Origin: Gammaproteobacteria bacterium
GTDB lineage: Bacteria > Pseudomonadota > Gammaproteobacteria > Pseudomonadales > Azotimanducaceae
Direction of reading: 5' to 3'
Length of the DNA stretch: 45,016 nt
Assembly (NCBI GenBank): GCA_028821405.1
Contig: JAPPGK010000026.1
Location: 1 to 45,016 of the forward strand
Positions 1-45,016 of this stretch are shown here, in pieces (the stretch's first letter is position 1; every line of letters starts with the position of its first letter). A program made the translations under genes and the position numbers. A model generated the notes under the pieces. The model saw only the letters and a program-made list of their open reading frames with translations. It did not search any database and was not told the DNA's origin.

Positions 1-1654
1 CAAGCGGTACGCCCCCAACGAACCCGAAACCGAATTTGGCCCAGCCACCGTTGAAATCCTGAGTCTTCAGGTCTTCGGTATAGCGAAGACCGCCCGAGAC
101 GAGCCACTGACTGTTGATCTGATAGTCGCCGTTGATGAAGAAAGCGTCGGTCTCCGAGCTGCCCCTCGACTCGAAACTCAACCATTGGTTGTGGTCGTCA
201 CCCTCCGGGCATCGCCAGTAGTTGCCGGGTACGCCCATTGCCTCCGCCTCTTCCGCCGTCGAGGCTGCTCCAAAGATCGCGACGAGAAAGGCAAGGGCAT
301 TCGCACAAGTACCGAAACGGCTGGCCGCCGCAGCGTCTTCAGCAGACACATTTGCCCAGGCATTGGTGAAGACGAAGGACGATACGACCCATTCCATGGC
401 GTTCTCGTACGTAAAGGCACCGAGGATATAGTTGAACTTGCCGTCCAGGTTCGACACTAGGTGTAGCTCGTGAGAAGTCTCCGTGTAGCCGTAAAGAACT
501 TGATTCGACTCGTCCCGTAGAGGTACGGGTGCGTCGGAGGCGATGAGGGGGTCATCGACACTTGCCACCCGGTTGGTCATGTCGCGGTCTCTCTGAACCT
601 GCGACAGGTTGTCGGTGTCGCCGAAGTTGTAGCGCAGCGTGTAGTTGTCGCTAATGTCGTAACTGAAAGCGATGGCCTGCCTTTCGGCGGTACTGCCGCC
701 AACGGCGGAGCGGTTCACATTGACTTGGTTCTTGATGTCGCCACACTCCCAGCCTGGCGTTCTCGGTGGACAGTCTGCGGGGATGGACGGCACCCGACCC
801 TCCCACAGGTAATGCGGGTTCGTGTTCCCGAGAAAATCTGTTTCCTGGGATGTGTCGTAGTTGGTCAACAGCACCTGCGTTCGGGGAACGCCGTCGTCGT
901 TCAGCCGGGTGTAGCGCAGGTTCAAATCCATCCGATCGGTTCTGAAACGCAACTGTGGCGCGATGAACTTCTGATCCGGTGCATCGTAGTCGTCGCCGAA
1001 GCCAATGTTCTTTTGTGCGCCATCACCCTCGTAGTAACTGCCGCCGAGTCGGAAGAGGACGTTCTCGGTGATCGGGCCACCGAAGGCAATGCCGTAGCGC
1101 TGGGTGAACTGATCGGTGTACTCCGTATGTACCAGAAGATCCCACTCCTCGGTGGGTCTCGTGGAGTAGTAACTGATCGATCCAGCAATGGAGTTCCGGC
1201 CATTGAGAGTGCCCTGCGGACCCCGTGCGACTTCGACCCGCTCCAGGTCGAACATGTTGGGCGCATCGCCGTAGACCCCGAGGGTGTAGACACCGTCCAC
1301 ATAGGTGGCGACCGCCAGGTCCGGGTGGGTTTCGCCGGCGAGTCTCGTGCCGATACCGCGTATCGTCGTACCTTGGCCGGTGAGCTGCCCCTCATCCTGA
1401 AACTGGAGACCAGGAACGAGCTGCTCCAGGTCATCCTGGTTCGTCATGCCGAGCTCTTCGATCATCTGAGCGCTGAAGGCGGTCATGGTGACCGGTACGT
1501 CGAGCAGGTTCTCTTCGCGTTTCTCGGCTGTGACGATGACTTCCTCGATGTACGGGTCGTCTTGATCGGTTGCTTCGTCTGCCGCAAGGCCGGGCGATGC
1601 GACGAGTGCGGCGGCCGCTGCCGCGGCAACACGGTTCAGTAGTGTGATGGACAT
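1..1654 (-). CDS. TonB-dependent receptor (3' end beyond window)
   Basis: Outer-membrane, TonB-energised uptake channel; the substrate cannot be told from sequence. The open frame runs from ATG at 1654 off the left edge (about 551 codons, no stop), so the end of the beta-barrel is missing. Residues 1-26 look like a signal peptide ending near SPGLAADEA. A TonB-box-like stretch (EEVIVTAEKREE) follows, then a plug domain with the typical GTLNGRNSIAGSI motif, then barrel strands rich in aromatic and polar residues with RYT and LRYN segments. This organisation matches the iron-complex receptor-like TonB proteins common in marine proteobacteria. The start fits the signal peptide; only a G-run lies at the ribosome-binding position. 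A sigma-70-like promoter sits about 100 bp upstream. The gene is transcribed alone within the window. Confidence 0.93.
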   Translation of the reverse strand, partial: MSITLLNRVAAAAAAALVASPGLAADEATDQDDPYIEEVIVTAEKREENLLDVPVTMTAFSAQMIEELGMTNQDDLEQLVPGLQFQDEGQLTGQGTTIRGIGTRLAGETHPDLAVATYVDGVYTLGVYGDAPNMFDLERVEVARGPQGTLNGRNSIAGSISYYSTRPTEEWDLLVHTEYTDQFTQRYGIAFGGPITENVLFRLGGSYYEGDGAQKNIGFGDDYDAPDQKFIAPQLRFRTDRMDLNLRYTRLNDDGVPRTQVLLTNYDTSQETDFLGNTNPHYLWEGRVPSIPADCPPRTPGWECGDIKNQVNVNRSAVGGSTAERQAIAFSYDISDNYTLRYNFGDTDNLSQVQRDRDMTNRVASVDDPLIASDAPVPLRDESNQVLYGYTETSHELHLVSNLDGKFNYILGAFTYENAMEWVVSSFVFTNAWANVSAEDAAAASRFGTCANALAFLVAIFGAASTAEEAEAMGVPGNYWRCPEGDDHNQWLSFESRGSSETDAFFINGDYQINSQWLVSGGLRYTEDLKTQDFNGGWAKFGFGFVGGVPL

Positions 1655-1755
1655 GATGATCCCCCCCCTGTCCCAGCGATGTGGACGGAGGAACGACGTG
1701 CGGGGTTCCCCCGCCTTGTGCCGTAGCTTGTGCTTGCCAAACTGCGGTAGTAAGC

Positions 1756-1785
1756 ACTATATGCGCGAGTCCCTAGGCGGTTCAA
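1756..1785 (-). promoter_or_regulatory. Sigma-70-like promoter of the TonB receptor gene
   Basis: On the minus strand TTGAAC (-35, 1780-1785) and TATAGT (-10, 1756-1761) are separated by 18 bp. The predicted transcript start lies roughly 95 nt before the receptor ATG at 1654. This comes from hexamer matching only. Confidence 0.55.
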
Positions 1786-1898
1786 CCCGTAGGGGATGGG
1801 CCTAGGAGTCTGCGTCACAGAAACGGCGTGCCAGCGCCGTTGATGGACGCGGAGTCCTGGGGCGGTGGGGGTGGGGGCTGGGGCCGGACGGCGAGCGC

Positions 1899-2062
1899 GG
1901 GGCCCGGGCGGGGGGGGGGGGCCCGGGGGGGGGGGGGGGCCCCCCCCCGTGGCGGGGGGCGCCCGGGGGGGGGGGGGCCCCCACGGGGGGGGGGGGCCGG
2001 GGGGGGGCCCGGGCGGGGGGGGGGGGGCGGGGCGGGGGCGGGGGCGCCGGGGGGGGGGGGGG
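1899..2062. repeat. G-homopolymer low-complexity tract
   Basis: About 165 bp made almost entirely of runs of 5-15 G broken by GGCCC or CCCC blocks. It lies between the TonB receptor promoter and the 3' end of the coq4-like gene, a region with no recognisable gene (1801-2137). Open frames across it encode only Gly, Pro, Arg and Ala and are artefacts of composition. The tract could be a real structure-forming G-rich region or a sequencing or assembly artefact; run lengths should not be trusted. Confidence 0.8.
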
Positions 2063-2137
2063 GTCGCCGTCTGGCGGCGCTGTCCCGTCCCGTTGCCGGG
2101 GAGCCGGTACGTTGGCGGGCGACCGCAAGGGTCGTCG

Positions 2138-2860
2138 CTACGCGGCGGCGGCCTGTGCCGTGGCCAACACCTCCCGGTACTCCGTTGGCGGCTTGATCGC
2201 CAACTGCCGCCGGACTTCGTCGACGGGCAAGCTCAGGTTGCGCGCCCAGTCTTCGGCAGGCAGCCAACTGGCGTGCCGACCCGCCCGGTAGGCATGCCAC
2301 ACCGCCTTCAGCGCTCGTGGTCCCAAGTGCCGCACCGCGCGGAACGCCCCCACGACGACGATGAGAGCGAGACCCCGGTTCTTGGTCTGGGCGTAGGAGA
2401 AAGCCAGCAGGCACAGTTCCCCGAACGGGTCGCGCCCGTACTGCGTGACGGTGTGCCACAGGTCGTGCTGGTCGCGCATGCGTTCGCCGAAGCGCTTGAG
2501 ATCGGGATCCTTGAAGTTGTACGCCTGAACGTCCTGTTCCATGCTCGCGGCGACGAGTCCGTCGGCGGACAGCGACTCGCCGTAGATGAAGTCGTAGTAG
2601 GTGCGCCCGAGGGTTCCGGCCGGCATGGCGGCGAGAGACTCCCGGTCGCGCAAGACGTCGATCAGGTCGACGCGATCACGCAGCACCCGTCGTCCGACTT
2701 CCGTGGTCCGGAACCGTCGCAAACTCCGCTTTAGCGCGGGCCGGCCCAGGGCCCGGACGATCTCGAAGACCCGGGGCGTGTCCTCCGGGTTGTCAATCAA
2801 CTCGCGCAGGGCTCGCAGGGCGACCCCGATACGCATACTCTTTAGCCAATTCGCGTCCAT
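2138..2860 (-). CDS. Coq4-family ubiquinone biosynthesis protein
   Basis: Homologue of Coq4, which in mitochondria and some bacteria supports ubiquinone synthesis; recent work on Coq4 links it to decarboxylation and hydroxylation at ring C1. The protein has 240 residues, near the usual family length. The signature metal-site motif HDLWH (residues 132-136) is followed by GRDPFGE ending in Glu148, matching the family pattern HDxxH-x11-E. The rest is predicted all-helical with no signal peptide. ATG at 2860 is chosen; an in-frame ATG at residue 9 is an alternative, and only a weak GAGG precedes the first. It is divergent from the SDR gene, with 70 bp between them. It might instead be a paralogue acting on another quinone. 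Confidence 0.85.
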   Translation of the reverse strand: MDANWLKSMRIGVALRALRELIDNPEDTPRVFEIVRALGRPALKRSLRRFRTTEVGRRVLRDRVDLIDVLRDRESLAAMPAGTLGRTYYDFIYGESLSADGLVAASMEQDVQAYNFKDPDLKRFGERMRDQHDLWHTVTQYGRDPFGELCLLAFSYAQTKNRGLALIVVVGAFRAVRHLGPRALKAVWHAYRAGRHASWLPAEDWARNLSLPVDEVRRQLAIKPPTEYREVLATAQAAAA

Positions 2861-2930
2861 TGCTCGGCCTCGACCGCGTTCGCGGCGAGTCTACAACAAT
2901 GGGCGCACACTGACCGTTGAAGGAGGGGAA

Positions 2931-3710
2931 ATGGCCACTCGAACCGTACTCGTTACCGGCGGCGCCCGCGGCATTGGCAGAGGCATGGCGAAGAGCTTCC
3001 TCGAAGCGGGCCACCGGGTCATGATCGCGGATCTGCCGGCGGGCGGTGATTGGCGCTACCCACTCGGTTCCGACACCGAGATGACGAGCACGGTCGACGA
3101 GTTGTCCGCGATCGGCGAGGTGCGGTGCACGCCGGTCGACGTCACCGACGGGGCATCCTGCGAACAGGCGGTTCGATCGACCGTCGACGCCTTCGGCGGC
3201 GTGGATGTGCTGCTCAACAATGCCGGCGTCATCGACAGCGGACCCGTCGAGGAATTCGGGGAAGCCCAGTGGGACGGGATCTTCGCGGTCAACGTCAAGG
3301 GCGTATTCCTGATGACCCGTGCCGCCGTGGCGAGTCTCCGGGCGTCCGACGACGCCGCGATCGTCAATACGGCGTCCATCGCCGGCAAGCGCGGCTCGGC
3401 CCGGCTCGCCGCCTACTGCGGCTCGAAGTGGGCGGTGATCGGCATTACCCAGTCCTTCGCTCACGAACTGGCCCCGGACGGCATCCGCGTTAACGCGCTG
3501 TGCCCCGGCATGGTGGGCACCGCCATGTGGCACGACCACCTGATGGCCAATCAGGGCGATCCCGCTTTCCGGAAGCGCACATCGGACATCATGCCCTTGG
3601 GTCGCCCGCAAACCGTGGAGGACATGGGCCAGGCGGCGGTATACCTAGCCTCGGCGCCAAACGTCACGGGGATCGCGCTCAACGTCGCTGGCGGCTACGA
3701 GATGAACTGA
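2931..3710 (+). CDS. Short-chain dehydrogenase/reductase (classical SDR)
   Basis: NAD(P)-dependent oxidoreductase of the classical SDR family, 259 residues, cytosolic. Visible motifs are the Rossmann glycine motif TGGARGIG (9-16), NNAG (96-99), catalytic Ser149 and the Tyr162-x3-Lys166 pair, with the usual 13-residue Ser-Tyr spacing. The C-terminal part has the family-typical PLGRPQTVEDMGQAAVYLAS stretch. An acidic residue (Asp34) after beta-2 suggests NAD(H) preference (inference). The start at 2931 is set by a strong AAGGAGG at 2920-2926; the frame is open further upstream but that part is antisense to the Coq4 gene. The substrate is unknown and neighbours do not form an operon with it. Confidence 0.93.
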   Translation: MATRTVLVTGGARGIGRGMAKSFLEAGHRVMIADLPAGGDWRYPLGSDTEMTSTVDELSAIGEVRCTPVDVTDGASCEQAVRSTVDAFGGVDVLLNNAGVIDSGPVEEFGEAQWDGIFAVNVKGVFLMTRAAVASLRASDDAAIVNTASIAGKRGSARLAAYCGSKWAVIGITQSFAHELAPDGIRVNALCPGMVGTAMWHDHLMANQGDPAFRKRTSDIMPLGRPQTVEDMGQAAVYLASAPNVTGIALNVAGGYEMN

Positions 3711-3853
3711 CCGACGCGACACACGGATGCGAATCCGGGGTCGATTTCCTACGCGGTTTTCAGAGATTTCCCACGGCGTCTTGGGCGAATATAGCCTGCC
3801 GACTGCCGACTGCACGGCATAGATTTGACGCAACCCCTTGATCGGGAGCCGCC

Positions 3854-4924
3854 GTGCCGAATCGCCGCCTCCGGCGCAGACAGGTGGCGTACGACGCCGC
3901 CTGGAAACAGTTCTTCGCCCTGTCGATTATGGTGGAGCATCTCCTGCATGGTTTCGCGGGCGCGATTGCCGAACTGCTCGACTTTTCCACGTTGCGCGAC
4001 GTTGCGGGCGAGTGGGTTCAGGATGGCAGGCGTCGGCGTAGCGATGCGGTTTGGCGGGTCGACTACCGGGACGGATCGGATCGCTCGCTCATCGTCATGT
4101 TGGAGTTCCAATCGACGGTTGACAGCAGCATGGCGCGACGGGTTCTGCGTATCGTGGGCATGGCCTACGAAAAGCTGCGCCGCAACCGGCAGCTCGATCC
4201 GGACGGTCGGCTTCGCGTTCTCTGTGTCGTGATCTCCTCGGGAGTGCGCGCCTGGACGGCCCCGGGAGCGGCCAGTCGGGTGGCGGTGTCCGCGAACGGC
4301 GAAGTGCTCTCCCTGTTGTCGCAGCCCTACGTTGCGCTTGACGCCCGAGGGGGCGTCGGGGAACATCTTCCCGAGCGGAATTTTGTCGCTTCGTTGTTTG
4401 CGCTGACCGCGAGCTCGACGGTCGCCGAAGTGCTTGACGTGCTCCGCGACCTCGGTCGATGGCTGTCGGATGAGGCCGGCGACCAGGCGGATCCGGTGTC
4501 CGCCGTCTACGGCGAGTGGCTGGCAACGTGCATGCCGCGGCTGTTCCTGCGCAGCCGGGCATCGGCGCTGTTGGAGCAATTGACGCAGGGCAAGACGGAG
4601 GATCAATCGATGACCGCCTTGGCGGAGCGCATGGAACGGGAGGCGGCCCAATGGCGCCGTCGCGTAAAAAGCAGCCGACAGGAAGGTCGGCGGGAGGGCC
4701 GGCAGGAAGGTCGGCAGGAAGGGATGGAGCTCGGCCTTGCACACGAGCGCTCGCTGCTTCGGCAGCTAGCGGCACGCAAGTTCGGCGATGCAACGGGTGA
4801 TCGGTTGGCGCGGCGTCTAGTCGATGTGAGCGATACAGACAGGCTCGCAGAAGTTGGTGCCCTGATCATCGAGTGCGATTCGAGCGCTTCGTTTCTCGAA
4901 CGGATTTCGTTGGAGCGACCCTAA
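3854..4924 (+). CDS. Rpn-family recombination-promoting nuclease/putative transposase
   Basis: Member of the Rpn / PD-(D/E)XK nuclease superfamily (older name: YhgA-like putative transposase), 356 residues. The nuclease core shows RRSDAVWRV with Asp64 and VMLEFQS with Glu84 and Gln86, the family's D...ExQ site. Residues 280-297 hold repeats of EGRxEG, a charged helical linker typical of the family. The last about 55 residues (LRQLAARKFGD onward) resemble the DUF4351 tail. The start is GTG at 3854, with GGGAG at 3844-3848. The stop TAA (4922-4924) lies inside an interspersed repeat shared with 22344-22380. Family members promote RecA-independent recombination or act in phage defence; which applies here is unknown. 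Confidence 0.85.
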   Translation: MPNRRLRRRQVAYDAAWKQFFALSIMVEHLLHGFAGAIAELLDFSTLRDVAGEWVQDGRRRRSDAVWRVDYRDGSDRSLIVMLEFQSTVDSSMARRVLRIVGMAYEKLRRNRQLDPDGRLRVLCVVISSGVRAWTAPGAASRVAVSANGEVLSLLSQPYVALDARGGVGEHLPERNFVASLFALTASSTVAEVLDVLRDLGRWLSDEAGDQADPVSAVYGEWLATCMPRLFLRSRASALLEQLTQGKTEDQSMTALAERMEREAAQWRRRVKSSRQEGRREGRQEGRQEGMELGLAHERSLLRQLAARKFGDATGDRLARRLVDVSDTDRLAEVGALIIECDSSASFLERISLERP

Positions 4925-4952
4925 CGCGCCCGCTAGGCGCGCGGTCGCCCGC
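4916..4952 (+). repeat. Interspersed repeat copy overlapping the Rpn stop codon
   Basis: 37 bp beginning CGACCCTAACGCGCCCGC, matching 33 of 37 positions with 22344-22380. The TAA of the nuclease gene lies at positions 7-9 of the repeat. The corresponding position in the other copy reads TAT. Confidence 0.75.
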
Positions 4953-4976
4953 AACGGGCGTGGGGTTCTCCGACGC

Positions 4977-5000
4977 GGGACGGGACAAGCCCGTCCCTAC
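4977..5000 (-). repeat. GTAG-palindrome repeat, copy 1
   Basis: On the minus strand: GTA, then GGGACGGG-CTTGT-CCCGTCCC, a perfect 8-bp stem. It lies in the gap between the convergent Rpn and ADP-ribosylglycohydrolase genes, which holds three copies within 130 bp. Confidence 0.8.
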
Positions 5001-5031
5001 GGAATGTCCCCCGCACGCAGGGGAAGACCCC

Positions 5032-5056
5032 GTAGGGGCGGGGCTTGTCCCCGCCC
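5032..5056 (+). repeat. GTAG-palindrome repeat, copy 2
   Basis: GTAG followed by GGGCGGGG-CTTGT-CCCCGCCC, a perfect 8-bp stem in the opposite orientation to its two neighbours. Confidence 0.8.
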
Positions 5057-5079
5057 GTGCGCATTGACGTTGCCACGGA

Positions 5080-5102
5080 AACGGGACAAGCCCGTCCCCT
5101 AC
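5080..5102 (-). repeat. GTAG-palindrome repeat, copy 3, supplies a stop codon
   Basis: On the minus strand: GTAG, then GGGACGGG-CTTGT-CCCG; the right arm is only partly conserved. The TAG (5099-5101) is the stop codon of the ADP-ribosylglycohydrolase gene, so the gene reads directly into the repeat. Confidence 0.8.
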
Positions 5103-7186
5103 GAACTGCCGACTGAGACGGCTTGGGTTGCCGTTCGGCCTTCGTCGATGAGTAGGGCGATCCCGCCGGTAGCGAGGGCGTCGTCCTCGGTCTCGAGCAG
5201 CGTTTCTCCGTCCACCGCGGCGGCAATTGCTGTGCCTTCGACCGTGATCTCCAGCTGGTACGTCCGGTAGAACTCCACGTCGTAGGGCGCCTCGGCCAGT
5301 GCGGTTGTGCCGTCCAGTTCGCGCACGATCTGCACACTACCTTCCGCGTTCAGCACTAGGGCGTAGTACCGGCGCATGCCCTGCACCCGGGCCGCGACTC
5401 CCGCACGGCGAACCAGGTGAGGCGTCACGTCGGCGCTAACGCGGTAGTCCCGCCAGTCGCGGGAGCCGTGCAGGAGCAGGCCCGTGCCCCGGTTGTGGAC
5501 CAGACGGAACGACTCGCCCCAGCGGGGGTGGTAGTGGTCGACGCCGTTCACCCAGGCTCGGCTCCACATACTGCCCGGAACCTGCGAGAGCTTGACCTCG
5601 GGGGCGCCGGTCCAATGCAAGCGGTCGAGGTACAGCGTGCCGCCCGATGGCGCCGTAACCATTTGAACGCCCACTGCCGCGATGGGGTAGCCACCGAGGT
5701 CAGGAATCGTCCAGGTCAGTTCGGCGCGGGCGCCCGGGTCCAGGGTGGTCGGCGTATTGCGTAGCGTCATGAGCTTGTCGTCGGCATCGAACACGCGTAT
5801 GCAGATCGAGACCTCCGCGGCGTCGTCGACGTTCTTGGCAAGCTCCACGTTTGCCGAGACGGTCTGTCCGGGCGACAGCATCGGGCTCGTCATCAGGCCG
5901 TAGCCGCGGCCTTCGAAGTGGCGGGCGGTTTCCAATGAATCCACGAAGGTGCTCGTGGTGGCGCGCGCCGTGGTGCCCGACGCCAGTGGATCGAAGTGGA
6001 TGGCGAGGCAACGCTCGCCGCTCGGCGCCTCTTGGTTGTTGACGACGCATCGGTGGCCGGTGAAGCCCTGCACCGACCCGGGATAGGCGAAGTGGTAGCG
6101 GGCGCCGTCCTTCGGCGGTTCGAACGCCGACCCGCCAAGGCGTCGACCGATCGAGGCGATTCGGGTGGCCTGGGTCACCGCATCCGTGACGCCGCTGCCG
6201 CTGTCGGCGCTCGGCATGTAGCAGATGTCGGCGAAGGGTCCGCGCCAGTCGGGACCCGCGTCGATGCCGGCGAGACCGTGCTGGATACCGAGCAGGCAGC
6301 CGAGGTTGCCCGAGTTGCAGTCGGTGTCCCAGCCCGAGGTGTTGACGATCATCAGGGCACGCTGGAAGTCGTCGTTGCCGTGCAATAGGCCGTGCACGAT
6401 AAGGCCGTGGTTCGGCACCATGTGGCAGTTGCCGCCGTACTTGTCGTAGCCGTAGTTGGCCTTGATCTCTGCGAAGGTCTTGCGCCAGTCGTCGCCGTGC
6501 CGGGCATGCCAGTCGCGGATGTCGCCGATCATCCGGTAGAGCACGCTGTCGTTTGGGATCTGCGCCACACCAATGTCGATCAGCTTGTTGGTGTCCGATT
6601 CGACGAACGCCGCTGCTTCCATCGCGGCAAGCACTTGGGCGCCGTAGATGGCCTCGCCGTCGTGGGAGACGCTCGCCGCGCGGCGCGCGAAGTCGGCCGC
6701 CTGCTCGGGATCGCCCGGCGACACCATGGCCCAGCCGTCGATGAAGATCTGTGCGCCGATCTGTTCCGCGACGACCTTGCCGTTCATCTCGATGGACCCG
6801 CTCGCCGGCGCATCGATGCCGGACACCAGGCGCATGAACGCGGTGTGTTCCGTGGAGTTGCCAAGGCCCCCCCACCACAGGATGGTGCGGTTCTCGATCA
6901 GGTAGTTGAGCCACGACTGGCCGATCTGCTTTGGGGTCAGGTCCGGGTCGCAGTCGTAGTCCTCCATCGCGCGGATGAAGGTGAATGTGCCGCTGATGTC
7001 GTCGTCGGTGACGATCAGGCGTTGATTGAGCTTGTCGTGGACGTAGTAGTCGATCTCCCCGAGCCGCTCCTCGATACGCTCGTTGGGCCAGCCCTCGAAG
7101 GGGCGCCCGAGGTAGACGCCGATGATCTTGCCGAGCACGCCGGCGTAGACGCGCTCTTCGTAGTCGGCAGGCAGGTTGGCAGGCAT
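5099..7186 (-). CDS. ADP-ribosylglycohydrolase-family protein with C-terminal beta-sandwich
   Basis: Residues 1-350 are an ADP-ribosylglycohydrolase (DraG/ARH) domain: TDDDISGTF (Asp61-63) and GWDTDCNSGN (Asp287, Asp289) match the two acidic clusters that bind the dinuclear Mg site. The family removes ADP-ribose from proteins or acts on related nucleoside substrates. The remaining part to residue 695 is not typical of the minimal enzyme. Its final about 140 residues (from about DWRDYRVSADV) look like a LamG/concanavalin-like carbohydrate-binding sandwich, so a glycoside substrate is possible. No signal peptide is seen. ATG at 7186 has AGGAGA 5 nt upstream. The stop TAG lies in a palindromic repeat. 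The gene follows the solute-binding protein gene on the same strand after 155 bp. Confidence 0.85.
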   Translation of the reverse strand: MPANLPADYEERVYAGVLGKIIGVYLGRPFEGWPNERIEERLGEIDYYVHDKLNQRLIVTDDDISGTFTFIRAMEDYDCDPDLTPKQIGQSWLNYLIENRTILWWGGLGNSTEHTAFMRLVSGIDAPASGSIEMNGKVVAEQIGAQIFIDGWAMVSPGDPEQAADFARRAASVSHDGEAIYGAQVLAAMEAAAFVESDTNKLIDIGVAQIPNDSVLYRMIGDIRDWHARHGDDWRKTFAEIKANYGYDKYGGNCHMVPNHGLIVHGLLHGNDDFQRALMIVNTSGWDTDCNSGNLGCLLGIQHGLAGIDAGPDWRGPFADICYMPSADSGSGVTDAVTQATRIASIGRRLGGSAFEPPKDGARYHFAYPGSVQGFTGHRCVVNNQEAPSGERCLAIHFDPLASGTTARATTSTFVDSLETARHFEGRGYGLMTSPMLSPGQTVSANVELAKNVDDAAEVSICIRVFDADDKLMTLRNTPTTLDPGARAELTWTIPDLGGYPIAAVGVQMVTAPSGGTLYLDRLHWTGAPEVKLSQVPGSMWSRAWVNGVDHYHPRWGESFRLVHNRGTGLLLHGSRDWRDYRVSADVTPHLVRRAGVAARVQGMRRYYALVLNAEGSVQIVRELDGTTALAEAPYDVEFYRTYQLEITVEGTAIAAAVDGETLLETEDDALATGGIALLIDEGRTATQAVSVGSS

Positions 7187-7341
7187 CGTTGTCTCCTAGC
7201 GTGGCAAGAGTGGCAAAGGGGTTAGTTTGACGATTCGCGACGGGAACGGGGTCCGCAGTTTCCGCAGAACGCCGCGATGGTCGCCGCGGATGGCGGGGGG
7301 AAGTGGGTGCTCGCGACCGGGCGCTCTCAACCGGCACCGCG

Positions 7342-8427
7342 TCATCGCAACAGCCAGGCGCCGAACCGCTCGTTCATCTCGTCGCCGTTGTCGGCCCACC
7401 ACTGCCAGTCGCTGCGCAGGGAGAGCTTCGTATTCTCCGGTGAGTTGGGCATGTGTGGCCCCATGTCGACACCGGTGGCGAGGTGGGTCGAGACCAGCCC
7501 TTGTGCGGAGCGGCGCGAGGGGCTGTAGGCGATATAGCGGCTGACGGCCGCCATCGAACGGGGTCGGGAGGCGTACGCGACGAGTTGTCGCGCCGCGTCG
7601 AGATTGCCGGATCCGGCTATGATCGCGAGGTTGCTGATTTCGAGCACCTGCCCGTGCCAGACGATCGTGAACGGCTGGTTCTCGAGCACCTGGGCATTGA
7701 AGATCCGGCCGTTGTAGGCCGTCGACATCACCACTTCGCCGTCGGCGAGCATCTGGGGCGGTTGCGCGCCCGCGTCCCACCACACCACGTGGTCCTTGAC
7801 GGTGTCGAGTTTGCGGAATGCGCGCTCGACGCCCTCCTCGGTGTCGAGGACGGCGTAGATCTCGGAGGCCGGAACGCCGTCCGCCATCAGGGCGAACTCG
7901 AGATTCGCCAGGGGCGTACGCCGCATGCCGCGCCGCCCGGGGAAGCCCTCGAGGTCGAAGAAATCCTGGATCGTCCGCGGCACCTCGCCCGTCGTCCGTT
8001 CATGGTTGTAGGCGACAACGGTGGAGAAGAACAGCATGGCGACGCCGCACCGGCTGATCAGGCCCGGATAGAAGTCGTCCCCGGGTGCCGAACCGTCGGC
8101 GCCAGGTGCCAGCAGGGCGGTGTCGAGAGTCTCGAAGAGTCCTTCGTCGCAACCCCGGATCAGGTCCGGAAACTGGATGTCGACAATGTCCCAGTGGACG
8201 TTGTCGGCCTCCACCTGGGAGCGCACCTCCGAAAGACCCCCGTTGTAGTCCTCCAGTAGAACCTCGATGCCCGTCTCGGCGGCAAAGGGTTTGAGATAGG
8301 CCTCCTCGCAGGCCTTGGCGTACGAGCCGCCCCAGGACACGACGGTGACGGATTGCGCGGACGACGCGCCCGCGCCGACGCCGGCCAGTAGCGCAATCGC
8401 GATTCGACACGCGGACGCTGCGTGCAT
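7342..8427 (-). CDS. ABC transporter periplasmic substrate-binding protein (PotD-like)
   Basis: Periplasmic solute-binding protein of the spermidine/putrescine-like (family 1) type, 361 residues from ATG 8427. The N-terminus is a signal peptide (MHAASACRIAIALLAGV... cut near GASSAQS). The mature protein opens with VTVVSWGGSYAKACEEAY, the standard first strand and helix of this family, and has later hallmarks such as WWDAGAQPPQMLADGEV and AYNGRI. GGGAGGG precedes the ATG at good spacing, so the longer open frame starting at 8562 is rejected. No permease or ATPase genes are in the window, so it is an orphan or works with a distant transporter. The ADP-ribosylglycohydrolase-like gene downstream may be co-transcribed. 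Confidence 0.9.
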   Translation of the reverse strand: MHAASACRIAIALLAGVGAGASSAQSVTVVSWGGSYAKACEEAYLKPFAAETGIEVLLEDYNGGLSEVRSQVEADNVHWDIVDIQFPDLIRGCDEGLFETLDTALLAPGADGSAPGDDFYPGLISRCGVAMLFFSTVVAYNHERTTGEVPRTIQDFFDLEGFPGRRGMRRTPLANLEFALMADGVPASEIYAVLDTEEGVERAFRKLDTVKDHVVWWDAGAQPPQMLADGEVVMSTAYNGRIFNAQVLENQPFTIVWHGQVLEISNLAIIAGSGNLDAARQLVAYASRPRSMAAVSRYIAYSPSRRSAQGLVSTHLATGVDMGPHMPNSPENTKLSLRSDWQWWADNGDEMNERFGAWLLR

Positions 8428-8574
8428 GGTCCCTCCCCGTAATGCCGTGATCGTACCATGCAGGTGCGGCGGTCCTAGCCCTGACAAGTCACACGTCGGT
8501 GACGAAAGCCGCGAGTTTGCGTGTCGATCCACTACAATCGGAGACCTGATGGCGACGGGCATGTCGCGGCACCC

Positions 8575-9579
8575 ATGGAACTGACGGTGGCAAGGACTGG
8601 GGTAGAGCGGTCACCCATCGAGAAGAAGCCGAGCGTCGTCTTCGAGGTGCCGGACTTGGCCCGTCCCGGCGAGCCGGTATCCGCCGAGGAGATCCGCTTC
8701 TTCGTGGACAACGGGTTCCTCGTCAAGAAACGTCTGATCGACAAGACGGCGGTTGAGGAAGCGCTAGGCAGGACTTGGGCGTATTTTGGAGACCAGGTGC
8801 CGATGGCCGAAGGGGCGACGGCACCGACGCCCGACGACGCGTCGACATGGGCGAGTCCTGAGTGGGCACCGATGCCGCGGCCCGATGACTCCGGTACCTA
8901 CCAGGGCCGGCAGCGCATCGTCTACGGCGGGCACACGGTCAAGCTGCACGATCTCGGCGATGCGGACTTCCTGACGAACCTGGTTCCAAACCACCCCCGG
9001 GTCCGCGCGGTCGCCAAGGCGATTCTCGGCGACGATCTCAGACCGAGCGAACGGACCCGCGGCGTCTATGCGGTGTTCCCCACCGCAGGCGAAGTCGATC
9101 CGGACGACCCGGGGAGGCTGACTCGACCGCTCGGTCCGCATACCGACCAGGTCTGCCAACAGCTGAATGCGTGCGCCTACCTCGACGATGTCCCGCCCCG
9201 CAGCGGCGGCTTCACGGTCTATCCGGGCAGCCACGCGATCATGTTCCGCGCGCATCGCTTCGAGGCGAACTGGTCGCCGCTTCCCGACTTCCGAGACGCC
9301 GTGAGACGGGTTGTCGCGGAAATCGAACCCGTCGAGTTCGCGGGTGACAAGGGCGACGTCATCTTCTGGCACGGTCGGATGGTCCACTCGGCGGGCGTTC
9401 ATCTTAGCGACTCCATCCGCTGGGCCGTATTCGCCGACTTCACGTTGGATAGGGAGGTCCTCTCGCCCGAGGCGCACAAGCGCATGGGGCAGTTCGAGTG
9501 GTTCAAGGACGCCAAGCGTTTCGCCGAGGACGAGCCGGTGGGCGAGAACATGTGGCGCGGTTGGCGACTGGGCAAATGA
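8575..9579 (+). CDS. Phytanoyl-CoA dioxygenase family protein (first copy)
   Basis: Fe(II)/2-oxoglutarate-dependent oxygenase of the PhyH family, 334 residues from ATG 8575. The facial triad is visible as PHTD (His189, Asp191) and a distal His in WHGRMVHSAG (His271). Arg282 in SIRWAVFADF is the likely 2-oxoglutarate carboxylate ligand. The YPGSH segment before the distal His is typical of PhyH proteins. The start is uncertain: the frame opens at GTG 8521 and another GTG lies at 8587; none has a clear Shine-Dalgarno site. The gene heads a seven-gene operon; its TGA overlaps the next ATG by 3 bases. The substrate is unknown, and PhyH-type enzymes in bacteria hydroxylate many small acids. Confidence 0.88.
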   Translation: MELTVARTGVERSPIEKKPSVVFEVPDLARPGEPVSAEEIRFFVDNGFLVKKRLIDKTAVEEALGRTWAYFGDQVPMAEGATAPTPDDASTWASPEWAPMPRPDDSGTYQGRQRIVYGGHTVKLHDLGDADFLTNLVPNHPRVRAVAKAILGDDLRPSERTRGVYAVFPTAGEVDPDDPGRLTRPLGPHTDQVCQQLNACAYLDDVPPRSGGFTVYPGSHAIMFRAHRFEANWSPLPDFRDAVRRVVAEIEPVEFAGDKGDVIFWHGRMVHSAGVHLSDSIRWAVFADFTLDREVLSPEAHKRMGQFEWFKDAKRFAEDEPVGENMWRGWRLGK

Positions 9580-10859
9580 CGGTCTACTCCCATCTGCGCA
9601 TCTGGGACGGCGTCGCCCACGACTACGCGCCTTTCGATTCCGTTGCTGTCGAAGGCGACGTGATCGTCGGGTTGGGAAACGGCTGGCTGGGCGAGGACTG
9701 CGCTGGCTTGACGGCGATTCCCGGGCTTATCGACGCCCACGTCCACATGGTTCTCGATCCGGCCATCGCATCGCTTGAGGACCAGTTGGCGCAGAAACCC
9801 CGGGTCATCCGCAAGAAGATGGAAGCCCGTGCCGAGGCCATGGTTCGCCACGGCATCACGACCGCCCGGGATCTCGGCGGTGGCAACTGGCTGGAGCTTG
9901 AACTTCGGGATCGTATCAACGCCGGCGAGATCCTCGGCCCGCGCCTCAAGTGCGCCGGTCAGCCCGTCACCTCCGTCAAGGGCCACTGCCACTTCTGGGG
10001 CGGCGAGTCGGCAGACTTGGAAGAGGCGAAAACGGTCATCGAACGCCAGCACGCCCACGGTGTCGATCTCATCAAGCTGATGGCCACGGGCGGCATGCAG
10101 ACGCCTGACAGCCAACCCAAGGACGCCCAGTTCGACCAGGCGACGACCACGGCCATCGTCCGGGCGGCGAAGGAACTCGGCTACGACGTCGCCGCCCACT
10201 GCCACGGCACCCCGGGTATCCGCCATGCGGCGAATGCGGGTGTGCGAAGCATCGAGCATTGTTCGTGGATCGGTGCCGAGGGTAAACGCGAGCCGTACGA
10301 TCCCGCCGTCGCCGCCGAGATCGCCGGCCGGGGCGTGTGGGTGTCGCCGACCATCAACGCCGGTTGGGGTCGTTTTCCGGAGGAGTTCGCCGTTCGCGTG
10401 CGGGAAAACATGCGCGGAATGAAGGCGGCTGGGTGCCGGCTGGTCGCCTCCACGGATGCCGGGATTCCCAATGTTCGCCACCAGGACCTCGCCCGGGCGC
10501 TACCGGTGTTCGCGCGGCTTGCGGAGCTGGAATCGGTCGAAGTTCTGAAGTGCGCGACCAGCGAGTGCGCTGCAGCGTTGGACCTCGGCGATGTCACGGG
10601 CACCTTGCGCGAAGGCATGGCCGCCGATCTACTATTCGTGCGCGGAGATCCATTGGCGGACTTGCAGACCCTGCAACAGCCCGTCAAGGTTGTGGTCCGG
10701 GGCCGGGAAGTCGAACCAGCACAGGAGAACAGCAGGCATGAGTTTTCGAGAGGAAGTCCGGGATTGGCTGGAAGACAACTGTCCACCGACGATCCGCCAG
10801 CCGGCGGGACCCGGCGAAGGCACCGGTGGCGGTCGCCGGGCCACGTACCCGAACCCTGA
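9576..10859 (+). CDS. Metal-dependent amidohydrolase (imidazolonepropionase-like)
   Basis: Amidohydrolase-superfamily hydrolase related to imidazolonepropionase/prolidase-type members. The metal ligands are visible: DAHVH (His55, His57), Lys167 in VDLIKLMATGG (likely carboxylated), His208 and His210 in AAHCHG, His228 in SIEHCSW and Asp294 in ASTDAG. It is cytosolic with no signal peptide. ATG 9576 overlaps the preceding TGA (ATGA), so translation is probably coupled. The enzyme body ends near residue 388 (VVVRGREVEPA), but the frame continues 122 nt into the acyl-CoA dehydrogenase gene, adding an Arg/Gly/Pro-rich tail of low complexity. That tail may be spurious, from a lost stop or a frameshift. 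The operon context suggests hydrolysis of a cyclic amide or lactone in a catabolic path. Confidence 0.88.
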   Translation: MTVYSHLRIWDGVAHDYAPFDSVAVEGDVIVGLGNGWLGEDCAGLTAIPGLIDAHVHMVLDPAIASLEDQLAQKPRVIRKKMEARAEAMVRHGITTARDLGGGNWLELELRDRINAGEILGPRLKCAGQPVTSVKGHCHFWGGESADLEEAKTVIERQHAHGVDLIKLMATGGMQTPDSQPKDAQFDQATTTAIVRAAKELGYDVAAHCHGTPGIRHAANAGVRSIEHCSWIGAEGKREPYDPAVAAEIAGRGVWVSPTINAGWGRFPEEFAVRVRENMRGMKAAGCRLVASTDAGIPNVRHQDLARALPVFARLAELESVEVLKCATSECAAALDLGDVTGTLREGMAADLLFVRGDPLADLQTLQQPVKVVVRGREVEPAQENSRHEFSRGSPGLAGRQLSTDDPPAGGTRRRHRWRSPGHVPEP

Positions 10860-11907
10860 GGTCAAGCTTTGGCTCGACCGCATGGCCGAGAAGGGCTGGA
10901 CGGCGCCGACGTGGCCCAAGGAATACGGCGGCGGCGGACTCACCAAGGAAGAGGCGGGGATCTTGGGCGAAGAGATGCGCCGTATCCGCGCGCGACCCGC
11001 GCACACCAGCATGGGGCTTTCCATGATCGGTCCCGCGCTTTTGGAGTTCGGCTCCGAGGAGCAGAAGCAGGAGCACCTGCCGAAGATCGTGCGCGGCGAG
11101 ATCTGGTGGTGCCAGGGGTATAGCGAGCCCGGCTCCGGCTCGGATCTCGCAAGCCTTTCGACCAAGGCCGTGGACGACGGCGACGACTTCATCGTCAACG
11201 GCTCGAAGATCTGGACCTCCAGCGCCAACTTCGCGGACTGGATGTTCTGCCTGGTGCGAACCGACCCGGATGCGCCCAAGCACGAGGGCATCTCGTTCAT
11301 CCTATTCGACATGGAAACGCCGGGCGTCAGCGTCAAGCCCATCCGGCTGATCAGCGGCGCGTCGCCGTTCTGCCAGACCTTCCTCGACAACGTGCGCGTG
11401 CCGAAACGGAACCTGGTGGGTGAACGCGGCAAGGGCTGGACCGTGGGCAAGCGACTGCTGCAATACGAACGCACGTCCATTGGCGGCGGCGGTGGAGGCG
11501 GCGGGGGCAACCCCATGGCCGACCTCGCCAGACGCTACGTCGGGCAGGCGGGCGGGCAGGTCGCCGATCCCGAGTTGCGCAAACGGCTGATCGCGCACCG
11601 CATCACCGACCGGGCGTTCGGGTTGACCGTTCGCCGCAACGGCGAGGAACTGCGCTCCGGCGGCGCGCCGACGTTCCTGTCGTCCATGTTCAAGCTCTAC
11701 GGCACCGAGCAGAACAAGGCCCGCTACGACCTGATGCTCGACATGATGGGCAGCCAGATGCTCGGCTGGGAGGGCGACGGCTTCGACGGCCGCGAACTGT
11801 CGGCGACCCGGGAGTGGCTGCGCTCGCTCGCCAACTCCATCGAGGGCGGTACGTCCGAGATCCAGTTGAACATCATCGCGAAGCGGATTCTCGGGCTGCC
11901 GGATTGA
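10738..11907 (+). CDS. Acyl-CoA dehydrogenase family protein
   Basis: FAD-dependent acyl-CoA dehydrogenase, 389 residues. The N-terminal helical domain carries PTWPKEYGG; the middle beta domain shows GYSEPGSGSDLASL, the ACAD signature for FAD and substrate binding, followed by VNGSKIWTSSA. The C-terminal helical domain ends SIEGGTSEIQLNIIAKRILG, the standard end of this family. A run of nine Gly (GGGGGGGGG, about residue 250) sits in a loop before the last domain, which is unusual. ATG 10738 has AGGAG at 10723-10727; the longer frame from 10591 lies over the amidohydrolase and is rejected. It would oxidise the alpha-beta bond of an acyl-CoA made within this operon's pathway; the substrate is unknown. 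Confidence 0.93.
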   Translation: MSFREEVRDWLEDNCPPTIRQPAGPGEGTGGGRRATYPNPEVKLWLDRMAEKGWTAPTWPKEYGGGGLTKEEAGILGEEMRRIRARPAHTSMGLSMIGPALLEFGSEEQKQEHLPKIVRGEIWWCQGYSEPGSGSDLASLSTKAVDDGDDFIVNGSKIWTSSANFADWMFCLVRTDPDAPKHEGISFILFDMETPGVSVKPIRLISGASPFCQTFLDNVRVPKRNLVGERGKGWTVGKRLLQYERTSIGGGGGGGGGNPMADLARRYVGQAGGQVADPELRKRLIAHRITDRAFGLTVRRNGEELRSGGAPTFLSSMFKLYGTEQNKARYDLMLDMMGSQMLGWEGDGFDGRELSATREWLRSLANSIEGGTSEIQLNIIAKRILGLPD

Positions 11908-11932
11908 ACGAATACGCGGAAACGGAGGGGAC

Positions 11933-12883
11933 ATGAAGAAGCTAATGGCCTTGGCGGCCTTCGCCTGCATTTCGGCGGCTGCCCAGGAGTTGGAGGAACT
12001 ATCGCTCAGCGAACTGCTCGAGCGTTTCGGGTGGGACTTCGAGGCCACCGAGATCAGCAGCGAAGAGATCGGCGACGGTCTCTACGTGCTGTTCGGCGTC
12101 GGCGGCAACATCGCCGTATCCGTGGGCGAGCAGGGGGTCCTGATCGTCGACGACATGTTCCCGGAGATGATTCCCAAGGTCGAAGCGGCGATCAAGGAGC
12201 TGGGCGGCGACGGGATCGACTTCGCCATCAACACCCACTGGCACTTCGACCACGCCGAGGGGAACCTGGCGGTGGGTCCGGCGGGAACGTGGATCGTCGC
12301 GCATGAGCATTCCGCGCAGATGATGGCCAAGTCGAACCCCATCTATCTGCCCCGCGTTACGACCTATCAGCAGCAGGCCTATCCACCCGATGCGCGCCCG
12401 GCGATCACGTACGACGATCGCATGCGCTTCCACTTCAACGGCGACGTGATCGACCTGATCCACGCCGGTCCCGCGCATACCGCCGGGGATACCGCCGTGA
12501 TCTTCCGCAACCACAACGCCGTGCACTTCGGGGACGTGTTCAACAACGCCGGCTACCCGTTTATCGACGCTGACAGCGGTGGCGGCATCAACGGCATGAT
12601 CACGTTCTGCGAGGCCGTTCTGGCCGAGATCGGCGACGACGGGATCGTTATTCCCGGCCACGGACCGGTGACGGACAGCGCCGCGCTCAAGGCGTACATC
12701 CACATGCTGAAGACCGTTCGTGACCGGGTCTCGGCGATGATGGCGGAGGGGAAGAGCCTGCTCGAGATCGTGGCGTCGCGGCCAACCGCAGAATTCGACG
12801 AGACCTACGGGCCGGAAATGAACTCCCTCGGGCTGGTGGATCGCGCCTACACCAGCCTCAAGCGGGACGCCGCCTCGCAGTGA
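11933..12883 (+). CDS. Metallo-beta-lactamase-fold hydrolase, exported
   Basis: MBL-fold metallo-hydrolase, 316 residues. The zinc site is THWHFDH (His102, His104, Asp106, His107), with later ligands in PAHTAGD, HFGDVF and IPGHGPV. The first about 17 residues (MKKLMALAAFACISAAA) are a signal peptide, so it is probably periplasmic. The overall pattern resembles cyclase-like or quinoprotein-relay MBL proteins found beside dehydrogenases, rather than true beta-lactamases, so antibiotic resistance is not inferred. GGAGGGG precedes the ATG. The gene sits 25 bp after the acyl-CoA dehydrogenase gene, and its TGA overlaps the following GTG start. In the operon it may cleave an ester, thioester or lactone substrate outside the cytoplasm. 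Confidence 0.9.
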   Translation: MKKLMALAAFACISAAAQELEELSLSELLERFGWDFEATEISSEEIGDGLYVLFGVGGNIAVSVGEQGVLIVDDMFPEMIPKVEAAIKELGGDGIDFAINTHWHFDHAEGNLAVGPAGTWIVAHEHSAQMMAKSNPIYLPRVTTYQQQAYPPDARPAITYDDRMRFHFNGDVIDLIHAGPAHTAGDTAVIFRNHNAVHFGDVFNNAGYPFIDADSGGGINGMITFCEAVLAEIGDDGIVIPGHGPVTDSAALKAYIHMLKTVRDRVSAMMAEGKSLLEIVASRPTAEFDETYGPEMNSLGLVDRAYTSLKRDAASQ

Positions 12884-13752
12884 GAGTCACGCCAAGCGAC
12901 GTCACGCTGGGAGCGACGGTTACCGAAGTCAGCTTGGCTGCGCTCTCCGACGACGGGTGGCAGGGCATCGAGGATGCGTTCCATCAGTACGCCGTGCTCG
13001 TCTTCCCGAAGGCGGATCTGACCGAGGACGAGCACATCGCTTTCAGCCGCCGCTTCGGGCCGCTGGAACGGACGCTCTCGAAACGTGCGGAGCGCCCGGA
13101 GATCTCGCTGCTGTCCAACGTCGCCAAGGACGGCAGCATCGCCAAACGGGACGACGCCCTCGGTCTCTTCCTCGAGGGCAACCGCTACTGGCATACGGAC
13201 TCCTCGTTCAAGAAGGTCGCCGCCAAGGCTTCGCTGCTCCGTGCGTTGGAGGTCCCGGACACCGGTGGCGACACCGAGTGGGCGGACATGCGGGCCGCGT
13301 GGGATGCGCTCGACGAGGCGACCCAGGCGCGCCTCGAAGGATTGGTGGCGGAGCACTCCTACGCCTACTCCCAGGGCAAGGTCGGCGGTATCGCGCTACT
13401 CACCGAGAAGGAGCGGGACGCGCTGCCGCCGGTGCAGCACCCCCTCGTCCGAACGCATCCTGCGACCGGTCGAAAGAGCCTCTACGTCGGACGTCACGCC
13501 TCGCACATCGTCGGTATGGACGAACAAGAGGGCAGGGCGCTGTTGGCCAAGCTCACCGAGGACGCCTGCCAGCCGCCCGGGATCTTCCGCCATCAATGGC
13601 ACGCCGGCGACATCGTCGCCTGGGACAACCGCTGCGTGCTGCACCGGGGACACCCGTGGCCCTTCGAGCAGCCGAGGGTCATGCGGCGGACGACGGTGGC
13701 CGGGGACGGCGAGAACTCGTGGGCGCTCGAACGGGAGGCCGTCCATGCTTAG
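12880..13752 (+). CDS. TauD/TfdA-family Fe(II)/2-oxoglutarate dioxygenase
   Basis: Dioxygenase of the TauD/TfdA family (taurine, 2,4-D and related acids), 290 residues. The iron triad is WHTD (His105, Asp107) and His255 in CVLHRGHPW; Arg269/270 after VM is the likely 2-oxoglutarate anchor. The N-terminus TLGATVTEVSLAALSDD and FSRRFGPLE are typical of the family. The GTG start at 12880 overlaps the upstream TGA (GTGA), indicating translational coupling; no separate Shine-Dalgarno site is needed. It overlaps the next gene by 8 bases. The substrate is probably a carboxylate or sulfonate but cannot be read from sequence. Three different 2-oxoglutarate oxygenases in one operon point to stepwise oxidative attack on a recalcitrant compound (inference). 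Confidence 0.92.
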   Translation: MRVTPSDVTLGATVTEVSLAALSDDGWQGIEDAFHQYAVLVFPKADLTEDEHIAFSRRFGPLERTLSKRAERPEISLLSNVAKDGSIAKRDDALGLFLEGNRYWHTDSSFKKVAAKASLLRALEVPDTGGDTEWADMRAAWDALDEATQARLEGLVAEHSYAYSQGKVGGIALLTEKERDALPPVQHPLVRTHPATGRKSLYVGRHASHIVGMDEQEGRALLAKLTEDACQPPGIFRHQWHAGDIVAWDNRCVLHRGHPWPFEQPRVMRRTTVAGDGENSWALEREAVHA

Positions 13753-14581
13753 GCGCGTCGGCGGCTACCTTTTCCCACGCGAGGATGAAGTTCCAGAAGC
13801 CAGTGCCCAGTTGGAGCGGGAAGGCTACGCGGTGCTGCGGGGCGTGCTGTCCCCGCGTCAAATTGGGCCGATCCGCAACGAGATAGCCGGCATCTACGCC
13901 AACCGGCCCCGGGATGGCCGGGCTGGCGTCCAGGACGAGGACTTCCGCTACGAGATGTTCAACAAGAGCCCACGTGCCCAGAAACTCGCGGGTCGGCGGG
14001 AAATCCTCGACGTGATCGAACCGCTCCTTGGCGAGGACTGCCACATCATCGCCAATACCTGCTGGCGCAACCCGTCGGGCACTGAGCACCGTCACGGTGG
14101 GGGCGGCTGGCACATCGACGCGGGGCCCCACATTCCACGTCCGCCGGGTACGCCTTGGCCTGCGGACGTTCCCTACCCGGTGTTCGCCATCGGAGCGCAC
14201 ATCTTCTTGGAAGACTGTCCCATCGAATGCGGTCCGACGGCCGTCATTCCGGGCAGCCACACCTCGGGACAGCCACCGCCCTTCGACCGGCGCATGGACG
14301 AGACGCTCACCTGCCAGGGGCGGGGTGCCCAGCCTTTGACGGTGGTCGCCGGGGATGTCGCCTTGTTCGCGTCCGACGTCTGGCACCGCCGGCTACCGGC
14401 AGGCGAGGGCGACAAGGGACGGTTCTTCCTGCAGGTGCACTACGGGCGCCGGGACATCGCGCAGCGCATCAAGCGCACCAGTACCGTCAACCACGTCGAT
14501 CTCGCCGCCTTGGAGCGCATCCGCTCGAAGCGCGAACGCCGCCTGCTGGGGCTGCATCCGCCCGGCTTCTACGACGGCTGA
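13745..14581 (+). CDS. Phytanoyl-CoA dioxygenase family protein (second copy)
   Basis: Second PhyH-type Fe(II)/2-oxoglutarate oxygenase of the operon, 278 residues. Iron ligands are GWHID (His123, Asp125) and VWHRRLP (His214); Arg226 (GRFFLQVHYG) is the likely 2-oxoglutarate ligand. VIPGSH precedes the distal His as in the family. The start is ATG 13745, inside the last codons of the TauD-type gene (8-base overlap), which gives the family-typical opening with REGYAVLRGVLS. The long open frame from 13085 upstream lies over the TauD gene and is rejected. It is only distantly similar to the first PhyH protein at 8575, so this is not a recent duplication. The function is inferred from family alone. 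Confidence 0.9.
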   Translation: MLRRVGGYLFPREDEVPEASAQLEREGYAVLRGVLSPRQIGPIRNEIAGIYANRPRDGRAGVQDEDFRYEMFNKSPRAQKLAGRREILDVIEPLLGEDCHIIANTCWRNPSGTEHRHGGGGWHIDAGPHIPRPPGTPWPADVPYPVFAIGAHIFLEDCPIECGPTAVIPGSHTSGQPPPFDRRMDETLTCQGRGAQPLTVVAGDVALFASDVWHRRLPAGEGDKGRFFLQVHYGRRDIAQRIKRTSTVNHVDLAALERIRSKRERRLLGLHPPGFYDG

Positions 14582-14588
14582 TGCCGCT

Positions 14589-15800
14589 GTGATCCCCGAA
14601 CGTTGGCGAACGCCCGTCGCCTTTCTCGTGCTTGCGAGCATCGCGATGCCCCTAGGCTTCGCCGCCTGGCGGGCGCTTCTCGACAACTTCGCCATCGAGG
14701 AAGCCGCGTTCACCGGGCGGGAGATCGGCATCCTCCAAAGCCTGCGGGAGATCCCCGGCTTCCTTGCCTTCACCGCCGTGTTCGTGATCCTCGTGTTGCG
14801 CGAACAGACCTTCGCGGTCGTTTCCGTTGCGGTGTTCGGCTTAGGCGTCGCGTTGACCGGCTTCTTTCCCAGCGAGTACGGCCTCTATTTCACCGCCGTG
14901 CTGATGTCCATCGGCTTCCACTACTTCGAGACCATCCGCCAGTCGCTTTCCCTGCAGTGGCTCTCCAAGGCCGAGGCGCCGCGCATCCTCGGTCGCCTGA
15001 TCGGCGTCGGCTCGGCGACCTCGCTCGTTGCGTTCGGGGCGATGTTCGTCGCGCTCAAGGTGTTCGACTTGGAGTACCGCTGGATCTACCTGGCGGCCGG
15101 CGGCGGCGCGCTCCTGATCGCCATCGCGCTCATGGGCTACCCGCACTTCCAGGGCGCGACGCCCCAGCGCAAGGAGATCGTGCTCAGGGGCCGTTATTGG
15201 CTGTACTACGGACTGACGTTCCTGTCCGGGGCGCGACGGCAGATCTTCGTGGTCTTCGCCGGTTTCCTGATGGTCGAGAAGTTCGGCTATTCGGCGGAGA
15301 ACATCGTCGCGCTGATGCTCGCCAACCACCTGTTCAACTGGCTCTTCGCGGAGCGCATCGGCGCCTGGATCGGCCGCATCGGCGAACGCCACGCACTGAC
15401 CTTCGAGTACTGCGGCCTGATCCTCGTGTTCACCGCCTACGCATTCGTCGAGAACGCCTACATGGCCGCCGGCCTCTACATCCTCGACCACATGTTCTTC
15501 GCGCTGTCCATCGCCATCAAGACCTACTTCCAGAAGATCGCCGACCCGGCGGACATCGCCTCCACGGCGGGCGTTTCGTTCACCATCAACCACATCGCCG
15601 CCGTGGTGATCCCGGCGCTGCTTGGCCTCGTCTGGCTGGAATCCCGCGCCTTGGTATTTCTTATCGGTGCGGGCTTTGCGCTGCTGTCGCTGGTGATGGC
15701 CCAGAACGTGCCGCGGCACCCGCGGGAGGGGAACGAAACGGCGTACGGCTGGCGAGACTCAGGATCGACCGTCTGGCCTCGTCAATCGGGTAACGCCTAA
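14589..15800 (+). CDS. MFS-type membrane transporter
   Basis: Inner-membrane carrier of about 403 residues with about 11-12 hydrophobic helices evenly spread, for example FLVLASIAMPLGFAAW and FLAFTAVFVILVL. The layout suggests a major facilitator protein. Between the halves is a short cytosolic loop with Gln/Arg/Lys (ATPQRKEIVLRGRYW). The start is placed at GTG 14589, in frame, 7 bases after the upstream stop; the frame is open further left but only as antisense-like low-quality sequence over the PhyH gene. No Shine-Dalgarno site is evident, so coupling is likely. As the last gene of the catabolic operon it probably imports the substrate or exports a product; specificity is unknown. Confidence 0.85.
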   Translation: MIPERWRTPVAFLVLASIAMPLGFAAWRALLDNFAIEEAAFTGREIGILQSLREIPGFLAFTAVFVILVLREQTFAVVSVAVFGLGVALTGFFPSEYGLYFTAVLMSIGFHYFETIRQSLSLQWLSKAEAPRILGRLIGVGSATSLVAFGAMFVALKVFDLEYRWIYLAAGGGALLIAIALMGYPHFQGATPQRKEIVLRGRYWLYYGLTFLSGARRQIFVVFAGFLMVEKFGYSAENIVALMLANHLFNWLFAERIGAWIGRIGERHALTFEYCGLILVFTAYAFVENAYMAAGLYILDHMFFALSIAIKTYFQKIADPADIASTAGVSFTINHIAAVVIPALLGLVWLESRALVFLIGAGFALLSLVMAQNVPRHPREGNETAYGWRDSGSTVWPRQSGNA

Positions 15801-15805
15801 TGGAA

Positions 15806-16234
15806 TCAACCGCGGCAGAGATTGTCACGACTGAGCAGCTCGACATGGACGTCCGTGAGTCTCTTGTCGACACGCGTGGTATAGACCACGCCTCTGGGGC
15901 GTCGGATGATCTGCGGATTCCCGAAATCCCTCTGAAGTTGCTGGTCGTTTGTGAAAAGAAGCCGTGATCGGCTCACCCGCGCCAGTGCCAGCACATGGGG
16001 ATCATTGGACTCGCGCCGACCTTCCTCCAGAATCCGATTCGATTCCTCATCGACATCACGGTCCTCGACCGAGATCGCGCGCCCGACAAGCTGGGCCACC
16101 TTCATCCACCTGATGAAGCTGCTGGATCCACTGAGCTCGCGGCGTAGCTTGCCTCCAATAGCCAGCTTGCCGCGCCCGTCGGTCAGGCAGTCGAAAAGGT
16201 ACTTGCCGGCTTCCGAACTGGCGGCGCCAAACAC
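15806..16234 (-). pseudogene. PIN-domain protein, N-terminally truncated
   Basis: Resembles the C-terminal three quarters of a PIN-domain ribonuclease toxin (VapC-like). Seen are ESNDPHVLALARVS with an acidic Asp, then LLFTNDQQLQRDF, the usual last acidic motif of PIN proteins. The frame opens at GTG 16234 with FGAASSEAGKYLFDC, but the first beta strand with the invariant catalytic Asp (usually DANV or DTNV) is missing; upstream codons read RRDE instead. It lies head-to-head with the similarly truncated fragment at 16234-16344, as if one deletion removed the 5' ends of both genes. No antitoxin gene is adjacent. It is 5 bp from the convergent MFS gene. It could be expressed from GTG, but activity is doubtful. 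Confidence 0.6.
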
Positions 16235-16344
16235 CTCGTCTCGACGAGAGCGGCGAGGACTACCTGTTCCCAGCCGACGCCTTCGTCGTGATCAATCTGC
16301 CCGAGCGGGTCCGCTCTTCACTTCGGCGGGCCGTATCGGCGTAG
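16234..16344 (+). pseudogene. 3' fragment of a small conserved hypothetical gene
   Basis: In this frame the 36 codons before TAG at 16342 read as convincing protein: LDESGEDYLFPADAFVVINL followed by PERV. This resembles the C-terminus of a small hypothetical family I recall, with a DESGEDYLYP-type motif; that recollection has not been checked. No start codon or family N-terminus lies upstream, where the sequence is antisense to the PIN gene. I read it as a remnant cut at about 16232. Confidence 0.4.
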
Positions 16345-16415
16345 CTGGGCGGTGATTGCCAAATCCGGCCGTCGAAGGCTTGGGTAGCCGTCCCGTTGGC
16401 CAGTCGAACATGCTG

Positions 16416-16435
16416 TTAGGCTAACGCTTACCTAA
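16416..16435. promoter_or_regulatory. Imperfect palindrome before the CoA-transferase gene
   Basis: TTAGG (16416-16420) and CCTAA (16431-16435) flank an inner TAA-CGC-TTA, giving an operator-like inverted repeat 21 bp before the ATG at 16457. No regulator gene is adjacent, so binding is a guess. Confidence 0.35.
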
Positions 16436-16456
16436 GAGCAACTGCGAAGCCGCACC

Positions 16457-17638
16457 ATGAACGGCCCCCTTGCCGGGTACACCGTCCTCGACCTCACCAT
16501 CGCCCGCGCCGGACCGACGGCGGTGCGGCTTCTCGCGGACTGGGGCGCCGACGTGATCAAGATCGAGGCACCGCCCGCAGTGGGCGGTGCCATGACGGGT
16601 GCGCGGCGGGGACCGGACGAGCAGAACCTGCACCGCAACAAGCGCAGCCTGTGCATTAACCTGAAGGACCCGGAGGGCCATGCGCTGTTCATGACCCTGG
16701 CGGCAAGAGCGGACGTCATCGTCGAGAACTTCCGCGCCGAGGTGAAGCATCGGCTGAGGGTCGACTACGAGTCGGTCAAGGCCGTGAACGAGTCGATCAT
16801 CTACGCGAGCATCTCCGGTTTCGGCCAGGACGGCCCGTACAGCAAACGGCCCGGGGTCGACCAGATCGTCCAGGGCATGAGCGGGCTGATGTCCATCACC
16901 GGCGAGCCAGGACGGGGTCCGATGCGGGTCGGCATCGCGATCAGCGACACCGCCGCCGGCATGTTCCTAGGTCAAGGCATCCTGCTGGCGCTATTGCACC
17001 GCGAGAAAACCGGGGAGGGGCAGTGGGTGCACACGTCGCTGTTGGAAGCCATGTTGAACAAGCTCGATTTCCAGGGTGCCCGCTACACGATGCTGGGCGA
17101 CGTTCCCGGCCAGCAGGGCAACGACCATCCCATCGCAACGCCGATGGGCGCGTTTCGGTGCAAGGACGGCCATGTCAACATCGCCGCGCCGTCGGATCGG
17201 ATGTGGAAGAGTTTCTGCGGAGCCGTCGGGGCTGATTCGCTACTTGCCGACGAGCGCTACGACTCGGTGCGCAAACGGCGCGCCGCGAAGGTCGAGTTGA
17301 ACACGGAGATCGAAAAGGCGATTGCCGATCTGCCGGTGGAGAAGGTCGTCAGGAAACTGAACGCGGCGGGTGTCCCGTGCGGCCCCATCGGCGACATTCG
17401 AGGCGGGTTCGAGAACCCGCAGGCCAAGTACTTGGGTATGGCAAAGCCCGCCGTGCACGACGAACTCGGCGAGGTGAACCTCATCCGCTCGCCGATCAAC
17501 TTGTCGCGCTTCCCCCATCCCGAGTCCTTCGATCACGCCGCCCCAGATCCTGGGGCCGACAGCGACCGCGTGCTCGCTGAATTCGGCTTTGCGCCGAACG
17601 AGATCGAGGAACTGCGCGCCAGCGGCGCCGTCTACTGA
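16457..17638 (+). CDS. Class III CoA-transferase (CaiB/BaiF family)
   Basis: Formyl-CoA transferase-type enzyme, 393 residues, moving CoA between carboxylic acids in the cytosol. The start GPLAGYTVLDLT and GADVIKIE, NKRSLCINLK and VENFR are the family's usual N-terminal landmarks. Asp135 in RPGVDQIVQG matches the catalytic Asp that forms the acyl-aspartyl anhydride. The full family length is present. ATG 16457 gives the standard N-terminus; there is no strong Shine-Dalgarno site. The gene stands alone, and its stop is convergent with the UGSC gene, with a palindromic repeat between. It may activate acids for the acyl-CoA dehydrogenase pathway encoded 5 kb upstream, but no operon link exists. 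Confidence 0.93.
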   Translation: MNGPLAGYTVLDLTIARAGPTAVRLLADWGADVIKIEAPPAVGGAMTGARRGPDEQNLHRNKRSLCINLKDPEGHALFMTLAARADVIVENFRAEVKHRLRVDYESVKAVNESIIYASISGFGQDGPYSKRPGVDQIVQGMSGLMSITGEPGRGPMRVGIAISDTAAGMFLGQGILLALLHREKTGEGQWVHTSLLEAMLNKLDFQGARYTMLGDVPGQQGNDHPIATPMGAFRCKDGHVNIAAPSDRMWKSFCGAVGADSLLADERYDSVRKRRAAKVELNTEIEKAIADLPVEKVVRKLNAAGVPCGPIGDIRGGFENPQAKYLGMAKPAVHDELGEVNLIRSPINLSRFPHPESFDHAAPDPGADSDRVLAEFGFAPNEIEELRASGAVY

Positions 17639-17652
17639 CGAAGATTCGGCGC

Positions 17653-17677
17653 GGGCCGGGACGAGCCCGGCCCCTAC
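17653..17677 (-). repeat. GTAG-palindrome repeat, copy 4, supplies the UGSC stop codon
   Basis: On the minus strand: GTAG, then GGGCCGGG-CTCGT-CCCGGCCC, a perfect 8-bp stem. The TAG at 17674-17676 ends the UGSC selenoprotein gene. Placed between two convergent genes, it could also form a bidirectional terminator-like hairpin. Confidence 0.8.
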
Positions 17678-18192
17678 GCGGTCAACGCATCCACCACCGC
17701 GTCGACGCATTCGTCCGCCTTGGCGCGCATCTCGGCGTCCGTGGCGTCCTGAATCGGATGCGCGACGAACACCCGGCGCGCGTCGTCCATGCCAAGGGCT
17801 TCGGCTTGCGCCGTTGCCGCGTCGACGAACTCCGAGGAAGCGATGCTGACCGAGGGAACTCCCTGGATCTCGAACCATACCGTGTCATGCAAACTGCACG
17901 TGGTACAGGAGCCTCAGTCGGCTAGCGCCTCGATCACGAAGTCGTTGGCGTCGCGGATGTCCCGCCGCAGCGCGTCCGGGGCCGGCTTCGTGAACGTCGG
18001 CTTCGCGTAGCGGTTGACGGTGACATCCGGCAAGCGCTCGGCAAGCTGCGTTTCGAGCCGGTCGAGCAGGATGTTGCCGCGCGGCTTGGAGATGTCGAGC
18101 AGGGCGACGTTGCCCCGGATCGCACCCGTGCGCGGCGTCACGGTGCGCGCCACCGGCACCCGCTCGTCCGTTGGGTCTAGGATGGTGGTCAT
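17674..18192 (-). CDS. UGSC selenoprotein (in-frame TGA decoded as Sec93)
   Basis: One continuous frame of 172 residues if TGA at 17914-17916 is read as selenocysteine. ATG 18192, preceded by GGAGGAGG, starts MTTILDPTDERVPVA. The frame reaches EALAD, then TGA, then GSCTTCSLHDTVWFE, reproducing the name-giving Sec-Gly-Ser-Cys motif. The part after the TGA (GVPSVSIASSEF, RRVFVAHPIQDATDAEM) is well-formed protein in the same frame. UGSC proteins are a known selenoprotein family of marine and soil bacteria, some members having Cys at the Sec position; the function is presumed redox and remains unsettled. A SECIS-like hairpin begins 8 nt after the TGA. Ordinary gene callers would split it at 17914. 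It is the last gene of an operon with the thioredoxin-fused and RraA-like genes. Confidence 0.88.
17878..17905 (-). promoter_or_regulatory. Bacterial SECIS-like hairpin after the Sec codon
   Basis: On the minus strand the mRNA can fold as UACC-A-CGUGCA-GUU-UGCAUG-ACAC-GGUA: a 6-bp upper stem with one G-U pair, a GUU apical loop, and a 4-bp lower stem with an internal loop. The apical G lies 19 nt after the UGA, close to the spacing in E. coli fdhF, whose apical UGCAGGUCUGCA is also similar. The fold was made by eye. Confidence 0.65.
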
Positions 18193-18265
18193 GGTTCCTC
18201 CTCCAATTCCTTCTTCGTTTTCCAGTGTGTCGGATTCGTGGCGGCGTCGGCAAGTCCGATGGCAC

Positions 18266-18290
18266 GGGCCGCCACAAGGGCGGCCCCTAC
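18266..18290 (-). repeat. GTAG-palindrome repeat, copy 5, supplies a stop codon
   Basis: On the minus strand: GTAG, then GGGCCGCC-CTTGT-GGCGGCCC, identical over 25 bp to the copy at 26303-26327. TAG (18287-18289) ends the thioredoxin-fused gene. It lies within the 94-bp spacer before the UGSC gene, so the hairpin may affect operon read-through. Confidence 0.85.
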
Positions 18291-19846
18291 GGGTCGATTT
18301 TCTGGGAAACCGGCATCGAGCCGATCTCGCCGCCCGCCCAGCCGTGGAAGACCCCCGAGAACTTGCCGGCCTCGGCGCCTGCGACCACGATATGGATATT
18401 GCCCGTGGAGGCGAACTTCGGCGTCGGTCGGTTGCGGCGCTCTTCCGGCATCGCCGCCAGGCGTTCCGGCGACAATCCGCCGCCGGCGTCCTCGGTGGAT
18501 GCGAGATCTGCGAGCGGACGGGCTGTCGCTTTCTGGATCTGCTCGCGGATGTCGTGCTTGGTGAAGCCGTCGCGCTGCAGGGTGTCCACATGCTCCGGGG
18601 AGATCACCAGCAGCGCGTCACCCGCGTTGTGCGCCCGGACGTGGTGCGCGGCTTCCATGGACAAGCCGAAACTACCCGCTAGCTGCTTCGCCGTGCGCGA
18701 CGATTGATCGACGCACAAGGCCGGTCCGCTGGTCATCGCGAACACCGTGACCACGGAATCCTCCGGCGCGAAGCCCCGTTCGACGTGCAGCGGTTCCCAA
18801 GGACTGCGCTCCTCCCACTCGGGGAAGCACATCGTGAACTTCATGGGATTGCCCAAGGTGGAGCGCTCGGTTCCCCCCGGCTTGGCACCGCCGATGTTGC
18901 GTACCGCCAAGCGAACAGCTCGCCCGATGGCGGCGTTTGCCCGGCTGCCTTGCCCAAGCACGCCGAGGCCCATGTTCATCCCGATCCGTTCGCGGATGGG
19001 GCCGTTGACGATCATCACCGGCGAAGCGCCCATGGTCGTGGCGTTCACGCCGTGAATGTTGAAGGTCTTGTTGCAGATCGCCTCGATGGTGGCCATGACC
19101 ACCGGCAGGTACTCGGGTTTGCAGCCGGCCAGCACGGCGTTGATGGCGATCTTCTCGACCGTGGCAGGCGCGTAGTTCGGGGGAATCTCCGCGACCACCG
19201 CCTGGCTGTCCCGCCGTGTCCCGCCGAGCATCCTCAAGACCCGCTCGGGTGTCGGGGGCACCACCGGCAGCCCATCGGTGAAGCCTTGGTCGAACAGGAA
19301 CTCGTGGACGTCGTCGGCCGGTGCGATCTCGATCTTGCGGGCACGCAGCGGACTGTTCTCGGACGCGGCCCGCAGGCGCTCCGCGATCACGGGATCCTGG
19401 GTCAGCGACCCGCAGCCGGGCCGCCACTTGGGCAGCGATTCCCAGTCCACGTCGGCATCGGGAAGGTGATTTTCGAAGAAGGTGCGCCATTCGGCCCGGT
19501 CGAAGCCGACCAGGCGATCGGCCTCTTCGCCGTCGGCGTCGGCGAGGAGCACCAGCGGTACCGTCTCCACGTCGTAGGCGAACGACACCTTCAACGTCGA
19601 GTCGTCGAGCAGCGGCATGGTCAGACCGTGGCGTTCGATCAGCGTCCGGTTGCCCTCCGCGGTCTGTCCCGCCGCGAGTAGCGTCACGTCGCCGGCATCG
19701 TGGGCCGCCTGCAGAAGCGGCATCACCAGGTTGCAGGTGGGACAGTCCTCCTTGACGAAACAGACCACGGTAAGCGAACCGGTCGGAAACGCCCGGTCCT
19801 CGCCCGCCATGTCGGCGAGCGAGAACGGGGGCAGAACACTTGCCAT
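18287..19846 (-). CDS. Thioredoxin-like domain fused to a UGSC-neighbour protein domain
   Basis: 519 residues. The N-terminal about 130 residues look thioredoxin-like: VVCFVKEDCPTCN carries the CPTC redox motif (Cys35, Cys38), followed by a cis-Pro-like VETVPLVLL stretch. From about residue 180 comes a large domain beginning GFTDGLPVVPPTPERV, with conserved-looking runs GVNATTMGASPVMIVNGPIR and GNPMKFTMCFPEWEERSPW. I do not know its chemistry. A link to UGSC proteins is suggested by position. The start ATG 19846 lies 15 nt after the RraA stop with no Shine-Dalgarno site, suggesting coupling. The stop TAG is provided by a palindromic repeat. The thioredoxin part may reduce the selenoprotein encoded next (inference). 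Confidence 0.72.
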   Translation of the reverse strand: MASVLPPFSLADMAGEDRAFPTGSLTVVCFVKEDCPTCNLVMPLLQAAHDAGDVTLLAAGQTAEGNRTLIERHGLTMPLLDDSTLKVSFAYDVETVPLVLLADADGEEADRLVGFDRAEWRTFFENHLPDADVDWESLPKWRPGCGSLTQDPVIAERLRAASENSPLRARKIEIAPADDVHEFLFDQGFTDGLPVVPPTPERVLRMLGGTRRDSQAVVAEIPPNYAPATVEKIAINAVLAGCKPEYLPVVMATIEAICNKTFNIHGVNATTMGASPVMIVNGPIRERIGMNMGLGVLGQGSRANAAIGRAVRLAVRNIGGAKPGGTERSTLGNPMKFTMCFPEWEERSPWEPLHVERGFAPEDSVVTVFAMTSGPALCVDQSSRTAKQLAGSFGLSMEAAHHVRAHNAGDALLVISPEHVDTLQRDGFTKHDIREQIQKATARPLADLASTEDAGGGLSPERLAAMPEERRNRPTPKFASTGNIHIVVAGAEAGKFSGVFHGWAGGEIGSMPVSQKIDP

Positions 19847-19861
19847 GACGGGCGCGTTAAG

Positions 19862-20554
19862 TCAGTGGATCTCGGCGGACCTGCCCTGCGCCTCGCGCAG
19901 CTTCTCGATGTTGAAGCCGGGTTGCTTCGCGGCGTTGATGATGACGCCTTCACGCCGGGCGATGCCGGCGGCCGCATCCATCACCTTGTCGGCGACGTCG
20001 TGGGGAATCACGACCGCGCCGTGCTGGTCGGCGTGCACGAGGTCGCCGTCCATGACGGTCATGCCGCAGACGTTGATCTGCGCGCCGAAGGAAACCACGT
20101 GCACGAAGGCGTGGGACGGCCCCACCCGGTCCGCCAGCATCTGGAAGCCGTCTGCCACGTCGGGGAGGTCGCGGACGCTGCCGTCGGTGATGACGCCGAG
20201 ACATCCCAGCCCCTTGTGGATGTTGCTGTTCACCTCGCCCCAGAACGAGCCGTAGCCGCGCGAATCGCCGTCGAGATCCTGGATCACCGAGATCGCCGGT
20301 TTCGGCCCGCCGTTGTCGATGTAGTCGTAGTAGTCGCCAGGCGTATTCCGACGATCAGCCGGATGCCGCGCGCGAATCGTGGCGGTGCGTGCATAGCCGA
20401 CCATGACCCCGAGTTGGGGACGTGTGCAGACCAAGGGTTCGACGGTATAGCCGAAGCCGCGCCGGTGCGATGCCACGACCTCCAGCGCATTGCAGACGGT
20501 GGGCGTATCGATGGTGGCGAGTTGCTCTAGCAACTCGGCGGGGTGTTCGGACAT
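19862..20554 (-). CDS. RraA-family protein (aldolase/RNase E regulator-like fold)
   Basis: 230 residues of the RraA / 4-hydroxy-4-methyl-2-oxoglutarate aldolase superfamily. GVITDGSVRDLPDV (Asp124, Arg128, Asp129) is the metal and substrate signature, with GDLVHADQHGAVVIP downstream, both standard. In such catabolic settings these proteins are usually class II aldolases or decarboxylases of oxo-acids, not true RNase E inhibitors. ATG 20554 has AAGGA upstream at 7-8 nt. It is the first gene of the minus-strand operon leading to the thioredoxin-fused protein and the UGSC selenoprotein, and is divergent from the small membrane-protein gene at 20746. The substrate is unknown. Confidence 0.85.
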   Translation of the reverse strand: MSEHPAELLEQLATIDTPTVCNALEVVASHRRGFGYTVEPLVCTRPQLGVMVGYARTATIRARHPADRRNTPGDYYDYIDNGGPKPAISVIQDLDGDSRGYGSFWGEVNSNIHKGLGCLGVITDGSVRDLPDVADGFQMLADRVGPSHAFVHVVSFGAQINVCGMTVMDGDLVHADQHGAVVIPHDVADKVMDAAAGIARREGVIINAAKQPGFNIEKLREAQGRSAEIH

Positions 20555-20745
20555 TTGGAATCCTTAAGGCTCGAACGAAAAGCGTGCAGTGTAAACCCAC
20601 AGTCGATGGAGCGGGGAACCGACGCCGAAACCCGGGCGCTGTGTGGGGAATGGCCATGCGTCGATGCCGGTCACCGACCAAAAGAAGCCGGTTTTGTAAG
20701 CCTTTTCCTACAGACGGCGTTTCGTGCCATGACTACGATACCCCC

Positions 20746-21153
20746 ATGGCTGACTTGACCCCGAAGGACCTGCCAACGGCGACGCGGCCGACGTTGCGGG
20801 CGCATCCTGCGTTTCGTAGGATCAGCCGCGAGATCACGGATGACGAGTTGTCCAGCCCGGCCGCAAGGAAGTTCCTGCTGGCGGAAGTTGATCGCTTGGA
20901 CGAAGAGAATCGCTTGCTTCGTTCCTATCAGGAGCGATTCCACGAGGTGGACAAACGGGCGGCATTGTTGGAAAACAAGATCAAGAAGAGCGTTTCCGGC
21001 GAGTTCGTTTCGGCATCCGGGTTGGCCGTGGGGGCCGCCGCTTTGGGGTATGCCCCCGCCGTTTGGTCATCGCCGCCGAGCGGATGGGTCGCTCTCGCAT
21101 TCGGTTCGATATTGGTTGTTCTTGGCGTCGTGGCGAAGGTGGTACGGACATGA
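20746..21153 (+). CDS. Small membrane protein with coiled coil
   Basis: Unrecognised protein of 135 residues. The N-terminal 90 residues are charged and helical, with a likely coiled coil around LLAEVDRLDEENRLLRSYQE. The C-terminus has two hydrophobic segments (ASGLAVGAAALGYAPAVW and VALAFGSILVVLGVVAKVV), so it is probably anchored in the inner membrane with the coil in the cytosol. ATG 20746 is chosen as the first good start; the frame to its left is intergenic in composition. No Shine-Dalgarno site is visible, and a leaderless transcript is possible. It overlaps the next gene by ATGA, so the two form a cassette. The two-helix membrane plus cytosolic partner layout recalls SLATT-type effector pairs, but no family assignment is possible by eye. 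Confidence 0.7.
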   Translation: MADLTPKDLPTATRPTLRAHPAFRRISREITDDELSSPAARKFLLAEVDRLDEENRLLRSYQERFHEVDKRAALLENKIKKSVSGEFVSASGLAVGAAALGYAPAVWSSPPSGWVALAFGSILVVLGVVAKVVRT

Positions 21154-21512
21154 GACTCGACATCGTCCGGGTCGCCGATGAGGGAAAGCTGGACAATGAA
21201 CGGCTGCTGCTGAAGGCGAACGGCAGAACCGAGGTTGGTAACTACCTGCTGCTGCCGGCCGGCGTCCAGGGAGACCGGCTCACCTCGCCTGCCCGCAATC
21301 CCTTTTGGTTCCCCGACAAGCAAGTCGATGTGGGCGACCTCGTCGTGGTCTACACCAAGGAAGGCGGCGACACCGACAGACTCATGGACGACGGTCGGAA
21401 GGTCCACTTCTTCTATTGGGGACTGGACGACCCCGTTTGGGGTGGTCGCGACCTCGCACCGGTGCTCTTCCACGCTCGCGAGTGGGCCAGCAAAGCACCC
21501 GAGAGCCTGTGA
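21150..21512 (+). CDS. Hypothetical protein, lamin-tail-like beta fold
   Basis: 120 residues, coupled to the preceding membrane protein by an ATGA overlap. Alternating hydrophobic strands with LDNERLLLKANGRTEVGNYL, NPFWFPDKQVDVGDLVVVYT and FFYWGLDDPVW look like a small all-beta domain. The pattern GDLVVVYTKEG is reminiscent of lamin-tail (LTD) domains, a weak resemblance. No signal peptide or membrane segment is present. The function is unknown; its constant partner is probably the membrane protein encoded before it. The following 53 bp are non-coding and lead into the convergent Fic gene. Confidence 0.65.
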   Translation: MRLDIVRVADEGKLDNERLLLKANGRTEVGNYLLLPAGVQGDRLTSPARNPFWFPDKQVDVGDLVVVYTKEGGDTDRLMDDGRKVHFFYWGLDDPVWGGRDLAPVLFHAREWASKAPESL

Positions 21513-21565
21513 GCCTGTAGCCTATCCGGGCCCACGACGAGTGCCCACAGGCATTCGTTGCTGGC

Positions 21566-22294
21566 CTACTCGTGAACGCGAAGCCCGCGATCCAGCGAGC
21601 AACCAGCCATGAACCGCATCATCTCGGTCCCGTCGCGAGTGTCGTAGAAGCGGATCATCGCCTCGTTGAACTCGAGCCGACGACGCGCCGGGACCGAAAT
21701 CGCGTCTTCGCCGGCACCGAGCAAAATGCCGTTCATCATCAGCCGGGACGTACGCTTGTTGCCGTCGTAGAAGAACTGGTTGAGCGACCCGAACAGGAAC
21801 ATCGCGATGGCACGTTCGTGGAGACTGCCAATCCTCTGCAGTGTCTCCAGTCCTTCCTCGAAGATCGATTCCAGCGACTCCCAGTCCGGGGGCTTGTAGT
21901 CCGTTCCGGCGATCGTGACGGAACCGGTACGAAAGAAGCCCCATTCGAGGGCCTCCTCGCGGGCAACCAAGGAGTGAAGGTCGCAGAACGTCTCTCGGTT
22001 GAGTTCGAAACGTCCTTCCTCTGCCCGAGCGAGAAGTTCCTTCCAGCTTGCCGCCTGGTTCAAGACCTGGCGCTCGTCTTCGAGCCGGTGCCCGCCGACC
22101 GTAACGCCATCGAGCAGCGTCTTGACCTCGGGAAGGGTGAATGGATTCCCCTCCAACGCAACGGTGTCGTGGACGACGCCTTCGAGGACCTTGCGGACGC
22201 GAAAGCACGCCCGGCGGACATCACGCACTTGATCCGTCCGGAAGGTGACCGGGTCGTAGGCGAATCCCAAACTGCCCGCTTTCGGGTTGTCCAT
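21566..22294 (-). CDS. Fic-family protein with altered active-site His
   Basis: 242 residues of the Fic fold (AMP transfer to proteins). The inhibitory helix motif [ST]xxxE[GN] is present at the N-terminus as TVALEG (44-49), making it a class II, self-inhibited type. The Fic loop reads NQFFYDGNKRTSR (172-184). By alignment on DGNxR, the catalytic His of HxFx[D/E]GNGRxxR is replaced by Gln173, and the second Gly by Lys180. Loss of the His should abolish classical AMPylation, so the protein may use other chemistry or bind only. ATG 22294 has GGAG 6-7 nt upstream. It stands alone. A palindromic repeat lies just upstream of its start. It is distinct from the Doc protein at 25210, which keeps the His. 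Confidence 0.85.
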   Translation of the reverse strand: MDNPKAGSLGFAYDPVTFRTDQVRDVRRACFRVRKVLEGVVHDTVALEGNPFTLPEVKTLLDGVTVGGHRLEDERQVLNQAASWKELLARAEEGRFELNRETFCDLHSLVAREEALEWGFFRTGSVTIAGTDYKPPDWESLESIFEEGLETLQRIGSLHERAIAMFLFGSLNQFFYDGNKRTSRLMMNGILLGAGEDAISVPARRRLEFNEAMIRFYDTRDGTEMMRFMAGCSLDRGLRVHE

Positions 22295-22336
22295 GGTGAT
22301 CTCCGAGGCTGCGGCGCATTGTCGCGGAAACGTCCC

Positions 22337-22378
22337 GTAGGGGCGACCCTATCGCGCCCGCAGGTCGCGCGGTCGCCC
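22337..22378 (+). repeat. GTAG-palindrome repeat variant with long loop
   Basis: GTAG followed by GGGCGACC, a 22-nt GC-rich loop, then GGTCGCCC: an 8-bp stem as in the short copies but a different centre. Its inner part (22344-22380) matches 4916-4952. It lies between the divergent Fic and CmcJ-like genes and does not end a gene. Confidence 0.7.
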
Positions 22379-22483
22379 GCGCCGTTCACCAAGGATTTGT
22401 CGTGCGCCCTCCCTGTCTTGCGATCGGTGGTACGTGTGACGTTTCGCGTATAGTCCTTGGGTTGCGGCACCCGGAGAACCTGC

Positions 22484-23404
22484 ATGACCGACGTTGCGCA
22501 CGTCGAGGCACGGCTGAACAGCCTGTTCGATCCGGGATTCACCGCCGAGGACCGCGTCCTGATGGACGCCAACGGGTTGACGGCCACGCCCGGCCTACTC
22601 GCCGAAGCGCCAACGGTGAAGATCCGCAACGGACGCGAACTCCAAAGGCGGGCCCAAACAGACGCGTCATTCACCGAGGCGGGGTTCTTCGAGGAACACA
22701 GCTTCGTCCTCCTCGATCACGCCTCGGACGTTCAGAACTGGAACATCGATCCAGCGGCGCCGCCCGAGGAGACGGATATTGCCCGAGTCTACTACCCGGA
22801 AGTCGCGACGATCATCCGCGAGCGGCTGTTGCCAGGCTACCGCCTCGAGATTCCCCAAGTGCCGTACCTGCTTCGCCGGGGTCCACAGACGCCCAACCCG
22901 TTCTACGGTACCGTCGTCCACCAGGACTACGGCTTGCGCGCTGACGACTACGAAGAGAACGTGGCGGCCTACGGCACGGACGAGCATGCGCGCGCCTGGC
23001 GCAAGCAGTACGACCGGGACGAGGTGGCGGGTTTCCTCGTCATCAACTTCTGGCGGACCGTCTACATGAACGAACCGCTCCGCCACATGCCGCTGACGAT
23101 CTGCGACCCCTACTCGGTCGAACCGGACGACGTTCTCTCGACGGGACTGCTCAACTTCACCCCGACCGGTCGCCCGTCGAACCAGCTCGGGATGCGCTAC
23201 AACCCGGAACAGCGCTGGTACTACTATCCGGCGATGACCACAGGCGAAGCACTCGCCTTCAAGAACTTCCAATGCTGGAAGGACGAGCCGCCGACGCTTC
23301 GAACCTGTTTCCACTCGGCCTTCGACGAGCCCAATCCGCCCGAGAAGCCGAGTGAACGTCAGAGCTGCGAGTACCGGATCGGCGTCTACTTCCTCAACGA
23401 CTAA
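22484..23404 (+). CDS. CmcJ/NvfI-family non-haem oxidoreductase
   Basis: 306 residues, related to CmcJ (cephamycin 7-alpha-methoxylation) and NvfI (fungal endoperoxide synthase), a branch of Fe(II)/2-oxoglutarate-type oxygenases. Visible landmarks are VVHQDYG (His146, Asp148) as probable iron ligands, FLVINFWRTVYMNEPLRHMP, CDPYSV and the C-terminal FKNFQCW...TCFHSAFDEPN, whose His is the likely third ligand. ATG 22484 has GGAG 9 nt upstream and a TATAGT hexamer at 22449-22454 that could be a -10 box. It is followed after 13 bp by the D-amino-acylase gene and is probably co-transcribed with it. The substrate is unknown. Confidence 0.82.
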   Translation: MTDVAHVEARLNSLFDPGFTAEDRVLMDANGLTATPGLLAEAPTVKIRNGRELQRRAQTDASFTEAGFFEEHSFVLLDHASDVQNWNIDPAAPPEETDIARVYYPEVATIIRERLLPGYRLEIPQVPYLLRRGPQTPNPFYGTVVHQDYGLRADDYEENVAAYGTDEHARAWRKQYDRDEVAGFLVINFWRTVYMNEPLRHMPLTICDPYSVEPDDVLSTGLLNFTPTGRPSNQLGMRYNPEQRWYYYPAMTTGEALAFKNFQCWKDEPPTLRTCFHSAFDEPNPPEKPSERQSCEYRIGVYFLND

Positions 23405-23417
23405 CGGGAATCTCGCC

Positions 23418-25103
23418 ATGGCATACGACTTGGTCATCCGCAACGGCACGTTGGTGGACGGCACCGGCGCACCCCGCCGCCACGGCGACGTCGCCGTGCA
23501 GGGCGACCGCATCGTCGCCGTGGGGGACGTGAACGGCAAAGGCAAGCGGGAGATCGATGCCGCCGGCAAGATCGTCACGCCCGGATTCGTGGACATCCAC
23601 ACGCACTTGGACGCCCAGATCGCCTGGGATCCCATCGCCTCGTCGTCCTGCTACCACGGCGTCACGTCCGTGGTCATCGGCAACTGCGGCGTCACCTTCG
23701 CACCCTGCAAGCCCGAGGACCGCGGCTACCTGGCGGAGATGATGGAGTCCGTCGAGGACATCCCCAAGGAGTCCATCAACGCCGGCCTGCCTTGGGACTG
23801 GGAAACCTACGGCGAGTATCTCGAATCCATCGACCGAATGGACAAGGGCGTCAACGTGGGCGGCATGGTCGGCCACTGCGCGGTGCGCATCCACGCCATG
23901 GGCGAGCGCAGCCTCGACGAAGAACCGGCAACCGACGACGACGTGGCCAGGATGTGCGATCTCGTCGACGAAGCCATCGGCGCCGGCGCCTTGGGCTTCT
24001 CGACGTCCCGGACGTTCCTGCACAAGGTGCCGGACGGCCGCTACGTGCCCGGTACCCACGCCGACCCCAGCGAGCTATTGGCCATCGGCCGAGTGCTGGG
24101 ACGCCGCGGCAAGGGCGTCTTCGAAGGCGCGCTCCGGATCGGCGAACGGGACCGCGAAGAACACCTCCCGAAGACCCGCGCCGAGATCGGCTGGGTGGGT
24201 CAACTATCCAGGGAGAACAACGTCCGCGTCACCTTCGGCCTCGCCCAGAGCTATCGGCGGCCGGATCTCTACCGGCGCGTCATCGGCTTCGCGGAAGAGG
24301 AAAACGCCAAGGGCGCCCAACTTCGCCCGCAGACCAGTTCCCGGGGCATCGGCGGCTTGTTCGGCCTCGATCACCGAACGCCGTTCCACGGCACCCCGGC
24401 TTGGCGCGAACTCGCCGCACGCCCGTTCGACCAACGCCTGGCGGCCTTGGAGGACGAGTCGTTCCGCGCCCGCCTGCTCGAACTCGAAGCGCCGCCCGTG
24501 ATCGACTTGGAGAACGCCTACATCCTGACCGACGACGATCTCGACTACGTCCACGACCGCTCCCGGACACTCGCCGCGTACGCCGAACGCACCGGCCAGA
24601 CCGAGGTCGCGGCGTTTGTCGAACTGAACCGCAAGCACCGGGGTCGCGTCCAGATCTGGCATCCAGGCCTCAACCAGTCCATGGACGCCATCGAGGAGAT
24701 GATCACCAACCCCACCGTCGCCATGGGCCTCGGCGACTCCGGCGCCCACGTCGGCCAGATCATGGACGCCAGTTCGCCGACTTGGCTGCTGTCCTACTGG
24801 GTCAAGACCCGAGGCGTCATGAGCCTGGAAGAGGCCATCCGTGGCTGGACCAGCGACACCGCCGCCATCTTCGGCATCGAGGACCGGGGCGTACTGCGCG
24901 AAGGTGCCTACGCCGACATCAACGTCATCGACTTCGACAACCTGGCGATGGAACTGCCGGAGTACAAGCACGACTTCCCTGCCGGCGCCGGTCGATTCGT
25001 GCAGCGCGGACGCGGCTACGAACAGGTGATCGTCAACGGCCAGGTGTTCATGGAACACGGCGAACACACGGGGGCGTTGGCAGGCCGGACGTTGCGATCG
25101 TAG
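23418..25103 (+). CDS. N-acyl-D-amino-acid deacylase (amidohydrolase)
   Basis: 561 residues of the D-aminoacylase/dihydroorotase-like amidohydrolases, hydrolysing N-acyl-D-amino acids or similar amides. HTHLDAQ (His61, His63) is the first metal motif; VVIGNCGVTFAPC carries the Cys typical of the D-aminoacylase bridging ligand; GLGDSGAHVGQIMDAS holds the late Asp. The N- and C-terminal beta-sandwich parts (TLVDGTGAPRRHGDVAV; ADINVIDFDNL) are intact. ATG 23418 gives the family N-terminus; no strong Shine-Dalgarno site is seen. It follows the CmcJ-like gene closely. The stop TAG (25101-25103) is inside a palindromic repeat. A decayed partial copy lies at 25903-26242. Confidence 0.92.
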   Translation: MAYDLVIRNGTLVDGTGAPRRHGDVAVQGDRIVAVGDVNGKGKREIDAAGKIVTPGFVDIHTHLDAQIAWDPIASSSCYHGVTSVVIGNCGVTFAPCKPEDRGYLAEMMESVEDIPKESINAGLPWDWETYGEYLESIDRMDKGVNVGGMVGHCAVRIHAMGERSLDEEPATDDDVARMCDLVDEAIGAGALGFSTSRTFLHKVPDGRYVPGTHADPSELLAIGRVLGRRGKGVFEGALRIGERDREEHLPKTRAEIGWVGQLSRENNVRVTFGLAQSYRRPDLYRRVIGFAEEENAKGAQLRPQTSSRGIGGLFGLDHRTPFHGTPAWRELAARPFDQRLAALEDESFRARLLELEAPPVIDLENAYILTDDDLDYVHDRSRTLAAYAERTGQTEVAAFVELNRKHRGRVQIWHPGLNQSMDAIEEMITNPTVAMGLGDSGAHVGQIMDASSPTWLLSYWVKTRGVMSLEEAIRGWTSDTAAIFGIEDRGVLREGAYADINVIDFDNLAMELPEYKHDFPAGAGRFVQRGRGYEQVIVNGQVFMEHGEHTGALAGRTLRS

Positions 25104-25124
25104 GGGACGCCCTTGTGGCGTCCC
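25100..25124 (+). repeat. GTAG-palindrome repeat, copy 6, supplies a stop codon
   Basis: GTAG, then GGGACGCC-CTTGT-GGCGTCCC, a perfect 8-bp stem. TAG (25101-25103) is the stop of the D-amino-acylase gene. The decayed copy of that gene lacks the repeat and ends in TAA, suggesting the repeat arrived after duplication or was lost from one copy. Confidence 0.85.
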
Positions 25125-25209
25125 GAACCGCGTCGACAACGACGCGCCTTCGCGACGCTGTGCGTCAGGACGCCCTCTTGGCGCGAACGGCGCTCTTAGC
25201 GGGCTGGCA

Positions 25210-25608
25210 TCACATATCGACGCGGTCCCGGAACCAAACTGCCAGGTCCGCTTCGCCCATCGAGCCCGCTGCGACCGCCTCCATGGTTCGGATAGCATCC
25301 GCCGGCTCGAACTCGATTCGGTAGTCGTTGTCGGCGAGGAAGAGCCTTGCGGCAACCCAGCCGGTGCGCTTGTTGCCATCGACGAAGCCGTGGTTTTTCG
25401 CGAGCCCGAACGCATAGGCAGCGGCGAGGTCAGCCGCATCAGGATCGGCGTAACTCGCCAAGTTGATGGGCCTTGCCAGTGCGCTTTCGATCACACCGAG
25501 ATCGCGGATTCCATCCGCGCCGCCGTGCTCGTCGATCTGTCTCTCGTGGATGGCTTGCACGACTTCGAACCCGATCCCGCGCCAATCCGACGATCCAGGA
25601 TCGTTCAC
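25210..25608 (-). CDS. doc: Doc-family toxin (death-on-curing)
   Basis: 132 residues of the Fic/Doc fold. The catalytic loop NHGFVDGNKRTG (His73 to Thr82) matches the Doc form HxFxDGNKR, with Lys instead of Gly, which in phage P1 Doc directs phosphorylation of EF-Tu at the ribosome. All key residues are present, so it is probably active. The start is GTG 25608, overlapping the antitoxin TGA (GTGA), so it is translationally coupled and made after the antitoxin. The operon is likely autorepressed through the palindrome at 25847-25868. It sits between a full D-amino-acylase gene and that gene's decayed copy. Confidence 0.92.
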   Translation of the reverse strand: MNDPGSSDWRGIGFEVVQAIHERQIDEHGGADGIRDLGVIESALARPINLASYADPDAADLAAAYAFGLAKNHGFVDGNKRTGWVAARLFLADNDYRIEFEPADAIRTMEAVAAGSMGEADLAVWFRDRVDM

Positions 25609-25832
25609 TTCGAGAGGGCCCGGAGCACCTCTCGGTCGTCGTGCATGATTTCCTCGGCCAGCGCCATCTGACGGGCGAACTCGGGATCGTACGGGGTCAG
25701 TCGGTAGCCACCGCCCGGCGCTTCGGTCAGGAAGAGCGTGTCGCCCTTGCGGACCTTGAGTCGGGCCATGGCTTCCTTCGTCAGAATGACGCCCGACGAC
25801 GAGCCGACTGTCGTTATCTTGAACGCGAGCAT
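25605..25832 (-). CDS. AbrB/MazE-type antitoxin of the Doc module
   Basis: 75 residues. The N-terminal half is a SpoVT-AbrB swapped-hairpin DNA-binding domain: MLAFKITTVGSSSGVILTKE followed by AMARLKVRKGDTLFLTE. The C-terminal RQMALAEEIMHDDREVLRALSK is a helix expected to cover the toxin. Doc is more usually paired with Phd, but AbrB-type partners are known. ATG 25832 is chosen over the longer frame to 26087, because the extra part runs through the promoter palindrome and antisense to the pseudogene. Only a weak purine stretch precedes it. It probably represses its own operon by binding the perfect palindrome 15 bp upstream. Confidence 0.88.
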   Translation of the reverse strand: MLAFKITTVGSSSGVILTKEAMARLKVRKGDTLFLTEAPGGGYRLTPYDPEFARQMALAEEIMHDDREVLRALSK

Positions 25833-25846
25833 GTCAGGTCCATCAG

Positions 25847-25868
25847 CTATATAACGAGTGTTATATAG
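25847..25868. promoter_or_regulatory. Perfect palindromic operator of the AbrB-Doc operon
   Basis: CTATATAAC (25847-25855) and GTTATATAG (25860-25868) are exact inverted 9-mers around GAGT, an AT-rich island in GC-rich DNA. It lies 15 bp before the antitoxin ATG and contains TATA-type -10 material, so repressor binding would block the promoter. Confidence 0.7.
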
Positions 25869-25902
25869 AGCTGCGTTGCGAACGGAAGACCGATCGCGTA
25901 CG

Positions 25903-26242
25903 CGCCTTGGCGGACGCGTGGTTCCGCGCCCGCCTGCTCGAACTCGAAGCGCCGCCCGTGATCGATTTGGTGAACGCCTACACCCTGACCGACTACGTCC
26001 ACGACCGCTTCCGAACGTTGGCCGCGTTACGCCGAACGCACCGGCCAGACCGAGGTCGCGGCGTTCGTCGAACTGAACCGCAAGCACCGGGGTCGGGTAC
26101 AGATCTGGTATCCGGACCTCGACCAGTCCAAGGACGCCGTCGAGTAGATGATCCCCAGCCCCAGGTGAACGTCAACGGCGAAGTGTCCATGGAGCATGGC
26201 GAACACACGGCGGCGTTGGCGGGCGGAAAATTGGGCAGCTAA
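25903..26242 (+). pseudogene. Decayed partial copy of the D-amino-acylase gene
   Basis: Closely matches 24444-24716 and then 25030-25103 of the intact gene, for example the shared TTCCGCGCCCGCCTGCTCGA. Relative to the parent there is a 12-base deletion (GACGACGATCTC missing after CTGACC), a one-base insertion (GCGTTACGCC for GCGTACGCC near 26026) shifting the frame, a TAG in the homologous frame at 26144, and a loss of about 310 bp between the two matching parts. The N-terminal metal motifs are absent, so no enzyme can be made. It implies a past tandem duplication, with the AbrB-Doc module now between the copies. Confidence 0.9.
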
Positions 26243-26302
26243 CGAACCCCGCCTCAGAAACGATCGGTCCCTCCCGACGTGTCCCCGCCACTACGTGAGG
26301 AC

Positions 26303-26327
26303 GTAGGGGCCGCCCTTGTGGCGGCCC
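26303..26327 (+). repeat. GTAG-palindrome repeat, copy 7
   Basis: Identical over 25 bp to the minus-strand copy at 18266-18290. It lies 60 bp after the D-amino-acylase remnant and is the last copy in the window; none is found in the defence region to the right. Confidence 0.85.
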
Positions 26328-26374
26328 GCATTGTGGGTCCACGCACCCGGTGTGGTCCGGCGAAGACCGCCTCT

Positions 26375-26408
26375 TTCGGACCTCCCGCCATTTCGGACCT
26401 CCCGCCAT
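26375..26408 (+). repeat. 17-bp exact tandem duplication
   Basis: TTCGGACCTCCCGCCAT occurs twice in direct succession (26375-26391, 26392-26408). The last T of the second unit is the first base of the tRNA promoter -35 box. Confidence 0.85.
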
Positions 26409-26435
26409 TGACACCCCAAGGGGCCACGCTAAGAT
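26408..26435 (+). promoter_or_regulatory. Strong sigma-70 promoter of the tRNA genes
   Basis: Consensus -35 TTGACA (26408-26413), 16-bp spacer, -10 TAAGAT (26430-26435). The transcript would start about 12 bp before tRNA-Val. Confidence 0.8.
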
Positions 26436-26453
26436 ACGCGTCCCCTTGATACG

Positions 26454-26529
26454 GGGTGTTTAGCTCAGTTGGGAGAGCGACGGCCTTACAAGCCGTAGGT
26501 CGCAGGTTCGAGCCCTGCAACACCCACCA
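26454..26529 (+). tRNA. tRNA-Val (anticodon UAC)
   Basis: 76 nt with encoded CCA. The acceptor stem GGGTGTT pairs with AACACCC (26519-26525), followed by A-CCA. The anticodon stem ACGGC/GCCGT encloses loop CTTACAA with anticodon TAC at 26487-26489. The D arm (AGCTCAGTTGGGAGAGC) and T arm (GCAGGTTCGAGCCCTGC) are standard. Confidence 0.96.
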
Positions 26530-26530
26530 C

Positions 26531-26607
26531 GGAGCGGTAGTTCAGCTGGTTAGAATACCGGCCTGTCACGCCGGGGGTCGCGGGTTCGAGTCCCGTCCGC
26601 TCCGCCA
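26531..26607 (+). tRNA. tRNA-Asp (anticodon GUC)
   Basis: 77 nt with encoded CCA, one base after tRNA-Val and surely co-transcribed. The acceptor GGAGCGG pairs with CCGCTCC (26597-26603), discriminator G, CCA. The anticodon loop CTGTCAC gives GTC. The T arm CGCGGGTTCGAGTCCCGTCCG region is standard. Nothing resembling its 3' end recurs elsewhere in the window. Confidence 0.96.
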
Positions 26608-26946
26608 ATTATCTAAATAAATACAATACGTTAGGATATTGTGGCCCAACCCGTACGCCAGTCTTGGGCGGCTTGGGCGAGGAGTCCTTGTTGATTGCGG
26701 TCTAGATTGAGTGCGACGAGCGGCATGCCACGGCGGCGTTCGCGCGGTCGGTCACGCGCATCTTGGAGCATGTGAGGCGTGATCCCAGAGGCGCTCGAGC
26801 GTGAATGCTCCCTTACGCCGGCCACTGGATCGAGGAGGTCGGTGCCGAAGCGTTGTCGATCGCGGCATGCGTGACGGTCCGCAGGTCGAGGGGGGCGGTA
26901 GCTTGTTGCGGGGAGAGTGCAAACGGGCCAGTGAGGTGTTGATGGC
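26608..26946. other. Non-coding gap after the tRNA genes
   Basis: About 340 bp. The first 35 bp (ATCTAAATAAATACAATACG) are strikingly AT-rich; the rest is GC-rich with several in-frame stops and no convincing protein in any frame. No integrase, direct repeat of the tRNA end or terminator with T-run is visible. Confidence 0.5.
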
Positions 26947-29922
26947 ATGGAGGACAGCGTGTTGAAGGCTGGCAATCGCGGCTCGGTCTGGCGTCGATGG
27001 GAGCCGCACATCCACACGCCAGGTACGGTGTTGGAGGACAGATTCCCCAAGGAGAACGGATGGGAGTTGTACCTGGATGCTCTGGAAGCCGTGTCGCCTC
27101 GGATTCGGGCGATCGGCGTCACGGACTATTGCATCACCAGATCTTACGAGCGGATGAGGGAGGAGAAAGAGAAAGGGCGCCTGAAGGAATGCGAGTTGCT
27201 TTTTCCGAATGTGGAACTACGCCTAAAGGTCGGGACGGTCAAGGGAAACTTCGTCAACATCCATCTTCTGGTTAGTCCCGAGGATCCGAGGCACGTGGAG
27301 GAACTCAACCGGTTTCTCGGCCGACTGTCCTTCGCCGCCTTCGACGACGAGTTCACATGTACGCCTTCGGAGTTGGCGCGGCTGGGACGGCGCTTCGCCG
27401 GTGAAGAACTCGACGAAGAGGCGGCCCTGAAACAAGGAGTCATGCAGTTCAAGGTGTCGCTGGACAATCTGCTGGAAACGTACCGCAACATCGAGTGGGC
27501 TCAAGCGAACATCGTGATCGCGGTAGCTGGAACAGCGGATGGCACTTCGGGCGTGAAGGACGCGGCTGACGCGACGCTGCGACAGGAAATCGATAAGGCC
27601 GCGCACGTGATTCTCGCGTCAAGCTTGAAACAGCGGGACTATTGGCTCGGGAACGGAGCTGCAAGCCTTACTGAGCTTCAGGAGAGATACGGTGGACCGA
27701 AGCCTTGTATCTGGGGTAGTGACGCGCACGATCTCAAGAGAGTCGGAAAGCCTGCGGAAGATCGGTTTTGCTGGTTGAAGGGATTGGCGGCGTTCGACAC
27801 GCTGCGCCAAGCGTATCGCGTGCCGGAACGTGCCTACGTCGGTTCGGCCCCGCCGTCCTGGATGGCTGGATCGCAAGTGATCGACCAGGTACGCATCGAA
27901 AACGCGCCTTGGATCAAGACACCTGTTTTGGATCTGAACGCGGGGTTGACGGCGGTCATCGGCGGGCGGGGGTCCGGCAAGACAGCGCTGGTGGACGCGA
28001 TAGCGGCCGGTTGCGGCTCCTACGAGGAGTCCGAAGGGAATCCGTCCTTTCTCGCCCGGGCGAAGGAACACCTCTCGGGATCGCAGGTAGTTGTGAAGTG
28101 GCGGAGTGGCGAGGCTTCGCACGGGCGGGCGCTCGATGCACCCGGGGATCGATCGTCGGACGCTCATCCGCGTGCGCGGTATCTTTCGCAGCAGTTCGTT
28201 GAGGATCTCTGCTCCGTCGAGGGTATGCCGAAGCTGATCGCGGAGATCGAGCGGGTGATCTTCGAAGCCCACCCGTCGCTGGAACGCGAAGGAGCCTTCG
28301 ACTTCGGCGAGCTGCTCGAACGCCGGGCGGGAGGCCATCGTGACACGCGATCCTTGGAAGAATCCGCCTTGGCTAACGTCTCGGACCAGATCGGGATCGA
28401 GATGGAGAAGGCGCGGGAGGTCAACCAGCTCCAGGCGAAGATCGACGAGAAGGAAAAGCTGGTCGCGCGCTACGAAAAGGACCGCAACGCGCTGTTGCCG
28501 AAGGGAGACAAGAAGACGAGCGAGTGGCTTCAGGAGCTTGTCGCCGCCGCTGAAAAGGTACGCGGCTACCTCAGAGCTCTCGGGAATCGAAGGGCGTCTA
28601 TCGTCCGGGTCGAGAACGAGATCAGGGACTTGCGTCAGAACCGGGCACCCGAGGGGCTCCGGGTCATGAAGGAGAACTACAAGAACCTGGGCTTCAACGA
28701 GGCCGAGTGGGAGCGTTTCCTCCTCGAATACGTTGGTGACGTGGACGGCGTCGTGACGGCAAAGTCCAAGGAAGTCGAGAAGAGCACGAATGAATGGAAG
28801 GGGAAGAAGCCTGCTGCCGCGTTGGACGGAAGCGGGGCGTTCCTAGCAAAAGGGTCCGATCTAGCGCGGACACCGCTTGCCGTCCTCGAAGCAGAGATCG
28901 AGAGAGTGGAGCAGCTCGTGGCTGCGGACAGGGAAAGCGCCCGCAAGGTCGCCGCAGTGTCCAAACGGATCGCTGAAGAGAGGAACGCGATCGCGAGCTT
29001 GAGGGAGAGGCACGCCGACTGTAAGGGCGCGCGGGGAAGGGCGGAGATGCTGGTTGGCGAACGTGAGGAAGGCTACATTCGAGTCTTCGATGCCCTGCTT
29101 GCGGAAGAAGGCGTGCTGAACGAGCTGTACGCGCCTCTGGTTCGGCGCCTAACCGAGGCGGGCGGCACGCTGGGGAAGCTCTCGTTCTCCGTGACCAGGG
29201 TGGCCGACGTGCGAACGTGGGCAAAGCAAGGCGAGGACGAGCTGTTTGATCTCAGGGGAGGCCCTTTCAAAGGCATCGGGTCACTGGAGAAGGAGGCAAA
29301 CAACATGCTCAGGGACGCCTGGCGGACAGGCGACTCGAAGACGGTTTCCGAAGCCATGGCCGCGTTTCGCGACAAGCACCAGGATGCACTTCTCGAGAAG
29401 GCTCCGTACCCACGCTCGGATCGCAAAAAATATCGACCGTGGTCAAGGCGTTTCGCGCAATGGCTTTACAGCACGAATCACATCTCGCTTGAGTACGGCA
29501 TCAGGTACGACGGAATCGAGCTGGAGAAGCTATCACCGGGCACGCGGGGAGTCGTCCTAGTGCTTCTCTACCTCGCGCTCGACGATGGCGATGATCGACC
29601 GTTAATCATTGATCAACCGGAAGAGAACCTAGATCCGAAATCAATCTATGACGAACTGGTTCCGTTGTTTGAGGAAGCGAAGAAGAAACGACAGGTGATT
29701 ATGGTTACGCACAATGCGAACCTTGTCGTCAATACGGACGCGGACCAGATCGTGGTCGCGCATGCTGGGCCGCAGCCGGTGGAAGGGCTGCCCGCGTTCA
29801 CCTATAGGAGCGGCGGCTTGGATGAGGAGGACATCCGCAAGGTGGTGTGCGACATCCTTGAAGGCGGGGAGAGAGCCTTCAGAGATCGTGCCCGTCGGCT
29901 CAGGATCTCGTTGGAACGGTAA
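26947..29922 (+). CDS. TrlF-like ATPase: PHP domain fused to SMC/ABC-type ATPase
   Basis: 991 residues. The N-terminus is a PHP phosphoesterase domain: WEPHIHTPG (His21, His23), GVTDYC, NIHLLV and WGSDAHD. It is followed by an SMC/RecN-like ATPase: Walker A VIGGRGSGKTALVDAI (about 337-352), Q-loop YLSQQFVEDL, a long charged coiled coil (about 470-720), signature KLSPGTRGVVLVLLYLAL, Walker B PLIIDQPEENLDP (about 884-896) and an H-loop VTHNANL. This architecture is known as the TrlF family AAA-like ATPase, often found with defence genes; the mechanism is not established. ATG 26947 puts HxH close to the N-terminus as in the family. The next gene begins 47 bp downstream and encodes a nuclease-like protein, probably its partner. 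Confidence 0.88.
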   Translation: MEDSVLKAGNRGSVWRRWEPHIHTPGTVLEDRFPKENGWELYLDALEAVSPRIRAIGVTDYCITRSYERMREEKEKGRLKECELLFPNVELRLKVGTVKGNFVNIHLLVSPEDPRHVEELNRFLGRLSFAAFDDEFTCTPSELARLGRRFAGEELDEEAALKQGVMQFKVSLDNLLETYRNIEWAQANIVIAVAGTADGTSGVKDAADATLRQEIDKAAHVILASSLKQRDYWLGNGAASLTELQERYGGPKPCIWGSDAHDLKRVGKPAEDRFCWLKGLAAFDTLRQAYRVPERAYVGSAPPSWMAGSQVIDQVRIENAPWIKTPVLDLNAGLTAVIGGRGSGKTALVDAIAAGCGSYEESEGNPSFLARAKEHLSGSQVVVKWRSGEASHGRALDAPGDRSSDAHPRARYLSQQFVEDLCSVEGMPKLIAEIERVIFEAHPSLEREGAFDFGELLERRAGGHRDTRSLEESALANVSDQIGIEMEKAREVNQLQAKIDEKEKLVARYEKDRNALLPKGDKKTSEWLQELVAAAEKVRGYLRALGNRRASIVRVENEIRDLRQNRAPEGLRVMKENYKNLGFNEAEWERFLLEYVGDVDGVVTAKSKEVEKSTNEWKGKKPAAALDGSGAFLAKGSDLARTPLAVLEAEIERVEQLVAADRESARKVAAVSKRIAEERNAIASLRERHADCKGARGRAEMLVGEREEGYIRVFDALLAEEGVLNELYAPLVRRLTEAGGTLGKLSFSVTRVADVRTWAKQGEDELFDLRGGPFKGIGSLEKEANNMLRDAWRTGDSKTVSEAMAAFRDKHQDALLEKAPYPRSDRKKYRPWSRRFAQWLYSTNHISLEYGIRYDGIELEKLSPGTRGVVLVLLYLALDDGDDRPLIIDQPEENLDPKSIYDELVPLFEEAKKKRQVIMVTHNANLVVNTDADQIVVAHAGPQPVEGLPAFTYRSGGLDEEDIRKVVCDILEGGERAFRDRARRLRISLER

Positions 29923-29969
29923 GGCGTGAAGGCAGGCGGACTGAAAAGTAGCCGTTGAGGAACCCGAAT

Positions 29970-31151
29970 ATGTCGTACAGATACGCGTTTACGAGGATCG
30001 TGGATCCGGGAGCCGGGACCGATGTGGTGGAAGTCGGACTGTTCAATCTTTGGTGGGCGGCGGTTTCCGCGGCCGAGGAGACCATTCAGGGCAGTCCGCT
30101 CGCAGCGGCCTGGCTGAGACTCTTCGAAGGCCACCTGAGTCAGATCGATAGGTCGGAATTGCGTTGGGCGGGAGACTTGGCGGAAAGTGCGGAGATGCGT
30201 CGGGCCTACTCGGCGCTGTACGGCCGCTTCTTCGGGCGTGCGTTCCTCGCGAGCCGATTCGGGTTCGAGGACTTCATTCCGCTTCAATCCGACCGGACGC
30301 CGGTGGGGAATGTGGCAGAGGTGATCCGAGTGAAGCGGGGGGACGTTCCGGACTGGATCGCTTGGGATCCGGGTTCGCGGTCGTACGTGATCGCGGAGGC
30401 GAAGGGAAGACTGGGCGGTAACTTGCGGGGGTACCTGTCGCAGACGCCCGCGTGCATAACGTCGGGCAAGGCGCAGTTCCAGCGGGTTGAGGTACGGGAC
30501 GCGCACCGTAGGACAATCGCGACGACGAACTGGGTGGCGGCGAACCTTTGGTGTACGGACAGGCGCGGACGTGGGCCGGTGTGTCTGCTCTGGGACCCGA
30601 ACGGGGAAGGGGAACAGCTGCTCGAGGAGGAGGTTCTGCAACATGCGGCGGCTGTCCGCAGACAGCGCGTAGGCAACATCGCGGCGGCACTCGGCCACCC
30701 GGGGTTCCCCGATGGAAGCACAGCGCCGGGGGGCCGGATCGTTCGCGTCGCAGCGGTGCCGTCGGAGCCGCCGGAGGCGGACGAAGTGCGGGCGGTTCCG
30801 CAAGGATTGGGTGACGAACGGCTCTTTCTGGGGAAGGATGTGGAGCCGGTTGGGGTAGCGCGTCGCGAGGCCGAACCGAGTTCCCGGGAGAGGCATGAGG
30901 ACGCGTACGTTGCGGCGGTCATGACTCGCTTCGGGATTGCGCCGATCGTCGATCAACTAGGATTCGAGGCGGCGCTTCGGGCGCAGGACCGGGCCGGATC
31001 TGGGGAGCCGACGTTGATCTACGGGATCAGTGCGGGTGCGCTGGCCGGCCCGGAAGCCGACAGGCGAGGTTGGTTGTCTGGCGGAGGAATCGTGTCCCGT
31101 GACGGCGCGGGTTTGTTCGACATCACGCAGGTGGAGATCGGTGAGGTTTGA
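29970..31151 (+). CDS. PD-(D/E)XK-nuclease-like partner of the TrlF-like ATPase
   Basis: 393 residues, no family recognised as a whole. Near the middle a PD-(D/E)XK-type site is visible: VPDWIAWD with Asp128 and YVIAEAKGRL with Glu143 and Lys145, 14 residues apart, as in many restriction and defence nucleases. The upstream helical part (residues 20-100) includes WWAAVSAAEE and a Gly/Phe/Arg-rich YGRFFGRAFLASRFG. The C-terminal about 150 residues are of unknown fold. ATG 29970 is preferred over the in-frame TTG at 29955 because GAGG lies 9-10 nt before it. It follows the PHP-ATPase gene on the same strand, so the ATPase may be the sensor and this the DNA-cutting effector (inference). Confidence 0.7.
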   Translation: MSYRYAFTRIVDPGAGTDVVEVGLFNLWWAAVSAAEETIQGSPLAAAWLRLFEGHLSQIDRSELRWAGDLAESAEMRRAYSALYGRFFGRAFLASRFGFEDFIPLQSDRTPVGNVAEVIRVKRGDVPDWIAWDPGSRSYVIAEAKGRLGGNLRGYLSQTPACITSGKAQFQRVEVRDAHRRTIATTNWVAANLWCTDRRGRGPVCLLWDPNGEGEQLLEEEVLQHAAAVRRQRVGNIAAALGHPGFPDGSTAPGGRIVRVAAVPSEPPEADEVRAVPQGLGDERLFLGKDVEPVGVARREAEPSSRERHEDAYVAAVMTRFGIAPIVDQLGFEAALRAQDRAGSGEPTLIYGISAGALAGPEADRRGWLSGGGIVSRDGAGLFDITQVEIGEV

Positions 31152-31921
31152 CCATAGCGGGCGATGGATCGTGGCGCGGTCGCGGTCGCGTACGGCCAGC
31201 CCGGGGGTTTCCCTGAGGTTGGAGGCTGAGCGGGCGCCGCCCAGCTTGTAGGTTTCGGATGGTGCGTCAATCGGTGAGGGTGAGTGTGTCGTCGCGCGAG
31301 AGCCGGGGCTGACGGGCGAGAACGTCGCGACGGACTTATTTCGCTTCAGCGTTGCTCAATCGGGCAGGCCGCTAAGCGGCGGCCCAAGCGTGAGAAACCG
31401 GGGACGGATGGGTATGATCAGATCGGGTTCGTTGGCGTCGTTGCTAGAGTGGGCGTTGGCCCGTAACGCGTAGCCGCAGACCTGGCGAACGCGGCCTCAA
31501 TAGGGATCAAGGCCGCGAGACCGAGACTCGACCTGCCGAGGTTCGGTATGCAGTACAACAGGCTGGCCCGTAGCGATCGCCATCGAACCGGGATGGCCGG
31601 GTGTGCCCGCTGCTCCGGCATGGGAATGGCGAGGCGGCAATGCAAGACGTCGGGTAACGAATGCGACTGCAACGGTGCACTGATCGACCAGGGACGGTCC
31701 CAGTGCGAGGCCGAGTGTGTCGATCGGGAGATTGCGGCTGTTTTGGGGTCGCCTATCCCGTACCTAGGGAAATGGGCGAGCCGGTATTTCGATGAACCGG
31801 TTGGGCCGTGTGAGACGATGGCGCAATGAGGATCCACAGATCAACGAGTAAGTGATCGACACTACTTGTCAGGTGCCGGCAACTGCACGGTCAACGCCGA
31901 AGATACGATGAGAGACGAGTC
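31152..31921. other. 770-bp gap between defence units, no gene recognised
   Basis: Short frames exist on both strands (93 codons at 31548-31829 plus; 139 codons at 31418-31837 minus), but neither has recognisable motifs or a convincing start. The sequence has no repeats shared with the left half. A decayed gene or an RNA gene cannot be excluded. Confidence 0.4.
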
Positions 31922-33241
31922 ATGCGCGTGAAAGAAATCGAAGTTCGCTCGTTATTCGGCCGTTTTGACCACAAGGTACGACTCAATCTGAGCGATAGAA
32001 TAACTATCGTCCACGGACCTAACGGCGTCGGCAAGACCACGATTCTCAGGCTTGTCAGCGACGTGTTCCAAAGACGATTCTATTCGCTACTCACTACACC
32101 GTTCGAAAGGATAGTTGTCCGCTTCTATCCTAGTAGTACGTTGACGGTGAAACGTATGTTGAAGTCTGGGGGGAGACCAACGCTTTTGTTCACTTACCGA
32201 GCAGGTCGCCATACGACCGGATACACCTTCCCGAGAGAGCGACTAGCCCGACGAGTACGCGTCCCATCGTATTCCCTAGAGAGGGAGATCCCGCAAGTCG
32301 AGCGGATTAGTCCCTCGGTTTGGCTCGACGGAACAACGCAGAGGGAGATGTCCTACGACGACGTCGTGGCGACTTACTACCACTATCTGCCACAGGACAT
32401 TCAGGAGTTAATCGTCGGCGATATGCCGCAGCAATTGGATCGGGTGTTGAGCAATACGAGCATTGTGTTCATCGGAACGGATCGGCTTGCGGGGCCTGAT
32501 GACGTTGACGAGGAAGTTGCCAGGTCGAACCGAAGGGGCCGGCAGGTGAGAGAGGGTGCCGTCACAAAGTACTCCCGCGACCTAGTGTCAAGGATACAAC
32601 TCTTGCAGCGACAATCGTTGGAAACGGGCTCTTCCTTGGATAGTACGTTCCCCCAACGATTGCTGGATGGATCATTTCAGTTGCTGGAAGAGAAGACCGT
32701 CCGCGATGAATACACGAAACGGTCCAGCTACATGACACGTCTTCGGGACGCGGGACTCATTTCCGCAGACACTGTGACGTTGCCTGATCGGGGAATGGAA
32801 GAGATAGATCGGAGGGTGCTGTCGATATACCTTGAGGATGTCAATGCTAAGCTGAGCGTCTTTGCTACGCTACTACCGAGAATAGAGCTGTTCGCCCGGA
32901 TATTGAATTCCAGGTTCCTGTACAAGTCGTTTAGCGTCCGCTCAGACGTAGGGTTCTTGGTTGTTTCCGAACACGACGGCGGTGCGGTGCCGTTAACTGC
33001 ATTGTCGTCCGGTGAACAGCATCAGATTGTTCTCCTTTACGAACTACTCTTTCGAGCTGCGTCGGGAGCGACCATCTTCATCGACGAGCCGGAACTTTCC
33101 TTGCACATCACATGGCAGTGGAAGGTTCTAGAGGATCTGATGAGCATTTCGCACACGAGTGATCTGGACTTTCTCATCGCGACACACTCCCCGGCGATCA
33201 CCAACGGGAGGCGTGACTTGATGGTTAACCTTACGGACTAG
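31922..33241 (+). CDS. ariA: PARIS-like AriA: AAA_15/ABC-type ATPase
   Basis: 439 residues. Walker A HGPNGVGKTT (31-40) is followed by an insertion-rich middle. The C-terminal half shows signature ALSSGEQHQIVLLYELLF, Walker B GATIFIDEPELSLH and the H-loop LIATHSPAIT, an OLD/RecF-like arrangement. The next gene encodes a DUF4435 (Toprim-like) protein, and this ATPase plus DUF4435 pair is the makeup of PARIS, a phage defence that is triggered by anti-restriction proteins such as Ocr and kills through tRNA cleavage. Lengths (439 and 296 residues) fit PARIS. Base composition is clearly less GC-rich than the flanks (codons such as AAA, GAA and ATA are frequent), pointing to transfer. The PARIS assignment is by architecture, not alignment. 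Confidence 0.72.
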   Translation: MRVKEIEVRSLFGRFDHKVRLNLSDRITIVHGPNGVGKTTILRLVSDVFQRRFYSLLTTPFERIVVRFYPSSTLTVKRMLKSGGRPTLLFTYRAGRHTTGYTFPRERLARRVRVPSYSLEREIPQVERISPSVWLDGTTQREMSYDDVVATYYHYLPQDIQELIVGDMPQQLDRVLSNTSIVFIGTDRLAGPDDVDEEVARSNRRGRQVREGAVTKYSRDLVSRIQLLQRQSLETGSSLDSTFPQRLLDGSFQLLEEKTVRDEYTKRSSYMTRLRDAGLISADTVTLPDRGMEEIDRRVLSIYLEDVNAKLSVFATLLPRIELFARILNSRFLYKSFSVRSDVGFLVVSEHDGGAVPLTALSSGEQHQIVLLYELLFRAASGATIFIDEPELSLHITWQWKVLEDLMSISHTSDLDFLIATHSPAITNGRRDLMVNLTD

Positions 33242-33260
33242 GGCCGAGCGGAGCGATTCG

Positions 33261-34151
33261 ATGGAGCAAAGTCTGGAGTCGATTGTAGATTCGGTCGTTT
33301 TCGCGCGATCGAGTACCGCTGAGCCTATACTCTTTGTCGAGGGTGGTAGCGATGTTGAGTTTTTTCGGCGATTTGTGACGCAGACGGTTGCTGTAGTAGC
33401 CGTTGGTGACAAGGAAAAGGTCATTTCAGCGATGCACCTTGTGGCAGTGGAGGAGTATCGTGCTGTAGCTGGTGTTGTCGATGTGGACTTCGGACGGATT
33501 GATGATACGGCTCCTCGGTGCCCAGGCCTGTTTTTAACGGACGATCATGACATAGAGATGATGATTGTTCGGTCGGGTGCATTCGAAGACTTGGTAACGG
33601 CTCTTGCGTCAAGGCCGAAGTTGGAGAAGTTTGGCAGGGACGTGCGTTTGGCGGTCTTGCAGGGCGCGGCGGTTATTGGCCAACTTCGGTATGTGTCTAG
33701 GGTCCGTGGTTTGTCATTGCGTTTCGAGGGGCTGCCGATTGGGAAGTTGGTGGAAGATGACTTGTCCGTGGATGAACGTAAGCTGATCGGACGAGTATTG
33801 GCGCTTTCGGGCAGGCGTGAAAACGGCGTGACGTTTGACAGGCTGCTGGAGTTGATGGCGGGGCGAGCCCAGCACGATTTATATCAGATTTGTTGCGGCC
33901 ATGACGTCATGGAAGTCGTTGGGAAGGCGCTTAGGAGGGTGGTCGGGAATAGGTCAGGAGCAGAGACGAAGAGGGAGCATCTGGAGCGCATCTTACGCCT
34001 GGCTTATGACGGCAAGTTCTTGGCACGCACATCGCTCTACCGCGATCTCTATGGTTGGGCCAGGGAAAGCGGAATCGAGCTCTTTGATGCGGAGCGGGTG
34101 GATAGTCCGGCGGGAGGGGGCGAAGGTCGAGTGAATTTGCCTGAAGCATAG
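33261..34151 (+). CDS. ariB: PARIS-like AriB: DUF4435 Toprim-type effector
   Basis: 296 residues of the DUF4435 family. Toprim-type acidic motifs are visible: LFVEGGSDVEFF (Glu27, Asp31), GVVDVDFG (Asp74, Asp76) and TDDHDIEMM (Asp97, Glu99). In PARIS, AriB is held by the AriA ATPase and, once released, cuts a host tRNA and stops growth. The protein is cytosolic with no membrane segment. GGAG precedes ATG 33261 by about 7 nt. It lies 19 bp after ariA, so the two form an operon. The lower GC continues through this gene. The hsdMSR operon next to it fits the biology of PARIS as a backup against anti-restriction proteins. Confidence 0.75.
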   Translation: MEQSLESIVDSVVFARSSTAEPILFVEGGSDVEFFRRFVTQTVAVVAVGDKEKVISAMHLVAVEEYRAVAGVVDVDFGRIDDTAPRCPGLFLTDDHDIEMMIVRSGAFEDLVTALASRPKLEKFGRDVRLAVLQGAAVIGQLRYVSRVRGLSLRFEGLPIGKLVEDDLSVDERKLIGRVLALSGRRENGVTFDRLLELMAGRAQHDLYQICCGHDVMEVVGKALRRVVGNRSGAETKREHLERILRLAYDGKFLARTSLYRDLYGWARESGIELFDAERVDSPAGGGEGRVNLPEA

Positions 34152-34757
34152 GCATGAGTGCGTTTAGGATTGCGTTGTTGCTGGGTTTGGCTGCTTGCGT
34201 CTAGGTAGTGAGCGGAACGAGAAGCGACTGCGAGGGAAGTGGCCTAGTAATACGCGGTGCGGTCGTCGAGCCGTACTAAGGACGACGATGACGGGGAGCA
34301 TCCGTGCCGCGCCAATGGGCGACATAGTCGCTACGATGGTGTAGTCGAAATCGGCTTCGGCCTCTGTCGTATAGCGGCTCAAAGCGCACACCCTGTGCCA
34401 CGGTCACAACCAAGCCCATTCCCAACTTGGTGGCCTCAGATACCGGCGGTCACCGGATAAGTCGCACTATACGCGCGGGCGTTCTCAACAGTTGTGACGC
34501 CCACACAACACGCCGTAGCTGGTCGCTCGGCGGTATTGAAACCCAATGGAGACTATGTCGGTTCACTCACCGCGTTGTGGATGCGACACCTGACGCTGCT
34601 GCTGCGCTTTGGGCGTTAAGGCGCACGTATTCCTGGGTGCGGCGTCCACTGGTCCGACAAACAACACCACCCGGGACGCAATGCTCGTCTTGCCGATCCA
34701 TTGATGCTTCAGCCAAGCGCCAACGACAGGCTCTCGATCATCAGCACCGGTACTCAG
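34152..34757. other. 600-bp gap between PARIS-like and type I R-M operons
   Basis: No frame longer than about 110 codons, and none with protein-like composition or a usable start. It separates two convergent operons. I see no hairpin with a T-run, repeats or tRNA. Composition is mixed and could be remnants of earlier insertions. Confidence 0.4.
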
Positions 34758-37700
34758 TTAGCCGATAACGGCCAGGGACTCGGGTTGAAGAGCCTTCAGC
34801 TTGTCGAAGATCCCATCGATTGTGTTGCTCTTGCCGTCAAACAACGCCTCGGGACCGCCAGCATGGACGCTACTGAACGGCGCGTCGTAGAGCGCGGATG
34901 GCTCCATGACACCCCGGGCTGTGAGTTGGTCGATCACCATCTCGATGAAACGGATCTGCTGCGTGCTCAGGCTTCGGTTGGACAGGAACTCCGAGAAGGC
35001 CTCCTGTGCGGCGGCGCGGTCCATCCCCACTAGGCTCCGTACGAAGTGGGCAAGCGAGGGGGCCTCGTTGCGGGCCAGGAGGGAGTTCAACAGCGTCTTG
35101 CCGTCGTCCTCGCCGATCTCGACCAGCGTCCGTTCGAGGCTCTGCAAGTCGCCGGCCGTCAAGGGTCGGTTGGTCCGGAGGCGATGAATCACGATGTTGT
35201 CGAGATGGTTCTTCAGGTACTCAAGAACCTTTTTCTCGTACTCGGCCCCGGTCATCTTCGGCAAGTCGACAGCGGCGCCATCGCGCACACCGGTGATCTC
35301 GTCCTGGAAGTCCGTGTAGACGATCCTGCGGTTCTTCTTGTCCAGAAACGGCACCAAGCCACGCAGGCTCACGCGCAGCGCTTCGAGATCGTTCAAGCTG
35401 ATGCCTTCCCAGAAGCCGCTCTCCTGCACTGAAGCCAAGTAAGTGAGCTGAGCCGCGATTGCCGGAATCGTGCTCTTCTCTTCGAGCAGCATGGCGACCT
35501 CCACGACCCGTCGGCGACGCTTTTCGAAGGTGCCCATGTCGCCTTCGGCGAGGGCCAGTTGCATCGTCAGTGCCGTGAGATCGAACAGGCGCGACTCAAT
35601 GTCGTCGGTCTGGCTTTCGCTGGGCAGTCCGGCAACTTCGCTCTGTAGTACCTCGATGTCGGGCGCGGTGAGATGTTCCCATGACTCCCGCTGCTGGAAA
35701 CGTTCGACGGCTTCGAGCTGCATCCGCACGATGAAGTTCTCGCGGTTCATCGCCGCTACTTCCCCGTGGAGTTCGGTCTTCAACGACTCGGCCAGCGCCG
35801 CCTCCGCGTCCAGGTCAGGGGTCGTCTGGACGTTGGTCAGCAACTGCACCCGCGACCTAAAGAGCCGCGTACGCAGGGGAACGCCGCCACTCTCCGCGAT
35901 CCCCTCCGGACGCTCGCGGAAGAAGTCGAAGTTGAAGCAGAAGTCGAAAACGCGGAAGTCGTTCTTGTCGTCCCCAGGCCCGAACAGGTCGGGGCACAGG
36001 CGGGTGCCGCGCCCGATCATCTGCCAGAACTTGATCCGCGAGTAGACCGGCTTGAAGAAGACCAGGTTGGCCACCTCGGGCACATCGACGCCGGTATCGA
36101 GCATGTCCACGGAGATCGCGATGTGCGGTGCCTTGTCCTGCTGCGCGAAGTCGTCGAGCAGGCTTTGGGGATACGCAGCGTAGTGATCGATGACGCGGGC
36201 GAAATGCCCGGCATATTGCGGGTAGTGGTGGTTGAACCGCTCTTCGATGAACTTCGCGTGGTCGTGATTGCGCGCGAAAATGATCGTCTTGGCCAGTCGG
36301 TCGCCACCGTCGACGGTATGGCCGTTCTCCATGAGATGCTGGAGGGCCTTGTCGACCGTGTCGATGTTGAAGAGCCAATTGTTGATGGCGGATGCGTCGA
36401 CGCGTTCCGGCACACCGGGATCGTCCGCGTCGTCGCTCCAGTCGAGGCCCTCCCACTGCGCCTGCTCTTCCTCGCTGAGGGAGTCGTAGTCGATGCCTTC
36501 GCGCGGGAATTTAAGGTCCACCTGCTGAACCTTCGGCGGCACTAGGAAGCCGTCCGCCACCGCAGTCGCGAGTTCGTACGCGTCGGTGGGCATGCCTGGC
36601 TCTAGGTCGAAGAGTTCGTAAGTGTTCCGGTCGACCTGGTCCCTAGGCGTCGCGGTCAGGCCGACGAGCAGCGAGTCGAAGTATTGAAATATGGTCCGGT
36701 ACTTCTGGTACACGGAACGGTGCGCCTCGTCGATGATCACGAGGTCAAAGTGCCCGACGCCGAAGCGGGCCTCGGTGCCCGACGTCTCGTTGATCAGCCC
36801 CATCATCGTCGGGTAGGTACAGACGTAGACCCGGCCCGCCTTGTCCTTCTCAGTCACTAGGTTCACCGGACTCGACTCCGGCAGGTGGGCCTTGAACGCA
36901 CCCACCGCCTGGTTCACCAGCGACACCCGGTCCGCCAGAAATAGCGTCCGCTTGACCCAACCCGCCCGTTGCAGCAGGTCGACCAGTGCGATCGCCACGC
37001 GGGTCTTGCCGCTGCCGGTCGCCATCACCAGCAGCGCCTTGCGCCGCTTCTTTTCGAGATCCTCCCCGATGCTCCCAATGGCGCGCTTCTGGTAGTACCG
37101 CTCGACGATGACATCCTTGACTTGCGCCACGTCGAGCGGCTCGCGGTGGGCCCGGCGATGTACTAGTGACGCTAGCTCGTCCTTCTTGTGGAAACCGGCA
37201 ACTGGGCGGGGCGCATAGAACAGGTCATCCCATACGTGGGTCTCGTACCCGTTCGTGTAGAAGATGATCGGACGCTGGCCGTGCATGGTCTCCAAGCAGT
37301 CCGCATAGAGTTTGGCCTGCTGACGACCCACGCCCGGATCGACAGTCGTCTTTTTCGCCTCAACCACCGCGAGCGGTTTGCCGGCGTCGCCCCAGAGGAC
37401 GTAGTCGGCATAGCCAACGCCGGACTCGTTCGGCATGCCCGCAACTCTGTATTCACGGTCCCGTTCGTCGTCTAGCAGCCAACCGGCGCGTTCGAGATCG
37501 AGATCGATGATCAGTTTGCGCGTCGTTTCCTCGTTCCAGTTGTGGGTCTCGGGAACACCCGCGTTCTCGGCCTTGATGGCCTCCAGACGGTCGCGCAACG
37601 CTTCCAGTTCGGTCTCGATCTCCGTTCGGGTGTCCGCCTCAGCATCCAGCTTGGCTTTCGCGGCCTCCATCCCTTGCATGCTGGCTGGAGTGGCTGCCGG

Positions 37701-38144
37701 ATCCACTCTCGGGACGAGGGACTCGTCAAAGGTCTTGCCACGCAGGCTCTCCGCGCCCTTGCGCAGGTAGGTGCGCCCCGCCCAGTAGAGAACGTGGTAG
37801 AGCTCCCGCACGACACCCAGCGCCTTCTCGGGCGTGGGCGGCTTGTTGCCGTGGACCGCCACGTTGCCGGTCTTCCGGACGTATTCGGCCTTCTGCCAAA
37901 CGACCGCGGGCACGAGCTCGCGGAACGCGGGGTCGCCGATGTAGCTTTCCAGATTCGAGACCTTGGGTGGCGTCAGCGTCTTCTCGACCTTGTAGACGCG
38001 CTTCACCAGGCGCTCCAGGGCGTGCCGGGCATGGAAGCAAGAGGCTCGCGGATCGCCGAAGACGTGCCGCTCCGCGAAACTCGCGCTCTCCGCCGCATGC
38101 GGGAACTCCTGTTTCAGGAATACGAAGTTGGCGGAGACCTCCAT
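34758..38144 (-). CDS. hsdR: Type I restriction enzyme R subunit (HsdR)
   Basis: Motor and nuclease subunit of a type I restriction-modification complex, 1128 residues. The N-terminal about 130 residues (FHARHALERLVKRVYKVEKT) resemble a DUF4145 domain. A RecB-like nuclease follows: YADYVLWGD (Asp247) and AVVEAKKT (Glu262, Lys264). The SF2 translocase has MATGSGKT (374-381), IIDEAHRS (DEAH 472-475), LTATP, SVDMLDTGVDVPEV and QMIGRGTRLC. The C-terminal helical domain, which docks on the M-S core, is present. ATG 38144 lies 6 bp after the hsdS stop. It is last in the operon hsdM-hsdS-hsdR on the minus strand. All motifs are intact, so it should be functional. Confidence 0.96.
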   Translation of the reverse strand: MEVSANFVFLKQEFPHAAESASFAERHVFGDPRASCFHARHALERLVKRVYKVEKTLTPPKVSNLESYIGDPAFRELVPAVVWQKAEYVRKTGNVAVHGNKPPTPEKALGVVRELYHVLYWAGRTYLRKGAESLRGKTFDESLVPRVDPAATPASMQGMEAAKAKLDAEADTRTEIETELEALRDRLEAIKAENAGVPETHNWNEETTRKLIIDLDLERAGWLLDDERDREYRVAGMPNESGVGYADYVLWGDAGKPLAVVEAKKTTVDPGVGRQQAKLYADCLETMHGQRPIIFYTNGYETHVWDDLFYAPRPVAGFHKKDELASLVHRRAHREPLDVAQVKDVIVERYYQKRAIGSIGEDLEKKRRKALLVMATGSGKTRVAIALVDLLQRAGWVKRTLFLADRVSLVNQAVGAFKAHLPESSPVNLVTEKDKAGRVYVCTYPTMMGLINETSGTEARFGVGHFDLVIIDEAHRSVYQKYRTIFQYFDSLLVGLTATPRDQVDRNTYELFDLEPGMPTDAYELATAVADGFLVPPKVQQVDLKFPREGIDYDSLSEEEQAQWEGLDWSDDADDPGVPERVDASAINNWLFNIDTVDKALQHLMENGHTVDGGDRLAKTIIFARNHDHAKFIEERFNHHYPQYAGHFARVIDHYAAYPQSLLDDFAQQDKAPHIAISVDMLDTGVDVPEVANLVFFKPVYSRIKFWQMIGRGTRLCPDLFGPGDDKNDFRVFDFCFNFDFFRERPEGIAESGGVPLRTRLFRSRVQLLTNVQTTPDLDAEAALAESLKTELHGEVAAMNRENFIVRMQLEAVERFQQRESWEHLTAPDIEVLQSEVAGLPSESQTDDIESRLFDLTALTMQLALAEGDMGTFEKRRRRVVEVAMLLEEKSTIPAIAAQLTYLASVQESGFWEGISLNDLEALRVSLRGLVPFLDKKNRRIVYTDFQDEITGVRDGAAVDLPKMTGAEYEKKVLEYLKNHLDNIVIHRLRTNRPLTAGDLQSLERTLVEIGEDDGKTLLNSLLARNEAPSLAHFVRSLVGMDRAAAQEAFSEFLSNRSLSTQQIRFIEMVIDQLTARGVMEPSALYDAPFSSVHAGGPEALFDGKSNTIDGIFDKLKALQPESLAVIG

Positions 38145-38150
38145 GCCGGC

Positions 38151-39308
38151 TCAGAGGTCTCCCCGGAAAGCACGGGACTGCAATGAGGCGAAGAGGGTGT
38201 CGAGGTCGGCCAAGTGGGCGCGCTGGCTGGCTCTCTGATGCTGAATAGACGCAGCCATGCTGGCGAAGTCGCACTGCTGGGCTAGCGGCGGAAGGTACAT
38301 CCGTATCTTGACCATCCGCTTTAGACCCAAATCACGATTCGCAATCCCGTGGGTATATCGTTGCGATTGTGTATAGCAATAGGCTGAGTTCAGCATCGTC
38401 TCCATCCAGATTGGATGCACCTCCTTCACATTGGGTTTGAGCAAAGCAACGTGAACCCAGACAGCGAATGGCTTGGAAGTGATAACGCGAGCTGCGATTC
38501 CCGTCGTGCCGCCCTTGGTATAGAGAATGTCACCGGGTTCAGGCTTACACTTCTTCCACTGTCGATTAGCCTCATCTTGGTCGATGTATTTCAAGTCTTC
38601 CCACACAACCTCGCCCGGCTTGATGTGCCGTGTTGACAAGAAGGGAACGCCACTTTCGACGTTTTCGACGTACCTTGGACTTACATGCGGACCGTCGTTT
38701 GCAGAATGCACCACATCGCCGAGCATGCATTGCTCCCATCCCATCGGATTCGTCACGGGGTCGCCGAACATGTCGAGGAAGGTGGATTGGACGAGCGTGT
38801 CGAGTTGGACGAGGGCCTGGCGCCGCTTTGTCCGCAACTCGTCCGCCGTATCCAGAATCGCCGCAATCCGCTTCTGCTCGGCGAGCGGGGGTAGGGGGAT
38901 CTGAAGGGAGGCGATGTCGCCTTTCGAGACTTGGAGAAATGTCGCTCCTCGCCCCTTGGTGCGCAACACGGGGGTGGCATGATCAAGCCAATGTCCGAGG
39001 TAGGCTTGGTTCAAGTCAGCGTCCTTGGCGGTTAGACCGGCCACTCCACGTCCAAGACAGTATTCTGTGTCTGACCAGTTTCGATTACCGATCGTCGCGC
39101 GGATACACAGTATGATGTCACCGGGCTTGGACAGCTTCGTTGGCGCATCCGTATAGTGCTTGGGCTTAGGAGTCAGCTCACCGAAGTCCCCCGCCCCTGC
39201 AATCAACGGGTAGCCACTTTTCGTAGTGTTGTAGCTGCTACCCCTCGGCGCTTGTCCCATCGATATGTCGCACACAGAGGACAGGGATGTTGTGGGGAAG
39301 GCGCTCAT
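38151..39308 (-). CDS. hsdS: Type I restriction-modification specificity subunit (HsdS)
   Basis: DNA-recognition subunit, 385 residues, with two target-recognition domains. The first ends with the conserved helix PPLAEQKRIAAIL, followed by the spacer TADELRTKRRQALVQLDTL. The second TRD begins near GWEQCMLGDVVHSANDGPH and ends with LPPLAQQCDFASMAAS and a second spacer helix. The two halves are only distantly alike, so the target is an asymmetric bipartite site that cannot be predicted by eye. ATG 39308 overlaps the hsdM TGA by 4 bases. Codon use here is slightly less GC-rich, as is usual for fast-evolving hsdS genes. Confidence 0.95.
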   Translation of the reverse strand: MSAFPTTSLSSVCDISMGQAPRGSSYNTTKSGYPLIAGAGDFGELTPKPKHYTDAPTKLSKPGDIILCIRATIGNRNWSDTEYCLGRGVAGLTAKDADLNQAYLGHWLDHATPVLRTKGRGATFLQVSKGDIASLQIPLPPLAEQKRIAAILDTADELRTKRRQALVQLDTLVQSTFLDMFGDPVTNPMGWEQCMLGDVVHSANDGPHVSPRYVENVESGVPFLSTRHIKPGEVVWEDLKYIDQDEANRQWKKCKPEPGDILYTKGGTTGIAARVITSKPFAVWVHVALLKPNVKEVHPIWMETMLNSAYCYTQSQRYTHGIANRDLGLKRMVKIRMYLPPLAQQCDFASMAASIQHQRASQRAHLADLDTLFASLQSRAFRGDL

Positions 39309-40795
39309 CGCAACAGCCTCTCTAGTTCCGCGCGGCCCTCGCCGATCTCCAGCTCGAGTTTTGCGAGGGACTTTAGAATCGCTTTCGGCGGGTCGTATTC
39401 CACCGCCTCGTAGTTGACCTCCTTGTACCGGTTGACGGAGAGTTCGTAATCGTTCTCCGCGATATCGGCCTTGGGCACGAGAAAGCTCTGGTCCGTCCGG
39501 GCCCGCTTACGCTCCGCCTCGCGGTTCCGCCAGCGGGCGAGGATGTCGGCGAGGTCGCTCTGCTCGGGCTGCGGCGTGCGCTTGTCGTCCAGCGAGTAGC
39601 CGTCTGCCTGCATGTCGTAGAACCAGACGTGGTCCGTGCCGCCGGAGTTGGTCTTGGTGAACAGCAGGATGGCGGTGGATACGCCGGCGTAGGGTTTGAA
39701 GACGCCGGAGGGCATGGAGACGACGGCGTCAAGTTTCTGCTCCTCGACTAGGATCCTACGCAGGGTCCTGCGCGCTTTGCTCGACCCGAACAGTACGCCG
39801 TCGGGGACGATGACGGCGGCGCGGCCCCCAGTCTGGAGCAGGCGTAGGAATAGGGCGAGGAACAGCAGTTCGGTTTTCTTCGTCTTGACGACCCGCTGCA
39901 GATCCTTGGCCGTGGACTCATAGTCGAGACTTCCTGCGAACGGCGGATTGGCGAGGACGAGCGAGTACCGCTCGGCGTCGTCCACCGCTGCTGCGTGGTC
40001 GTTCTCGGCCAGCGAATCCCGGTAGCGGATGTCAGGTTTTTCCACCCCGTGAAGCAGCATGTTCATGCTTCCGATGCGCAGCATCGTGTTGTCGAAGTCG
40101 TAGCCGTGGAAGGTGCCCTCGTTGAACCGCTGGCGGGCCCGGGCGTTCTTGTAGATGCGGTCGCCATGGTGCTCGACGAGATGCTCGGAGGCGGCGATGA
40201 GGAAGCCGGCGGTACCGCAGGCCGGATCGCAGATAACGTCCTTGGGGGTGGGCGCGGTCATGTCCACCATCAGGCGGATGATGTGGCGCGGCGTGCGGAA
40301 CTGCCCGTTCTGCCCGGCGGTGGCGATTTTGCCGAGCATATACTCGTAGAGATCGCCCTTGGTGTCCCGGTCGGCCATGTCTATGTCGTCGAGCTGGTCG
40401 ACCACGTTGGCCAGCACCCGCGCCGTCGGCATCATGAAGAGTGCATCCTGCATGTGATGCGTGTAGGTGGATCCTTCGCCCGAGCCTTCCGTCTCGCCGA
40501 GCGACTTGATGAACGGGAACACCTCGTCGCGCACCGCCTCGAACATCTGCTCCGGCGCAAGCTCCTTGAAACGCGACCAGCGCAGACCGTCTTGGCGGGC
40601 GGCAAACACCCGCTCCTGGATCGGTTTGCCGGTGCGGGCCGCCTGTCGCTCCCTACGCGTGTGCAGCTCGTCCAGCTCCTTGATGAAGAGCAGGTAGGTG
40701 AGCTGCTCGATAACCGAGAGCGGGTTCGAGATGCCCCCGGACCACATCGTGTCCCAGATTCGGTCCACCTTGGACTTCAGCGCACCGGTGATCAT
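39305..40795 (-). CDS. hsdM: Type I restriction-modification methyltransferase subunit (HsdM)
   Basis: N6-adenine DNA methyltransferase subunit, 496 residues. The AdoMet motif DPACGTAGF is at 190-198 and the catalytic NPPF at 283-286. The N-terminal helical domain (SKVDRIWDTMWSGGISNPLS) is standard, as is FRTPRHIIRLMVDM before motif I. ATG 40795 fits the family N-terminus better than the longer frame from 40852. Only a weak GATGGA ribosome site precedes it. It is the first gene of the hsdMSR operon. Upstream on the minus strand a TACAAT hexamer at about 40911-40916 could be a -10 box, with no good -35. Confidence 0.96.
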   Translation of the reverse strand: MITGALKSKVDRIWDTMWSGGISNPLSVIEQLTYLLFIKELDELHTRRERQAARTGKPIQERVFAARQDGLRWSRFKELAPEQMFEAVRDEVFPFIKSLGETEGSGEGSTYTHHMQDALFMMPTARVLANVVDQLDDIDMADRDTKGDLYEYMLGKIATAGQNGQFRTPRHIIRLMVDMTAPTPKDVICDPACGTAGFLIAASEHLVEHHGDRIYKNARARQRFNEGTFHGYDFDNTMLRIGSMNMLLHGVEKPDIRYRDSLAENDHAAAVDDAERYSLVLANPPFAGSLDYESTAKDLQRVVKTKKTELLFLALFLRLLQTGGRAAVIVPDGVLFGSSKARRTLRRILVEEQKLDAVVSMPSGVFKPYAGVSTAILLFTKTNSGGTDHVWFYDMQADGYSLDDKRTPQPEQSDLADILARWRNREAERKRARTDQSFLVPKADIAENDYELSVNRYKEVNYEAVEYDPPKAILKSLAKLELEIGEGRAELERLLR

Positions 40796-41161
40796 GGTTC
40801 CATCTCGTCCGTCCCCGTAGAGCCCTTGTACGGCCTGAACCTCGAGGAGCAATCCCTAGGGATGTCCCTCCGGGTGGCCTTGGGAGCGCTCGCTCCTTCG
40901 CACACTATTGTACAAAAGGCGACCTGTTTGCTGGCTTCGATGGTGGGGTCGCGCCCGGCTTAGGACGGCGATGGTCAGGGCCGGTCTGGGGTCTGGACGC
41001 GAGGGAACTTTGGCGCGCGTTCTTCTCTCTTGCGGTGCCTTGGAGCCGATGGGTTGTTGGGTGGCGATCAATGGACGGAACGAGGGTGGCCTGTAGGTTG
41101 GTCATCCGCGATGCGGCAGCGCGATACAGTGCGCGACCGAGCTTCGGATTGGGCCGTACCG
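40796..41161. other. Divergent intergenic region upstream of hsdM
   Basis: 365 bp between the divergent hsdM and small membrane-protein genes. No coding sequence is recognised. It must hold the hsdMSR promoter; the best candidate is the minus-strand TACAAT near 40911. Confidence 0.4.
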
Positions 41162-41514
41162 ATGGCTAAAGGGAAATGGGCGCAGGTACTCGACGCCGTC
41201 GACCGGCCGCTGAGGTTCTACGCGTTGGCGCTGCTCGTGGTGGACGGGGCGATCAGGCTACGTGCTGGTTTGCGCTGGACGGTTCGCAACGTTTCTACGC
41301 GGTCCTGATCATGGCGGGGCTCTTTCTCGTGGTGGTGGTCATGGTCGGTGTGATAACGTTCCTGCGCCCAGAGAACTTGCAGACGAAGCTTGAGGAACTC
41401 GAAGACGTAATCAACGGCGAAGGATTCAGAGATGCAATCGAAGAGATCGTCGAGGAAAAACTTGCGTCGCGTGATAGACGGCGGGCTGCGGAAGGGAGTA
41501 ACAATGATTCTTGA
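41162..41514 (+). pseudogene. Two-helix membrane protein gene, frameshifted
   Basis: From ATG 41162 the frame reads MAKGKWAQVLDAVDRPLRFY then ALALLVVDGA, a first membrane helix. Somewhere in 41240-41285 coding moves to another frame, where FYAVLIMAGLFLVVVVMVGV, a second membrane helix, is followed by an acidic cytosolic tail (LEELEDVINGEGFRDAIEEI) to TGA 41514. Together they make one plausible 117-residue protein of a common two-helix hypothetical type. One base lost or gained explains it, either true decay or a sequence error. It overlaps the downstream winged-helix gene by 11 bases, so the pair was once an operon. Confidence 0.6.
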
Positions 41515-41761
41515 CGGAGACCCCGTAGGCAGGAAGGTCAAGCTAGCGTTTGTCGGGAAGGGCAGGCGGTGGCGGACGGTGGGCGGCATCGCGCGAGACG
41601 CGGGCCTGCCGAGGAACGTGGTCAGGGACTACATCGCCGAACGGAACCAGTGTTTCGTCACGCCGCGGGTTTCGCCAGGTGGGAAGAAGCTTTACGGCAT
41701 CCGTCTGGACGATCTGGATCAGGACTTCCCGTCGAGGCAAAGCCAGGTAGCTGGGGGCTGA
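41504..41761 (+). CDS. Small winged-helix-like protein
   Basis: 85 residues. WRTVGGIARDAGLPRNVVRDYI looks like a helix-turn-helix, followed by a beta wing (CFVTPRVSPGGKKLYGIRLDD), so a winged-helix DNA- or RNA-binding fold is likely. No family name can be given. ATG 41504 has GGAAGGGAG just upstream and overlaps the end of the membrane-protein gene, so the two were co-translated. As partner of a two-helix membrane protein in a defence region it may be a regulator or sensor, which is inference only. Confidence 0.6.
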   Translation: MILDGDPVGRKVKLAFVGKGRRWRTVGGIARDAGLPRNVVRDYIAERNQCFVTPRVSPGGKKLYGIRLDDLDQDFPSRQSQVAGG

Positions 41762-41959
41762 ATCCGTCGATCCCGAGTGGGGCCTCTCCCCGACCGAGGG
41801 AATCAACAGAGCTGGCGTCTGGCATCGGAGATCCAGATCCTGGCTCGGAGCATCGCCTCTTGGGGAACGCGGACTGGGCTGGTACTTTCGATTCTCGCCC
41901 GTTCGAACCCGAGGACGGCAGTGACGGAGAACATCGTATCCAGCCGTGAAGTTCCCAAG

Positions 41960-42511
41960 ATGACTGCGGGACAGGCGGCGCTGGTCGAGTTGATGAACCG
42001 TTACCTGAACGGCCTGCTCGATCCCTTCGCCACGCTCCTGGAAGTCCACAAGCTGATGTACTTCATGCAGGCGGCAGGGCAGCCGTTGCGGTTACAGTTC
42101 GCCAAGGCTCCGTACGGCCCGTATGCGGGGAACCTGCGCCATGTCCTCAACGTCATTGAGGGGCATTTCGTATTGGGCTACGCCGACGGCGGCGATGCGC
42201 CCAACAAGCAACTGGTAGTCCTCCCCGGTGCCGTTGAGAAGGCTGCCACCGTTCTCCGTCGCTCGCCCAGGACGCAAGAGAGACTCGATAGGGTCGCTGA
42301 CCTAGTCAGCGGATTCGAATCGGCCTTTGGCTTGGAACTGCTATCCACTGTGCATTGGGTACTCGAACACGACGGTCCGGCATCGCTGGAGGAGGTCGTA
42401 GCGCGGACGCACGAATGGAACGAGCGCAAGAACCGCTTTTCGCCTCGGCAGATCGAGCTGGCGACAGAGATCTTGACGGACAAGGGATGGTCGCAACTCG
42501 GCTGGGCGTAG
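41960..42511 (+). CDS. DarG C-terminal domain without its macrodomain
   Basis: 183 residues from ATG 41960, matching what I know of the C-terminal part of DarG, antitoxin of the DarTG DNA-ADP-ribosylation system: MTAGQAALVELMNRYLNGLL then LLEVHKLMYFMQAAGQPLRL and YGPYAGNLRHVLNVIEGHF. In full-length DarG this follows a macrodomain that removes ADP-ribose from DNA. Here the macrodomain is absent: the same frame continues left only to GTG 41777 with unrelated sequence, and no DarT gene is nearby. In DarG this C-terminal region binds and blocks DarT, so the fragment could act as a stand-alone inhibitor, or be a remnant. The upstream linker REVPKMTAG suggests truncation of a longer gene. Confidence 0.65.
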   Translation: MTAGQAALVELMNRYLNGLLDPFATLLEVHKLMYFMQAAGQPLRLQFAKAPYGPYAGNLRHVLNVIEGHFVLGYADGGDAPNKQLVVLPGAVEKAATVLRRSPRTQERLDRVADLVSGFESAFGLELLSTVHWVLEHDGPASLEEVVARTHEWNERKNRFSPRQIELATEILTDKGWSQLGWA

Positions 42512-42523
42512 ACCGACAAGACC

Positions 42524-43587
42524 ATGGTGATCCCCAACAGAGAGGGCAAGTGCTGCGATGCGGTTATCAGGCAGATAGAGAGAGCCACGGGAACCAAGCG
42601 AACGGTTGTCTCCGATCCCGAATTGACCGGCGAAGGGCCGCCTGTCGATTTTGCGTTACGGTGGGCGACCAGGAATACGCCCTCGAACACACAAAGATCT
42701 TGCCCTTTGACGACCGTATCGAGGCAGCGAGAGCGCACCAGGATATCAGTGCTTGTCTGTCGGAGTGGTTCCCTGGGCCATTGCCGGGAGACGCCTTCTA
42801 CGAGATCTATTTGCCGCGGGGTGTTCCACGCCCAGGGCGCGGCGCGCAGGGAGAACGCCGCCGGACGGGGCTTCACGCTTGGATCAACACCTCGGTGGAC
42901 GCTCTGCAGGCCCGCGCACCAGCGCGGCGCCGATGGTCGCCCCATGTGTATGAACTCGACTAACTCAGTGGTCGACCTGACGGTTGGGACTGCGAGTTCA
43001 CGCTGGCACGCTCAAGCGATGGGGTTCTCCCGCCGAGAGAGGCCGGATCGCTCGCTCTCTTTGTCGGATCGCCGGACGACCCGGAGTTGCCATTCATCAA
43101 AGTTCTGCGAGGGGCATTCGAGAAGAAGTGCCCAAAATTGGCGCGTTGCAAGGAGCTTTCGCCAGACACCCTGACAGTTCTGATCTTGGAGGCTATCGAT
43201 CTGCCGTTTCACCATGACCGGTACATTGCTGAACAGCTGCCTGGGTTGCTGCGAGGCTGTGCGGTTGAGCCCGATCAGATTTTCTTGGTGTACCCAAGTA
43301 GCGTCTTCTGGGCCGTGTGGGTCGTGAAAAGAGCCGACGTTCGGTGGCCCGACGAGCGTCTTCCTATGCCCCACAAGGGATATCAGGATCCCCCAAGACT
43401 CATACCGGAGGATGCATACCCAAAGCACTTTGTTGAGCAGTTCAACCGTGGCGTGGGCCGTGAGACTCCCGCCAGATGGCGACCGCTTTCATTTCGGAGG
43501 CCGATCTTGAAGACGCCAAAAGGAGTGTACCGCTCATGCCGGGCTGCGAGCCGAGGCCGCCCGCCTGATTTGCGCTCCCCGCGCTGA
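42524..43587 (+). pseudogene. Hypothetical gene broken by a frameshift and a stop
   Basis: ATG 42524, 12 bp after the DarG-like gene, starts MVIPNREGKCCDAVIRQIER and reads to PPVDFALR, where a one-base loss at about 42660 moves coding to the next frame (VGDQEYALEHTKILPFDDRI). That frame meets TAA at 42961-42963 (after VYELD), but protein-like sequence resumes at once in the same frame (LSGRPDGWDCEFTLARSS, then LPFIKVLRGAFEKKCPKLAR) until TGA 43587. CAA-to-TAA is a simple cause. Restored, it would give about 355 residues of unknown family. The final 167-codon part could still be expressed alone. Confidence 0.6.
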
Positions 43588-43713
43588 TGTGAGCGTTTCC
43601 CGGTAACACCACACGTCGCACACGGTATTAGCGTCGATTCACGGCGAGCTCGGTGAACCCTCACGGCGTTCCCTTGGCGTCGGAACCGGACATACCTTGC
43701 CCACAGTACCCCA

Positions 43714-44072
43714 ATGGGTTATAGGATCGGGAAGCACACCGTAGCGGAGACGTCAACATTCACCCGCCAAGCCAGCAAGCTATTCGCGGACGACGAGAAA
43801 ACGCGAGTTGATCGACCTCCTCGCCACCGACCCGCTTGCTGGCGACGTCATCCCCGGAACCGGCGGCGTGCGCAAGCTCCGCTTCTCCGCGGCCGGCACT
43901 GGCAAGCGTGGGGGCGGCCGCGTTGTCTACTACTACCTACGACACAACGCCCGTCTACGCGCTGCTGGCCTACGCCAAGTCCGCTAGGACCGATCTCACG
44001 CCAGTCGAGCGCCGAAAGGTTGCACGACTCGTCGCAGCGATCAGAACTGAGACAAGGAGAAGCGAACCATGA
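43714..44072 (+). pseudogene. RelE/HigB-type toxin gene with two frameshifts
   Basis: Three pieces in successive frames make one RelE-superfamily toxin: MGYRIGKHTVAETSTFTRQA from ATG 43714, then RELIDLLATDPLAGDVIPGT and GGVRKLRFSAAGTGKRGGGR, then PVYALLAYAKSARTDLTPVE to TGA 44072. Removing one A from the AAAA at 43798-43801 and one C from the CC at 43936-43937 restores the full frame of about 118 codons. VRKLRF and GGGRVVYYY are typical of the NadS-linked HigB/RelE toxins. The toxin is thus inactive unless these are sequencing errors at short homopolymers. It overlaps the antitoxin gene by ATGA. Confidence 0.75.
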
Positions 44073-44350
44073 CCACTTTCGGCGACGACCTCGTCCGGTC
44101 CCTCCAGGAAGCGCTCGCCCACGCCAAGGGCGAGGGCCCTGCCATCGTTCACAAGGCAGTCTCGCCGCGCGAGGTTCGCGAGGCCCTGCACCTCACGCAA
44201 GCCGAGATGGCGCCCTTGTTGGGCATGAGCCCCTCCGGCTACCGCAAGTGGGAGCAGGGAAAGCGGCGCGTCAGCGGCCCCGCTGCGGCGTTACTTCAGG
44301 TCATCCGCAAGGAACCCGCCGCCGTCAAGCGCGCCCTGCTCGCCTCCTAG
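44069..44350 (+). CDS. HTH antitoxin (HigA/NadS-like)
   Basis: 93 residues. The C-terminal half is a Xre-type helix-turn-helix: SPREVREALHLTQAEMAPLL then GMSPSGYRKWEQGKR, as in NadS/HigA antitoxins, which lie downstream of their toxin gene. AAGGAG precedes ATG 44069, which overlaps the toxin TGA. It would neutralise the RelE-type toxin and repress the operon. It is intact while the toxin gene is broken, a common fate of decaying modules. Confidence 0.88.
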   Translation: MTTFGDDLVRSLQEALAHAKGEGPAIVHKAVSPREVREALHLTQAEMAPLLGMSPSGYRKWEQGKRRVSGPAAALLQVIRKEPAAVKRALLAS

Positions 44351-44901
44351 TGGCAACCGCTATCGAAGGTCCTGGGTGGATTCGCCCACGTGTACGGCCC
44401 CTAGCCTCGACGCTTGAGCAACTCGACGAGCCGCGTGTACTCGCCATCGCCTAGGGCTATGGTATGGACGGCGAGATCGACACCGGCGGTGCCGTGCCCC
44501 GAACAATCCGTCGGCTTGGCGGTGGCCCCCGGCCTGACTGACCTCGGCGAGCTAGGTGACCTTGGCGCCAGAAAGGCAGCGAAGCAGATTCCGGATCGCT
44601 GCCGAACCCACTTCTTCTAGCTCGTTCTCTGCTCTGACGTGTTTCATCGTTTGATGAAACGAGCCTAAACGGTGAAACAGACCAAGATGTGCGGTCGACT
44701 GAATGCTAGACATGGCTACCGCTTCGCGCGTGGAACGTGGTGGCCACAGGCGGCGTTGTACGGTGTGATGCTCATTAAAGTTGGGCGAATGAGGACCTGT
44801 TTGACGTTCTGGATCTGCGGACGCGTCTTCACCGATTGGTGAGGACAAGAGAGGCCATTAGGACCGCTTAAGATAACGAAAAATGATATATTACGAGCGC
44901 C
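44351..44901. other. 550-bp gap with possible decayed minus-strand gene
   Basis: No complete gene. On the minus strand two short protein-like pieces in different frames, MKHVRAENELEEVGSAAIRN (from ATG 44647) and VDLAVHTIALGDGEYTRLVE (ending at TAG 44401-44403), might be parts of one broken small gene. The last 50 bp are AT-rich (AAATGATATATTACG) and probably hold the promoter of the gene at 44902. Confidence 0.35.
44641..44660. promoter_or_regulatory. Perfect 8-bp inverted repeat, operator-like
   Basis: GTTTCATC and GATGAAAC flank GTTT; a third half-site GGTGAAAC lies 11 bp further right (44671-44678). The first arm overlaps the ATG of the possible decayed minus-strand gene. Arrays like this usually bind small dimeric repressors. 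No T-run follows, so a terminator is less likely. Confidence 0.45.
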
Positions 44902-45016
44902 ATGTGTGCACTAAAAACGACCACCGCGCGGGATTTGGTGGTGGAGTTCGCCGCGCGGGGGCAATACCACTTCACATCGTCGGAGTTCCGCTCGGCGCTG
45001 GGCGTATCGGTGGCAG
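44902..45016 (+). CDS. AbiEi-like antitoxin N-terminus (cut by window end)
   Basis: 38 codons from ATG 44902 to the window edge: LKTTTARDLVVEFAARGQYH then FTSSEFRSALGVSVA. This looks like the N-terminal winged helix of type IV antitoxins of the AbiEi family, whose start typically reads as 'ARGxYHFTxxEAxxALG'. AbiEi represses its operon and counters the nucleotidyltransferase toxin AbiEii, which would lie beyond the window. An AT-rich hexamer TATATT at 44887-44892 is only 9 bp before the ATG, so the transcript may be nearly leaderless. Too short for certainty. Confidence 0.5.
   Translation, partial: MCALKTTTARDLVVEFAARGQYHFTSSEFRSALGVSVA

What the first reader, a model, noticed from the sequence alone, without database searches (positions are those of the whole stretch)
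17674..18192. UGSC selenoprotein gene read through an in-frame TGA
The minus-strand frame is continuous across TGA 17914-17916. The TGA falls exactly at the U of the U-G-S-C motif that names a known selenoprotein family, and a hairpin with fdhF-like apex and spacing follows. Family membership is established knowledge; the fold was done by hand. Standard annotation would give two false genes. It implies that this organism makes selenocysteine, although no sel genes are in the window.
Basis: partly seen in the sequence, partly recalled or inferred. Interest (0 to 1): 0.8.

Follow-up and report, generated by a model that had tools for sequence, protein, structure and literature searches.

The report
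UGSC selenoprotein with unannotated partner
The bacterium most likely reads a stop codon as the rare amino acid selenocysteine to make a known but uncharacterised protein, and nearly all copies of this gene examined lie beside or are fused to a second protein that the family libraries searched do not name.

Summary
Window 17674-18192 (-) is one 172-residue UGSC-family gene read through TGA 17914-17916. The product passes NCBIfam NF041046 and Pfam PF24696. The window's own genome has selA, selB, tRNA-Sec (anticodon TCA) and selD, and two more UGSC genes with TGA. The hairpin after TGA is supported by comparison: its stem pairs in 345 of 345 cells with 8 double changes, and the Ser codon carrying its loop is AGT in 71 of 71 cases against 86 of 1498 Ser codons in partner genes. 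This is a new member of a known family.

Three points go beyond the finding. (1) UGSC comes with an unannotated ~340-residue partner domain, here at 18287-19846 (-) behind a thioredoxin-like front end; 22 of 22 UGSC genes from two genome samples have it. (2) The predicted UGSC fold is flavodoxin-like, not thioredoxin-like as once supposed in print. (3) Its Sec region aligns in register with PrdB-like relatives of D-proline reductase (suggestive). I propose a two-part seleno-reductase; its substrate is unknown.

The parts
17674..18192 (-). UGSC-family selenoprotein gene, 172 aa plus TAG stop
17914..17916 (-). In-frame TGA read as selenocysteine (residue 93, U of UGSC)
   Evidence: Sec machinery
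17886..17900 (-). SECIS-type hairpin: 5-bp stem, loop G-U at nt 20-21 after TGA
18287..19846 (-). Partner protein, 519 aa: thioredoxin-like N-terminus plus unannotated ~340-aa partner domain
18308..19339 (-). Partner domain, found beside or fused to UGSC in 22 of 22 sampled UGSC genes; no Pfam or NCBIfam match at E <= 0.001
19544..19831 (-). Thioredoxin/AhpC-like region (residues 6-101; CPTC at residues 35-38); 24.9 bits, just under Pfam's cut-off of 26

Best explanation
The gene encodes a UGSC selenoprotein. SelB with tRNA-Sec(UCA) decodes the UGA because a SECIS hairpin lies directly 3' of it (components shown by sequence; decoding inferred). The product and the partner encoded just upstream work as one enzyme: separate neighbouring genes in some genomes, one fused chain in others (pairing shown by genomics; complex inferred). 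UGSC is predicted to be an alpha/beta domain with Sec immediately before a helix. I propose that the partner domain binds the substrate, that the Sec selenol (with the Cys of U-x-x-C) attacks or reduces it, and that the partner's C-x-T-C thioredoxin-like region reduces the Se-S bond afterwards, by analogy with PrdB/GrdB reductases. The chemistry is inference and the substrate is unknown. The confidence given is for recoding and pairing; for the proposed chemistry I would say about 0.4.
For: Recoding: family match across the TGA; full Sec machinery in the genome; two further UGSC paralogs with TGA (13); a stop codon at the site in 77 of 77 readable genome contigs sites; SECIS stem paired in 345 of 345 cells with 8 double-change cells against a shuffled mean of 2.0, 0 of 500 as high; Ser+7 codon AGT in 71 of 71 against 86 of 1498 Ser codons of partner genes; the Cys-form L141 uses TCG at that Ser (84); G496 and G628, whose UGSC is the Cys form, have no selB match over the cut-off and their best tRNA-Sec match is a tRNA-Ser by ARAGORN (82, 83, 85); in Blastococcus L112 the codon is TAG and the tRNA anticodon CTA (42, 43, 45; kind already known, PMC5330540). 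Pairing: partner beside or fused to UGSC in 17 of 17 class-sample genes and in the 5 further phylum-sample genes; 77 of 79 partner loci in genome contigs carry UGSC, the other 2 ending within about 250 nt of the partner at a contig end; the own C1 copy is a UGSC-partner fusion. PrdB-like kinship: hhalign 86.2%, E 4.9e-6 for one comparison, Sec aligned to Sec; reversed control 0.3%.
Against: Hairpin energy is no better than shuffles. One pair-count measure is weak: pairs with a change on both sides, 2 against a shuffled mean of 1.1, reached by 66 of 500 shuffles. The PrdB relation depends on the UGSC set used: 86.2% with 17 class-sample rows, 60.7% with all 91 rows, 16.5% with A4, against five PrdB-like sequences. 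No physical interaction was tested. G337 has a Cys form (on a 3664-base contig) although it has tRNA-Sec and a partial selB below the cut-off. G135 carries a TGA form on a 3108-base contig, but neither selB over the cut-off nor an ARAGORN tRNA-Sec was found in that genome.
Confidence: 0.9

Rival explanations
1. A pseudogene or sequencing error: a nonsense mutation split an ordinary UGSC-like protein.
For: A stop codon interrupts the frame; folding energy of the hairpin is ordinary.
Against: The same codon is a stop (76 TGA, 1 TAG) in 77 of 77 readable sites from genome-contig loci and TGA in the two paralogs of this genome; Sec genes are present.
Confidence: 0.01
2. TGA is reassigned genome-wide (for example to Trp), so no selenocysteine is involved.
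For: TGA is read as a sense codon here.
Against: tRNA-Sec with anticodon TCA and selA/selB/selD are present; Cys stands at this site in the three non-Sec homologues found; the partner gene of the own C43 copy ends in TGA. A genome-wide stop-codon census was not made.
Confidence: 0.01
3. UGSC is a stand-alone thioredoxin-like oxidoreductase, as the 2008 GOS paper supposed; the partner is only a frequent neighbour.
For: UxxC motif; [quoted passage not shown]
Against: AlphaFold2 model (pLDDT 92.7) with five strands alternating with helices; best Foldseek hits are azoreductase, FMN reductase, lumazine synthase and similar chains at moderate TM-scores, no thioredoxin among the 50 listed of 1837 matches; the partner accompanies 22 of 22 sampled UGSC genes, including natural fusions.
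Confidence: 0.08

Closest known systems
UGSC family (seleno)protein, NCBIfam NF041046 / Pfam PF24696; 'UGSC-containing protein' (PMC2398784, PMC13188914, passages)
   Same: Family score, UGSC motif, Sec codon, length
   Different: Nothing in the selenoprotein itself; the constant partner and a flavodoxin-like predicted fold were not in the passages I read
UGSC/Unknown_1 fusion (PMC2398784, passages)
   Same: UGSC fused to a conserved domain, as in the own C1 copy and in G332
   Different: Whether Unknown_1 is this partner could not be checked (supplements not readable here); in the window the two are separate genes
PrdB / GrdB selenoprotein subunits of D-proline and glycine reductases (Pfam PF07355, TIGR04483)
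   Same: U-x-x-C at the same alignment register; remote profile match; a UGSC profile also finds the PrdB-like L133 at E 1.4e-4 in a very small set
   Different: PF07355 is not among the 25 families shown for 75 UGSC members at E 10; no partner domain was detected in the stretches held around five PrdB-like genes

Membership tests
UGSC family (seleno)protein (NF041046, PF24696) | Score above curated cut-offs | tested here: met
   167.4 against 125 bits; 160.4 against 25 bits
UGSC family (seleno)protein (NF041046, PF24696) | U(or C)-G-S-C motif, here with codon TGA | tested here: met
Bacterial selenoprotein gene | selA, selB, selD and tRNA-Sec in the same genome | tested here: met
Bacterial selenoprotein gene | SECIS hairpin directly 3' of the Sec codon | tested here: met
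   Comparative. Energy alone: not exceptional
Bacterial selenoprotein gene | Sec in the purified protein | not testable with these tools
   Needs 75Se labelling or mass spectrometry
Thioredoxin fold | Thioredoxin-like fold of the UGSC protein | tested here: not met
   Predicted structure only
GRDB/PrdB (PF07355) | Match to the family profile | tested here: not met
   P0001 matches PF24696 only; PF07355 not among the 25 families shown (of 30) for 75 members
GRDB/PrdB (PF07355) | Remote homology with Sec in register | tested here: inconclusive
   hhalign 16.5%, 60.7% or 86.2% by UGSC set; controls 0.1-0.3%

The most novel reading that the evidence does not exclude
UGSC plus its partner is an undescribed two-component selenoenzyme class: a PrdB/GrdB-related Sec domain that works obligately with a substrate-binding domain of unassigned fold and, in many bacteria, a built-in thioredoxin-like module, performing reductive bond cleavage in catabolism.
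Probability: 0.4. Interest if true: 0.65.

Novelty: new member of a known kind. Interest (0 to 1): 0.42.

Why it matters
[quoted passage not shown] PMC2398784, passage), and a 2026 review counts it among prokaryotic selenoproteins whose functions remain largely uncharacterised (PMC13188914, passage). A constant, unannotated partner and a resemblance to PrdB/GrdB rather than to thioredoxin give a concrete handle on its reaction: co-purify the pair and test for reductase activity.

Tried and rejected
Folding energy as proof of the SECIS hairpin: not significant, so the comparative test was used. Rfam gathering scan of the window: two tRNAs only. Partner against Pfam and NCBIfam: no match at E <= 0.001 for the 84 members of A5; the commonest weak hit was SDA1_HEAT, 7 of 84, best E 0.043. 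Partner against PDB sequences: best E 0.42. Partner fold search: nothing at E <= 0.001; the best, class I fumarase at E 1.8e-3 with TM 0.23, then cyanuric-acid hydrolase, are too weak to name a fold. UGSC profile against PDB sequences: best E 0.37. PrdB-like loci searched for the partner (13.7 kb around one gene, 3.2-3.4 kb around four): none. Gene neighbours other than Sec genes are variable and name no pathway. I had first written a chance figure (about 3e-13, printed) for UGSC and partner hitting the same 6 of 369 genomes; I dropped it, because rows of the partner profile A3 come from 5 of those 6 genomes.

Rows dropped before counts. For the SECIS pair count I left out L027, L037 and L040 and the eight US-x-C genes (L028, L029, L033, L035, L036, L038, L039, L041), which do not share this stem register; by eye the eight US-x-C genes have another hairpin with a GGUC loop. 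Also left out were the second, contig-edge copy in L086, the three Cys forms, L092 (cut before the Sec codon) and L170 (found later). For A4 I left out L074, L092, L096, L112, L119 and the second copy in L086.

Full report
The observation. On the minus strand, 17674-18192 is one frame with a single TGA at 17916-17914. Read as selenocysteine it gives 172 residues that pass the curated cut-offs of NF041046 and PF24696, matching on both sides of the TGA. Chance is excluded by these scores and by conservation: in 77 of 77 readable UGSC sites from named genome contigs (loci L042-L120; L092 is cut before the site) the codon is a stop, 76 TGA and one TAG.

The organism. The window is contig C33 of a 4.77-Mb genome in 122 contigs, 97.56% complete. 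It holds tRNA-Sec at 71.6 bits with anticodon TCA, selB at 383 bits and selA at 517 bits on the same contig C60 as the tRNA, and selD at 252 bits. The best five named relatives of the partner gene (L042-L046) are Pseudomonadales and gammaproteobacterial MAGs, 72-78% identical (which may leave out records very near the window's own). The genome has three UGSC genes, each with one TGA. A PrdB-like gene with U-P-V-C (L134, contig C88) is a likely further selenoprotein.

The SECIS element. A 5-bp stem with a G-U in its loop follows the TGA. Single-sequence folding is no better than shuffles, so I used comparison. In A6 (84 sequences, 69 distinct; dropped rows are listed under Tried and rejected) all 345 cells pair. 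There are 8 double-change cells (shuffled mean 2.0, 0 of 500 as high) and the covariation score is 0.173 against 0.116 (0 of 500). The number of pairs with a double change, 2 against 1.1, is reached by 66 of 500 shuffles. Slid versions pair at most 67% of cells. Three of the five pairs never vary and say nothing. The Ser codon that forms the loop is AGT in 71 of 71 Ser cases among L042-L120, while the partner genes of those loci use AGT for 86 of 1498 Ser codons. In the six sites where the residue is Cys or Gly the codon is TGT or GGT, and G-U stays at nt 20-21 in 77 of 77. E. coli fdhF has G-U at the same distance. The Cys-form L141 uses TCG there. The sequences are related, so these figures are not independent trials.

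Sec form against Cys form. Two samples (class, 369 genomes; phylum, 398 genomes; they overlap, at least in G000 and its order) gave 22 distinct UGSC genes in 10 genomes, counting the two pieces of the broken L140 gene as one. Nineteen are Sec forms and three are Cys forms: L030, L140, L141. One more Sec-form gene, L170 in G332, turned up later from the partner side. Of the nine genomes other than the own, five with Sec forms (G091, G314, G332, G492, G661) have selB over the cut-off and an ARAGORN tRNA-Sec. G496 and G628 (Cys forms) have no selB over the cut-off, and their best tRNA-Sec matches (51.5 bits, above Rfam's 47, and 46.7 bits) are tRNA-Ser by ARAGORN. G337 (Cys form on a 3664-base contig, genome 75% complete) has tRNA-Sec and a partial selB below the cut-off. 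G135 (Sec form on a 3108-base contig, perhaps foreign) has neither. The last two do not fit the simple pattern. In Candidatus Blastococcus massiliensis (L112) the codon is TAG and the tRNA-Sec-like gene has anticodon CTA, which ARAGORN labels Pyl; UGSC genes of this kind are already reported (PMC5330540, passages).

The partner. Directly upstream lies a 519-aa gene (18287-19846). Its C-terminal ~340 residues have relatives beside or fused to UGSC in both own paralogs. The C1 paralog is a single frame, UGSC then partner. From the UGSC side, 17 of 17 class-sample genes and the 5 further phylum-sample genes have it. From the partner side, a profile search of the 369 class genomes hits the same 6 genomes as UGSC. 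That is not an independent detection, because rows of the profile A3 come from 5 of these 6 genomes; what it adds is that none of the other 363 genomes showed a partner without UGSC. All 13 partner places listed there have UGSC (at most 5 candidates per genome were scored). In genome contigs the partner scan kept 79 distinct loci, the best of at least 581: 77 have UGSC, in 74 of them within 300 nt of a partner domain and in three (L072, L075, L097) 1.8-3.9 kb away. The two without (L074, L119) end within about 250 nt of the partner at a contig end. No Pfam or NCBIfam family matches any of the 84 members of A5 at E <= 0.001, and no PDB sequence does. In 70 of 83 partner proteins of those loci, C-x-T-C stands within the first 110 residues (pattern only); in the window the AhpC/TSA match is 24.9 bits, just under Pfam's 26.

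Genomic setting. In the neighbour clustering, clusters whose representatives are selB and selA reach 17 and 14 of 79 loci, and an oxidoreductase-SelD-related fusion 5. Only one representative of each was tested, and many loci are cut by contig ends. Other neighbours vary; by reading their sequences (recall, not tested) some look like acyl-CoA dehydrogenases, thiolases and CoA-transferases, which would suit catabolism.

Fold and kinship. The AlphaFold2 model of UGSC (pLDDT 92.7, 75 sequences) has five strands alternating with helices, and Sec stands immediately before the helix after strand 3. Foldseek's best 50 (of 1837 at E <= 10; 23 at E <= 0.001) are largely azoreductases, FMN reductases, lumazine synthases and flavodiiron proteins, with some unrelated entries, at query TM about 0.3-0.54; no thioredoxin is among them. 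That disagrees with the supposition in PMC2398784 (passage) but rests on prediction. The partner model (pLDDT 89.1) has no PDB match at E <= 0.001. Profile-profile comparison of UGSC with five PrdB-like sequences aligns Sec with Sec: probability 16.5% with A4, 60.7% with 91 UGSC rows, 86.2% with the 17 class-sample rows. Reversed and unrelated controls give 0.1-0.3%, and 40 column permutations reach a score of at most 18.2 against 36.1 for the 91-row set. I take this as suggestive.

Mechanism. Shown by sequence: the UGA-Sec context, the decoding genes, and the pairing with the partner. Inferred: decoding itself; complex formation; Sec and the Cys of UxxC as redox or nucleophilic centre; the thioredoxin-like region as reductant; a substrate pocket in the partner. 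The substrate is unknown.

Literature. 'UGSC' with 'selenoprotein': 8 papers; I read passages in six. 'UGSC-containing protein': 7 papers. 'UGSC family': none. 'UGSC' with 'gene neighborhood': none. The UGSC/Unknown_1 fusion is in PMC2398784 (passages); its supplement could not be read. So the constancy of the partner was not in the text I saw, but I cannot say that it is unpublished.

Verdict. A real, correctly read selenoprotein gene, a new member of a known family, with a constant partner that the annotation libraries searched do not name.

Noticed in passing
L028, L033, L035-L041, L170 (genome G332): One genome carries at least ten UGSC-partner genes, all with TGA; seven (L028, L033, L035, L036, L037, L039, L170) begin with a signal-peptide-like stretch by eye, suggesting exported selenoproteins.
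   Followed up: partly
L134 1222-2001 (own genome, contig C88): PrdB-like gene with in-frame TGA in U-P-V-C, a likely further selenoprotein of this organism; 98 bits to TIGR04483, below its cut-off of 300.
   Followed up: partly
L112 6347-6349; L121: Blastococcus UGSC gene with TAG at the Sec position and a tRNA-Sec-like gene with anticodon CTA, which ARAGORN calls tRNA-Pyl.
   Followed up: yes
L071, L073, L076, L077: Two partner-domain genes near one UGSC gene, in Chloroflexi/Dehalococcoidia MAGs.
   Followed up: no
L140: A Cys-form UGSC that is frame-broken, in a genome (G628) with no selB over the cut-off and no tRNA-Sec found: perhaps decay after loss of the Sec trait.
   Followed up: partly
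window 19862-20554 (-): RraA-like/aldolase gene ending 15 nt before the partner start on the same strand; may belong to the same operon.
   Followed up: no
L054, L056, L059, L060, L064-L070, L095, L108, L110, L114, L118, L120: The UGSC-partner pair lies within a few kb of a selB-cluster gene in 17 of 79 loci, so in these genomes it may be a main client of the Sec system.
   Followed up: partly
window 26454-26604 (+): Two adjacent tRNA genes.
   Followed up: no
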